42,299 bases of DNA from Lentilactobacillus diolivorans DSM 14421 (lineage in GTDB: Bacteria; Bacillota; Bacilli; Lactobacillales; Lactobacillaceae), in NCBI RefSeq assembly GCF_001434255.1, contig NZ_AZEY01000104.1:30719-73017 (forward strand), read 5' to 3'. Numbering within the stretch: the stretch's first letter is position 1; every line of letters begins with the position of its first letter. The notes below the pieces were generated by a model, which was not told where the DNA came from, made no database searches, and saw only the letters and a list, made by a program, of their open reading frames with translations. Of the stretch, positions 1-42,299 are shown piece after piece. The position numbers and the translations under genes were made by a program.

Positions 1-947
1 TTATTGGCAGCCGATTTGGCATGTCCTCGAAGATCGGTTTCCGCTCATTTTAGCCAACCCACAACGGATCAAGGGGATCCGGCCATAAAACTGATAAGGT
101 TGACGCCCGTTGGATCGCTGGTCTGTTACGAGTTGATTTGATTCCGGCTAGCTTCATTCCCTCCGAATCAGTTCGTGAATTGCGTGACTTAACGCGGACC
201 CGCAAACATCTGGTGGCGGATCGAAATCGTAAAAAGAATCGGGTTCAAAAAATTTTACAGACCGCCGGGATTAAGCTAACCACTTGTATCGCCGATATTT
301 TTGGTAAGTCGGGCCGCGCACTCTTAGATATGTTGGTAAATGGCGAAGTCTTGACGCCGGCTACGGTTGAAAAAGTGGTTTTTAAATCTCTCAAACGCAA
401 AGTACCGCTCATTGTCGAAGCCCTCAACGGCTTTTTTAATGAACATCACCGGTTTATGTTAGATCAACAGCTAAAATTAATAGATGTCGATGAAGACACA
501 ATTGCCCAATATGAACGCCGTATTGACACCTATTTAGAGATGTATACCGCTGAAGTTGAGCTTCTCCGCAGTTTTCCAGGGATTCAAAAAAACGCAACGG
601 CGATCGTTTTGGCCGAAGTCGGTCCCGATGTCGTCACGTTTAAAGATGCCAGCCACCTCGCTTCATGGGCCGGTCTGTGTCCTGGAAACAATGAAAGTGC
701 CGGTAAACGTAAGAGTCGTCGCATTAATCACGGCAATGCTTATTTAAAACGGATCCTCTGCCAAGCGGCGTGGGCGACAATCCGGATAAAAAACAGTCGG
801 TTTGAAAAACTGTATCGCCGGGTGAAAGCTCGCCAAGGACCTAAAAAAGCGATTGTGGCCGTCGCACATAAATTAATTTGCCTCATTTACCAAGCTTTAA
901 CGACTCGCCAAGCATATACCGAAGCAGCCACTTGTTCGTCAACTTAA
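1..947 (+). pseudogene. IS110-family transposase, 3' part, frameshifted
   Basis: This is a DEDD/serine transposase of the IS110 family, which recombines circular element DNA guided by an element-encoded bridge RNA. Its 5' end lies outside the window. Bases 2-88 read in frame 2 as a typical IS110 segment (YW-P-W--LE--F-L-LAN-Q--K) and then hit TAA. The expected continuation (GHKTDKVDARWIAGLL) resumes in frame 3 from about base 80 and runs open to TAA at 945-947. Loss of two bases, or gain of one, near 78-90 explains this. The C-terminal Transposase_20 domain is intact, with the helix-hairpin-helix-like FPGIQKNATAIVLAEVG and the GNNESAGKRKS segment carrying the likely catalytic serine. Family identity is clear. 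Inactivity is inferred from the frameshift, although a sequencing error or programmed shift cannot be excluded. Confidence 0.8.
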
Positions 948-968
948 AGTTTCCTATCTAGTTGTCCC

Positions 969-1032
969 CTAATCCAAGGTACCCTAAAAAAAGAGCCGAA
1001 AGCGACTCTTCTTTTAGGGTACCTTGGATTAG
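969..1032. terminator. Long perfect hairpin after the transposase
   Basis: A 21-bp perfect inverted repeat (969-989 with 1012-1032, arms beginning CTAATCCAAGGTACCCTAAAA) encloses a smaller AAGAGCC-GAAA-GCGACTCTT hairpin and runs of A and T. It lies 21 bases after the transposase stop. It can act as a terminator in both directions, and may also sit near the boundary of the insertion element. Such a long perfect stem is unusual for a simple terminator. Confidence 0.6.
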
Positions 1033-1047
1033 AGGAGTTTTCATATA

Positions 1048-1231
1048 AAAAGGCGGTTAACTTCCAGAGTACAACTGAATTATCCGAATATGTTCCGGGT
1101 GGAATAGTGGGATAATTCAGTTGTACGGCAGGAAGTTGCCTTTTATCTCACGTTTTCGCTTGATAATAGTTGTGATTACACAAAACGGGACTGGGACAAA
1201 ATTACTTTTGTCCCAGTCCGTTTTATTTTTT
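1048..1231 (+). repeat. Structured repeat copy 1 (type I) with 3' tail and terminator
   Basis: This is a member of the modular repeat family described in the findings. P1 is AAAAGGC 1048-1054 with GCCTTTT 1138-1144, extended outwards imperfectly. Then come GGTTA 1055-1059, P2 ACTTCC 1060-1065 with GGAAGT 1131-1136, and AGA 1066-1068 facing GGCA 1127-1130. P3 is 17 bp perfect, 1069-1085 with 1110-1126. A 3' tail (CACGTTTTCGCTTG and onward) leads to the terminator GGACTGGGACAAAA/TTTTGTCCCAGTCC followed by TTTTATTTTTT. The total length and order match copy 2 at 21858-22039. I see no clear promoter in front of it. Whether it is transcribed as a separate RNA is inference. Confidence 0.7.
1188..1231 (+). 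terminator. Intrinsic terminator of repeat copy 1
   Basis: A 14-bp stem GGACTGGGACAAAA with TTTTGTCCCAGTCC (1188-1219), four-base loop, then TTTTATTTTTT at 1221-1231. It faces the convergent ArsR gene, so it may also shield that gene from readthrough. Confidence 0.8.
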
Positions 1232-1261
1232 AAACCATTTAAATCTGTCTGATCACAGCGA

Positions 1262-1609
1262 TTAATGCCCATGTGTCTTTCCCCGAATCACGTGGTCAGC
1301 GTGCTCCAGCATTTCGTTGATCACATCCAGGATATGTGGATCATCCAGTCGATAATAATTTGCCTTGCCTTCACGGTGGGCGCTGACTAACTGATGTTGA
1401 CGCAGTAACGCCAACTGGTGAGAAACGACGGATTGCTCTAATCCTAAAAGATCACCTAATTCACCGACATTTAACTCCTTTTGCTCCAGAACATTGAGCA
1501 TTTGTAAGCGGATTGGATTACTTAGTAACTTAAAAATCCGTTTGGACTCGGCCAAGTGCCGGTCATCGATTAAATTAATTTTTGATTGAGCGGACGGCTC
1601 TTCTACCAC
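1262..1609 (-). CDS. ArsR/SmtB-family metal-sensing repressor, CzrA-like
   Basis: A 115-residue winged-helix regulator of the ArsR/SmtB type. The helix-turn-helix spans about residues 47-75 ([20 protein letters not shown]), followed by the wing [10 protein letters not shown]. The C-terminal helix carries D90, H92, H103 and H106. This D-x-H-x10-H-x2-H spacing equals the alpha-5 zinc/cobalt site of CzrA (D84, H86, H97, H100), so it probably senses Zn(II) or Co(II) and releases DNA when metal is bound. Translation starts at GTG 1609 behind GGAG/AGGAGG. No metal exporter is adjacent: the neighbours are repeat copies on both sides and an oxidoreductase beyond. It may control itself through the dyad at 1668-1682. 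Its other targets are unknown. Confidence 0.85.
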
Positions 1610-1667
1610 AGTTTAACTCCGCCTCCTGTTAGGAATCATTTACCTTTTATTTTAGCATGCCTAATTG

Positions 1668-1682
1668 TAATGACTACCATTA
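1668..1682 (-). promoter_or_regulatory. Possible operator/promoter of the ArsR gene
   Basis: The dyad TAATG-N5-CATTA lies 59 bases before the GTG start, and a TAAAAT-like -10 (minus strand) lies between it and the ribosome binding site. Its position over the -35 region fits autorepression. It does not match the long CzrA operator closely, so this is a candidate only. Confidence 0.35.
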
Positions 1683-1714
1683 TGTGGAAGTTTGGGGGAA
1701 TCTTTATAATCAGA

Positions 1715-2099
1715 GTGATTTAACAAGCGGTTAGCTCCCAGAATATAAACAACATTAGCTAGTATTCCTGATTTTGGAATGCTAGCTAATGTTGTTTATA
1801 TGGCCGGGAGTTGCTTGTTAAATCACGTTTCAACTCGGTAGTCAGATCATTCCCGCATTTGGAATACTGGCTGGCATTGCTTATATGGCCGGGAGCTGCT
1901 TGCTGGCGCACGTTTCGACTCGATAAAAAATATTCCTGATTTTGGAATGCTAGCTAATGTTGTTTATATGGCCGGGAGCTACTTGTTAAATCACGTTTTC
2001 TACGGATAGTCAGATCATTCCCGCATTTGCAATACTGGTTAGCATTGCTTATATGGCCGGGAGCTGCTTGCTGGCACCCGATTTAGCTCAATAAAAATA
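1715..2099 (+). repeat. Structured repeat array (type II), one full copy plus three 3'-half units
   Basis: The first copy is complete, 1715-1826. P1 is 14 bp (GTGATTTAACAAGC with GCTTGTTAAATCAC), followed by GGTTA 1729-1733, P2 GCTCCC with GGGAGT (one G-U), AGA facing GGCC, and a 20-bp perfect P3 (1743-1762 with 1782-1801) topped by ATTCC/GGAAT. The 3' half then recurs. The ATTCC marker sits at 1764, 1849, 1932 and 2017, spacings 85, 83 and 85. The units alternate as A-B-A'-B', so a 168-bp dimer (1764-1931 and 1932-2099) has been duplicated. No terminator tail follows. The array occupies the divergent region between the ArsR gene and the oxidoreductase gene. Confidence 0.8.
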
Positions 2100-2233
2100 A
2101 CTTAGGAATGGTACTAAACCCATTCATATCGTTTGCTAATTATCTTACCCTGGTTTCTAACAATATCCGACTTTAATAGCGTTTATTATCAAAAAAATTA
2201 AAGCAAGAATTCACAATGTCTCCATCATTAAAA

Positions 2234-2242
2234 TGGTAAAAT
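2234..2242 (+). promoter_or_regulatory. Extended -10 promoter of the oxidoreductase operon
   Basis: TGGTAAAAT is an extended -10 element 38 bases before the start codon. No convincing -35 hexamer is present, as is usual for extended -10 promoters. A strong ribosome binding site TTGGAGG follows at 2266-2272. Confidence 0.5.
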
Positions 2243-2279
2243 AGGGTTAGATAAAGCGATTACAATTGGAGGCATTTAA

Positions 2280-3425
2280 ATGACAAATCACAATTTTTTA
2301 CAACCATACACATTACGAAATGGTATTACCATCAAAAATCGAATTGCCATGTCGCCAATGACCGAGCAATCAAGCTTTGAGGACGGTTCAATTACCAACG
2401 ACGAAATTGCCTATTATCGCTTACGAGCTGGTGGTGTTGGCATGTTAATCACCGGCTGTGCAAACGTTAATGACCTTGGCAAAGGCTTTGAAGGTGAGTT
2501 GAGTGTTGCTCACGATAAATTTCTACCGGGATTAACCCGCTTGGCCAATGCAATTAAACTCAATGGCACCAAAGCAATTTTGCAGATTTTTAGTGCCGGC
2601 AGAATGAGTCATTCTAAAGTTCTCCGTGGCAAACAACCTGTTTCAGCGAGTGCCGTCGCTGCAGTTAGGCCAAACGCCGAAACGCCTCGATCATTAACAG
2701 ATGCAGAGGTTAAACAAACCATTCACGACTTTGCTTCAGCAACCAAGTTGGCAATCCGGGCTGGCTTCGATGGCGTTGAGCTCCATGGTGCCAACACTTA
2801 TTTGCTTCAACAGTTTTTCAGTCCACATTCGAACCGGCGAACCGATCAATGGGGTGGCAGCTTGGAAAAACGGATGACCTTCCCGCTGGCTGTCGTTGAT
2901 GCCTGTGCGGAGGCAATTAAAACAACTGCTAAATCCCCCTTTATTTTGGGCTACCGAATTTCACCTGAAGAAATTGAGAAACCTGGAATTCGAATTGATG
3001 ATACCCTTGAATTGGTCAAACGATTAAATGCCAAACCAATCGATTATCTTCACATTTCGCTTGCTGACGCTTGGCAAAGTTCAATTATCAATTCAGATGA
3101 CCGCCAACCATTATTCGAGAAATTTCAAAAAGTGGCTGCAGCTGATTTGCCACTTATGGTAGTTGGTCACCTGGCAACTCCCCAGCAAGTTGAAAAACTA
3201 ATCGACTCCGGCATTCAATTTGCTGCCATGGGTCGGGAACTGATCCGTGAGCCGAAATGGCTTCAAAAGGTCGTAGCCGGTGACGAAAAAGCCATTCGCT
3301 ATACTTTCTCATTAAATGATTTAGAGGAGTTAAAAGTTACCCCACCGCTACTGAACTTCTTAATGACTGCCTTTCGTAGAGGATTCCCCATTTCTACCGA
3401 TTCAAATCAATTAAACTTACCGTAA
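2280..3425 (+). CDS. NADH-dependent flavin oxidoreductase, old yellow enzyme family
   Basis: A 381-residue FMN-binding TIM-barrel enzyme of the old yellow enzyme family, expected to reduce activated C=C bonds (enoates, enones) with NAD(P)H in the cytosol. Diagnostic segments are NRIAMSPMTE near residues 20-29 and the long signature ELHGANTYLLQQFFSPHSN followed by RRTDQWGGSLEKR at residues 167-198. That signature carries the substrate-binding H-x-x-N pair (H169, N172). It lacks the FeS and NADH domains of the 650-residue 2-enoate reductases, so it is the short form. ATG follows TTGGAGG by 7 bases. Two GNAT genes follow after 29 and 48 bases on the same strand, suggesting one operon. The physiological substrate cannot be told from sequence. 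Confidence 0.9.
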   Translation: MTNHNFLQPYTLRNGITIKNRIAMSPMTEQSSFEDGSITNDEIAYYRLRAGGVGMLITGCANVNDLGKGFEGELSVAHDKFLPGLTRLANAIKLNGTKAILQIFSAGRMSHSKVLRGKQPVSASAVAAVRPNAETPRSLTDAEVKQTIHDFASATKLAIRAGFDGVELHGANTYLLQQFFSPHSNRRTDQWGGSLEKRMTFPLAVVDACAEAIKTTAKSPFILGYRISPEEIEKPGIRIDDTLELVKRLNAKPIDYLHISLADAWQSSIINSDDRQPLFEKFQKVAAADLPLMVVGHLATPQQVEKLIDSGIQFAAMGRELIREPKWLQKVVAGDEKAIRYTFSLNDLEELKVTPPLLNFLMTAFRRGFPISTDSNQLNLP

Positions 3426-3454
3426 TAATTAATGATTTAAGGAGATGATGTTTC

Positions 3455-3964
3455 ATGGTTGAAGTTAGATTATCAACAAATTGGGACGCAGAAGGTTTAT
3501 ACAATTTCTATTTAAAAATTACTGGTCAATCAGATAATTTAAGTTATAGCCACGATGAAGCTCAACAATATCTAAGTAAAGGAAAATTTGTCACTGACTT
3601 GGAGAAACGTCACAGTATGGTCACACTCATCGCACTTGACGAGGATGAGACTATCATCGGTGTTTCGCAACTCACTCGGCGAATGATCCCCCGCTTTTCA
3701 AAACGGGCAGATTTGGTAATCTCAGTTGATAAAAGTCATTGGGGACAGCATGTCGGCAGTGAACTAATGGAACACGCCATTGACTGGGCCAAAAATCAGT
3801 GGCACGTTGACGGGATTTATTTAGACGTCTTAGCCGATAACATTCGAGCAATCAAACTATATGAAAAATATGATTTTAAAATTGTTGGTGACTTTCCAAT
3901 TCTATTAACCATCAATGGTGAAAATAAACCCGGTAAGTTAATGTTTAAGGATTTAACGCAATAG
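3455..3964 (+). CDS. GNAT-family N-acetyltransferase, copy 1 of a tandem pair
   Basis: A 169-residue acyl-CoA-dependent N-acetyltransferase of the GNAT fold. Motif A is seen as LVISVDKSHWGQHVGSELM (about residues 86-104), where the Q/R-x-x-G-x-G/A loop appears as GQHVGS. Motif B-like IYLDVLADNIRAIKLYEKYDF follows at about 126-146. AAGGAG lies just before the ATG. It is clearly paralogous to the next gene over its whole length, so the two arose by tandem duplication. The substrate is unknown; ribosomal protein, amino-sugar or small-amine acetylation are all possible. Confidence 0.85.
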   Translation: MVEVRLSTNWDAEGLYNFYLKITGQSDNLSYSHDEAQQYLSKGKFVTDLEKRHSMVTLIALDEDETIIGVSQLTRRMIPRFSKRADLVISVDKSHWGQHVGSELMEHAIDWAKNQWHVDGIYLDVLADNIRAIKLYEKYDFKIVGDFPILLTINGENKPGKLMFKDLTQ

Positions 3965-4012
3965 CCTTGTCTGACAGCTCAGTTCGCGCAATTATCTATG
4001 GAGGTAATTTTT

Positions 4013-4558
4013 GTGGTCTCGATAAGAACGTTTGAATGGGAAGATGCAAATGAATTCTATAATTATTTAATGAAGGTAGCTGATCAAACGCCCTATCTCA
4101 GCTTTAGTGGTGAAGATGTTCGTGTTCGTTTCACACCCGAAATGCTCGCATCACAAATTGAAAACGATCATTTAAACATTTCTTTTTTAGCAATTGATCG
4201 TCAAAAAATTATTGGTCTTTCTCAATTAAGTCGAAATCCACTTCCACGATTTGCCAATCGGGCTGAGTTTGCCATTTCCGTTGATAAAGACTATTGGGGC
4301 AAGCACATTGGCAGCCAACTTCTTGAAAAGACAATTCAATGGGGTGAAAATCGCTGGCATGTTGGTGGCATCTACTTGGACGTTGCTAATGACAATGAGC
4401 GGGCCTTTAATCTCTATTCAAAGTACGGCTTCAAAATTATCGGCGAGTATCCAATCCTTATCACGGTAGATGGTCGGGACCTCGCCGGAAAAATGATGTA
4501 TAAAGATTTGAGAAATAAGCCGCGAGTCCGTAAACGGTCAGTCTCTAGATATAAGTAA
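4013..4558 (+). CDS. GNAT-family N-acetyltransferase, copy 2 of a tandem pair
   Basis: A GNAT acetyltransferase of 181 residues with the start chosen here. The frame also has an ATG at 3998, but that ATG overlaps the ribosome binding site TGGAGG at 3999-4004. GTG 4013 lies 8 bases after that site and aligns with the start of the upstream paralog. Motif A is FAISVDKDYWGKHIGSQLL and motif B IYLDVANDNERAFNLYSKYGF, both matching copy 1. The last 12 or so residues are basic (KPRVRKRSVSRYK), a tail that copy 1 lacks. It lies 48 bases after copy 1 and is probably cotranscribed with it and the old-yellow-enzyme gene. Confidence 0.85.
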   Translation: MVSIRTFEWEDANEFYNYLMKVADQTPYLSFSGEDVRVRFTPEMLASQIENDHLNISFLAIDRQKIIGLSQLSRNPLPRFANRAEFAISVDKDYWGKHIGSQLLEKTIQWGENRWHVGGIYLDVANDNERAFNLYSKYGFKIIGEYPILITVDGRDLAGKMMYKDLRNKPRVRKRSVSRYK

Positions 4559-4572
4559 CTGTAATGGTATTG

Positions 4573-4644
4573 AAAGAAACCAGTTAATATGGTCTTTGTC
4601 TAATCTCAGCTATCATTTTAAAACTGATTAACTCGGTTCTTTTT
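4573..4644 (+). terminator. Probable terminator of the oxidoreductase-GNAT operon
   Basis: AAAGAAACCAGTTAAT (4573-4588) pairs imperfectly with ATTAACTCGGTTCTTT (4627-4642) and a T run follows. The loop is long (about 38 bases), so this is moderate support only. Confidence 0.45.
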
Positions 4645-4678
4645 AACGCCTGAAAATTTAACGGAAGAAGATCCTTAA

Positions 4679-5458
4679 ATGAATCATTCATCTGCTAAAC
4701 AAATTTTGACATTCAAAGTTCGCGGCATGAACATTTGGGTTCTTACCGCAATCACAATTTATTTGACTTTTTGCTCTCTAACATTAACTTTTGAGATTGC
4801 CCTTAGTAACGCCGGCGCCGCTAGTGAAGTGACATCGTTAGCATTCAAAATTAGCGAATGGTCAATTATTGTTTGGATAGTTGCGCCATTTTTGCCTTGG
4901 TTGAAACAAGTTCCTGCGTGGCTGGTTTCAACTGGTATTGCGCTGTACGTCATTTTACTAATTTTTTATGCAGTACAATCACTTTTCTATAATTACCTTT
5001 ATTCAGAAATCATCCCGATTACGCTATTGGACATCTACATTAGCTATTCTGCTTTTCATTCAAATAAGCATAATGAATGGTCACCAACCTTGCCACCTTA
5101 TACGATCAATGGAATCAACATTTGGATCTTATTCATTATCACACTTTACCTTATTGGCTTTGCGTACATTGACAGCAACATCTTTCTAAACGAACCCAGC
5201 TATCCTGACACCGGGCAATGGGTTCCCCTCGTTCAATTATTTAATGAGTTCTTATTTGTTTTCCTAATTTCCGCTGGTGTCCTTCTTTGGATAAGGAAAA
5301 CACCAGCATGGCTAATTTCACTTAATATGACATTATACTGGCTAATTTCTGCCTACTACTCAATTCAAATGAACGGGACCATTTCATGGTTCACGTTTAT
5401 TTCCCTGGGACTGATCACAGCGTACGTGAGTTACTGTGTTTTCTACCACAGAAAGTAA
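4679..5458 (+). CDS. Internally duplicated polytopic membrane protein of unknown function
   Basis: A 259-residue protein I do not recognise. It has about eight hydrophobic segments, four in each half. The halves are related to each other: residues about 11-115 and 140-257 both begin with a short basic or turn segment followed by G-(M/I)-NIW-(V/I)-L-x3-T-(I/L)-YL. Both later contain (V/T)PAWL(V/I)S followed by an (A/T)LY helix. The hinge between them (SNKHNEWSPTLPPYTI) is hydrophilic. This suggests duplication of a four-helix unit. ATG follows GGAAGAAG. It appears to be transcribed alone, between the terminator at 4573-4644 and the LexA-box promoter at 5528. Transport, sensing or immunity roles are all conceivable. 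Confidence 0.75.
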   Translation: MNHSSAKQILTFKVRGMNIWVLTAITIYLTFCSLTLTFEIALSNAGAASEVTSLAFKISEWSIIVWIVAPFLPWLKQVPAWLVSTGIALYVILLIFYAVQSLFYNYLYSEIIPITLLDIYISYSAFHSNKHNEWSPTLPPYTINGINIWILFIITLYLIGFAYIDSNIFLNEPSYPDTGQWVPLVQLFNEFLFVFLISAGVLLWIRKTPAWLISLNMTLYWLISAYYSIQMNGTISWFTFISLGLITAYVSYCVFYHRK

Positions 5459-5527
5459 TTTTTTCCAGTTAGATTTTTAACCCTTTTGTTGTTCGAAGCC
5501 CTAATCAGAATAAATATCGATAATCAC

Positions 5528-5556
5528 TTGACTCCATGAACATATGTTCGTATATT
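5528..5556 (+). promoter_or_regulatory. Sigma-A promoter with LexA (SOS) box in the spacer
   Basis: TTGACT (5528-5533), a 17-base spacer and TATATT (5551-5556) form a near-consensus promoter. The spacer holds TGAACATATGTTCG (5537-5550), whose core GAAC-N4-GTTC is the Gram-positive LexA box (consensus CGAAC-RNRY-GTTYC). ATAT fits RNRY. A half site GTTC follows at 5557-5560. LexA bound here would block RNA polymerase, so the two genes downstream should be induced by DNA damage. Confidence 0.8.
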
Positions 5557-5580
5557 GTTCATAGAGGGGATGTGGTAATA

Positions 5581-5946
5581 ATGATTCATGATGTACCAAG
5601 AGATCAGTGGCTTTACAACGATCGGGGAATGAAAAAATGGATGGGCTATTTTTTGAGTGACCATACTCAGGATATGGCTAATAAGCAGCAGGAAGAAGTG
5701 CCAACTCACCGATTACCTGAGCAGGATTCCAAGACAATTGATCAGATTTTACAAACCAGTTGGAAAAATTCAAGACAAATCTCACTTCAAATTAATGACG
5801 ACAGCTATTTAAATGTCTACAATATTAATGGTATTATTATTGGTGCCAATGATGATTTAGTTTATCTTCAAAGCAACAAACTAATGACGATTAAAGTGAG
5901 CGATATTCGCCACGCTGAAATTAAAGAAAGAAGCAATTTAATTTGA
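5581..5946 (+). CDS. YolD-like protein, predicted SOS-regulated
   Basis: A 121-residue protein. The frame extends back to ATG 5536, but that ATG lies inside the promoter and LexA box. ATG 5581, 9 bases after AGAGGGGATG, is the start chosen. The N-terminal motif NDRGMKKWMGYFLSDHT (about residues 13-29) is like that of YolD-family proteins (PF08863). These small proteins are usually encoded beside UvrX/DinP-type Y-family polymerases and are thought to modulate them. The middle and C-terminus (LNVYNINGIIIGANDDLVYL then IKVSDIRHAEI) look like a small beta-barrel. No polymerase gene is adjacent here. It overlaps the next gene by four bases, so the two are translationally coupled. Confidence 0.7.
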   Translation: MIHDVPRDQWLYNDRGMKKWMGYFLSDHTQDMANKQQEEVPTHRLPEQDSKTIDQILQTSWKNSRQISLQINDDSYLNVYNINGIIIGANDDLVYLQSNKLMTIKVSDIRHAEIKERSNLI

Positions 5947-6251
5947 AAGAAGCCTTTAACGCACCTTGCACCGACAACGAGATTACCATTACGGTAGATT
6001 CAATCAATTATCAATATTTAGCACTTCGACGGGCATCTTTAGATGTTGCGCCTTTAGATTCGGTTAACGTCACGTTAACCGATGAACCAATCGATGGTCA
6101 TGCTTATTATCAGGTTGCAGGTTTTAGTGTCGCCCAATCGGGACAGTTGCAGGACTTTACCTTAAAGTCTGGTGACTATGCGGTTTACCGAGCTCTTCCC
6201 GGTGGTGAACCGAGCATGGTGGTCCAACTTCTCGGACAGAAGACTGAGTAA
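5943..6251 (+). CDS. Unknown protein coupled to the YolD-like gene
   Basis: A 102-residue hydrophilic protein with no family I recognise. It starts at TTG 5943 in the overlap TTGA, where TGA ends the YolD-like gene, so it is almost certainly made from the same SOS-controlled mRNA. The sequence is rich in short beta-like stretches (EITITVDSINYQYLALRR, SVNVTLTDEP, YYQVAGFSVAQSG) and has no signal peptide or membrane helix. Its conserved position suggests that it works with the YolD-like protein in the DNA-damage response. This is inference from context alone. Confidence 0.65.
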   Translation: MKEAFNAPCTDNEITITVDSINYQYLALRRASLDVAPLDSVNVTLTDEPIDGHAYYQVAGFSVAQSGQLQDFTLKSGDYAVYRALPGGEPSMVVQLLGQKTE

Positions 6252-6323
6252 ACTTTCTACACCAGATGCTAAAAAAATCTGGATTAAAAACAATTATTCT
6301 ACAAAAACGAACCATTTCAACTA

Positions 6324-6710
6324 CTAATTTTCAAAAATTCTCCTACCGTTTGGCAACAATTTTCTAATACCACCAGCCGGGTGAGGATCATCACCAAGAT
6401 ATCGAGGAATAAGGTGAAAATGACAGTGCATGACTGTTTGACCACCAAACTGACCAACATTGACGCCAACGTTGTATCCATCAGGATGGGATTGTTGATC
6501 AACCAGACTTTTACCTTGACGAAGCAACTCATGAATTGCCAATAGTTCAGCTTCAGTTATTTTAAAGTAAGTTTCCTTATGATCTTTGGGAATAACTAAT
6601 AGATGACCTTCACTGACTGGATGAATATCCCAGAAAGCAAGTGCCAATTTATTTTCTAGAACTGGTTTAATAATGGTGCGTTGGCAGAAAATGCAATGCG
6701 TTTTTTTCAT
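6324..6710 (-). CDS. HIT-family nucleotide hydrolase/transferase
   Basis: A 128-residue histidine-triad protein. The triad is MHCHFHLIP with H95, H97 and H99, and the substrate-side segment DIHPVSEGHLLVIPKDH (about 28-44) is typical of the family. An N-terminal C6-x2-C9 pair may bind zinc together with a histidine, as in Fhit/HinT relatives. Family members hydrolyse dinucleoside polyphosphates, AMP-lysine or similar adducts; the exact substrate is unknown. GGGAG precedes the ATG by 8 bases. It is a single-gene unit. Confidence 0.88.
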   Translation of the reverse strand: MKKTHCIFCQRTIIKPVLENKLALAFWDIHPVSEGHLLVIPKDHKETYFKITEAELLAIHELLRQGKSLVDQQSHPDGYNVGVNVGQFGGQTVMHCHFHLIPRYLGDDPHPAGGIRKLLPNGRRIFEN

Positions 6711-6824
6711 GTTGAGGACTCCCTAAATATAGTGACTTCAGTAAAGAAATTAATAGGTATGCTGATTGTAGTTTTCGCTGTAAAATATAAAATTTTCTGG
6801 CACCAAACAAGGAGCCTCGTTACT

Positions 6825-6866
6825 AAAAATCCAAGCAAGTTGAGATAATAGCTTACTTGGATTTTT
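6825..6866. terminator. Bidirectional terminator after the phosphodiesterase gene
   Basis: AAAAATCCAAG (6825-6835) pairs with CTTGGATTTTT (6856-6866), with inner pairing AAG/CTT and a loop of about 14 bases. A and T runs on both sides support termination of the minus-strand gene ending at 6937. Confidence 0.7.
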
Positions 6867-6936
6867 AATTACCAATAAATTTGCCCCAGTTGTTGATATT
6901 CAAAAAGGATTCATTTATAGCATCCCAATAGCTGCT

Positions 6937-8748
6937 TTAATTTTCCGGCATTCCCCCACTATCGCTAACATCTTGCAGTTCGTTGGAATAGATTAGTAAC
7001 CGCTGGGCATAACTTGGATGATCAAATTGCGTTTCAATGTTGACTTGCAGTTCATGCAAATTATCCGTAATGATGCCATCAACATTCAAAAACATCATGC
7101 GGGTCATATCATCGTCGTCATCAACGGTCCAAGCAAAAACTTGTTGCTTCCGAGCATGCGCCTCATCAACAAAATTCTGATTCAACGTTGTTTCTTCCAT
7201 TGTGTAGGCGTTGGCCTTCGTTTCTGGAAATGAAAAGTTAAACGGTAAAATATAACTAACAAATAGTTTTGGTGCCCGCTTTTTCAATCCAGAAATCACC
7301 TGATAATCTAACGAATGGATCCGATCATGGTCACGCAATAATCGTTTTTCATAACGTTTGATAAACAACTGTAGCATATTTGAACTATCATATTTTGTTG
7401 TTTTGATTTCAACTAATAATTTTTGATGATCCCGTTCAGCAGCTGTCAAATAAGCGTTAAAACCAGCAATATGTGCCGTATGTCCATTTTCATGAACCTT
7501 CAATTTTGTTAACTGCTTAAGAGTTAACTGATGCGGTGCTTTGTCAACATTGGCTAAATCCGCCAAATTTTCATCATGCATGACAACAAATTGATGATCT
7601 TTGGTTTCATGAATATCCATTTCAACGTAATCCGGCTTTTCGCGGCTGGTTTTATTTAACGCTGGAATCGTATTTTGAACGCCATTACCATTATCAACCC
7701 CACGATGAGAGATGGTTAACGGTCGAGTTAATAACGCTCCTTGCAAATAGACGCCATTAAAAGCAACTTGAATACCGAGATAAAACAGCACTAACAGGGA
7801 CGCAATGATTCGGCGTCGGTAAGGATGTCGTCGCAGCTGATTAGGACTCGTTGCTGTTTGTGCTGAACGACGATTGTCTAAATTAAAAATCAATACCAGC
7901 ATGAAGACGACCAAACTAAAGGCGCCAATAATATATTGCCAAATTGATAAAAGTCCCATATTAATGACGGCGCCGGTAAAAGCAACCCCATTGGATTTTT
8001 GATCAAAATAAAGCTGAACTTGGTAGAGTAATCCCGAAAACAAAGTGGTCGTTAAAACACTGACGGCACCCAAAACAACAATTCGCCAAATATAGCGCCA
8101 ACTGTTATGCCGAGTCATTTGCCAGCTTTTCCTTGCCGCTGTGAATCCAGGCTGCTGATTTAAAATCATCAATGGTAATACCTGAATCAACCGAATCCCC
8201 AAATAAAACAATAGCAGATAGGCAAACACCACTAGAGCAATGTATAGCCAACTTTTATCCACCGCTTCAAAAATAAAGACTGGCACTTGAACCTTTGATA
8301 GCAATGGCGAATTTAAGTAAATGTCTGAAATCGGCAAAATTAAAACAAAATAAATTAAAAAGAATAAAAAACTGCCAACGCGAAGATGGCCTAAATTTTT
8401 AAACGCCATCAACGCGATTTGCGGCAATCGCTGATTTTGCTTTTCACCAATATTTTGAATGCCAAAAAGTAAGAATGCAAATTGCCAAAAAACCAATGCC
8501 AAAATCACAAAAAGCAGGATGAACAACTCAATCACCACGACTGGCCGCTGAGTTAACAGCCAACCAACGTTTGTATAGGACAGATAAGGGACCTCGTTCA
8601 TTCGTAAAATAAGACTGGTTGAAAACGTTGTTAAGGGTACCACCACCCCCAACATCAAAAAATTGATCACAACAACCAAAATTGTATAAGCACCCCAATT
8701 TTTGAAAAATGCTTTAAACGCTTGTCGTAAAAGCGGTTTCCGTTTCAT
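6937..8748 (-). CDS. Membrane-anchored glycerophosphodiester phosphodiesterase
   Basis: A 603-residue protein with two parts. Residues 1-335 hold about eight membrane helices of the GDPD-associated membrane domain (PF10110-like). Residues 343-580 hold the catalytic GDPD domain, seen in HRG (348-350), VEMDIHETKD with E376 and D378 as metal ligands, and VMHDEN with H391. It should hydrolyse glycerophosphodiesters, giving glycerol-3-phosphate and an alcohol. In Gram-positive bacteria this fused form is placed at the outer membrane face and may act on lipid or glycerol-phosphate polymer breakdown products. GAGGGG precedes ATG. It is followed by the terminator at 6825-6866. Confidence 0.9.
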   Translation of the reverse strand: MKRKPLLRQAFKAFFKNWGAYTILVVVINFLMLGVVVPLTTFSTSLILRMNEVPYLSYTNVGWLLTQRPVVVIELFILLFVILALVFWQFAFLLFGIQNIGEKQNQRLPQIALMAFKNLGHLRVGSFLFFLIYFVLILPISDIYLNSPLLSKVQVPVFIFEAVDKSWLYIALVVFAYLLLFYLGIRLIQVLPLMILNQQPGFTAARKSWQMTRHNSWRYIWRIVVLGAVSVLTTTLFSGLLYQVQLYFDQKSNGVAFTGAVINMGLLSIWQYIIGAFSLVVFMLVLIFNLDNRRSAQTATSPNQLRRHPYRRRIIASLLVLFYLGIQVAFNGVYLQGALLTRPLTISHRGVDNGNGVQNTIPALNKTSREKPDYVEMDIHETKDHQFVVMHDENLADLANVDKAPHQLTLKQLTKLKVHENGHTAHIAGFNAYLTAAERDHQKLLVEIKTTKYDSSNMLQLFIKRYEKRLLRDHDRIHSLDYQVISGLKKRAPKLFVSYILPFNFSFPETKANAYTMEETTLNQNFVDEAHARKQQVFAWTVDDDDDMTRMMFLNVDGIITDNLHELQVNIETQFDHPSYAQRLLIYSNELQDVSDSGGMPEN

Positions 8749-8896
8749 TCTATTAGTCCCCTCATTGGTTAAAATTAATTATTAAAAACAATCTAATTTT
8801 ATCATACGCGGATTTGGTTTGTAGAATCAATCAATCGGGTTTATTTTTCACATATTAAGAGTCATATATGAAACGCTTTGTTAACCATCATAACGA

Positions 8897-8933
8897 CAAA
8901 GAGACCAGAGAAAAGTCCACTCTGGTTTCTTGA
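8897..8933 (-). terminator. Terminator of the sedolisin gene
   Basis: On the minus strand AAGAAACCAGAG pairs with CTCTGGTCTCTTT across a loop of about 10 bases, ending in a TTT-rich tract, some 50 bases after the protease stop. Confidence 0.6.
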
Positions 8934-8983
8934 AGATTAAATTGTTAGGCTGACGTTCATTCAACAAAAGGCTCAGGCATCTC

Positions 8984-10921
8984 TCATCGATAAGTCTTGG
9001 CCAATTGATCAAAGTTGGTAATTCCCAAACCAGTTGCTTGGTTATAAACGGTTCCTGGTTGACCAACATAATACAGATTGGAATTATCCTTGGTGCTGTT
9101 AAGCGGTGTAAAGGGTGAATTGGGTTGTTGCGCCAGCTGATAAATTTGTGGATTCCAAAATCCCATTTGCTTCCGGCCGGGCTGACTATTAATCAAAGCC
9201 GCTGTTGCCGCATATTGCGGCGAGGCAATACTGGTTCCATCACCAGAGAGATCCCAACCATTTTTAGGATGTTTTTTTGTTCTTCGATAAATCCAATAAC
9301 CAGTCGCTGGATCTGCATTTGCTGCAACATCTGGATAATTACGCCCGTGGTCTGTTCCCGTAACGACATTCGATCCTAAAACCGGTTGTCCTAACCCCGA
9401 CACTAAGTTTCTAGCCTTAAATGTATTAACTCCTGGTACGTTTAACTGATAAGTCGGCGTTTGATATTGATGACTGAAGCCACCGGTACTACCAGCCATT
9501 CCATTAATAAACAAACTGTTTGGAAATTTTTGAACAAGCTTAAACTGCTTTTGAAAAAATGGCCAGAGATAATCAGTTCCCCAAGCACGTTCATGTTTAT
9601 TAATGATTATCCCATATCCCGTCTTCACTCGAAATGGCAGTGTGGTCCCCCCAACTGAAGTAATAAAAGGATTACTATCAAAGAAATCCGATGAATTTAA
9701 TGTCCGATCAAGCATCAATTCTCTCCCGTTTTCCGATTTAACCATATAGTTAAGAGCGCCAGAATCCCCAGAAGCCGTAAAATTGGAAATACCTTGAATT
9801 GCGCCCTGCGCTAAAACAAACGATAATACTTGTCGATAAACAGGCGTTAATAAATGCCGATGTCGTAAAATGGCAATGCTCCCACTATCTAGAAGGCCAT
9901 AACTATTCGTCGTGCTACTAACAACATTATCGTTAAACGCTTGTTCGTAAACATCGATAAAGTTCGTTAAATTTGAATCCGTATTAGACAAATAAATTTT
10001 TACGTTTGCATCTGGTGCTACTGAACCTGCATACTCCGCATCCATGGTCGTTTCGTCAGAATTTTGGATATCTTCACTAGGACAATAAGGTGGCGAAAAA
10101 ACGCTCTTAATTTGAAGTCTACTAGGATTTGTAGCCACTTTTTCATGCCGCCAAAAACGAAAAATGTTGGCTTTTCGAACATTTTCAAAAGCAATAATCC
10201 CGATGGTCTGTCCTTTACCTGTCAGTTGCTGTTTATATAACGGTGTAACATGGTAACGTTTCGTAAACCGACTAGTAAATCCACTATTAATTGACGGTCT
10301 CTTCTTAGCCCTTCTTTTAAATGGTAAAGAAGTATCCGGATAAATATAGTCACGATTGTGATCTGTCAAACCAATAATCGTCCAAACCGTCCGACTTAAT
10401 TTTTTCGGAATTCTAGGCGTCTTAGTCCCAAATTGAATTGGATTCTGATGATATTTAGCCTTATTCAAGTTAGTTTGGAATAACCGATCAATTTTATTAA
10501 CTTTACCAAATACCCGGATAATCAACCGATTCTTCAAAGGAACGGCTTTAAGCGAATGATGCTTTAGTAATTTTACCCACTGTGAAATAAGTATTGGGGA
10601 AGCACCATATTTACGTCCAAATTGATTAGGCGTCAAATAATGCTTAAAATTAGTATCTCCAGGCGTATTAACTGCCAACGCGTCATTCTCAATATGGTTA
10701 CTATTTTGAGATTTCAAAATAATATCAAAATATGTTGTTTGCCTTTTCTTAACCGGTGTTGGGGGCAGATTCTTTGCCGTCGTCAACTTTTTGTATACAT
10801 CCGAAACTGAGGACGATGTCGATGCTGCCTGCGTCTGTCCACCAACCAATACACAACACACTAGGGGTGATAGTACCAATCCCAACCACTTTAATTTTCT
10901 CCTCACAATTAACCGCCTCAT
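8984..10921 (-). CDS. Secreted sedolisin (S53) serine-carboxyl peptidase preproprotein
   Basis: A secreted acid protease of about 645 residues. The frame extends to TTG 10942, but ATG 10921 (11 bases after GGAAG) gives a normal signal peptide: basic N-terminus, hydrophobic stretch, then GGQTQAA. Numbers below count from the TTG start. A pro-kumamolisin activation domain spans about 50-200 and the catalytic domain 230-650. The sedolisin triad is present: E297 and D301 in DETTMDAEYAGSVAPDA, oxyanion D393 in SGDSG, and nucleophile S571 in SGDGTSIASP. The calcium-site segments YPDVAANADPATGYW and GLGITNF are also there. It is expected to digest proteins outside the cell at low pH, which suits an acid-producing lactic bacterium. 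Confidence 0.92.
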   Translation of the reverse strand: MRRLIVRRKLKWLGLVLSPLVCCVLVGGQTQAASTSSSVSDVYKKLTTAKNLPPTPVKKRQTTYFDIILKSQNSNHIENDALAVNTPGDTNFKHYLTPNQFGRKYGASPILISQWVKLLKHHSLKAVPLKNRLIIRVFGKVNKIDRLFQTNLNKAKYHQNPIQFGTKTPRIPKKLSRTVWTIIGLTDHNRDYIYPDTSLPFKRRAKKRPSINSGFTSRFTKRYHVTPLYKQQLTGKGQTIGIIAFENVRKANIFRFWRHEKVATNPSRLQIKSVFSPPYCPSEDIQNSDETTMDAEYAGSVAPDANVKIYLSNTDSNLTNFIDVYEQAFNDNVVSSTTNSYGLLDSGSIAILRHRHLLTPVYRQVLSFVLAQGAIQGISNFTASGDSGALNYMVKSENGRELMLDRTLNSSDFFDSNPFITSVGGTTLPFRVKTGYGIIINKHERAWGTDYLWPFFQKQFKLVQKFPNSLFINGMAGSTGGFSHQYQTPTYQLNVPGVNTFKARNLVSGLGQPVLGSNVVTGTDHGRNYPDVAANADPATGYWIYRRTKKHPKNGWDLSGDGTSIASPQYAATAALINSQPGRKQMGFWNPQIYQLAQQPNSPFTPLNSTKDNSNLYYVGQPGTVYNQATGLGITNFDQLAKTYR

Positions 10922-10941
10922 CTTATTTATGGCTTCCAACA

Positions 10942-11058
10942 AAAGCCAATTCTGATTCGAAGCTTCTAGGCATATCTGGTCGTTTAGCTATCTCCACCAA
11001 TCAATGGTTAGCACCAAAAGCAGGCTATTCCAAAGATGCCCAGTTAATTCGAACGTAA
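10942..11058 (+). pseudogene. Possible 3' remnant of a secreted-protein gene
   Basis: Directly upstream of the protease start, the plus strand encodes about 38 residues ending in TAA that read like a real C-terminus: ISGRLAISTNQWLAPKAGY followed by SKDAQLIRT. The RLAISTNQWLA part resembles the end of the SH3/SLAP-like repeats of lactobacillus surface proteins. Further upstream the frame is only antisense to the protease. If correct, a surface-protein gene was cut by a rearrangement that brought the protease here. The evidence is composition and resemblance only. Confidence 0.3.
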
Positions 11059-11101
11059 TCTAAGATAACGGTAATTTAGTTATAAAAACAAGCAATGTCT
11101 G

Positions 11102-11200
11102 TTTTACATTGGGTTACATTGACCGGTGTCAAAGCAATCTAATAAATAATTAGTACTTGTTCTTAGATGGTTTGCGATTAGTTTCCAACTCAATGTAAAA
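11102..11200. repeat. Inverted repeat pair upstream of the sedolisin gene
   Basis: TTTTACATTGGGTT (11102-11115) matches the reverse complement of AACTCAATGTAAAA (11187-11200) at 13 of 14 bases, framing 99 bp. Inside the left arm TTACATTG is directly repeated with a 10-bp period (11104 and 11114). On the minus strand the segment also holds TTGACA about 18 bases before TGTAAA, a possible protease promoter. It could be a regulator binding region or a decayed mini-element. The gene-free stretch 11059-11281 holds nothing else I can name. Confidence 0.4.
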
Positions 11201-11211
11201 ACATCAATGAC

Positions 11212-11254
11212 AAAAAAGTACAGATAAGGCAAATTAGTTGCCTCACCTGCACCA
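11212..11254 (-). terminator. Terminator of the HAD phosphatase gene
   Basis: On the minus strand GTGCAG...AGGCAA pairs with TTGCCT...CTGTAC and is followed by TTTTTT. It begins about 28 bases after the stop codon at 11282. Confidence 0.7.
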
Positions 11255-11281
11255 TTTATTTTCGTAACCAGTCGATTCTAC

Positions 11282-11917
11282 CTATTGACTGGCTTTAAAC
11301 TGAGCTAACAAATCAGCCACCGACGGATAAACATTTTCGTTAACTAATTTAAGTTTTTCAGCATCCGCATATTTGGACCAAGCTGCCGAGTAACAGGCAA
11401 TCTCAACCTCACGACATGCTTTAACATCCCCCACCGTATCAGCCACATACGCCATTTCATCCGGGGTAATTTGATACTGCTTTAATAATTTTTTAAAGTT
11501 ATCAATTTTATTGGGCCCGTCTGCGGAACCAATCAAAACAGGTGAGAAAGTGTCGGACATGCCCAACTGCTCTAAGCTAATTTGCGAGCTGATCGAGCCC
11601 TTGCCAGTCACCATTGGGATAATCACGTCGTTATTTTTTAACCAATCGATTAACTTGGTAATTCCGTCAAACGGCTTGGTCAACTGCCGATGACTTTCTC
11701 GATATTTCTTATAAAAGTCATCTAAGATATTTTTTGGTGCATCTGGAATCAGCTTCTTTAACATACCAATCTCATTGGCGCCAAACGTTGCTAGAATCGT
11801 TTTATCATCAACTAATTTATTAGTGTACTTATAAACAATTTTCCGAAATGAATCAAAAATCACCGGGAAAGTCTCTGCAATCGTGCCGTCTAAATCAAAC
11901 GCAACAACTTTATACAT
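11282..11917 (-). CDS. HAD-superfamily hydrolase, phosphoglycolate-phosphatase-like
   Basis: A 211-residue HAD subfamily IA phosphatase. Motif I is VVAFDLDGTIAETF with nucleophile D8 and acid/base D10. Motif II is the threonine in PMVTGKG. A lysine (KIDNFKKLL) serves motif III, and motif IV is YVADTVGDVKAC. An alpha-helical cap lies between about residues 15 and 85. It resembles Gph/PpaX phosphatases, but the substrate could be any small phosphoester. ATG follows GGAGATG by 8 bases. It is a monocistronic minus-strand gene with its own terminator. Confidence 0.85.
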   Translation of the reverse strand: MYKVVAFDLDGTIAETFPVIFDSFRKIVYKYTNKLVDDKTILATFGANEIGMLKKLIPDAPKNILDDFYKKYRESHRQLTKPFDGITKLIDWLKNNDVIIPMVTGKGSISSQISLEQLGMSDTFSPVLIGSADGPNKIDNFKKLLKQYQITPDEMAYVADTVGDVKACREVEIACYSAAWSKYADAEKLKLVNENVYPSVADLLAQFKASQ

Positions 11918-12140
11918 TCAAAATTCATCTCCAGTTTCGATATGGATATTACACTCATAGTGATTATTATACGCTTTAGAGAATGAAAGCGCTGTCCAAT
12001 TTTAGCTTATATTTTAAAAATATTTCTTGTCGCAAATATCCAGAACAGCTAATTCAATAATTTAAATTAGGCCGATCAATCATCTGATTAAAAATTAGTT
12101 AACCCCAGTATAGCAGTTTACAAGTAAAAAAGGCCATAAT

Positions 12141-12175
12141 AAAAACTCCTCGCCAAATTGTGACGAGGAGTTTTT
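12141..12175. terminator. Strong bidirectional terminator
   Basis: AAAAACTCCTCG (12141-12152) pairs perfectly with CGAGGAGTTTTT (12164-12175) over an 11-base loop, with A and T tracts on both sides. It lies about 128 bases after the aldehyde dehydrogenase stop. The rest of the gene-free stretch 11918-12302 shows nothing further that I can identify. Confidence 0.8.
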
Positions 12176-12302
12176 ATGAAGATATGCGAATCCTGTTTGC
12201 CCAAGCCACTTACTTAGGCAAACCAATTAACGCAAATCCAAAGAGGATTATTTTTGAACTATCGATATTCTTTAAGCAGTAAGTTGCTGAAACGATCCCA
12301 AA

Positions 12303-13778
12303 TTATCCTTGAGCCTTTTCTGGATGTCCCTGCAAGTAGATAACATGGGTGTTCAAGAATTCTTCGATACCGTGACGACCATCATCGCCACCAATTCCTG
12401 ATTCTTTCCAGCCGGAGTGTGACCCATTCATAGCTTCGAAGTTGAATCGGTTAATATAAGTTTCACCATCTTCAAGTTCGTTGGCAGCACGCATTGCGTT
12501 GTCCAAGTTCTCGGTGAAGATTGATGAAGTCAAACCGAAGTCACTGTCGTTAGCCATTTCAATGGCATCATCCAATGTCTTGAATGTCAATACTGGAAGG
12601 ACTGGGCCGAAGATTTCGTCTTGAACGATTTCGGAGTCTTGCTTGACGTTGGTGATAACCGTTGGTTCATAATAGAAGCCATTAGCAATCTTAAGGGTAT
12701 GGCCACCAGCAGTAATCTTGCCGCCAGCTTTAACAGCCCGGTCAACCATACCGGAAACTTTGTCCAAAGCTTCTTGGTTAATCAATGGACCCATGCCAAC
12801 GTTCTCGTCTTTCATTGGGTCACCAACCGTAATTGCGGCCATCTTGTCTGATAACTTCTTGATAAATTCATCAGCAACATCTTCCTGAACGTAAACCCGT
12901 TCACAGTTGTTGCATAATTGACCATTATTATCAACTCGTGAATCAATAATTGATTGAACGGCTAAATCAATGTCGGCATCCTTGCAAACAATAGCTGGTG
13001 CTTTACCACCTAATTCAAGTGATACTTTAGCCATATGAGTTGCGGCACCGGCCATTACTCGCTTACCTGATTCAACAGAACCAGTCAAACTAATGATACC
13101 GATCTTCTTGTTCTTGGTTAATTCATCACCAACAACCGAACCAGGACCGGAAACAATGTTGACAACACCCTTTGGAATACCAACTTTGTCACAAATCTTA
13201 GCAAATTCAAGTGCAAGGTTTGGTGTGTCGGAACTTGGTTTCATAACAATTGTGTTACCAGTTACCAAGGCTGGACCCATTTTACGGGCAATCAAGAAGA
13301 ATGGGAAGTTCCATGGTAAAATTCCGGCGGCAACACCAATTGGTTGCTTTGCAATCATGATGTTTTCATTCTTATTGTCGGATTGAAGAATTTCACCTTC
13401 ATAGGTTCGAGCAGCACTTGCCATGTAATCAAAGTAATCAGCTGAGAACATAATTTCAGTGGTTGCTAATGACTTGATCTTACCTTGTTCCTCTTGAAGC
13501 ATTTCAATCAAGTGATCTTTTTGATTACGAACTTCTGTGGCAACATCGTGCAAGTATTGACCACGAGTTGCAGCTGGCACTTTCTTCCATGTCTTTTCAG
13601 CTTCATATGCGGCATCAATTGCTTCGCGAGCTTCTTCACGGGTTGCGCTGGGAACAGTGGAAATTGGTTCACCAGTAGCTGGATTGATAACAGTTAACAT
13701 GTTACCTGATTCCGAATCCTTAAATTCACCATTAATATACATTTGATAGTGCTTCAATGAAACAGCATTTTGTGCCAT
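12303..13778 (-). CDS. aldA: Lactaldehyde-type aldehyde dehydrogenase
   Basis: A 491-residue NAD-dependent aldehyde dehydrogenase. The frame is open to 13814, but ATG 13778, 7 bases after AAAAGGAGAG, gives the usual start. The sequence closely follows E. coli AldA from memory: ILPWNFPFFLIARKM, TGSVESGK, KVSLELGGKAPAIV with general base E255, NNGQLCNNCERVYVQ with nucleophile C289, and the end GWKESGIGGDDGRHG. It should oxidise lactaldehyde or related aldehydes (glycolaldehyde, methylglyoxal) to acids. The alcohol dehydrogenase gene lies 111 bases upstream on the same strand. Together the pair could interconvert an alcohol such as 1,2-propanediol, an aldehyde and an acid. The exact substrate is inferred. 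Confidence 0.85.
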   Translation of the reverse strand: MAQNAVSLKHYQMYINGEFKDSESGNMLTVINPATGEPISTVPSATREEAREAIDAAYEAEKTWKKVPAATRGQYLHDVATEVRNQKDHLIEMLQEEQGKIKSLATTEIMFSADYFDYMASAARTYEGEILQSDNKNENIMIAKQPIGVAAGILPWNFPFFLIARKMGPALVTGNTIVMKPSSDTPNLALEFAKICDKVGIPKGVVNIVSGPGSVVGDELTKNKKIGIISLTGSVESGKRVMAGAATHMAKVSLELGGKAPAIVCKDADIDLAVQSIIDSRVDNNGQLCNNCERVYVQEDVADEFIKKLSDKMAAITVGDPMKDENVGMGPLINQEALDKVSGMVDRAVKAGGKITAGGHTLKIANGFYYEPTVITNVKQDSEIVQDEIFGPVLPVLTFKTLDDAIEMANDSDFGLTSSIFTENLDNAMRAANELEDGETYINRFNFEAMNGSHSGWKESGIGGDDGRHGIEEFLNTHVIYLQGHPEKAQG

Positions 13779-13861
13779 AATAAATCTCTCCTTTTGATAA
13801 TTACCTGTCGGCAATAACTAAGATTGATCGGTTATTTTGGCGGGCACAAATTTAATTTTTG

Positions 13862-13875
13862 TGTGAACGTTTAAA
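13862..13875. promoter_or_regulatory. Weak cre-like site between adh and aldA
   Basis: TGTGAACGTTTAAA matches the CcpA site TGWAANCGNTNNCA with two mismatches. It lies about 85 bases before the aldA start. Support is modest and rests partly on the better site upstream of the alcohol dehydrogenase gene. Confidence 0.3.
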
Positions 13876-13889
13876 TTAAACTAACGGAA

Positions 13890-15011
13890 TTATTCTCCTG
13901 GTTTGTACTGATCATCAATCACTAAGACTGGTTTGATTGTTTTACCACTAACTGAATCAGCGTTTGCTTGATTGATATCATCAAACTTGTAAAACTTTTC
14001 GGTCTTATCGAAGTCAAACATGCCTAACTTGTAGAAACTAATCAAACGAGGAACATCAACTTGAGGAATTGAATCACCCATGTTAACACCAACGACTTTA
14101 CGATCGCTTGTGCAAAGATCATTCCAGGTATCCAAATCAATATGTTGATCGGTAACGGCAATCGTAGCGACTGTCCCGCCTTGTGCCAAGGCTTGAATTG
14201 AACCTTCCATGACTGACTTAACACCGGTTGTATCAACCGCATAATCAACACCATGACCATCAGTTAATTTCTTAATTGCTTCAACGGCATCTTCGTCTTT
14301 ACTGTTAATGGCATCAGTAGCACCAAGCTGCTTAGCTAATTCCAAACGTGAAGGCACAATATCAACGGCAATGACTTTGGTGCATCCAGAAATTCGGCCA
14401 GCCATCATAGCAGCCAATCCAACGGCACCAGTACCAAAGACGGCAATTGTTGAACCTGGTTCCGGCTTCAACGTATTGAAGACAGTCCCACTACCTGTGA
14501 CATAGCCACAGCCAAGAGGTCCAAGTTTACGTAAGTCCAAATCCTTTGAAACTTTAACGGCGTTTCGTTCACGAACAACGGTTGTTGTTGTAAATGATGA
14601 TTGATCAAACATATCAGCAACCTTGTGACCATCTTCGGTAAAGTGGGCACTGCCGTCAGGACGAACACCTGACAAGTTGTTTGCTGCGTAGTTGAGGCAT
14701 TGAGTTGGAATCCCTTTTAAGCAATTAATACAATTTCCACAGCCATAGAATGAAAGAACAACATGATCACCTGGTTTGAAGTTTTTAACTTCGGAGCCAA
14801 CTTTTTCAACAATTCCTGAACCTTCATGGCCAAGAATAATTGGATAACCGATTTCAGCGGTTCCTTTACGTAACGCTTCATCTGAGTGACAGATACCAGT
14901 GGCAACCATGTGTACTTGAAGGTCGTCAGCCTGCATGTCGGCCAACTCAACGTCGTCCTTCATTTCAAACTTCCCATCCTTCTGATTAACAACTGCTGCT
15001 TTAATTCGCAT
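13890..15011 (-). CDS. Zinc-dependent NAD alcohol dehydrogenase
   Basis: A 373-residue medium-chain dehydrogenase. GTG 15017 is also possible, but ATG 15011 sits 9 bases after GGAG and is preferred. Catalytic zinc ligands are C41 (TGICHSD) and H62 (GHEGSG), with a third cysteine in PLGCGYVTGSG. Structural zinc is bound by C91, C94, C97 and C105 (YGCGNCINCLKGIPTQC). The coenzyme loop is VFGTGAVGLAAM, and VIAVDIVPSR has the aspartate that favours NAD. It resembles the long-chain class related to aryl/benzyl alcohol and class III enzymes. It heads the likely adh-aldA operon, with a good cre-like site 155 bases upstream. Confidence 0.88.
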   Translation of the reverse strand: MRIKAAVVNQKDGKFEMKDDVELADMQADDLQVHMVATGICHSDEALRKGTAEIGYPIILGHEGSGIVEKVGSEVKNFKPGDHVVLSFYGCGNCINCLKGIPTQCLNYAANNLSGVRPDGSAHFTEDGHKVADMFDQSSFTTTTVVRERNAVKVSKDLDLRKLGPLGCGYVTGSGTVFNTLKPEPGSTIAVFGTGAVGLAAMMAGRISGCTKVIAVDIVPSRLELAKQLGATDAINSKDEDAVEAIKKLTDGHGVDYAVDTTGVKSVMEGSIQALAQGGTVATIAVTDQHIDLDTWNDLCTSDRKVVGVNMGDSIPQVDVPRLISFYKLGMFDFDKTEKFYKFDDINQANADSVSGKTIKPVLVIDDQYKPGE

Positions 15012-15165
15012 AATCACATCTCCATAACATATATTTGTTAATTAGTGAGCAACTACGATTAAAGTAAAAACAGACAATTTATACTAATCGCCTGTTAAGT
15101 TTTTGAAACTATCGCACTTGATGTGAGTGTTGGAATTTCAAAATCATTCATTCACTCGCTCGAAC

Positions 15166-15179
15166 CATAACCGCTTACA
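15166..15179 (-). promoter_or_regulatory. cre-like CcpA site upstream of adh
   Basis: On the minus strand TGTAAGCGGTTATG matches the catabolite-responsive element TGWAANCGNTNNCA in all but the last two bases. It would put the adh-aldA pair under carbon catabolite control. The adh promoter itself is not clear; a TATAAAT lies closer to the gene at about 15078-15084. Confidence 0.5.
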
Positions 15180-15281
15180 ACTCTGTTATAACCACCATCC
15201 CCAAAAAATTCAAGTTAAAACAAGGCCAAATAAAGGTAAAAGCAAACAATAATTCTCGAAATTGCTACTCTCACTAATGGT

Positions 15282-15304
15282 TTGAAAATAAAAATTATTT
15301 TCAA
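15282..15304. repeat. AT-rich perfect hairpin in the adh/15420 intergenic region
   Basis: TTGAAAATAA and TTATTTTCAA form a 10-bp stem with a 3-base loop. A second pair, AATAATTCTC near 15250 and GAGAATTATT near 15352, surrounds it. This divergent region (15012-15419) is very AT-rich and probably holds promoters for both sides. The hairpins may be operators or simply composition. Confidence 0.35.
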
Positions 15305-15419
15305 AAATATTGTGAAGAAATTATTTTGCATTCATCTTGTTTTAACAGTTGAGAATTATTCTTGAACTTTTGGTAAAATTAAAGTAACGACTAGTTCAAT
15401 TTAGAGAGGAAAGAATACC

Positions 15420-15899
15420 ATGCAAAAGATTCATCAATTTTTGACTTTGTTTTTATTAACAACGGGACTCATTATTGGCATCGGGTTGTCTAACACATCT
15501 GCCCAAGCCAAATATACCCAAACACCCACTTCCCTACGAGGTTACTGGCAGCGACCAGCTAAAGGAGATGCCCGATCAGTTTTAATTATTAAAAAGTACA
15601 AGTTTGAAGGCGGCTTACTAAATAAAGAGTATTTTCAAATTAATACCAATGACGATTGGCAAATTCGGGGAGATAAATATCTCAAGGGCACTAAAACACC
15701 CCAACTGTACGTTAATAAAAAGAATCGCAACGGTTACTATAAACTTGGAAAAGTGAATACCAAGACCCGTTGGTACCTGAAAAAGGTTAAACACAACGGT
15801 AAAGTGGCCTTAAAGTCCTACGTGCCAAACGCACTTGGGCCAGCCGAAGGAAAAGTCTTCTACTACTATAAGTTTAAAGGGACTGGTGATTTTAAATAA
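15420..15899 (+). CDS. Small secreted protein of unknown function
   Basis: A 159-residue protein with a clear signal peptide: MQKIH, a hydrophobic core FLTLFLLTTGLIIGIGL, then cleavage near SAQAK (about residue 31). The mature part is about 128 residues, strongly basic and rich in tyrosine and tryptophan (RGYWQRP, DDWQIRGDKYL, TRWYLKKVKHNGK, VFYYYKFKG). It lacks cysteine, an LPXTG motif and a lipobox, so it should be released or held by charge on the wall. I recognise no family, although small secreted proteins of this style are common in lactobacilli. GAGAGGAAAG precedes the ATG. TTGAGA-N19-TAAAAT is a possible promoter. Confidence 0.75.
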   Translation: MQKIHQFLTLFLLTTGLIIGIGLSNTSAQAKYTQTPTSLRGYWQRPAKGDARSVLIIKKYKFEGGLLNKEYFQINTNDDWQIRGDKYLKGTKTPQLYVNKKNRNGYYKLGKVNTKTRWYLKKVKHNGKVALKSYVPNALGPAEGKVFYYYKFKGTGDFK

Positions 15900-15921
15900 C
15901 AATTCATTTTTAATGCCCGAA

Positions 15922-16338
15922 TCAGTTCCTTAGTCGTATCGCCAAATCAGAAATTCGGGACTCAATCTGATCACGGACATGACGAAAGGCAGCCAATTTT
16001 ACTTGATTGTTTCCCACAACCTGAGCAGGGTCATTTAATGGCCAGTGCTCTTTTTTTATTGCATTAGGCACCACTTGACAACGATCTCGCGCATCACCAC
16101 ATAACGTCACAATCAAATCACTAGATCGCAAATAATTGATGTCGATGCGTTTTGAATATTGATTAGAAATATCAATTCCCCTTTCAGCCATTACTTGCAC
16201 TGCTCGTGGATCTAATCCATGGCACTCAATTCCTGCACTGGCGATTTGACAGTGATCTCCCAAAATTTGTTTGGCAAACCCTTCGGCCATTTGGCTGCGG
16301 CAGGCATTACCAGTACATAAAAAATAGACTTGAACCAT
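15922..16338 (-). CDS. arsC: Thioredoxin-coupled arsenate reductase / low-molecular-weight phosphatase
   Basis: A 138-residue protein of the LMW protein-tyrosine-phosphatase fold. The P-loop is CTGNACRS with C8 and R14. Two further cysteines, C80 and C87 (TLCGDARDRC), and HWPLNDPA with general acid D103 match the three-cysteine relay of S. aureus/B. subtilis ArsC (C10, C82, C89). It should reduce arsenate to arsenite using thioredoxin; plain LMW phosphatases lack the C80/C87 pair. ATG follows GGGGGAGG. No arsenite pump or ArsR lies next to it, so it stands alone. The only ArsR protein in the window is of the zinc/cobalt type. Confidence 0.85.
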   Translation of the reverse strand: MVQVYFLCTGNACRSQMAEGFAKQILGDHCQIASAGIECHGLDPRAVQVMAERGIDISNQYSKRIDINYLRSSDLIVTLCGDARDRCQVVPNAIKKEHWPLNDPAQVVGNNQVKLAAFRHVRDQIESRISDLAIRLRN

Positions 16339-16443
16339 TAGGAATCCTCCCCCTTATACGACTGGAATTAAATACTAATAAGCTATAAACATTCGGGATT
16401 AACTATGGGGTTTCGAACTTGCTGCTTGAAAGTAGATATTTTT

Positions 16444-17634
16444 TTATTCTTGAACGCCCCAATTTGCTAAACGCGGATTCTTCAACAACCGAACCCGAAG
16501 CATCCCGGGAACCTCCCTTAATTCCGTCAATAATTGAATGATCTGCGTTTTTTTCATCGTCGATAAATCGGTATTTAAAATTGTATAACCATAACCATCA
16601 TTTGTCGTATTTCCCATCATCTCTTTAACCGGTAAATTCTTTTCATTTAAAATATCTGCCACATCCGCCCACATATTATCACGGGCTTCAAAGAATAAAG
16701 TGAAGCGATGCGGACTAATAAAAGGTAAATCAACTCTCGGGAAGTTTACTGAGTTTCGGACGGTGCCATATTCAAGAAAATCCAGCAAATTTTGTAAGAT
16801 TAGGTTCGCACTGTGGGTCAAAGCTTCAGTCGTATTTCCACCCAAATGTGGCAGCAACGTGATTTTAGGATGATTTTGTAATTCTTTCTTTGGAAAATCA
16901 CTGGTATAGCCGGCAAATTCATTATGATCAAGTGCCGATACCACGGCCGAATTGTCCACAATTTCACCACGACCAAAGTTCAAAAGAAATGCGATCGATT
17001 TCATTAATTTAAAATGCTTGGTGGTTAATAACCCATTGGTTTGATCGGTTAGTGGCAATAACACCACAACAAAGTCCGCCAGCTCCAATACTTCCTCAAT
17101 GGTTGCCAATTGCTGAACATGTCGGAGATTTTTAAAACTACGATTATACCCAATAATTTGCATGCCCATATGATAACAGGCATCTGCTAAACGTTGCCCA
17201 ATTGTCCCTAATCCTAAAATACCGAGTGTTTTACCATAAAGTTCGCCGCCAACATAATCTTTTCGCTGCGCCTCGGCAATCGATTGAAGGTCTTCGCCGG
17301 CATCAGCTCTTAAATCATTCATCATCTCAATGGCGCTGCGAAGTGGTCGAACACAGCGAAATAAATTTTGAATAACAAGTTCCTTCACTGCATTGGCATT
17401 AGCACCCGGTGTGTTAAATACCGCCGTCCCATTCTGAGTACAAGCCTCAATATTAATTGTATTCGTCCCGATTCCCGAACGGGCAACCAAAAGAAGTCGG
17501 TTGGAAATCAACTGATCATAAACGACTGAGCTTCTTACCAAAACCGCATCCGGTGTATTGGTATCAGCCAGTTTAAAGACATCGCCAGCAAAATTTGTGA
17601 CATTAAATTGATCAAGTGCTTTAACTTCGTACAT
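16444..17634 (-). CDS. serA: D-3-phosphoglycerate dehydrogenase-like enzyme with ACT domain
   Basis: A 396-residue D-isomer-specific 2-hydroxyacid dehydrogenase. The frame extends to 17718, but ATG 17634 behind AAGGAAGTC is the natural start and leaves room for a divergent promoter. The NAD-binding fold carries LGILGLGTIGQRLADACYHM. Catalytic residues are in RSGIGTN, the LLNFGRGEIVD region (usually N-x-ARG) and HLGGNTTEA. A C-terminal ACT-like domain (about 320-396, DNMWADVADILNEKNLPV and GYTILNTDL) may sense serine. The family makes 3-phosphohydroxypyruvate for serine synthesis. No serB or serC is beside it, so another 2-hydroxyacid substrate remains possible. Confidence 0.8.
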   Translation of the reverse strand: MYEVKALDQFNVTNFAGDVFKLADTNTPDAVLVRSSVVYDQLISNRLLLVARSGIGTNTINIEACTQNGTAVFNTPGANANAVKELVIQNLFRCVRPLRSAIEMMNDLRADAGEDLQSIAEAQRKDYVGGELYGKTLGILGLGTIGQRLADACYHMGMQIIGYNRSFKNLRHVQQLATIEEVLELADFVVVLLPLTDQTNGLLTTKHFKLMKSIAFLLNFGRGEIVDNSAVVSALDHNEFAGYTSDFPKKELQNHPKITLLPHLGGNTTEALTHSANLILQNLLDFLEYGTVRNSVNFPRVDLPFISPHRFTLFFEARDNMWADVADILNEKNLPVKEMMGNTTNDGYGYTILNTDLSTMKKTQIIQLLTELREVPGMLRVRLLKNPRLANWGVQE

Positions 17635-17673
17635 TTTTTCGACTTCCTTTAACCATATTTTGGATAAATAGAT

Positions 17674-17679
17674 TATAAT
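17674..17679 (+). promoter_or_regulatory. TATAAT -10 box of the hexapeptide acetyltransferase
   Basis: A consensus TATAAT lies 42 bases before the ATG at 17721 in the 86-base divergent gap shared with the serA-like gene. A -35 hexamer is not obvious. Confidence 0.4.
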
Positions 17680-17720
17680 TGAAAAACAGAAAAATTTCTT
17701 TAAGAGAGAGGTTATCATTT

Positions 17721-18350
17721 ATGCATATTAATTTCGTTAAATTATCAAAAGATAAACCCACGATCGGTAAAGATACGCAAACTAAGAATACTACTTTTGG
17801 ACAATGGGTTGAACTCGGAGCGAGCAATTTAATCGATAATTGTACAATTGGCGATTATGATTATACGGGTCAGTATTGCTTCATGCAAAATAGTGATCTA
17901 AAAAAATTCATCAGCATGGCTGCCATGATCAGGATTGGACCAACTAACCATCCCTATGACCGGGCTGCCCAACACATTTTTTCGTACAATGGTGGTGCTT
18001 ACGGTTTCGGTCATCCAGACACTGAATTTCTGGAACATCGAAAACATGTTCGAACAACCGTTGGCAATGACGTTTGGATTGGCCACGGCGTCATTATTCA
18101 AGCGGGTGTGACGATTGGCGATGGTGCCGTGATTGGATCAGGTGCCGTGGTGACCCATGACGTTGAACCTTTCACGATTGTCGGCGGTATCCCCGCCAAA
18201 CCAATCAAAGATCGTTTCCCTGACGAAATTAAAACTGACCTGGAAAAGATTGCTTGGTGGGATTGGTCACGCGAAGATCTTGAAAAATACTACCTGGACT
18301 TTAGGTTACCAATTGAAGAATTTGTGAAGAAGCATCAAGTAAAAGAATAA
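17721..18350 (+). CDS. Xenobiotic-acetyltransferase-like hexapeptide-repeat enzyme
   Basis: A 209-residue left-handed beta-helix acyltransferase. ATG 17721, 9 bases after AGAGAGAGG, is preferred to an in-frame start 42 bases upstream. Hexapeptide repeats run through NDVWIGHGVIIQAGVTIGDG and AVIGSGAVVTHDVEPFTIVGG, ending with the conserved IPAKPIKDRF. The active-site histidine is expected in the NHPYDRAAQH region, and the C-terminal WWDW helix is typical of the CatB/Vat (XAT) group. Members acetylate hydroxyls of sugars, drugs or other small molecules with acetyl-CoA. Sequence alone does not show antibiotic resistance. It diverges from the serA-like gene. Confidence 0.85.
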   Translation: MHINFVKLSKDKPTIGKDTQTKNTTFGQWVELGASNLIDNCTIGDYDYTGQYCFMQNSDLKKFISMAAMIRIGPTNHPYDRAAQHIFSYNGGAYGFGHPDTEFLEHRKHVRTTVGNDVWIGHGVIIQAGVTIGDGAVIGSGAVVTHDVEPFTIVGGIPAKPIKDRFPDEIKTDLEKIAWWDWSREDLEKYYLDFRLPIEEFVKKHQVKE

Positions 18351-18360
18351 ATCAAAATAT

Positions 18361-18438
18361 GGGATAAGAGGCTGCTGCCAGAATGGAACCAAATCATATT
18401 CTGGAAATTCAGACCTGTTATCCTTTATTTTTTATCCC
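18361..18438 (+). terminator. Branched hairpin after the acetyltransferase gene, possible repeat relic
   Basis: GGGATAA (18361) pairs with TTATCCC (18432-18438), and CCAGAAT (18378) with ATTCTGG (18398-18404). A TTTATTTTTT run lies inside the outer stem, preceded by TTATCC, so it may terminate transcription 10 bases after the stop. The left edge GGGATAAGAGGC...CCAGA resembles GGGACAAAAGGC...CCAGA of repeat copy 2, so it may be a decayed relative. Confidence 0.45.
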
Positions 18439-18460
18439 AAGGTTTACAAGAACCCCTGAC

Positions 18461-18482
18461 TATAATATGATACGTAACGTAT
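18461..18482 (+). promoter_or_regulatory. TATAAT box followed by a palindromic operator candidate
   Basis: TATAAT at 18461-18466 is followed by the 13-base palindrome ATACGTAACGTAT (18470-18482), placed about where transcription should begin. This is a typical position for a repressor site in front of the helicase gene at 18553. No good -35 is seen, and the regulator is unknown. Confidence 0.4.
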
Positions 18483-18552
18483 TTGACATTTCACATCGAC
18501 AGGCATTCAAGCAACATATCATGACTCTGATGTCAATTAAAAGGAGACCTTT

Positions 18553-20886
18553 TTGGTACAATCAACATTAAATTTAACTCGTGAACAAGCAATTGACTTA
18601 TTAGAAAAAGCAACCGGCATGCAATTTTCTGATGAACAACTTCGGATCTTAAAACAGCCATTTTCTCAACCAACGCTCATTAACGCTTGCGCCGGTGCCG
18701 GAAAAACAACTATTTTTATGCTTTCAACTTTAGTCGCCATTATGACAGGTGATATTTCAGCACGTGCAATTTTAGGTATCACCTTTTCTAAGAAGGCACA
18801 AACTGATATGCAAGTTCGATACCAACAGTATCTGGATCAACTCAGCGAAGTTGGGATGGATTTATCTGATGCCCAAGCCCCTTATTTTAGTACCTTTCAC
18901 GCCTTATTCTACCGGTTATTACGCATCACACCCGCCTTTAGAGAGACTCAGGTTCTGGCGAGTTACAAACATTTTGCGCCAAAGTTAAGCACTCACATTA
19001 AACACACACATAGTCAAGTTAACTCACCAAATGAAATTTTGGACAACATGTTTGAATTAGCTGAATTCATCGTTAATCGAGGCATTTCCGATAACGCCTT
19101 CGCCGACCTGATCGATCCCAAGGAACTCCGAAATCAGTTACGTGAAGCCGGCAAAGATGAATTTGATCTTGGATTCTATACGGATTATTTATCAGTAATG
19201 AATGAATATACCAATTTAAAGCGGCAAGATCGGTTAGTCGACTTTAATGACATGAAAATTCAGCTAAATCAATTGTTGAACGATGACGCTTACCTGCCCA
19301 CTTTCCGACAGACCATGACTCGCTTCAAATTAGTCGTCATGGACGAATTTCAAGACATTGATAATTTACAATGGAAAATTATGACAAAGCTTCTCTCTGA
19401 CGATGCTTTAGCACACCTTGTTGTGATCGGTGACGATGATCAGAGTATCTATTCTTTTCGGGGCAGTAATCCAGACTTTATTCTAAACTTTCACCACCTG
19501 TTACCGGCGGCCAAAACGTATCATCTCTCAACCAATTATCGAACCGGCGGCCACATTTTAACACAAGCCAGACCAGTGATCGCTTCCAACCATGTCCGAT
19601 TGGTTAAGCAACTGAAAGCCTTTAGTCAAGACGACGGCAAGGTTAACGTTTATCAAATGGCGCATACTGGTTTTGATCCGGACAGCCAAATGTTTCGCCA
19701 GCTGATTCAACAAATAAAAGATCCAAAAATTGATAACCATCAAATCGCACTGCTGGTCCGATTTAATTCTGACCGAACCTTGGTTGCGGATTGGTTGGCT
19801 AATCAAAATATCTTGGTTAACATCAATAATCGAGCCGCTATTTTACAACATACACTGATTTATCGGATACTAATTCATTTAACCCAAGCATTCTGGGAGG
19901 ATGATTTTGAACAATTCCACTCTCAAGCAACTCGAATTGGGTTTACCACTTATCGCCGTCATGTGACTGACATTGAAAATGCTTCGGGTGACAAATTAAC
20001 TTCAATGACGGCTTATTTCAGTGCCGCTGAAGTATTTAACGATCAACACCAAAAAACAACGAATCAAAAACGGTTTGCCCGTTTAGACCAGCGAATTCAG
20101 AGGATGGTTAATCGAATTCAAAGAAGCAAACACCAATGGCAAAAAGCCCCATCAACTGATGCTTTACAAAAAACGATTCAACAAATTTGGCAAAACATTC
20201 AGGAACTGACAGCTGTTTATTTCCACTATATGACGTCAAACGATTTTATCTCAAAAGAAACGTTGACTGATACCACCAATTACCTAATCACCGAATTAAA
20301 ACAAGTCACAGATTTAGATCAGTGGTTTGACCAAGAGACCACGAAAAAACAATTGCTGGAAGATAATCTATCAACCGGTGATTCCGATCATATTCAGTTT
20401 CTAAGCCTTCACCAGGCGAAGGGATTGGAATTCAAATACGTTTACTTGTACGGCTTAACTGACAAGCAGCTGCCAACTGGAACGACCATTATTAATCGTT
20501 GGTTTCATCCCGATATTTCATTTGAAGATTTTATTGATCGCTGGCAGTCGCTTGCCAGCCAAAGCAAAAAAATCAGTGAATTAACCAGTGTTCTTGAATC
20601 CGCCTTTATCGAACAAACTGAAGAAATTAAACGAAATCCACATATTGATCTTAAACAGCTCCAAATTGAACAGTACAGTGATAAAGAAATGAATTTACTT
20701 TATAATTGGTACACAAGTATTCGTAATTATTCTCAGCTGATTGAAGAGGAGCGACGTTTAATTTATGTCGGAATGACCCGGGCGTCAAAAGTGCTCAACA
20801 TTAGTTTTGACAGTAATTTCAGCCCACTCCTTTGGGAAATTCCGGTAGTTCGCGATGCTTTAGAAAAACGTGACACCAAGCAGTAG
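18553..20886 (+). CDS. UvrD/Rep-family superfamily-1 DNA helicase
   Basis: A 777-residue SF1A helicase starting at TTG 18553, 7 bases after AAGGAG. All motifs are present in order: Q-motif LRILKQPFSQPTLINACAGAGKTT with Walker A, FSKKAQTDM (Ia), VVMDEFQDIDNLQ (II, Walker B), IGDDDQSIYSFRGSNPDF (III), LSTNYRTGG (IV), FLSLHQAKGLEFKYVYLYGL (V) and RRLIYVGMTRASKVL (VI). It is longer than Rep but not the usual PcrA. The 2B region is interrupted by a charged helical stretch (about 480-560) and lacks the PcrA C-terminal RNA-polymerase-binding tail. It should unwind DNA 3'-5' with ATP. Its specific role, repair or replication restart, is unknown. Confidence 0.9.
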   Translation: MVQSTLNLTREQAIDLLEKATGMQFSDEQLRILKQPFSQPTLINACAGAGKTTIFMLSTLVAIMTGDISARAILGITFSKKAQTDMQVRYQQYLDQLSEVGMDLSDAQAPYFSTFHALFYRLLRITPAFRETQVLASYKHFAPKLSTHIKHTHSQVNSPNEILDNMFELAEFIVNRGISDNAFADLIDPKELRNQLREAGKDEFDLGFYTDYLSVMNEYTNLKRQDRLVDFNDMKIQLNQLLNDDAYLPTFRQTMTRFKLVVMDEFQDIDNLQWKIMTKLLSDDALAHLVVIGDDDQSIYSFRGSNPDFILNFHHLLPAAKTYHLSTNYRTGGHILTQARPVIASNHVRLVKQLKAFSQDDGKVNVYQMAHTGFDPDSQMFRQLIQQIKDPKIDNHQIALLVRFNSDRTLVADWLANQNILVNINNRAAILQHTLIYRILIHLTQAFWEDDFEQFHSQATRIGFTTYRRHVTDIENASGDKLTSMTAYFSAAEVFNDQHQKTTNQKRFARLDQRIQRMVNRIQRSKHQWQKAPSTDALQKTIQQIWQNIQELTAVYFHYMTSNDFISKETLTDTTNYLITELKQVTDLDQWFDQETTKKQLLEDNLSTGDSDHIQFLSLHQAKGLEFKYVYLYGLTDKQLPTGTTIINRWFHPDISFEDFIDRWQSLASQSKKISELTSVLESAFIEQTEEIKRNPHIDLKQLQIEQYSDKEMNLLYNWYTSIRNYSQLIEEERRLIYVGMTRASKVLNISFDSNFSPLLWEIPVVRDALEKRDTKQ

Positions 20887-21057
20887 AGTCATGGATAGCG
20901 GACTATGGGAAATGCCAGCGTACCTGACAACTATTTTAATTGCTGACTTTCATCATTAGCATTCACTTACGTTTGGATTGAATTTTTATTTGCGCATCTG
21001 ATTACTATTTCATTACTATTTTCTCCCCACCCCCACAAGGAATGCTTCAAGATGTAT

Positions 21058-21117
21058 AATGAATATCGTCAATAATCAAGCAGCAGAACTTTGAGGATAG
21101 TTTTGCTGTTTTCTATT
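21058..21117 (+). ncRNA. Possible short leader or small RNA with terminator hairpin
   Basis: A TATAAT at about 21055-21060 is followed some 20 bases later by CAGCAGAACT, an 8-base loop, AGTTTTGCTG and TTTTCT, a 10-bp terminator-like stem. If the box is a real promoter it would give an RNA of only about 55 nt. Otherwise the hairpin may end helicase readthrough. A further 7-bp hairpin (GTGTGGT/ACCACAC, about 21132-21172) follows before the zinc-ribbon gene. The remaining part of the gene-free stretch 20887-21236 shows nothing else. Confidence 0.3.
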
Positions 21118-21236
21118 GGGTTCAATCATCTGTGTGGTGGTAATAGCAATTAAGCGGCTAGTCTACCACACTCATATTCACACTGACAAAGTTCAGGGAA
21201 ACTATTGAGTAATTCATAATTGGAGGAATCAGCATA

Positions 21237-21821
21237 ATGTCGGAAGAGAAGACTAAGACATGCGTAATGTGTGGTAAAACCATCCCCGCATATTCCAACT
21301 TTTGCCCTTATTGCGGCGCAAAACAGCCTTGGCTTGAAGAAGATGAGATCAAGAATCCGGATGTCAAACGAATTCTAAAGTGGTACCAAAAGCCATTCGG
21401 TAAACTGGTTACATATATCGTTGCCTTTCTAATGATCATGGCAGTCGGCAGCATGTTCACGCTGCACGATGGTCCAAGCCACAAAACCATTCAACGGGAA
21501 CTCAATCAATACTTATTCAACTCCCGGACCAATACCCCATTTGGTAAGAAGCCTAAGATTAAGGTTGATAAAAATAAAGGAACTTCAATCAAGATTTCCA
21601 AATCCAGTCAAGCTCTTAAAGATTTGAAGAATAATAAGCCTGCCACTTGGAATCAATTTGTTGTCCGAGTTCAACGACGCTCCAGCTCATTCCACAATGT
21701 TTACGTTAATCAAATGTATTCAAAGATCACCGTCACTGCTAAAAAGAATAAAAAATTAACTTACTTAAAAGTTAATCAAGGCAAAGTAACTTACAACGTT
21801 GCTGATCACATCAAAAAATAA
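21237..21821 (+). CDS. Zinc-ribbon single-pass membrane protein
   Basis: A 194-residue protein. A zinc ribbon is at the N-terminus (C-VM-C at residues 9-12, CPYCG at about 23-27), followed by an acidic linker. One membrane helix lies at about 56-75 (VTYIVAFLMIMAVGSMF), and a basic C-terminal domain of about 115 residues should be outside the cell. The outer part is rich in lysine and beta-like (KIKVDKNKGTSIKIS, KITVTAKKNKKLTYLKV). Zinc-ribbon proteins of this layout are common in lactobacilli, with unknown functions. ATTGGAGG precedes the ATG by 11 bases. A full structured repeat follows directly after the stop. Confidence 0.8.
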   Translation: MSEEKTKTCVMCGKTIPAYSNFCPYCGAKQPWLEEDEIKNPDVKRILKWYQKPFGKLVTYIVAFLMIMAVGSMFTLHDGPSHKTIQRELNQYLFNSRTNTPFGKKPKIKVDKNKGTSIKISKSSQALKDLKNNKPATWNQFVVRVQRRSSSFHNVYVNQMYSKITVTAKKNKKLTYLKVNQGKVTYNVADHIKK

Positions 21822-21857
21822 ACCGGCTAACTGATTTTCGATGCTGGTAGGAGCAGA

Positions 21858-22039
21858 GCGGGACAAAAGGCGCTTAACTTCCAGAGCGTAATCGGATTAT
21901 CCGAATATTCAGGGCTTGAATATTTGGATAATTCGGTCACGCGGCAGGAAGTTGCCTTTTGTCCCGCGTTTTTGCTCGGTAACAATCGTGTTTAAACTAA
22001 CGGAGACTGGGTAAAACGACTATTGTCCCAGGCCTTTTT
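21858..22039 (+). repeat. Structured repeat copy 2 (type I, best complete copy)
   Basis: P1 is 14 bp perfect, GCGGGACAAAAGGC (21858-21871) with GCCTTTTGTCCCGC (21954-21967). Then follow GCTTA 21872-21876, P2 ACTTCC with GGAAGT, and AGA 21883-21885 facing GGCA 21943-21946. P3 spans 26 bases per strand (from 21886) with three G-U pairs and one A-C mismatch. G-U pairs point to function as RNA. The 3' tail (GTTTTTGCTCGGTAACAATCGTG) leads to CTGGG/CCCAG and CCTTTTT at 22007-22039. Length and order match copy 1. It lies between the zinc-ribbon gene and the esterase gene, filling most of the gene-free stretch 21822-22158. Confidence 0.8.
22007..22039 (+). terminator. Intrinsic terminator of repeat copy 2
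   Basis: CTGGG (22007-22011) pairs with CCCAG (22027-22031), possibly extended by G-U pairs, and is followed by GCCTTTTT. It corresponds in position to the stronger terminator of copy 1. Confidence 0.6.
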
Positions 22040-22158
22040 AGTATCGTCACCAATGATTAAAAGTTAATCTTGAAATTAATCATTCCATCAAATACAATTG
22101 ACTTCATTAGCCTTAAGATCAACGAAAATTAAAATCAACTAACAAGGAGCTGGCTACA

Positions 22159-23034
22159 TTGCCTTTGCGTCATTCAGAAGTAGATATTAATGCCCTGACC
22201 GCTTCGATGTATTTAAAAGGAGCCGCACCTAAATCCAGTTCGCCAGCCAAAAAATTGGCCATCATTTCTGCAGGTCAATCCAACATTGATGGCAGAGTTC
22301 CCCTTGCCGATCTCCCTGATGGTATCAACATTCCGTTCAATAACTGTTACTATTGCTCAAACTACACGCCTCATTATTTGCAGGGAAAATTTGAAAACGG
22401 GATTCATGCCGCAGACTTAGACGCTAATCGCTGGGGATTTGATTTAATCACCTATTACTATTTAACACAGTTGGCTCAACAGGAAACTTACGTCATGAAA
22501 TGGTCACAAGGTGGGACATCGATTGACCCAACCGGTGATAATATTAATCATTGGACGGCGTTTTACGAACAACTCGATTCTCCTGATCATTCACTGCTGT
22601 GTCACTTTGAACATCTTATCCGTCAATGTATGTTTGCCAACGCTGATAAAATCGAAATTCGGGCCATGCTTTGGCATCAAGGCGAAGCCGACCGACAATC
22701 TTACTCGCCACTTGCCGCAGAACATTATTATCAGAATTTAAAGGCCGTGTTCGCGTACTGTCGCGGGATCATCGGTAACAGTCAACTGCCGATTTTTACT
22801 GGCACAATCAGTCATTCCTCAGAACAATTTGATCCGGTTATTGATGCCATCATTCGTCAAATTGGGCAAGAAGATCCCAACGTTCACTTAATCGATATGG
22901 CCGGAGCGTCATTACTGGACAACTGGCATTTTGACAGTCTTAGCAGTACGTACTTTGGTAAAGCAATCTATAATCAAATGATCTCGGCGGGAATTGTTGC
23001 TGGTCCACAGGTTTCATTGAAACGACCCTGGTAA
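22159..23034 (+). CDS. SGNH-type carbohydrate esterase, sialate O-acetylesterase-like
   Basis: A 291-residue esterase of the SASA/CE6-like SGNH group. Block I is ISAGQSNIDGR with the nucleophilic serine in GQSN. The oxyanion segment is KWSQGGTSID, block III-like WHQGEADR, and the catalytic Asp-x-x-His is LLDNWHFDS near residue 253. It should remove acetyl groups from sugars. There is no signal peptide, so it acts in the cytosol, perhaps on imported oligosaccharides. Translation begins at TTG 22159 behind AAGGAG. No sugar transporter or glycosidase is adjacent. It is followed by the strong terminator at 23055-23106. Confidence 0.8.
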   Translation: MPLRHSEVDINALTASMYLKGAAPKSSSPAKKLAIISAGQSNIDGRVPLADLPDGINIPFNNCYYCSNYTPHYLQGKFENGIHAADLDANRWGFDLITYYYLTQLAQQETYVMKWSQGGTSIDPTGDNINHWTAFYEQLDSPDHSLLCHFEHLIRQCMFANADKIEIRAMLWHQGEADRQSYSPLAAEHYYQNLKAVFAYCRGIIGNSQLPIFTGTISHSSEQFDPVIDAIIRQIGQEDPNVHLIDMAGASLLDNWHFDSLSSTYFGKAIYNQMISAGIVAGPQVSLKRPW

Positions 23035-23054
23035 TCGTCATTTAAATTTAAAGT

Positions 23055-23106
23055 AAAACATCTTCGAATTGTAACGGTGAAAAACCGCAATTCGAAGATG
23101 TTTTTT
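23055..23106. terminator. Bidirectional terminator between esterase and ATPase genes
   Basis: AAAACATCTTCGAATTG (23055-23071) pairs with CAATTCGAAGATGTTTT, a 17-bp perfect stem with an inner CGG/CCG pairing and TTTTTT. It serves the convergent genes on both sides. Confidence 0.85.
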
Positions 23107-23156
23107 ATTATTAGCAATGCTGGTTAGCTTTTAACATTAAATTCACGTCAAATCTA

Positions 23157-25952
23157 TCATGATGGGTCATTCGAATGCCTGGTAGAATATCTTCTAAGCA
23201 GCCACTTTCGCCCCTCTTCCAGCAAAAATAGTGGTACTGGAATACAAAATAGAAAGCCCCACTCGATGATATTTAACGGGCCCGTGTTAAAGACGGTTTG
23301 CAGGAACGGTACGTACATCAATAATGCAATTAACCCAATTTCAACACCGATTCCAAGCCAAATTCGTCGATTACTAAATAATCCAACTGAAAAAACAGAC
23401 GATATTTGAGTCCGGCAATTCATTGCGGCCGCAATTTGGCAGAAAACGATTGCGGCCAACGTCATTGTTGTCGCTTCAGCATAACCAACTCCCGATGACG
23501 CCAACGATATATTCGGCCAACCGTTTTCATGATTAACAAAGAAATACGCACCAGTGGAAATAATTGAAGCAATCAAGCCATAAAGACCAAATGCTTTCCA
23601 AATAATCGACTTATTTAATAGATGACTATCTTGGGGACGTGGTGGTTGATTCATAATGCCAGGCTCGCTCTTCTCGATGCCTAATCCTAAAGCCGGCAGT
23701 AAATCAGTTCCTAAATCAACAGTCAAAATCTGCATAACAGTTAATGGGAGCGGGACCAAGCCGCGAGTTAACAGAAAAACAACTGATGGTGCGGCTTCAG
23801 GCATGTTACTGTTCAAAATGTAAAGCAGAAACTTCTGCAGATTGCTATAAACCGTTCGGCCTTCTTCAATCGCACTAACGATTGAAGCAAAATTATCATC
23901 CGTCAAAATCATATCGGCAGCATCCTTTGCAACATCAGTTCCGGTTACCCCCATCGCAATGCCAATATCAGCACGTTTTAACGCGGGTGCGTCGTTAACC
24001 CCGTCACCGGTAGAAGCTACAATTTCACCATTTTTTTGACACATTGAAACGATCCGAAATTTATGTTCTGGCGCAACTCTGGCAAAAATTACTTCGCCTT
24101 TTACAGCCTGACGTAACGCGTCATCACTCATGTTATCCAATTGATCACCCGTAATAACTGATGCTTTATCAGACGTAATGCCGATCCGAACAGCAATACT
24201 TTTTGCGGTAATTGGACTATCCCCCGTCACCATGATAATTCGGATTCTTGCTCGCCGACATTTCTTAACCGCGTCAAAGATTTCCGGCCGCGGCGGATCT
24301 GACATGATCGCTAGCCCAACAAAGATCATGTGAGTTTCCGCATTTCCAATTTGAAAATTATCTAAAGAAACATGGATTAAAGGATCATCCTGGTCAACCT
24401 CCCGATAGGAAAATGCTAATGAACGTAACCCCTGCTTAGCATATTTTTCATTGACTGCCATAATGTGCTGTTTATCAGCATCCGTTAACGGCCGAACAAT
24501 CCCATTGTCCAGAATTCGATCACAGATCAATAACTCACTGCTCAAGGCACCCTTTGTATCAATGATTACTTGGCCTGTCTGATTTTTAGTAATCGTTGAC
24601 ATCAATTTTCGATTAGAATCAAAGGGCAACTCTTTTAATCGCGGATAAGTCCGATTTTCAGTTTTGACATCAATCCCAGCCTTTCGGGATAAAATGACCA
24701 ATGACGCTTCCGTAGATGTTCCGAGAATCTTCGCTTTTTCTTCACCGGTTCCTTCATCGACCTCAGTGTCATTATTTAACGTCGCAATCCGGAGCAATTG
24801 AGATAAATCCGGCTCTTGGGTTAGCTCAACCGGTCGATCATCAACCTGAATTTGACCATTGGTAAAGTAGCCGGTGCCGGTTACATCATAATCCTTCGCT
24901 GCCAACCAGAGATGATTAATCGTCATTTGGTTTTGTGTTAACGTACCCGTCTTATCCGAACAAACGACAGTAGTCTGACCCAACGTTTCAACACTACTCA
25001 AATTTTTTAAAAGTGCGTGTCGTTTAGCCATTCGCTGGGTTCCTTGTGCTAATGATAACGTAACAGTTGGCAACAGTCCTTCTGGAATAAAGGCAACAAT
25101 CATCCCCAGTGCAAAGATAAACGATTTTGCGATTGGATAGTGGACAAAAAAGATTGCCAATAGAAAAAATGCAATTCCAATTAATAACGCAATGATGGTC
25201 AGCTGACGCGTTAAATGATTCAACTCTCGCTCCAGTGGATAAACGGTTTGTTTTTGTCCCTGAGCGAGTTTCGCAATTCGTCCAAATTCCGTCTTCATCC
25301 CAGTTGCGAAGGCAATGCCATCAGCTGTACCACTAGTGACCGTCGTCCCAGCAAAAACAATATTTTGTTGTGCGAATTCACCATCACCCTGTTTATACTC
25401 ATCGGTCTTTTCAACCGGTAAAGACTCACCGGTTAACGATGATTCGTCAACCTGTAATGATGAACACTTGAAGACTCGTGCATCGGCTGGAATTGAATCA
25501 CCAGCTTGAATTTTAAATAAGTCACCAGGAACCAATTCTTCAACCCGAATTTGCTTAATTTTCGCGCCACGAGTCACTTTAACATATGATGGCAGCATCT
25601 TTTTTAATGAATCGGTGGCCTTTTGAGCAGCGTGCTGCTGCCAATACGAAAAACAACCGTTGATGACATTGACCGCCCAAATTGCAATTCCTAATTCTGG
25701 CATCCCGGCAATCATTGCAACAATACCGGATACCCACAACAAAATTGCCATTAAGGAAGTAAAGTTTTCAATAAAAATTAAAATTTCAGATCGTTGCTTT
25801 GCCGTTTGAATGGTATTCGGCCCATATTTTTCAAGGCGTTGCCCAGCTTGATCCTCTGTCAAACCGGTTGAATCGGTCCCTAAAGTCTTCATTAAATCGG
25901 CCACTGCGGGCTTTGCTGCGTTATTCAGTTTAATTGCTTCACTATTCTTCAT
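23157..25952 (-). CDS. P2-type cation-transporting ATPase with Na,K-ATPase-like signatures
   Basis: A 931-residue P-type ATPase with the full set of P2 motifs. These are TGES (174-177, actuator), IPEGLL in helix 4 (289-294), phosphorylated D333 in CSDKTGTLT, MVTGDSPITA, and GDGVNDAPAL in the hinge. Ten membrane helices can be counted. Helix 6 reads TVDLGTDLLPALGLGIE, nearer the DLGTD-P of Na,K-/H,K-ATPases (P2C) than the NLVTD-x-P of calcium pumps, and helix 4 ends LLPTVTLSLA. It therefore exports or exchanges a cation, perhaps Na+ or Ca2+, but the ion cannot be fixed from sequence. No beta subunit is visible. GTGGGGATG lies upstream of the ATG. It is transcribed alone. Confidence 0.88.
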   Translation of the reverse strand: MKNSEAIKLNNAAKPAVADLMKTLGTDSTGLTEDQAGQRLEKYGPNTIQTAKQRSEILIFIENFTSLMAILLWVSGIVAMIAGMPELGIAIWAVNVINGCFSYWQQHAAQKATDSLKKMLPSYVKVTRGAKIKQIRVEELVPGDLFKIQAGDSIPADARVFKCSSLQVDESSLTGESLPVEKTDEYKQGDGEFAQQNIVFAGTTVTSGTADGIAFATGMKTEFGRIAKLAQGQKQTVYPLERELNHLTRQLTIIALLIGIAFFLLAIFFVHYPIAKSFIFALGMIVAFIPEGLLPTVTLSLAQGTQRMAKRHALLKNLSSVETLGQTTVVCSDKTGTLTQNQMTINHLWLAAKDYDVTGTGYFTNGQIQVDDRPVELTQEPDLSQLLRIATLNNDTEVDEGTGEEKAKILGTSTEASLVILSRKAGIDVKTENRTYPRLKELPFDSNRKLMSTITKNQTGQVIIDTKGALSSELLICDRILDNGIVRPLTDADKQHIMAVNEKYAKQGLRSLAFSYREVDQDDPLIHVSLDNFQIGNAETHMIFVGLAIMSDPPRPEIFDAVKKCRRARIRIIMVTGDSPITAKSIAVRIGITSDKASVITGDQLDNMSDDALRQAVKGEVIFARVAPEHKFRIVSMCQKNGEIVASTGDGVNDAPALKRADIGIAMGVTGTDVAKDAADMILTDDNFASIVSAIEEGRTVYSNLQKFLLYILNSNMPEAAPSVVFLLTRGLVPLPLTVMQILTVDLGTDLLPALGLGIEKSEPGIMNQPPRPQDSHLLNKSIIWKAFGLYGLIASIISTGAYFFVNHENGWPNISLASSGVGYAEATTMTLAAIVFCQIAAAMNCRTQISSVFSVGLFSNRRIWLGIGVEIGLIALLMYVPFLQTVFNTGPLNIIEWGFLFCIPVPLFLLEEGRKWLLRRYSTRHSNDPS

Positions 25953-26200
25953 TATAAATAAATCATCCCCACTTTTTGATCATGATATGCGCGTTATTCA
26001 ATCCAACTTGATTATAAGGCACCCAAGGCAAAGTAACAGCTGTAAAGGAAAAATTCATTTCAAATTTATTTAAGATCCCGAATAGGTGACTGAAGCAGGC
26101 CTTGAAAATCCATCATTATTATTCAACCACCCTGTCATTACCATGCTTATTGTCAAATAAAGCGAGGGATTGCTTTCAAAGTAAACCAGAGTAGCTCAAA

Positions 26201-26436
26201 GCGATTAGACCCCAAAATACAAGCCCCATAAACTTCATATTCCCGATTTTGGAATGTTAAGTTTATAGGGCGTGTATTCTGAGGTTGACTTGCTGGTCCA
26301 TGTTTTAATATAGGCAAGATAATTCCGATATCTGGATAATTTGTTTACGCGACAGGAAGTTGTCTTTTATCGCGTATTTCGCTCGGCAATCGTGTTTACT
26401 AACAGAGAATGGTTAAAACGATTATTATCCCAGCCG
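26201..26436 (+). repeat. Decayed hybrid structured repeat
   Basis: The left part is type II. GATTA (26203-26207) replaces GGTTA, P2 is GACCCC, AAA replaces AGA, and P3 (from 26217) still pairs at about 17 of 19 positions across ATTCC/GGAAT. P1 and P2' no longer pair well. The right part (from about 26320) is a type I 3' half: GGATAATT, CGACAGGAAGTTGTCTTTT, GCTCGGCAATCGTGTTTAC, and a decayed terminator ending TTATCCCAG. It fills the gene-free stretch 25953-26478 with the ATPase promoter region (a TATAAT on the minus strand near 26012-26017). Confidence 0.6.
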
Positions 26437-26478
26437 CCACCAGATAAACGTTGTTCACGCCATTTTATTTTATAATCC

Positions 26479-27906
26479 TTATCGGGCAGAAGACTGCTCA
26501 ATTGCTCCGACTTCTGGAAGGTTAACCCGTTTGGCATTCGTTAAAACCTCAGGTGAAAATAGTTCTTCAACCAGCGCTGTCGGCAACAGTCGCTCCCCTT
26601 CAACGATTCGTTTTACAGACTCATGAGTCGCAACCGCTTTTTTAATTAAAGCGGTTGTTTTTTCATAACCAAGCAATGGTGATAAAATTGTCGCGGCAAT
26701 TGATGAATGTTCAACTTCTGAGCGGCAATAATCAACATTAACTTTGATTCCCTTAACACAGTTATCAACCAACGTTTCGATCGCATTGGTTAGATGTTGC
26801 TCACTCATTAAAATATCCCGAAACATAATTGGTTCAAAGGCGTTTAATTCCAATTCGCCATTTTCAGCCGCCATCGTCACTGTAACGTCATTACCAATGA
26901 CTTCATAAGCAACCTGAACAACCACCTCTGGAATAACCGGATTGACTTTGCCAGGCATGATTGACGACCCCGCCTGTTGCTTGGGTAACGATAATTCATT
27001 CAAGCCAGCTTGCGGACCACTGGAAAGCAAGCGCAAATCATTGCTGAACTTCGAAAGGTTAACAGCAAGGCCCTTCATGACTCCTGAGAACGCGACAAAT
27101 GCGTCACTGTTCTGAGTTTCATCAACCAAATCATCGGCCTGTTTTAATGATAAATGAGCGACCTGATTCAAAGTCGGAACGATGTTAGCCTGATATTCGG
27201 GAGTCGTATTAATTCCCGTGCCAATTGCTGTGCCACCTAAATTAACGTTACTCAAAACAACTTCAACATGTTTTAGTCGAGCTAAATCACGTTTAAACAT
27301 TGACGCATATGCTTTAAAGGTACGGCCATAGGTCGTTGGTACCGCATCCTGCAATTGAGTACGACCAACTTTGATGGCCTTTTCATACTCACTTGATTTC
27401 ACCATTAAAGCATCAACCAAATCGGCAACCATTGTTTGTAATCCGGGTAACAATTTAAGCATTGCCATTTTACCGGCTGTCGGATAACTGTCATTGGTCG
27501 ACTGAGATTGATTAACGTCATCATTGGGATGAATATCAAGTGCCGTTTTCCCACCCTGTGCGCTTATCTTCATCGCTAAATGGGCAACAACTTCATTTAC
27601 ATTCATATTAGTAGATGTGCCTGCACCACCCTGAATGGCGGGTACAATAAATGGTTCGAAATCATTTGAGAACAATAATTGATTGCAAGCTGAGACAATA
27701 TAGGCAGCCTTTTCTTTATTCAAAGTCCCTGCAGCCTGATTAGTCAGAGCAGCCGCTTTTTTGATTTGAAGATAACTCTTTAAAATTGCTGGATTCACTC
27801 GTTCTTCAGTAATTGGAAAGTTATGCTGTGCTCTTAATGAATGGATGCCATAAAGTGCTTCATCCGGTACAAACATTTCACCAATGCAATCTTTTTCAAT
27901 TCTCAT
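26479..27906 (-). CDS. aspA: Aspartate ammonia-lyase (aspartase)
   Basis: A 475-residue member of the fumarase/aspartase family that reversibly converts L-aspartate to fumarate and ammonia. Signature segments are GGAGTSTNMNVNEVVAHLA, VNQSQSTNDSYPTA and the catalytic loop GSSIMPGKVNPVIPE, whose serine is the general base. The N-terminal DEALYGIHSLRAQHNFPI and the ENGELELNAFEP segment fit aspartase rather than class II fumarase. Fumarate formed could feed succinate or malate. ATG follows GAGGG by 10 bases. A strong promoter lies 54-80 bases upstream. It is a single-gene unit. Confidence 0.9.
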   Translation of the reverse strand: MRIEKDCIGEMFVPDEALYGIHSLRAQHNFPITEERVNPAILKSYLQIKKAAALTNQAAGTLNKEKAAYIVSACNQLLFSNDFEPFIVPAIQGGAGTSTNMNVNEVVAHLAMKISAQGGKTALDIHPNDDVNQSQSTNDSYPTAGKMAMLKLLPGLQTMVADLVDALMVKSSEYEKAIKVGRTQLQDAVPTTYGRTFKAYASMFKRDLARLKHVEVVLSNVNLGGTAIGTGINTTPEYQANIVPTLNQVAHLSLKQADDLVDETQNSDAFVAFSGVMKGLAVNLSKFSNDLRLLSSGPQAGLNELSLPKQQAGSSIMPGKVNPVIPEVVVQVAYEVIGNDVTVTMAAENGELELNAFEPIMFRDILMSEQHLTNAIETLVDNCVKGIKVNVDYCRSEVEHSSIAATILSPLLGYEKTTALIKKAVATHESVKRIVEGERLLPTALVEELFSPEVLTNAKRVNLPEVGAIEQSSAR

Positions 27907-27959
27907 ATTTTCAAGCCCTCATTTCATGTAATATCTTTTAACATCAACTTACGAAATAT

Positions 27960-27987
27960 AATATATACCCATTTCACAAAATGTCAA
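27960..27987 (-). promoter_or_regulatory. Promoter of aspA
   Basis: On the minus strand TTGACA (27987-27982), a 16-base spacer and TATATT (27965-27960) form a near-consensus sigma-A promoter 54 bases before the ATG. A second AATATATACC-ATT segment near 28015 repeats the -10 area and might be a second start or regulator contact. Confidence 0.7.
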
Positions 27988-28167
27988 CCACTATTCAATA
28001 GAATGCTTTAATTTAATATATACCAATTCATAACATCGTGATGATACTTATCCTCATTTTTGAAATTATTTTAGAGAATTAGGCTTTGAGTGTCATTAAT
28101 CATAACATGTGTCAGGTGCTACATTAAAAATCAGTAAAGTATCATCCGGATGCCTCCTTCACTTGGT

Positions 28168-28195
28168 TTGTCTGTTATTCTTAGAATAGTAAAAT
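28168..28195 (+). promoter_or_regulatory. Promoter of the lipoprotein gene
   Basis: TTGTCT (28168-28173), 16 bases, TAAAAT (28190-28195), 26 bases before the ATG. The divergent gap 27907-28221 otherwise contains only the aspA promoter. Confidence 0.55.
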
Positions 28196-28221
28196 GAATT
28201 TAATTGGGGGATTTATTAATT

Positions 28222-28845
28222 ATGAAAAAGATACTCACATTTAGTGCGATTTTATTAGCAACAATTTCATTAGCAGCCTGTGGGGGCAAAAATAGCTCAG
28301 ATGATTCCAAGAATGCCCAGCAAGCCAGCCAATCATCAACATTGAAAGTTAAAACTAATAAGGGAATCACCCATGCCGCTTATGATAAAATTGCAACCGC
28401 AAATATTACCTCAGCCAAAGGTGGGACTGACGAACAAATTGTCAAGGATGCCTTTGGCAAACCCAATAGTACCAGCAAAGTAACGGTTAATGACGGTAGC
28501 AAAAAAGCCGCCGTTCAATATGCCTGGACGAACCTCAATAAGCGCTTTAGGGCCTCAGCGGTTACCGTCGAATTTTTAAAAGGTCATGCCGTTGGTAAAG
28601 GCTACATTGAAGCCGGCCTTCATCAGCGCCGCTATATCGCAAAGGATAACATCAATCGAGTTAAAACCGGCGATACCTATGCAACGGTCGTGAAAAAGTT
28701 GGGAACCCCGGCAAGCGAATCTCTGACCGGAAAGGGATCACTTTCTGCCAGAAGTGTCACCTATGCAACGGGCAAGGACGGCAAAGCAATTAGTTTGATG
28801 TTTACAGGTGATAAATTAATATCAAAAACAGCCATCAATAAATAA
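28222..28845 (+). CDS. DUF3862-type lipoprotein
   Basis: A 207-residue lipoprotein. ATG 28222 behind GGGGGA is chosen over an in-frame TTG 18 bases upstream, because it gives a proper signal sequence MKKILTFSAILLATISLAAC with a lipobox cysteine at about residue 20. After a Ser/Asn/Gln-rich linker come two related modules of about 80 residues: GTDEQIVKDAFGKPNST... and VKTGDTYATVVKKLGTPAS. Both show the G-D/x-(T)-Y-A-x-V-x-x-x-LG-x-P pattern of the BLIP-like DUF3862/SmpA fold. Such proteins sit on the outer membrane face and probably bind other proteins. It precedes the largest repeat array. Confidence 0.8.
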   Translation: MKKILTFSAILLATISLAACGGKNSSDDSKNAQQASQSSTLKVKTNKGITHAAYDKIATANITSAKGGTDEQIVKDAFGKPNSTSKVTVNDGSKKAAVQYAWTNLNKRFRASAVTVEFLKGHAVGKGYIEAGLHQRRYIAKDNINRVKTGDTYATVVKKLGTPASESLTGKGSLSARSVTYATGKDGKAISLMFTGDKLISKTAINK

Positions 28846-28852
28846 AATCAGA

Positions 28853-29390
28853 GTGGACCAGCAAGCGGTTAGATCCCAGAATATAAGCCCCCTAACTTGG
28901 TATTCCCGGTTTTGGAATATCAAGTTAGGGGGCTTATATGGCCGGGATCTGCTTGCTGGTCCACGTTTCAGCTAAGTAACAGGACCAGCAAGGTATCCCG
29001 ATTTTGGAATATCAAGTTAGGGGGCTTATATGGCCGGGATCTGCTTACTGGTCCACGTTTTCAGCTAAGTAACAAGGCCAGCAAGGTATCCCGATTTTGG
29101 AATATTAAGTCAGGGGGCTTATATGGCCGGGGTCTGCTTGTTGACCCATGTTTCGGCTAAATAAAAAGTTAAACAAGTTATTCCCGATTTTAGAATGTCA
29201 GGTTAGGGAGCTTATATGGCCAGGGTATACTTGCTGGTCCAAATTTTAATTAAGTAACAAGTTCAGCGAGATATTCTAAATTTGAATATTTGGATAATTC
29301 GATTACACGGCCGGAAGTTGCCTTTTGCTTGGTAACAATCGTGTTTACACTAACAGAGAGTGGAAAAAACAACAATTGTTCCAGTCACTT
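28853..29390 (+). repeat. Structured repeat array (type II full copy, three 3'-half units, type I end)
   Basis: The first copy, 28853-28964, has a 14-bp perfect P1 (GTGGACCAGCAAGC), GGTTA 28867-28871, P2 GATCCC/GGGATC, AGA 28878-28880 facing GGCC, and a 19-bp perfect P3 (28881-28899 with 28921-28939) capped by TATTCC/GGAATA. Three units then repeat the 3' half, with the loop marker at 28902, 28995, 29088 and 29180 and a last partial at 29273 (period 92-93). These units keep a P1 left arm (GGACCAGCAAG) but lack GGTTA, P2 left and P3 left. The end is a type I 3' half with AACAATCGTGTTTACACTAAC and a weak GTGGAA.../TTCCAGTCAC hairpin. It fills the gene-free stretch 28846-29440. Confidence 0.8.
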
Positions 29391-29440
29391 TACATCCATA
29401 GGGTAACGATGTTATCTTTTAGTCAAAAGGAAGTGTTTTA

Positions 29441-30016
29441 ATGGCTGGAAAAAAGAATCATACCAAAGACGAAATTGTCTCACTGGCAATTCGTCAAATC
29501 AAAGAAACCGGATACCAATCCATTTCATTACGGCGCTTATTAGGTGACTTGCATTTAACAACCGGATCGTTTTACAAACACTTTGACAATAAAAATGATC
29601 TGTTCACAACCATTTCGATCACCTTATCAAGTCAACTCAGTCAGCATGCTCGACAATTCGTTCTGGATGCAAAACCAAGTACCCCACTTGCGTCTTTAAT
29701 TGTCCTTGGTGAATTTATGATTACCCAATTTCAGGAGCAATCTAATTTAACAGAATTCTTATTTTATAATCCAAGCGTTCTGGCAGTTTATCAAAGTGAT
29801 CAAAAAGATCAGTTTCCACTGCTGAATGATGTCCAAGCACTCATCCAGAATATTAAAGTGACTTATCATATTAGCGACTCAGTGGATAATCTGTTCATTA
29901 AGGTTTGGTCATTCATTCAAGGCTACGGCATTCTGATTCAAAATGGCGTTGCTAAATATGATCACAAATTATTAACTAATGCCGCAACTGAATTGATTGG
30001 AGTTGAACACCCATGA
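29441..30016 (+). CDS. TetR-family transcriptional regulator
   Basis: A 191-residue TetR repressor. The N-terminal helix-turn-helix is clear: ISLRRLLGDLHLTTGSFYKHFDNKNDLF at about residues 26-53, where the usual T-G-S-F-Y-x-H-F turn is exact. The C-terminal ligand domain is all-helical and not assignable to a known drug. It overlaps the next gene by four bases (ATGA at 30013-30016), so the regulator and the quinone-reductase-like enzyme are made together. It probably represses its own operon in response to a quinone or other electrophile. AAAGGAAG precedes the ATG at an 11-base spacing. Confidence 0.88.
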   Translation: MAGKKNHTKDEIVSLAIRQIKETGYQSISLRRLLGDLHLTTGSFYKHFDNKNDLFTTISITLSSQLSQHARQFVLDAKPSTPLASLIVLGEFMITQFQEQSNLTEFLFYNPSVLAVYQSDQKDQFPLLNDVQALIQNIKVTYHISDSVDNLFIKVWSFIQGYGILIQNGVAKYDHKLLTNAATELIGVEHP

Positions 30017-30603
30017 AAAAAATTATTGTTGTTTACTGTCATCCTTACGTCAACAGTTTTAATCACGCCATTTTGGAACAAGTTATCAATAATTTAAAAC
30101 AGCAACATTTGAATCCGGAAATGATTGACCTATATGCAGAACAATTCAACCCCGTGTATGATCAGGAAGAATTGCGGCTATTTCACAGTGGTCAAACCCA
30201 TGATCCGCTCGTGACGAAATATTTAAACTTACTACGACAGGCTGATGGGATTATTTTTATCACACCAATTTGGTGGAACAGTATCCCAGCCATGCTTAAG
30301 GGATTCATTGATAAAGTAATGAAGGAAGGTGAAGGCCTATCTCATACCGTTACAAAGACAGGCATCCGCGGTGAGCTGGTTAATCTTAAACGTGCGTATG
30401 TTCTGACTACTTCCACTTCCCCAACATTTTACCTTCGATGGTTTTGCGGAAATGCCGTCCAAAAAATTTTTATTAAAACAACATTGAAACAACTTGGTAT
30501 TAAATCTGGCAAATGGCAAAATTTTGGTGGCATTAGCAACGCGAAATCAGCTAAACGAAACGCTTATTTACAAAAAATTGCCGAAATGCCATTCCATTTT
30601 TAA
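30013..30603 (+). CDS. NAD(P)H dehydrogenase (quinone)-like flavoprotein
   Basis: A 196-residue flavodoxin-fold oxidoreductase of the NQO/KefF/MdaB group. The N-terminal VVYCHPYVNSFNHAIL is the FMN/FAD phosphate-binding strand and loop. FITPIWWNSIPAMLKGFIDKV (about 82-102) is the conserved W-W/P-x-x-P-A-x-L-K-G flavin site. It should reduce quinones or other electrophiles by two electrons with NAD(P)H, protecting the cell. It is translationally coupled to the TetR gene and ends before the terminator at 30632. Confidence 0.85.
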   Translation: MKKIIVVYCHPYVNSFNHAILEQVINNLKQQHLNPEMIDLYAEQFNPVYDQEELRLFHSGQTHDPLVTKYLNLLRQADGIIFITPIWWNSIPAMLKGFIDKVMKEGEGLSHTVTKTGIRGELVNLKRAYVLTTSTSPTFYLRWFCGNAVQKIFIKTTLKQLGIKSGKWQNFGGISNAKSAKRNAYLQKIAEMPFHF

Positions 30604-30631
30604 TAATCCCCCATTGACTGCCGGCCAAATA

Positions 30632-30681
30632 AAAATGATCTCAGGTAAACAAACGCACTGTTTTGCCTAAGGTCATTTTTT
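30632..30681. terminator. Terminator between the reductase and amidase genes
   Basis: AATGATCTCAGGTAAA pairs imperfectly with TTTTGCCTAAGGTCATT and is followed by TTTTTTATT. It serves the convergent genes on both sides. Confidence 0.65.
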
Positions 30682-30755
30682 ATTAATTATCATTCAGTTA
30701 AAATACGATGTGCACAAATTATTTTGGTAACAACTACATTCTAGGCGAATCTTTG

Positions 30756-32615
30756 TTATTTAACCGTGACATCGGCTGCCTTCACAAATGCAATTCGATG
30801 ATTAAACTGAATTTGAACATACTTATCAGTTCCTTTGATCACATTTTTAGCACGATTTGAATCAAAATGTGAATTGAAATAATCTGAAGTCACCTCACCG
30901 CCGAAGACATAATGCTGACCTGGCTGCATGGTGTAAATTGGGCTTGGCTTAATACCGGTCACCTTATTCTTCTTAAGTAACGACTGACTTGGATAGGCGC
31001 TTCCATAGACTGAAATTGCTTTAGATCCTATCGGCGTCACAACTTTACCCGTTGCGCCTGTTGTGTTGGCGTTGTCTGGGTTATAGAACCAAGCATTTTG
31101 CCCGCCATAATCAATCTCAGTCCAGTCACCGGATTGGCCAATTTTATAAAACTGTTGTCCTTCGACAGCCTTATCCGTCCAATCATCTTTTTCAGTGGTA
31201 CCGGAATCAGCGGTCGTAAAGTCTTTGTCCGCGATCAGATCACTACTGAAACTTGGTTGTTTGTAAAGATACACGAAATTTGAACCCTTTAGTGGTAATG
31301 TCACCCCGGCATCCGTTACTTTCTGACCAGAATCAGCCGTTAAGTTGTGATTGGCATCTGGGGTAATTGTAATAATATTTGACTCACCCGCTCCTTGACT
31401 GTCTTTGAAATTAACACCCAATAGGTCAAAATAATGATTCCAATCCCAATAGGTCCCTGGATCCCAGTGCATTGTTTTTTGACTGGCTGGTGTTAACCCC
31501 GGCACATTATCATGACCAATAATGTGCTGCCGGTTTAACGGAATGTTATATTTTGCGGCCAGATATTTAACCAAATCGGCAGAGGACTGATACATTGCCT
31601 CCGTGTACCAATAACCGCCAACAGCTGCATAACCTTCATGCTCAATACCGATTGAATGAGAATTGATGTACCAATTGCCGGCATGCCAAGCCACATTTTG
31701 CGGTTGAACCATTTCAGCAACGGTTCCCTGAACTGAGCTCACGACATAGTTAGCAGACGTATAACTTGCGGTTGTCGAAAAAAGATTAATCGCTTCATCA
31801 AACGTGGTCTCTGTATTGTGAATGACAATATAGTCAATTTTCAAGCCATCACTTGGTCGATTGGCAATATCATAATTGCCATAATCACCCTTATTATCAA
31901 ATTCTTTATAAAGTGCCGGTATCCATTCAATCGGTAATCCATCCGGGCCATCAGTTGCCCCGGGTGTTGATTGAAGTTGGGCATCTTCAGATTGATCTTT
32001 CAATGGACTCACCTTCTGTGCAGTAATGATCGTGCCGGACTTGGACGCGCCACTCTTAATTGTTTTATAAACATGATTGGCAAAAAAGGCTGCCGCTTGC
32101 TTGGTGCCGTCCTGACTATACTTTTCAACCGCACCATACCAAGAATTAACATCACTAGTCAATGATTTACCCAACTGCTTCTGATAAAAAGCTAACAGAG
32201 CAGCTCCGCCCTCAATATTAGCCTTAGTATCTGTTTTAAGTGTTTTGACGGATTTCCCTGTCAAAGCGGCTGCCTTCTTCAAAGTTTGACTTGCCGTCGT
32301 TTTTGCGGCAACCTTCAGCCCATTTTTAGAACTGGTAACAGCTGAAGCGCTGACATCCGTTAGATGCATAATACCATAACCACCCGCGACACTGGGTTTG
32401 CCATTATGACTTTCCCAAAGCGTTTCATTATACGAAACCGACATTAAAACTTTAACCGGCACGTGATATTTTTTTGCCGCCTGTTGAAATTCCTGCTGCA
32501 GCGAATTAGCACTCGCAGCATTCGCACTAATAGTTAAAAAAATGATTGCTAATCCAAGCATTAAACTCGTTAACACCCAACGCGAAATCCATAATCGTCC
32601 ATGTTTTCCCAACAT
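30756..32615 (-). CDS. Secreted cell-wall hydrolase: transglycosylase-like domain, amidase_2 domain, SH3-like tail
   Basis: A 619-residue autolysin. ATG 32615 behind AGGAGTGA gives a proper signal peptide (hydrophobic 12-33, ANAAS); the frame is open 66 bases further. Residues about 40-185 look like a lytic transglycosylase: SYNETLWE with a candidate catalytic glutamate, then GGYGIMHLTD. Residues about 260-400 are an amidase_2 (PGRP-like) domain, with zinc ligands likely H266 (VIHNTET), a histidine in IIGHDNVPG, and D385 in HWDPG, plus IGIEHEG. The C-terminal 210 residues are SH3/GW-like binding repeats (FVYLYKQPS, WFYNPDN). It should cut both the glycan and the stem peptide link of peptidoglycan. 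The transglycosylase activity is less certain than the amidase. Confidence 0.82.
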   Translation of the reverse strand: MLGKHGRLWISRWVLTSLMLGLAIIFLTISANAASANSLQQEFQQAAKKYHVPVKVLMSVSYNETLWESHNGKPSVAGGYGIMHLTDVSASAVTSSKNGLKVAAKTTASQTLKKAAALTGKSVKTLKTDTKANIEGGAALLAFYQKQLGKSLTSDVNSWYGAVEKYSQDGTKQAAAFFANHVYKTIKSGASKSGTIITAQKVSPLKDQSEDAQLQSTPGATDGPDGLPIEWIPALYKEFDNKGDYGNYDIANRPSDGLKIDYIVIHNTETTFDEAINLFSTTASYTSANYVVSSVQGTVAEMVQPQNVAWHAGNWYINSHSIGIEHEGYAAVGGYWYTEAMYQSSADLVKYLAAKYNIPLNRQHIIGHDNVPGLTPASQKTMHWDPGTYWDWNHYFDLLGVNFKDSQGAGESNIITITPDANHNLTADSGQKVTDAGVTLPLKGSNFVYLYKQPSFSSDLIADKDFTTADSGTTEKDDWTDKAVEGQQFYKIGQSGDWTEIDYGGQNAWFYNPDNANTTGATGKVVTPIGSKAISVYGSAYPSQSLLKKNKVTGIKPSPIYTMQPGQHYVFGGEVTSDYFNSHFDSNRAKNVIKGTDKYVQIQFNHRIAFVKAADVTVK

Positions 32616-32997
32616 AATCGTCACTCCTCTTGCATAGATATACGATAATCGAATAAAAAATAACTTGAAACTAGAATACAACGACTATTAGAAAAAGTAT
32701 ACTAAAATTAAAATTTGTTTAATAATCAGATTATTTATTCATGACATCTCGTTGGCACTCTTTAGGATCTAAAAAGTCATTTGTATCATTAATTGAACAG
32801 TCATCTTAGTCATACATGGATTTGTCTATTTTAAAAAGAGATGCTTGATTTCACTGGAACGACGGCTCACAAGCAAATCATTGAATGTTACATATAATTA
32901 TCATCGTTTTTTAATTTTTAACTGAATTCGGATAGCACTACCCACATAATAAGTGTATACTTCTTGAATAATTATAATTTGATTGGAGGAAAGTCAT

Positions 32998-33720
32998 TTG
33001 AAATTACATTTATCCCATTATTTTTCAGCTTTAATAATCACCATTAGCTTAGTAACGGTCACCGCTTTTTCCAAGTCAGCTGATGCTGCAACCACAGTGT
33101 TAACAGATGAACCACTACAGACTGATGCTAATACTAGAAATTATCTACCCACCGGTGCAAATGCCCTTTATTCAAAAGTTCCCGGTCAAAGTGGTGCCAA
33201 GGTTCTGGCCAAAGCAACTGATCTTAAAACACTAGCCACAACGGCCGATCAAGGTCAAACCTATTTTCGCGGGTATCGGGTTGCCCAGACTAATGATGGT
33301 AACTTCTATTTAAAAGTTGTTTCATTTAATAAGACTTACCGGGGTTGGATTTATGTTGGGACCACAAACCCGGCCGATGACAGTACTCAAGTAAGCAATG
33401 GCTTAAAGTCCGTTCAAACTTTTAAAGAAGGCACTTTAGATCCAAATGTTGCTAATACAACGTATTACTTCTCAACGCCAAAATCTTCGACATTAACAGT
33501 CACACAACCCGATTGGACTCAATATAAGGTCGGACGTAATCTGAGCGCAACAACTTCATACGTAAATGATTCATTAAATGTCACCAAGGTTGGCACCAAA
33601 CAGAATAACCGTGACAACAACGCGACGTATTACTATGTTCAAGATGCCGCTAATCCACAAGTGAATGGTTGGATAAAAGCTTCAGAATTAACAACAGTGA
33701 AACAAACTTATAATTATTAA
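32998..33720 (+). CDS. Secreted S-layer-like/SH3-like surface protein
   Basis: A 240-residue secreted protein starting at TTG 32998, 8 bases after GGAGG. The frame also has a TTG at 32983 that lies in the ribosome binding site. The signal peptide ends near SADAAT. Two repeat-like modules follow. The first has YLPTGANALYSKVPGQSGAKVLA...YFRGYRVAQTNDGNFYLKVVSFNKTYRGWIYVG. The second has YYFSTPKSS...TYYYVQDAANPQVNGWIKASEL. The pattern resembles the N-terminal wall-binding repeats of S-layer proteins from the L. buchneri/kefiri group. At 240 residues it is too short to be a full S-layer subunit. A TATAAT (32973-32978) lies 19 bases upstream. The gene-free stretch 32616-32997 shows nothing else. 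Confidence 0.7.
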   Translation: MKLHLSHYFSALIITISLVTVTAFSKSADAATTVLTDEPLQTDANTRNYLPTGANALYSKVPGQSGAKVLAKATDLKTLATTADQGQTYFRGYRVAQTNDGNFYLKVVSFNKTYRGWIYVGTTNPADDSTQVSNGLKSVQTFKEGTLDPNVANTTYYFSTPKSSTLTVTQPDWTQYKVGRNLSATTSYVNDSLNVTKVGTKQNNRDNNATYYYVQDAANPQVNGWIKASELTTVKQTYNY

Positions 33721-33742
33721 AAAACGGATTCATAATCGATGT

Positions 33743-33789
33743 AAAAGAGACCAAGCGTAATAAGTGCAATTTACGCTTGGTCTCTTTTT
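33743..33789. terminator. Bidirectional terminator
   Basis: AAAAGAGACCAAGCGTAA pairs perfectly with TTACGCTTGGTCTCTTTT over an 8- to 9-base loop, with A and T tracts on both sides, between two convergent genes. Confidence 0.85.
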
Positions 33790-33806
33790 AAATTTCTAAA
33801 ATATTT

Positions 33807-34106
33807 TTAAGCTAATTGTCCCTGATCAATAAATTGATCGTTCAAAAATCCAAAACGTTTTGGATCACCAATCAACTTACTAAACGGATACGGTTCTTTT
33901 TCTTGAGCCAAAATTTGTTTGAATAAATAGTTTCTTAATATCCACGGCTCTTCAATTCTTGCAGGATGTAAATTCAAAACTGCTTGGATATGTTCAGGAG
34001 TTGAATGTAAATCTTTAGCAGCCCGTTCTAATGACACCCCGGCCAGATCAAAATTCTTCTGTAATTCATCCCGAGTAGCTGCAGCTTCATCTGCGGTTAA
34101 AGACAT
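33807..34106 (-). CDS. DUF2316 family protein
   Basis: A 99-residue protein of the DUF2316 family, recognised from MSLTADEAAATRDELQKNF, the helix-turn-helix-like AKDLHSTPEHIQAVLNL and RIEEPWILRNYL. The frame extends 36 bases further, but family members begin at MSLT, so ATG 34106 is chosen. Function is unknown. The central part could bind DNA. It lies divergently from the MenA-like gene across a 312-base gap that contains the palindrome at 34159-34174. Confidence 0.75.
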   Translation of the reverse strand: MSLTADEAAATRDELQKNFDLAGVSLERAAKDLHSTPEHIQAVLNLHPARIEEPWILRNYLFKQILAQEKEPYPFSKLIGDPKRFGFLNDQFIDQGQLA

Positions 34107-34158
34107 TATCAATCCCGTTCCTTTCTGTAATAAAGTAGCCAAATGCGCTTGGCTTGCC

Positions 34159-34174
34159 TAGACAGTTCTGTCTA
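34159..34174. promoter_or_regulatory. Palindromic operator candidate
   Basis: TAGACAG-TT-CTGTCTA is a perfect 7-bp dyad 53 bases upstream of the DUF2316 start. The gap 34107-34418 also holds a GATTGAGA/TCTCAATC hairpin (about 34204-34238) and ATACATT/AATGTAT near 34304-34318. The half site TGTCTAAA recurs near the TetR/MMPL promoter. The regulator is unknown. Confidence 0.4.
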
Positions 34175-34352
34175 AACCTGTTCGCAATTGCAAATCCATT
34201 GCTCGATTGAGACTTTCAAGAGTATCCAAATCTCAATCATTGCTCCAGAGCATACGCATCATTTCTCACTCTCATCATTTCCTTGTATGCGAATACATTA
34301 AATGTATGCTAACATATCTTGGCAGAAGTCACAAATATTTATCATGATTCTT

Positions 34353-34361
34353 TGGTATAAT
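34353..34361 (+). promoter_or_regulatory. Extended -10 promoter of the menA-like gene
   Basis: TGGTATAAT is a consensus extended -10 element 58 bases before the TTG start. No -35 hexamer is evident. Confidence 0.55.
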
Positions 34362-34418
34362 AAAAGACGTTCTATTTTTCAAAATGTATTAATATCAATA
34401 CCTCAGGGGTGATTTAAT

Positions 34419-35333
34419 TTGAGAAAAGTTTTGCAATGGCAGTATGTTTATCGCTTGACAGAAATTTACACTGCACCATTAAATATTGTCTGGTTCATTC
34501 TTGGCGGCGCCATTGCTTATCAGCAATTCGGCACAATCAATCTAACCAATATCCTACTTTGCCTAATTGATGTCTTTATCTTTGATCTTGCAGTTAATGT
34601 TTCCGATAATTATTTTGATTTTAAACATGCTGCCGATCAAAATTATATGGAACAAACGAATCCAATTGGTAAATACCGACTAGATCCAAAAGCCGTTGGT
34701 AAATTGGCTGTTGCACTCTACATCATTTCTGCTATTTTCGGTTTCTTTCTTGTTTTACGAACTGGTTGGCCAATTCTTCTATTAGGTATTGTTGGTTATG
34801 CAATCGGGATTTTCTACACTGCCGGTTCACATCCAATAAATGCCACTCCGGTCAGTGAAACCGTGGTGGCATTATCAATTGCTTACCTAATTCAGTTGGT
34901 TTGTGTCTACGTGTCAATTTATCATGCTAACCAGATGACTTGGAAGGTAGCTGAGGTTACGTTTATGCTCTGCTTACCATTAACTTTGACGTTCTTCGTT
35001 CTCCAGCTCGCCAACGATACATCAGATTTGGACGAAGATATCAAAAACAATCGCTTTACTCTGGCTTACTACCTTGGTAAATCAGGATCCGTCCGACTCA
35101 TGAAACTTTTGATGATTAGTGGGATGATTTTTCCGTTGATTACGGTATTCTTAAGACTCGCCCCTTGGCCGGTCGCCCTTTCAACATTATTATTCCCCAT
35201 CTTGTGGAAGGGAATGCAGCCCTTTTTCCGGGTTCAGGATAAACAGAAAACATTCTTGCTAACCGTTAAAAACATGTCATTATTTTTTATTGTTTACACC
35301 CTATGTTTTGTTATTGGAACTTGGCTAATATAG
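34419..35333 (+). CDS. menA: UbiA-family prenyltransferase, MenA-like
   Basis: A 304-residue integral membrane prenyltransferase with about nine helices, starting at TTG 34419 behind AGGGGTGA. Both aspartate motifs that bind prenyl diphosphate through magnesium are present: NVSDNYFDFKH (about residues 61-71) and NDTSDLDEDIKNNR (about 199-212). The arrangement fits 1,4-dihydroxy-2-naphthoate prenyltransferase, which forms demethylmenaquinone. Other men genes are absent here, and lactobacilli often keep only part of the pathway. It may use imported DHNA or prenylate another aromatic. It is a single-gene unit. Confidence 0.75.
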   Translation: MRKVLQWQYVYRLTEIYTAPLNIVWFILGGAIAYQQFGTINLTNILLCLIDVFIFDLAVNVSDNYFDFKHAADQNYMEQTNPIGKYRLDPKAVGKLAVALYIISAIFGFFLVLRTGWPILLLGIVGYAIGIFYTAGSHPINATPVSETVVALSIAYLIQLVCVYVSIYHANQMTWKVAEVTFMLCLPLTLTFFVLQLANDTSDLDEDIKNNRFTLAYYLGKSGSVRLMKLLMISGMIFPLITVFLRLAPWPVALSTLLFPILWKGMQPFFRVQDKQKTFLLTVKNMSLFFIVYTLCFVIGTWLI

Positions 35334-35399
35334 TGAAAACGCTATTAATGTCACGAACGGCTCAATTAATGTGTAGATCATGGTAAGATATTCGTGTAC

Positions 35400-35963
35400 T
35401 CAATTTAAAAGGGTATCCAAATATTTATGAGCTTGTTCCTGAGTGGTTGTCTGTTGCCGAAGAAAGATCCATTCCAGCACTAATAATACTGTGTCACTAC
35501 AATGGTCTGCCATTAATTCAACGGGTAAGTCATATTTAGAATAGTCGATTGCCTTTCTGAATATTTTTTGCATTGTATTTTTGAAATAATTAATAAAACT
35601 ATTAACTAACTGCCCGGAAAACTGATTATTCTGAAGGATGTTATTAAGCAGGTGCTTATTTTTATCAAAAATATCATACAGCCGGTCAAAATAAACAATT
35701 AATGCCCGATCTGACTCAACTTTAGTGACTTTGTCGACTTGAATTTCTTTGGCCAACGTGTACCAACAATAGTCAACCAAATCATATTTGTCATCGAAGT
35801 AGTTATAAAATGTTGCTCGTGGAAAATTACTAATGTCACAGATTTCATTCACACTAATGTGTTCAAATGACTTCTGAGAAAGTAATTCTAACATCGTCTT
35901 GGAGAATGCTTCTAAAGTTCGCTGCGCACCGCGAGTCGGTTTCTTGGACAAATCATATTTCAT
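35400..35963 (-). CDS. TetR-family regulator of the divergent MMPL exporter
   Basis: A 187-residue TetR protein. ATG 35963 behind AAGGTGGG is preferred to an in-frame start 24 bases upstream. The helix-turn-helix reads ISVNEICDISNFPRATFYNYFDDKYDLVDY (about residues 33-62). It carries an AcrR-like F-Y-N-Y-F recognition end. The C-terminal helices resemble the TetR_C DUF of the FasR/YxaF type but are not assignable. Divergent transcription with the MMPL gene and a dyad in that promoter suggest local repression of the exporter. Confidence 0.85.
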   Translation of the reverse strand: MKYDLSKKPTRGAQRTLEAFSKTMLELLSQKSFEHISVNEICDISNFPRATFYNYFDDKYDLVDYCWYTLAKEIQVDKVTKVESDRALIVYFDRLYDIFDKNKHLLNNILQNNQFSGQLVNSFINYFKNTMQKIFRKAIDYSKYDLPVELMADHCSDTVLLVLEWIFLRQQTTTQEQAHKYLDTLLN

Positions 35964-36062
35964 TATTGACCCACCTTTGTTTTTCATTTATTGCATTTTG
36001 TCTAAAAATAAACAAATGTCTTAAATTGTTGCTTGCATCAATTTCACGTTGAGTTTATCATC

Positions 36063-36091
36063 TTGAAGTGACTTATACAAGTGTCTAAATT
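36063..36091 (+). promoter_or_regulatory. Promoter of the MMPL gene with possible TetR operator
   Basis: TTGAAG (36063-36068), a 17-base spacer and TAAATT (36086-36091). The spacer GACTTATACAAGTGTC is a partial dyad (GAC...GTC), and TGTCTAAA-type half sites occur at about 35999, 36017 and 36081. This is a plausible binding region for the divergent TetR protein. Confidence 0.55.
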
Positions 36092-36140
36092 TGAACGAAC
36101 GTTAGTAATCGATTAATCAAAATAGAAAGGAAGTCAAATC

Positions 36141-39119
36141 ATGCAGAAATTTAAAGAAAAACATATCTTAGCACTTATCATCTGGATTGGCCTGTTGTTA
36201 ATTGCCATTTTTACATTACCCAACATTTCACAACTGGTCCGTGATAAGGGTGCAATTTCATTACCTTCATCTGTCCAAAGTGAAGTTGCCAATACCATTC
36301 AAAAAAAAGAGGAAGGAGGTAAAAGCGTTCGAACGCTTATCGCCGTTTATAACAACAAAGATGGTAAAATCACTGCCGAACAGTCCCAGCAAATTCAAGC
36401 GACAGTTCAAGCCATTCGAAACGATTCAAGTTTACATACAGTGAGTGTAACGAGTCCTGGTGATAATGCAGCAGCAAAGAAGCAATTAGTTTCCGATGAT
36501 CAGACAACTCAGATGGTCATGATCACCGTCCCAAAGAAATATAAAGTCCGCTCCCAGAGCAATCAATTATTAGCAAAAATGAAAACAGCCGGACTGCGGA
36601 CTTACGTTACCGGTAACGATATTTTAAATGAAGACTTTTCAAAGATTACCGAAGAAGGTTTGAAGAAAACCGAAATTATTGCCGCAATCTTTATTTTTAT
36701 TGTGCTGATTATCGTTTTCCGATCAATTCTAATTCCAATTATCTCGCTGATCACCGTTGGTTTATCATTTTTAATTTCGTTAAACCTGGTTATGAATTTA
36801 GCCGCCAAATATAATTTTCCAATCTCAAACTTTACCCAAGTTTTCATGGTGGTGGTGCTCTTTGGGATTGGAACCGACTACAATATTCTACTGTATGACC
36901 GCTTCAAAGAAGAAATCAAAAAAGGCCAAGAAGCCGCTGCGGCAGCAAAGATTGCTCAACACCATGCCGGTCGAACAATTTTGTATAGCGGCTCATCCGT
37001 CTTAATTGGATTTACCGCCCTTGCGCTTGCCAAATTTGAATTTTATCGTTCCGGTGTCGCTGTGGCTGTGGGAGTTGCTGTTCTACTCGCCGTATTACTA
37101 ACACTAAACATGTTCTTCATGTCAACATTGGGCAAACGCCTATTCTGGCCAAGCAAGAACTTAGATGCCCATGATCGCAGCTTTTTATGGCACCATTTAT
37201 CCAGGCTTACTTTGTCCCATTCATTTATTATGGTTGGCATTCTAGTTATTGCTGCCATTCCGTTACTTTTTGTCGGGACTCAAAAGTTGAATTTCAATGA
37301 TGCCGTTGAATTGCCAAACACTGTCAATTCTAAAGCTGGTTATAACATGATCCAAGCCCACTATCCTGCTGGTATGTCCGGCCCTTCAACCGTCTATATT
37401 CAAAGCAAGAAACCGCTCAATAACCAAAAGGATTTGGCAGAAATTGACCAATTAACCGGTTACCTTAAATCCGAACCTGGTGTTAAAAGTGTCGCTTCCG
37501 TCACCCGACCAGGTGGTACCAAGATCAAGTCACTCTACTTAAAGAGTCAACTAAGCAAGCTGGTGGCTGGATTAAATCAGGCTAACTACGGTCTGAAGAA
37601 AGTTCAAAAGGGGTTAGACAGCGCGAATAAGAGACTGGCCAGTCAAAACACCTCACAGAGCGTTTCACAAGTACAAAAATTAGCCAGTGGCGCCAATAGT
37701 TTACAATCCGGTGCCCAACAGCTGAGTCGCGGTGTTCAAAGTTACACGGCCGGCGTTAATAATTTGTCCAGCGGCTCCTCTCAATTAAGTCAGAGTACGG
37801 GCACTCTATCACAAAGTGTTGGTCAATTATCAGCAGGTAGTCAACAACTCAATCGCGGTGTTCAACAATTGCGATCCCGAACCACGAGGATTCAATCACT
37901 TCGTAATCGCGTGAATGGTCTGGCCGCTGGATCAAGCCAATTATCATCCGGTCTTGGTCAACTTAATTCACAGGTCTCTCCTTTCTCAAGCGGAGTTAGT
38001 CGGCTCAATCAAGGTGCTGGACAATTACGGCAAAATAGTTCGTCGTTAAATTCAGGGGCGCAACGAGTTGCCAGTGGTAGTGCCCAGGTTAATGCCGGGA
38101 TGCAACAGTTGACCACCAAAATGAAACAACTGGAAGCTCAAAGCAAGCAGCTCCAATCCGGTTTGACATCGGCTAATGCAGCCCTTTCCAAGATTGATGA
38201 CGGGACTAATACTGTTAACCAATATCTAAAGGAAATGCAGAAATCCTACTTAGGCGATACTTTCTACATGCCCGCCGAAACGGTTAAGAGTCCAACCTTC
38301 ACACCATCGTTAGACTCATACATGTCAAAGGACCGTAAAATCACTAATATTTCAGTTGTTCTCAATAGTGACCCAAGCACAACTAAATCTGCTAACCGAA
38401 TTCGGACGATTACCCGTGATGTTAATGCTAGACTAAAAGACAGTGATCTTAAAGATGCCAAAGTTGCGATTGGTGGTCAAAGTTCTCAAACTGCTGACCT
38501 GCAAAAAACCGCCAACGGTGACTTCTTGAGGACTGTGGCTATTATGCTGATCGGAATTGGCTTAGCATTGATGATTGTAACCCGTTCGCTGGTTCAAGCA
38601 TTGACAATCATTGGTACTTTAATTGTCACCTACTTCGGTTCGCTACAAATTACCAAATGGCTTTCCAGTTACTTATTATTCCAAAACATGTTAACGTGGA
38701 ATACCCCATTCTTTAGTTTCATCATGTTAATCGCATTAGGCGTTGATTACAGTATCTTTTTGATGATGCGTTATCGGGATGATGCCAGTGCTATTCCGGA
38801 TGTTCGTCGACGAATCTTAAATTCATCAACGATTATCGGCACCGTTGTTATTTCAGCTGCTATCATTTTAGGGGGTACCTTTGCAGCGCTAATCCCTTCA
38901 AATGTCCTAACACTGATCCAAGTTGCAATGACCGTTATGGTTGGATTAGTTATTCTGGTCATTACTTTACCAATTATCATGTCTGCAATGGTCAAGTGGA
39001 CCTATCCGTACGTTAATGATAAAATGTATCAGAAATCCATGGCCGAAAAAGATAAAAAGCTCAGTGATAAAGTTTCATTTAGAAGACGCCGTCAAGAAAA
39101 TAAAGATAACGACGACTAA
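36141..39119 (+). CDS. MMPL/RND-family exporter with a long coiled-coil stalk
   Basis: A 992-residue membrane protein of the MMPL branch of RND transporters, with about 12 helices in two sets. Each set carries the proton-relay signature G-x-G/V-x-D-Y: FGIGTDYNILLYDRFKEE near residue 240 and ALGVDYSIFLMMRYRDD near 867. Between the halves, residues about 467-700 form a Ser/Gln/Gly-rich helical stalk with repeats of the form L-x-S-G-x-x-Q-L, as in YhgE/Pip and other Gram-positive MMPL proteins. That stalk should reach across the wall. It probably exports lipids, peptides or drugs with proton exchange. AAAGGAAGTC precedes ATG. A TetR gene diverges from it. Confidence 0.88.
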   Translation: MQKFKEKHILALIIWIGLLLIAIFTLPNISQLVRDKGAISLPSSVQSEVANTIQKKEEGGKSVRTLIAVYNNKDGKITAEQSQQIQATVQAIRNDSSLHTVSVTSPGDNAAAKKQLVSDDQTTQMVMITVPKKYKVRSQSNQLLAKMKTAGLRTYVTGNDILNEDFSKITEEGLKKTEIIAAIFIFIVLIIVFRSILIPIISLITVGLSFLISLNLVMNLAAKYNFPISNFTQVFMVVVLFGIGTDYNILLYDRFKEEIKKGQEAAAAAKIAQHHAGRTILYSGSSVLIGFTALALAKFEFYRSGVAVAVGVAVLLAVLLTLNMFFMSTLGKRLFWPSKNLDAHDRSFLWHHLSRLTLSHSFIMVGILVIAAIPLLFVGTQKLNFNDAVELPNTVNSKAGYNMIQAHYPAGMSGPSTVYIQSKKPLNNQKDLAEIDQLTGYLKSEPGVKSVASVTRPGGTKIKSLYLKSQLSKLVAGLNQANYGLKKVQKGLDSANKRLASQNTSQSVSQVQKLASGANSLQSGAQQLSRGVQSYTAGVNNLSSGSSQLSQSTGTLSQSVGQLSAGSQQLNRGVQQLRSRTTRIQSLRNRVNGLAAGSSQLSSGLGQLNSQVSPFSSGVSRLNQGAGQLRQNSSSLNSGAQRVASGSAQVNAGMQQLTTKMKQLEAQSKQLQSGLTSANAALSKIDDGTNTVNQYLKEMQKSYLGDTFYMPAETVKSPTFTPSLDSYMSKDRKITNISVVLNSDPSTTKSANRIRTITRDVNARLKDSDLKDAKVAIGGQSSQTADLQKTANGDFLRTVAIMLIGIGLALMIVTRSLVQALTIIGTLIVTYFGSLQITKWLSSYLLFQNMLTWNTPFFSFIMLIALGVDYSIFLMMRYRDDASAIPDVRRRILNSSTIIGTVVISAAIILGGTFAALIPSNVLTLIQVAMTVMVGLVILVITLPIIMSAMVKWTYPYVNDKMYQKSMAEKDKKLSDKVSFRRRRQENKDNDD

Positions 39120-39127
39120 TCATTACT

Positions 39128-39177
39128 AAAAAATGGCTCCCAGCAAAATGTGTTTAATTTTGCTGGGAGCCATTTTT
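39128..39177. terminator. Bidirectional terminator
   Basis: AAAAATGGCTCCCAGCAAAA pairs perfectly with its complement TTTTGCTGGGAGCCATTTTT over a loop of about 9 bases, between the convergent exporter and SDR genes. Confidence 0.88.
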
Positions 39178-39210
39178 ATTTACAAGTTTAAAATACAGAA
39201 GCTATTTAAT

Positions 39211-39981
39211 TTAACGAGCTGTCCAACCACCATCTGCTGTAATAACTGTTCCGTTAACGAAGCTCGACTGATCTGATGCTAAAAAGACAGCAACATCAGC
39301 AACTTGTTCTGGCTTACCAACAGGAGAATTCATGCCGCCAGCATCCCCTAATGCTTTCATTCCCAATTCATCAGGAGCATCAAGTGTTTTACCAATATTG
39401 GTTGCAATACTACCTGGTGCAATTGCATTAGCTCGAACATTGCCATAAACACCATAAGTCGCTGCAATGTTTTTCGTAATTCCAATTAAACCGTGTTTTG
39501 AAGCAGTATAGGCAACGCCACCTCTGGAACCAAACAGTCCACCAACCGATGCAATATTAATAATATTACCACCATCTTTTTGATTCTTCATATATTTAAC
39601 TGCTTCACGCGATGCTAAAAATGGTCCGGTTAAGTTAATTGCAAGTACCCGGTTCCAAAGATCATCCGGCATATTTTCAATGATTTTAATATTGTCAACA
39701 ATCCCCGCATTGTTAACTAAAATATCAACCTTTGAATAAGTGTCAACCGTCTTTTTAATCATCGCAACAATGTCATCTTCCTTAGCTACATTAGCAATAA
39801 CGGTATCAACGGCTTCTCCAGTCGGATCGATGTCGTTAGCTGCCTGCTTGAGACCATCTGGATTAATGTCAGCCAACATTACCCGAGCCCCTTCTTCAAC
39901 AAACCGGGTCGAAATAGCCTTCCCCATTCCTGAACCAGCACCGGTCACAATCGCAACTTTCCCCTTTAATAAATCTGTCAT
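39211..39981 (-). CDS. Short-chain dehydrogenase/reductase (SDR)
   Basis: A 256-residue classical SDR. The coenzyme motif is TGAGSGMG (13-20), followed by D38 at the end of the second strand, which favours NAD(H). NNAG (90-93), S145, Y158 and K162 (YTASK) form the catalytic set. The C-terminus VNGTVITADGGWTAR is typical. It interconverts an alcohol and a ketone. Relatives include acetoin/diacetyl reductases and alcohol dehydrogenases, but the substrate cannot be assigned. AGAAAGGATC lies upstream of the ATG. It is a single-gene unit with an AT-rich upstream region. Confidence 0.88.
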   Translation of the reverse strand: MTDLLKGKVAIVTGAGSGMGKAISTRFVEEGARVMLADINPDGLKQAANDIDPTGEAVDTVIANVAKEDDIVAMIKKTVDTYSKVDILVNNAGIVDNIKIIENMPDDLWNRVLAINLTGPFLASREAVKYMKNQKDGGNIINIASVGGLFGSRGGVAYTASKHGLIGITKNIAATYGVYGNVRANAIAPGSIATNIGKTLDAPDELGMKALGDAGGMNSPVGKPEQVADVAVFLASDQSSFVNGTVITADGGWTAR

Positions 39982-40075
39982 AGGTATCGGATCCTTTCTA
40001 AATTGCGTGCCTGACTTCCCTTCTCCAGCTTTATATTACCGTTAATACATTGATTTTATCAAATATAATGCCTTG

Positions 40076-40087
40076 TTTATCGATAAA
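40076..40087. promoter_or_regulatory. Palindrome in the SDR upstream region
   Basis: TTTATCGATAAA is a perfect 12-base palindrome 95 bases upstream of the SDR start, with further TTATC/GATAA copies on either side (about 40056-40123). It may be a regulator site, but the AT-rich setting makes chance matches likely. Confidence 0.25.
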
Positions 40088-40246
40088 AGATAAGACATCA
40101 TAATATAACTTTATCATATAAAATAAGGCACCACATTTGACAACAACCAGTAAAAAACGCTATGCTCATATTATTAGTTTTTAAGATTTCGTAAAGCTTG
40201 TTGAAAGCCTTGCACATTAATTGCAGCTATTTATTTGGAGGTCCTC

Positions 40247-40594
40247 ATGTCAGAAAAGAAAATCATCAATGCATTGTCTTATTTTTCAATTGTTTTTGCA
40301 CCATTCATTTTTCCATTTATTGTTTGGCTGTTAACTGCGAACAATAAAGACGTTCATGAAACAGCCAAACACGCGTTTTTACTTCACTTAATTCCAGTAA
40401 TTCTTTCAATCCTTACATTAATGTTAGTTGGGATTATGGGACTTGCCACTAAACAGACCCAGGCAACTGCTATTATGTTCGTTATTTTAATCGTGTTAGT
40501 GGCCCTAGTTGACTTAAGCATGTTTGTTTACAACTTATATTTGGGAATTAAAATTCTGTTAAGCGACGAAAATGACGCCGATCAGATCTCATAA
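40247..40594 (+). CDS. DUF4870-like small membrane protein
   Basis: A 115-residue protein with three to four membrane helices and the layout of DUF4870 proteins: ALSYFSIVFAPFIFPFIVWLL, then the polar HETAKHAFLLHL, two more helices and a short charged tail LLSDENDADQIS. ATG 40247, 6 bases after GGAGGTC, is the correct start; an earlier in-frame TTG lies in the ribosome binding site. Function is unknown. It is followed by the branched terminator at 40639. Confidence 0.75.
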   Translation: MSEKKIINALSYFSIVFAPFIFPFIVWLLTANNKDVHETAKHAFLLHLIPVILSILTLMLVGIMGLATKQTQATAIMFVILIVLVALVDLSMFVYNLYLGIKILLSDENDADQIS

Positions 40595-40638
40595 AATAAC
40601 GAACTACAAATAAATCAACTTTACAAAATATAATTTAT

Positions 40639-40722
40639 AAAAAAACAGATTCCAATCACACAAATGACCAACTAGGACAACACCATCAGTCCAGTCATTC
40701 AGATAATTGAAATCTGTTTTTT
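40639..40722. terminator. Large branched terminator
   Basis: AAAAAACAGATTCCAAT (40639-40655) pairs with ATTGAAATCTGTTTTTT (40706-40722) with one mismatch. The 50-base interior folds again, as TGAC...GTCA enclosing GGAC/GTCC. A and T runs on both sides support bidirectional termination. The inner helix is more than a terminator needs, so it could also be an RNA 3' end. Confidence 0.7.
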
Positions 40723-40770
40723 ATTTTTCGGGACCTTAGTTCATTATAACCAAAGTCAAATCAATTTACG

Positions 40771-42156
40771 TTAATAATAAATAACAACTCGTTCGTTTGT
40801 ATGCGTATACTTCCAAACGCTCGGCATCTTTGATGGTGGATTATTTAAGCAACCATGAGAATGATATTGACCACGGGCACTTGGATTTCCATAAACTAAA
40901 GCCGGTTGCCATGGTGAATCATGAAGCCCAACACCAGACATTGTGATTGGCTCCCAGTAGCCAACCGGAGAAGCATATTTCGAACCATCACTATTTTTAC
41001 CACGTAAGGTCGCGTGACGTTGACGATACATAATGTAGTAAGAGCCCTTTGGTGTCGCATTACCACCAGTCAATGTTCCAGACATAATCGGTACTTTAAC
41101 CTTTAACTTACCATCTTTATAAACGTATTCTTCCAAGTTCTTCAAATCAACAGCCACATAAGTCTTACCAACACCCTTAGTACCGTAACCAGTCCCAACA
41201 GCATAATTGCTCAATTTAAGTGTTGCTGAATCCTGTTTTTGAAGATTTTTCAAAATTGCGTTTGAAAGTGTCGTTTGATTAATCTTCCAGCCATACGTTC
41301 CACCAGCCGCAATTCTAACTCGTTTAGGCGCCGTAATCGTTAACGACTTACCAGCTGTGTCTACTTTAGCAGCAAATTTGGCAACCCAGTTTTTAATTTT
41401 TACTGAATTAAACTTATATTTACCAGTCGCAGTCGGTTGGCCATCCGTTAGCCAATTTTTAGCAATAAAATGGTACGTTTTATTGTAAGTTCGCAATGTC
41501 ACGGTATTTTTCAGAGCCTGTCGTAATTGTTTCTTCTGATTAACAATCGTTGTACTGGTTGGTGTTGCGGAGACTTCCTTTTTCATCTTCACAGAAATCA
41601 TTAAATTATCTTTAGCTTGTTTCTTAAAAGATTTAACCATTGCTGCTTTATCAAGTTCGTTTCCTTGTTTACCCTTTTTAACAACTAACTTTTGGTTTTT
41701 CAAAAGGACTTTTGAATCACTTGTTGGTGTCCGGTCAGTGTTAATTTGATCGATTCGATTTTTAAATTGCGGCAATAACGTCTTAATTCTATAAGCATAT
41801 TGCTTAGTCGAAACGTCTGACTTGGCATTTAATTTTTTGGAAGTAATTAACCCCATTGAACTGCGATCTTTGAATAATTGCTTAACATCACTTTGGTTAA
41901 TTTTAATTCGTGAATTACGAACAACTAAATAATTGCCATTCTCATCAATATGGGTATTATTCAACTTCTTAGTAGCCTGGGCTACTGTTAACCCTGAAAC
42001 ATCAACATTATTAATTTTTGTAAATTTAAAATGATTCTGAAAGTAGATATGTGATCCGATAAATCCACCAAAAACCAGCAGGACAAGGACCAACAGACTT
42101 CGCTTCAATAGCGATCCCTTGTGCTTCTTCCTGCTAAACTTTTCTTTTCGTGACAC
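40771..42156 (-). CDS. YkuD-type L,D-transpeptidase with N-terminal anchor
   Basis: A 461-residue protein starting at GTG 42156 behind AAGGGGG. A basic N-terminus and one membrane helix (about 18-40) anchor it outside the membrane. Residues about 50-320 hold two VanW/PG_binding_4-like modules (FTKINNVDVSGLTVAQATKKL). The catalytic YkuD domain spans about 335-461: YVAVDLKNLEEYVY, MSGTLTGGNATPKG, GLHDSPW and YHSHGCLNNP with nucleophile C436 and its neighbouring histidine. It should make or edit 3-3 peptidoglycan cross-links, or attach proteins to the wall, in a beta-lactam-tolerant way. Confidence 0.88.
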   Translation of the reverse strand: MSRKEKFSRKKHKGSLLKRSLLVLVLLVFGGFIGSHIYFQNHFKFTKINNVDVSGLTVAQATKKLNNTHIDENGNYLVVRNSRIKINQSDVKQLFKDRSSMGLITSKKLNAKSDVSTKQYAYRIKTLLPQFKNRIDQINTDRTPTSDSKVLLKNQKLVVKKGKQGNELDKAAMVKSFKKQAKDNLMISVKMKKEVSATPTSTTIVNQKKQLRQALKNTVTLRTYNKTYHFIAKNWLTDGQPTATGKYKFNSVKIKNWVAKFAAKVDTAGKSLTITAPKRVRIAAGGTYGWKINQTTLSNAILKNLQKQDSATLKLSNYAVGTGYGTKGVGKTYVAVDLKNLEEYVYKDGKLKVKVPIMSGTLTGGNATPKGSYYIMYRQRHATLRGKNSDGSKYASPVGYWEPITMSGVGLHDSPWQPALVYGNPSARGQYHSHGCLNNPPSKMPSVWKYTHTNERVVIYY

Positions 42157-42243
42157 TTTGCAGCCCCCTTATGAACATAAGTTTGTCTTTATTTTACGAG
42201 ATTTATCAATGACAATCTACCAATTATTCCCGCATTAATGAGA

Positions 42244-42299
42244 TGTCAAGGGCAGTTTAAAAATGTAGGTTTTCGGCAGAAAGAAATGTAGGTTTTCGG
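42244..42299 (+). mobile_element. Probable left end of an IS21-family element
   Basis: The sequence begins TGTCAAGGGCAG at 42244. It then has a 16-base direct repeat AAATGTAGGTTTTCGG at 42261-42276 and 42284-42299, with a 23-base period. IS21-family elements start with TG and carry several such short repeats inside their ends, which IstA binds. No transposase gene is in the window, so this needs the flanking sequence. Confidence 0.45.

Follow-up and report, generated by a model that had tools for sequence, protein, structure and literature searches.

A widespread family of covarying hairpins, often docked behind stop codons, in Lactobacillaceae

A stretch of 42,299 nucleotides from Lentilactobacillus diolivorans DSM 14421, referred to here as the window, carries several long imperfect hairpins whose stems differ from copy to copy while their internal loops hardly do. 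The question raised by the locus at 21855 is what such an element is: an RNA (or single-stranded DNA) selected for its fold, as an earlier note proposed, or a mobile hairpin. That note described four copies with the order P1, G(G/C)TTA, 6-bp P2, AGA, P3, loop, P3', GGC(A/C), P2', T, P1'. This architecture is present at all four of the named places, and all four copies are real, but the count was too low, since a fifth full copy lies at 26188. The note also treated 21858..22039 as a single feature, but two are covered: the element proper, a 119-nt imperfect hairpin on the plus strand (21855 to about 21973), and a distinct terminator-like hairpin 3' of it. The element starts 33 nt past the stop codon of ORF 21237-21821. 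In all, the window holds five full hairpins, three of one subfamily (A) and two of another (B), together with eight 3' halves that have no 5' half of their own (Table 1).

Table 1. Hairpin elements, extra halves and accompanying terminator-like hairpins in the window.
Feature	Position	Strand	Evidence
Full hairpin, subfamily B (GGCAGGAAGTTGCC), 5' foot lost	1046..1158	+	direct reading, blast, half-HMM matches
Terminator-like hairpin GGGACTGGGACAAAA..TTTTGTCCCAGTCC, 3' of the subfamily B copy at 1046	1186..1232	+	direct reading; related stretches elsewhere in the window
Full hairpin, subfamily A, AGAGTG to CACGTTTC, with 3' tail	1712..1843	+	
Three extra 3' halves (about 1849-1925, 1931-1998, 2017-2093); array 5-3-3-3-3	1849..2093	+	
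Reported element: full hairpin, subfamily B, with 3' tail	21855..21980	+	
Terminator-like hairpin 3' of the reported element	about 22004..22039	+	
Fifth full hairpin, subfamily A, somewhat decayed; antisense to both adjoining genes	26188..26307	+	
Extra 3' half, subfamily B, then terminator-like stretch from about 26398	26328..26386	+	
Full hairpin, subfamily A; starts 4 nt past the stop codon of ORF 28204-28845	28850..28981	+	
Four extra 3' halves (28992-29073, 29085-29164, 29172-29258, then subfamily B about 29271-29327); array 5-3-3-3-3-3	28992..29327	+	
Terminator-like hairpin at array end	29349..29391	+	

Three further features of the window may be recorded here. A putative IS110-family transposase-like ORF, named by eye, occupies 138-947, directly 5' of the subfamily B copy at 1046. 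An 87-codon ORF from the mechanical ORF list, 28897-29160, lies wholly within a hairpin array, and ORFs of this kind inside arrays are likely spurious gene calls. The GGGACTGGGACAAAA..TTTTGTCCCAGTCC-type terminator-like hairpin recurs 3' of subfamily B halves, at 1186-1232, 22004-22039, 26398-26433 and 29349-29391, and similar terminator-like hairpins stand 3' of elements in other species (loci L043 and L046, for example); it may represent another repeat family that accompanies subfamily B.

Preservation of the fold was assessed in an unconstrained MAFFT alignment of 48 copies found by blast in the same genome (alignment A1), with the structure taken from one of its rows. The earlier note held that both arms of each helix change together, and in this alignment 40 of 46 pairs have changes on both sides, with 407 such cells against a shuffled mean of 106; all five covariation measures exceeded those of all 500 shuffles. 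Fully 96.5% of cells are paired, a figure that falls to 39-45% once the partner is slid by one to three columns. Across these blast-found copies the GCGNTTA loop, the CCAGA junction and the two feet, AGAG(T/C)G at the 5' end and CACGTTT at the 3' end, are mostly at least 90% conserved. Two asymmetric internal loops interrupt the stem, GGTTA opposite T and AGA opposite GGCC; their bases, said earlier to stay fixed, nearly do so but not strictly, the second base of GGTTA being variable and most often G. Examples that were folded gave energies of about -43 to -92 kcal/mol. Covariation holds across genera as well: in a second alignment (A4), whose 66 copies represent seven named genera along with a few unplaced genomes, 34 of 38 pairs in the RNAalifold structure have changed on both sides, several showing all four Watson-Crick types in good number. 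The invariance of the feet and first loop in that alignment is not evidence, because both feet and the GCG-TT-G of the first loop were fixed by the search pattern that found the family copies. Directly 3' of an ABC-transporter stop codon at one locus (L266, genome G005) lies a plain hairpin that resembles the elements in its loop and has an ACACGTT foot, yet has no internal loops; it is possibly a decayed or precursor form.

The family is numerous in its own genome, and its members have mostly diverged. Blast with a single window copy, that at 1712, gave at least 63 matches there (the best 40 of 178 candidates were scored), 53 of the 63 being only 71-80% identical to the query, so that recent identical duplication does not account for them. 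A covariance model built on the 48 own-genome copies (R1) finds at least 150 non-overlapping places in the same genome, all with E below 1e-17. A search of relatives, suggested earlier as a check, matched this model in 24 of 60 genomes, own genome included, and in 17 of the 24 Lentilactobacillus genomes. The seven Lentilactobacillus genomes with no R1 match measure 1.2-2.1 Mb, against 2.0-3.3 Mb for the matching ones; one of the seven (G002) does have a copy behind glpK, a divergent one not caught by the stricter filters. In the nearly closed genome G006, the R1 list for contig C1 (2,508,572 bases) shows elements to be sparse in the first 0.36 Mb and includes none past 2.19 Mb; the minus strand looks favoured, in a list that includes reverse-strand double matches.

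Beyond these relatives, an exact pattern searched against 84,980 bacterial and archaeal genomes returned at least 113 stretches. All 80 matches listed belong to Lactobacillaceae, and the genera among them are Levilactobacillus, Lentilactobacillus, Secundilactobacillus, Lactiplantibacillus, Loigolactobacillus, Lapidilactobacillus and Pediococcus, plus three unplaced. A family-wide model (R2), with at most the best 11 places scored per genome, matched 59 of 295 Lactobacillales genomes at E <= 1e-6, 19 in Lactobacillaceae and 40 in other families. Covariance models reward any long hairpin (reverse-strand matches reach about 32-63 bits), so per-genome counts may double-count, and outside Lactobacillaceae weak matches were counted as members only if read. 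Nine such loci were read (L060, L063, L064, L254-L257, L259 and L260), and in most of them the GCG-TTAG loop, P2 and the feet can still be recognised in part; the exceptions are L257, without feet, L259, without TTAG, and L064, which is doubtful. The family, then, is widespread in Lactobacillaceae, exceeding a hundred copies in the richest genomes, and has relatives in other Lactobacillales. Ten plasmid records with copies were found, of which four were inspected, and the records listed have no annotated feature on the element stretches. Two queries of a phage collection and one exact pattern run on viral contigs gave no match.

No named RNA family claims these elements. Rfam 15 has no match in the window at gathering score, and below it only microRNA-like and chance-level matches; in 16 further loci it gives six matches (two T-box, a tRNA, BsrC and two group II introns), none overlapping a placed full element. 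No description of the family was found in the literature searched, from which subscription journals were largely absent, and the available parts of PMC2267715, PMC3049150, PMC2817692, PMC12320835, PMC12306157 and PMC8266576 do not describe it.

Which strand carries the fold can be judged from mismatches, since under neutral decay G·T and A·C mismatches are expected equally often. The defined helices of A1, a count that never took in the foot, contain 86 G·T and 29 A·C cells, with a G·T majority in 33 of 48 rows and an A·C majority in 7. Among 83 distinct family copies, aligned with a pairing score neutral between the two mismatches and counted only at single positions flanked by Watson-Crick pairs, there are 136 G·T and 33 A·C; 59 elements have more G·T, 8 have more A·C and 16 are ties. 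The foot was excluded from this count because the search pattern itself fixes one G·T there. An automatic test on 37 own-genome copies gave 47 G·T and 42 A·C, but 33 of the 42 A·C represent one fixed position in the AGA/GGCC loop, where there is no helix, and the remainder is 46:9. Copies are related and events in these counts are not independent. A three- to fourfold excess of G·U over A·C indicates that the fold of one strand is under selection, and we conclude that it is the AGAGTG..CACGTTTC strand whose fold is kept, whether in RNA or in single-stranded DNA, two possibilities that the excess cannot tell apart.

Placement relative to genes is strongly directional. Neighbouring genes were called by a simple longest-ORF script. 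A same-strand gene lies upstream of 38 of the 48 own-genome copies, and two of the other ten have no upstream ORF in the fetched stretch. In the family set, chosen by an exact pattern fixing both feet and most of the first loop, both neighbours could be called for 70 of 83 matches. A same-strand gene precedes the element in 45 of these 70, and in 30 of the 45 the element starts within 25 nt of the upstream stop codon; uniform placement in the same intervals gives a mean of 5.9 and a maximum of 15 in 20,000 draws. The reverse arrangement, in which a convergent gene has its stop codon no more than 25 nt from the 3' foot, was seen once in 46, and of the 25 copies (among the 70) with an opposite-strand gene upstream, just one lies within 25 nt. 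A stricter match in 37 regions of the own genome, a non-random sample drawn from the best blast matches to one window copy, puts 23 of the 32 elements that have a same-strand upstream gene no more than 25 nt from its stop, with the stop codon inside the element in eight; an opposite-strand gene is upstream in 5 of the 37. Conservation in the family set begins at the foot, with a sharp 5' boundary at AGAG(T/C)G. In the own-genome set the bases just 5' of the foot are A-rich, with C at -1 in 65%, and no strong fixed target motif was found upstream of the elements. The four inspected plasmid copies follow genes for adenosine deaminase, FabI, an NCS2-type symporter and an ABC protein, in each case starting no more than 16 nt past the annotated stop. 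At another locus (L260:1501-2420) the element comes after a tRNA-like 3' end and has a group II intron match a short distance upstream.

Many elements are followed by additional 3' halves. Separate profiles for the 5' and 3' halves, run on the 37 own-genome regions and the window, identified 48 arrays, all beginning 5-3: 16 are single elements, 14 have one extra 3' half, 12 have two, 4 have three and 1 has four, and one is a 53-53. The extra halves comprise 54 3' halves and no 5' halves, the array types 553, 353 and 535 being absent from all 48; five lone 5' matches and one lone 3' match lie apart from arrays. A motif scan behind 78 family copies found extra 3' halves at 11 loci (0.7 expected from shuffles; upstream control, 2) and extra 5' halves at 3 (0.05 expected; upstream, 1). 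The order 53-5, in which an orphan 5' foot or 5' half follows a copy, occurs in several loci of other families and a few in Lactobacillaceae, and the strict 5-3-3 rule therefore holds for the own genome and not for the whole family. The first 3' half pairs best with its own 5' half in 36 of 47 cases (-62.6 versus -35.9 kcal/mol). For 22 of 54 extra 3' halves, the 5' half of the same array is a better pairing partner than any of 46 others (mean -38.9 versus -28.0 kcal/mol), so local duplication also contributes; a single origin by slippage for all extra 3' halves found no support, as 22 of the 54 look local and the rest do not. Many of the own-genome arrays listed end in a subfamily B half plus a terminator-like hairpin, and locus L010 has an intact A-then-B pair. 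Both observations fit newer copies lying 5' of older ones whose 5' halves were then lost.

Comparison of orthologous gene ends points to gain and loss, copies differing in presence between species at all four ends compared. Behind fabI, one of 18 Lentilactobacillus genomes has the element. Behind glpK, 5 of 23 do (one contig ends 3 nt past the stop); in an additional genome a copy lies about 280 nt farther along in inverted orientation. The fabI and glpK ends without an element carry other sequence or a plain terminator-like hairpin. Behind pyrC, the element is present in the own genome and in degraded form in one relative, 12 of 13 matches having been read. At the fourth, an ABC-transporter gene, the own-genome protein ends MNRVS*, its last three residues and stop codon read from the element, while the orthologues of five relatives continue into tails of their own; judged from these sequences, we take this as a probable insertion into the gene end that replaced the native C-terminus. 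The direction, gain, is inferred from one genome having the element and the others lacking it. A target duplication of the MITE kind was not defined, no near-identical empty site being present among the sites compared. The elements are dispersed repeats that come and go at orthologous sites, so that selection for mobility as single-stranded DNA could preserve the fold just as well. The earlier argument from covariation to a selected RNA thus stands in its first part, a covarying family for which no prior description was found; RNA as the selected form is not established by it and is one of two readings.

The machinery of spread seems to be neither of the two kinds looked for. Seventeen genomes, mostly drafts, have at least 30 R1 matches. 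Y1_Tnp (PF01797) has no match in ten of them and RVT_1 none in twelve, the own genome included; both are absent from eight, one of which is G006, with two contigs. It seems that neither a RAYT nor reverse transcription is needed for the standing copies, and retro-copying was rejected on the absence of RVT_1 from those twelve. The own genome has three IS200-like matches. An extinct or unrelated mobilising factor is possible. Elsewhere, on the L. brevis plasmid pSAC12_A (L237:2557-2570), an IS1165-like copy of the ISL3 type sits inside an element's hairpin, and in L. backii (L238) an ISL3 transposase lies just 3' of an element; ISL3 elements may favour such hairpins.

Taken together, these results make it probable that the family consists of interspersed, non-autonomous mobile hairpins of about 120 nt, similar in kind to REP and BOX elements. 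The chief competitor is a cis-regulatory 3' UTR RNA beneficial to the host, which would stabilise mRNA 3' ends or tune termination and be kept by selection gene by gene. Directional stop-codon docking and the strand-specific tolerance of G·U argue for it, as does a crude scan in which terminator-like sites followed 13 of 31 stop-proximal copies (the yardstick being 9 of 29 window genes); the same scan found no such site before those 31 copies, which carries little weight, the preceding stretch being at most about 30 nt. Patchy presence between close species at the four genes compared argues against selection of this sort. The G·U bias, moreover, appears whether copies are stop-proximal (56:12, n=31) or not (60:18, n=39), and is therefore by itself no proof of action on the local mRNA. 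We regard a host-beneficial 3' UTR RNA as somewhat unlikely.

Correlated change in two arms need not reflect selection at all. Template-switch correction during replication changes both arms together, long hairpins are its typical substrates, and a palindrome kept perfect in this way would show the covariation observed. It would, however, be expected to erase the asymmetric loops (GGTTA/T and AGA/GGCC), which are conserved in the blast-found copies of A1, and it predicts G·U equal to A·C where 86:29 and 136:33 were found; it is highly improbable as an explanation. Still a little less probable is a family of intrinsic transcription terminators, in spite of the location behind stop codons, the great stability of the hairpin and the similar GAGTG with which terminator-like hairpins behind glpK begin in some relatives. 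The hairpin ends in CACGTTT(C/T) (its first eight bases pattern-fixed in the family set and nearly so in the own-genome set), followed by a mixed tail and no direct U tract; a run of just three T makes a terminator role for the element itself unlikely. A distinct terminator-like hairpin often stands 3' of the element, and a scan of window positions 21200-29500 found 9 terminator-like sites against 8.3 by chance, those in elements being short internal stems. Integron attC sites, hairpins recognised by structure as tyrosine recombinase substrates, offer another parallel in their diverse, covarying stems, fixed unpaired bases and position right behind stop codons. They occur in cassette arrays, however, whereas the copies here are scattered over the chromosome behind ordinary genes such as glpK, fabI and pyrC, and an attC-like site is the least probable of these alternatives.

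If the family is one of mobile hairpins, its behaviour might be explained as follows. Recognition would be of the folded single strand, by way of the feet and the two asymmetric internal loops and not by stem sequence, and for that reason the stems could drift with pairing kept. Copying would be the work of a separate mobilising factor, and the element would land, or be retained, between stop codon and terminator. Newer copies would come to lie 5' of older ones, whose loss of 5' halves would leave arrays of the form 5-3-3-3. A stronger proposal is that of a new class of mobile hairpin, recognised by fold only, that spreads with neither Y1 transposase nor reverse transcriptase, targets translated genes at their 3' ends, docks at and sometimes rewrites stop codons, and grows polar arrays in which one 5' half faces several competing 3' halves; as a whole this is doubtful.

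Once in mRNA, a hairpin placed directly against the stop codon may well influence termination at the upstream gene or decay from its 3' end, by analogy with E. coli REPs; at 0-25 nt past the stop it would meet the terminating ribosome and any 3' exonuclease. A significant proportion of E. coli REPs lies 1-20 nt behind an ORF, according to the available parts of PMC12306157 and PMC8266576, and the former, in the text available, reports that they lower translation solely when less than 16 nt from the stop. A REP-like effect on translation in the present bacteria is, on this analogy, conceivable though somewhat short of an even chance. Whatever their effect, the elements alter the 3' ends, and at times the C-termini, of ordinary genes, and they provide a test case for how a hairpin with freely changing stems can still be mobilised.

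Among known systems, the closest likeness is to the REP/BIME sequences of E. coli and gammaproteobacteria with their RAYT (TnpA-REP), which are, in the parts of the sources available, likewise high-copy, extragenic imperfect palindromes with a conserved stem irregularity. REPs, however, measure 20-40 nt, against about 120 nt here, and their foot, a GTAG tetranucleotide or similar (PMC2817692 and PMC8266576, as far as available), is absent from the present family. The latter further differs in lacking Y1_Tnp in 10 of the 17 match-rich genomes, in its half-element arrays, in stems that vary widely within one genome, and in its Lactobacillales host. Lactic acid bacteria have an abundant hairpin family built otherwise than the E. 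coli REPs that act from behind the stop. BOX of Streptococcus pneumoniae (boxA-boxB(n)-boxC) is, in the accessible part of PMC3049150, a modular interspersed hairpin with a variable tandem module. Its modules are not those found here, one 5' half and n 3' halves; set apart by description, the present family differs in that the repeated module is the hairpin's own 3' half and in its stop docking. Efa-1 of Enterococcus faecalis is a repeated stem-loop family in the same order, listed as type I in a table of PMC2267715, but is reported in the available part of that source as 163 nt with two adjacent stem-loops, a comparison by description alone. MITEs share terminal inverted repeats with one another and with an IS, whereas P1 differs between copies here. 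Interspersed mobile hairpins are known as a kind; what sets the present family apart is its fold, its docking at stop codons that are sometimes rewritten, its arrays of half-elements and the lack of a transposase.
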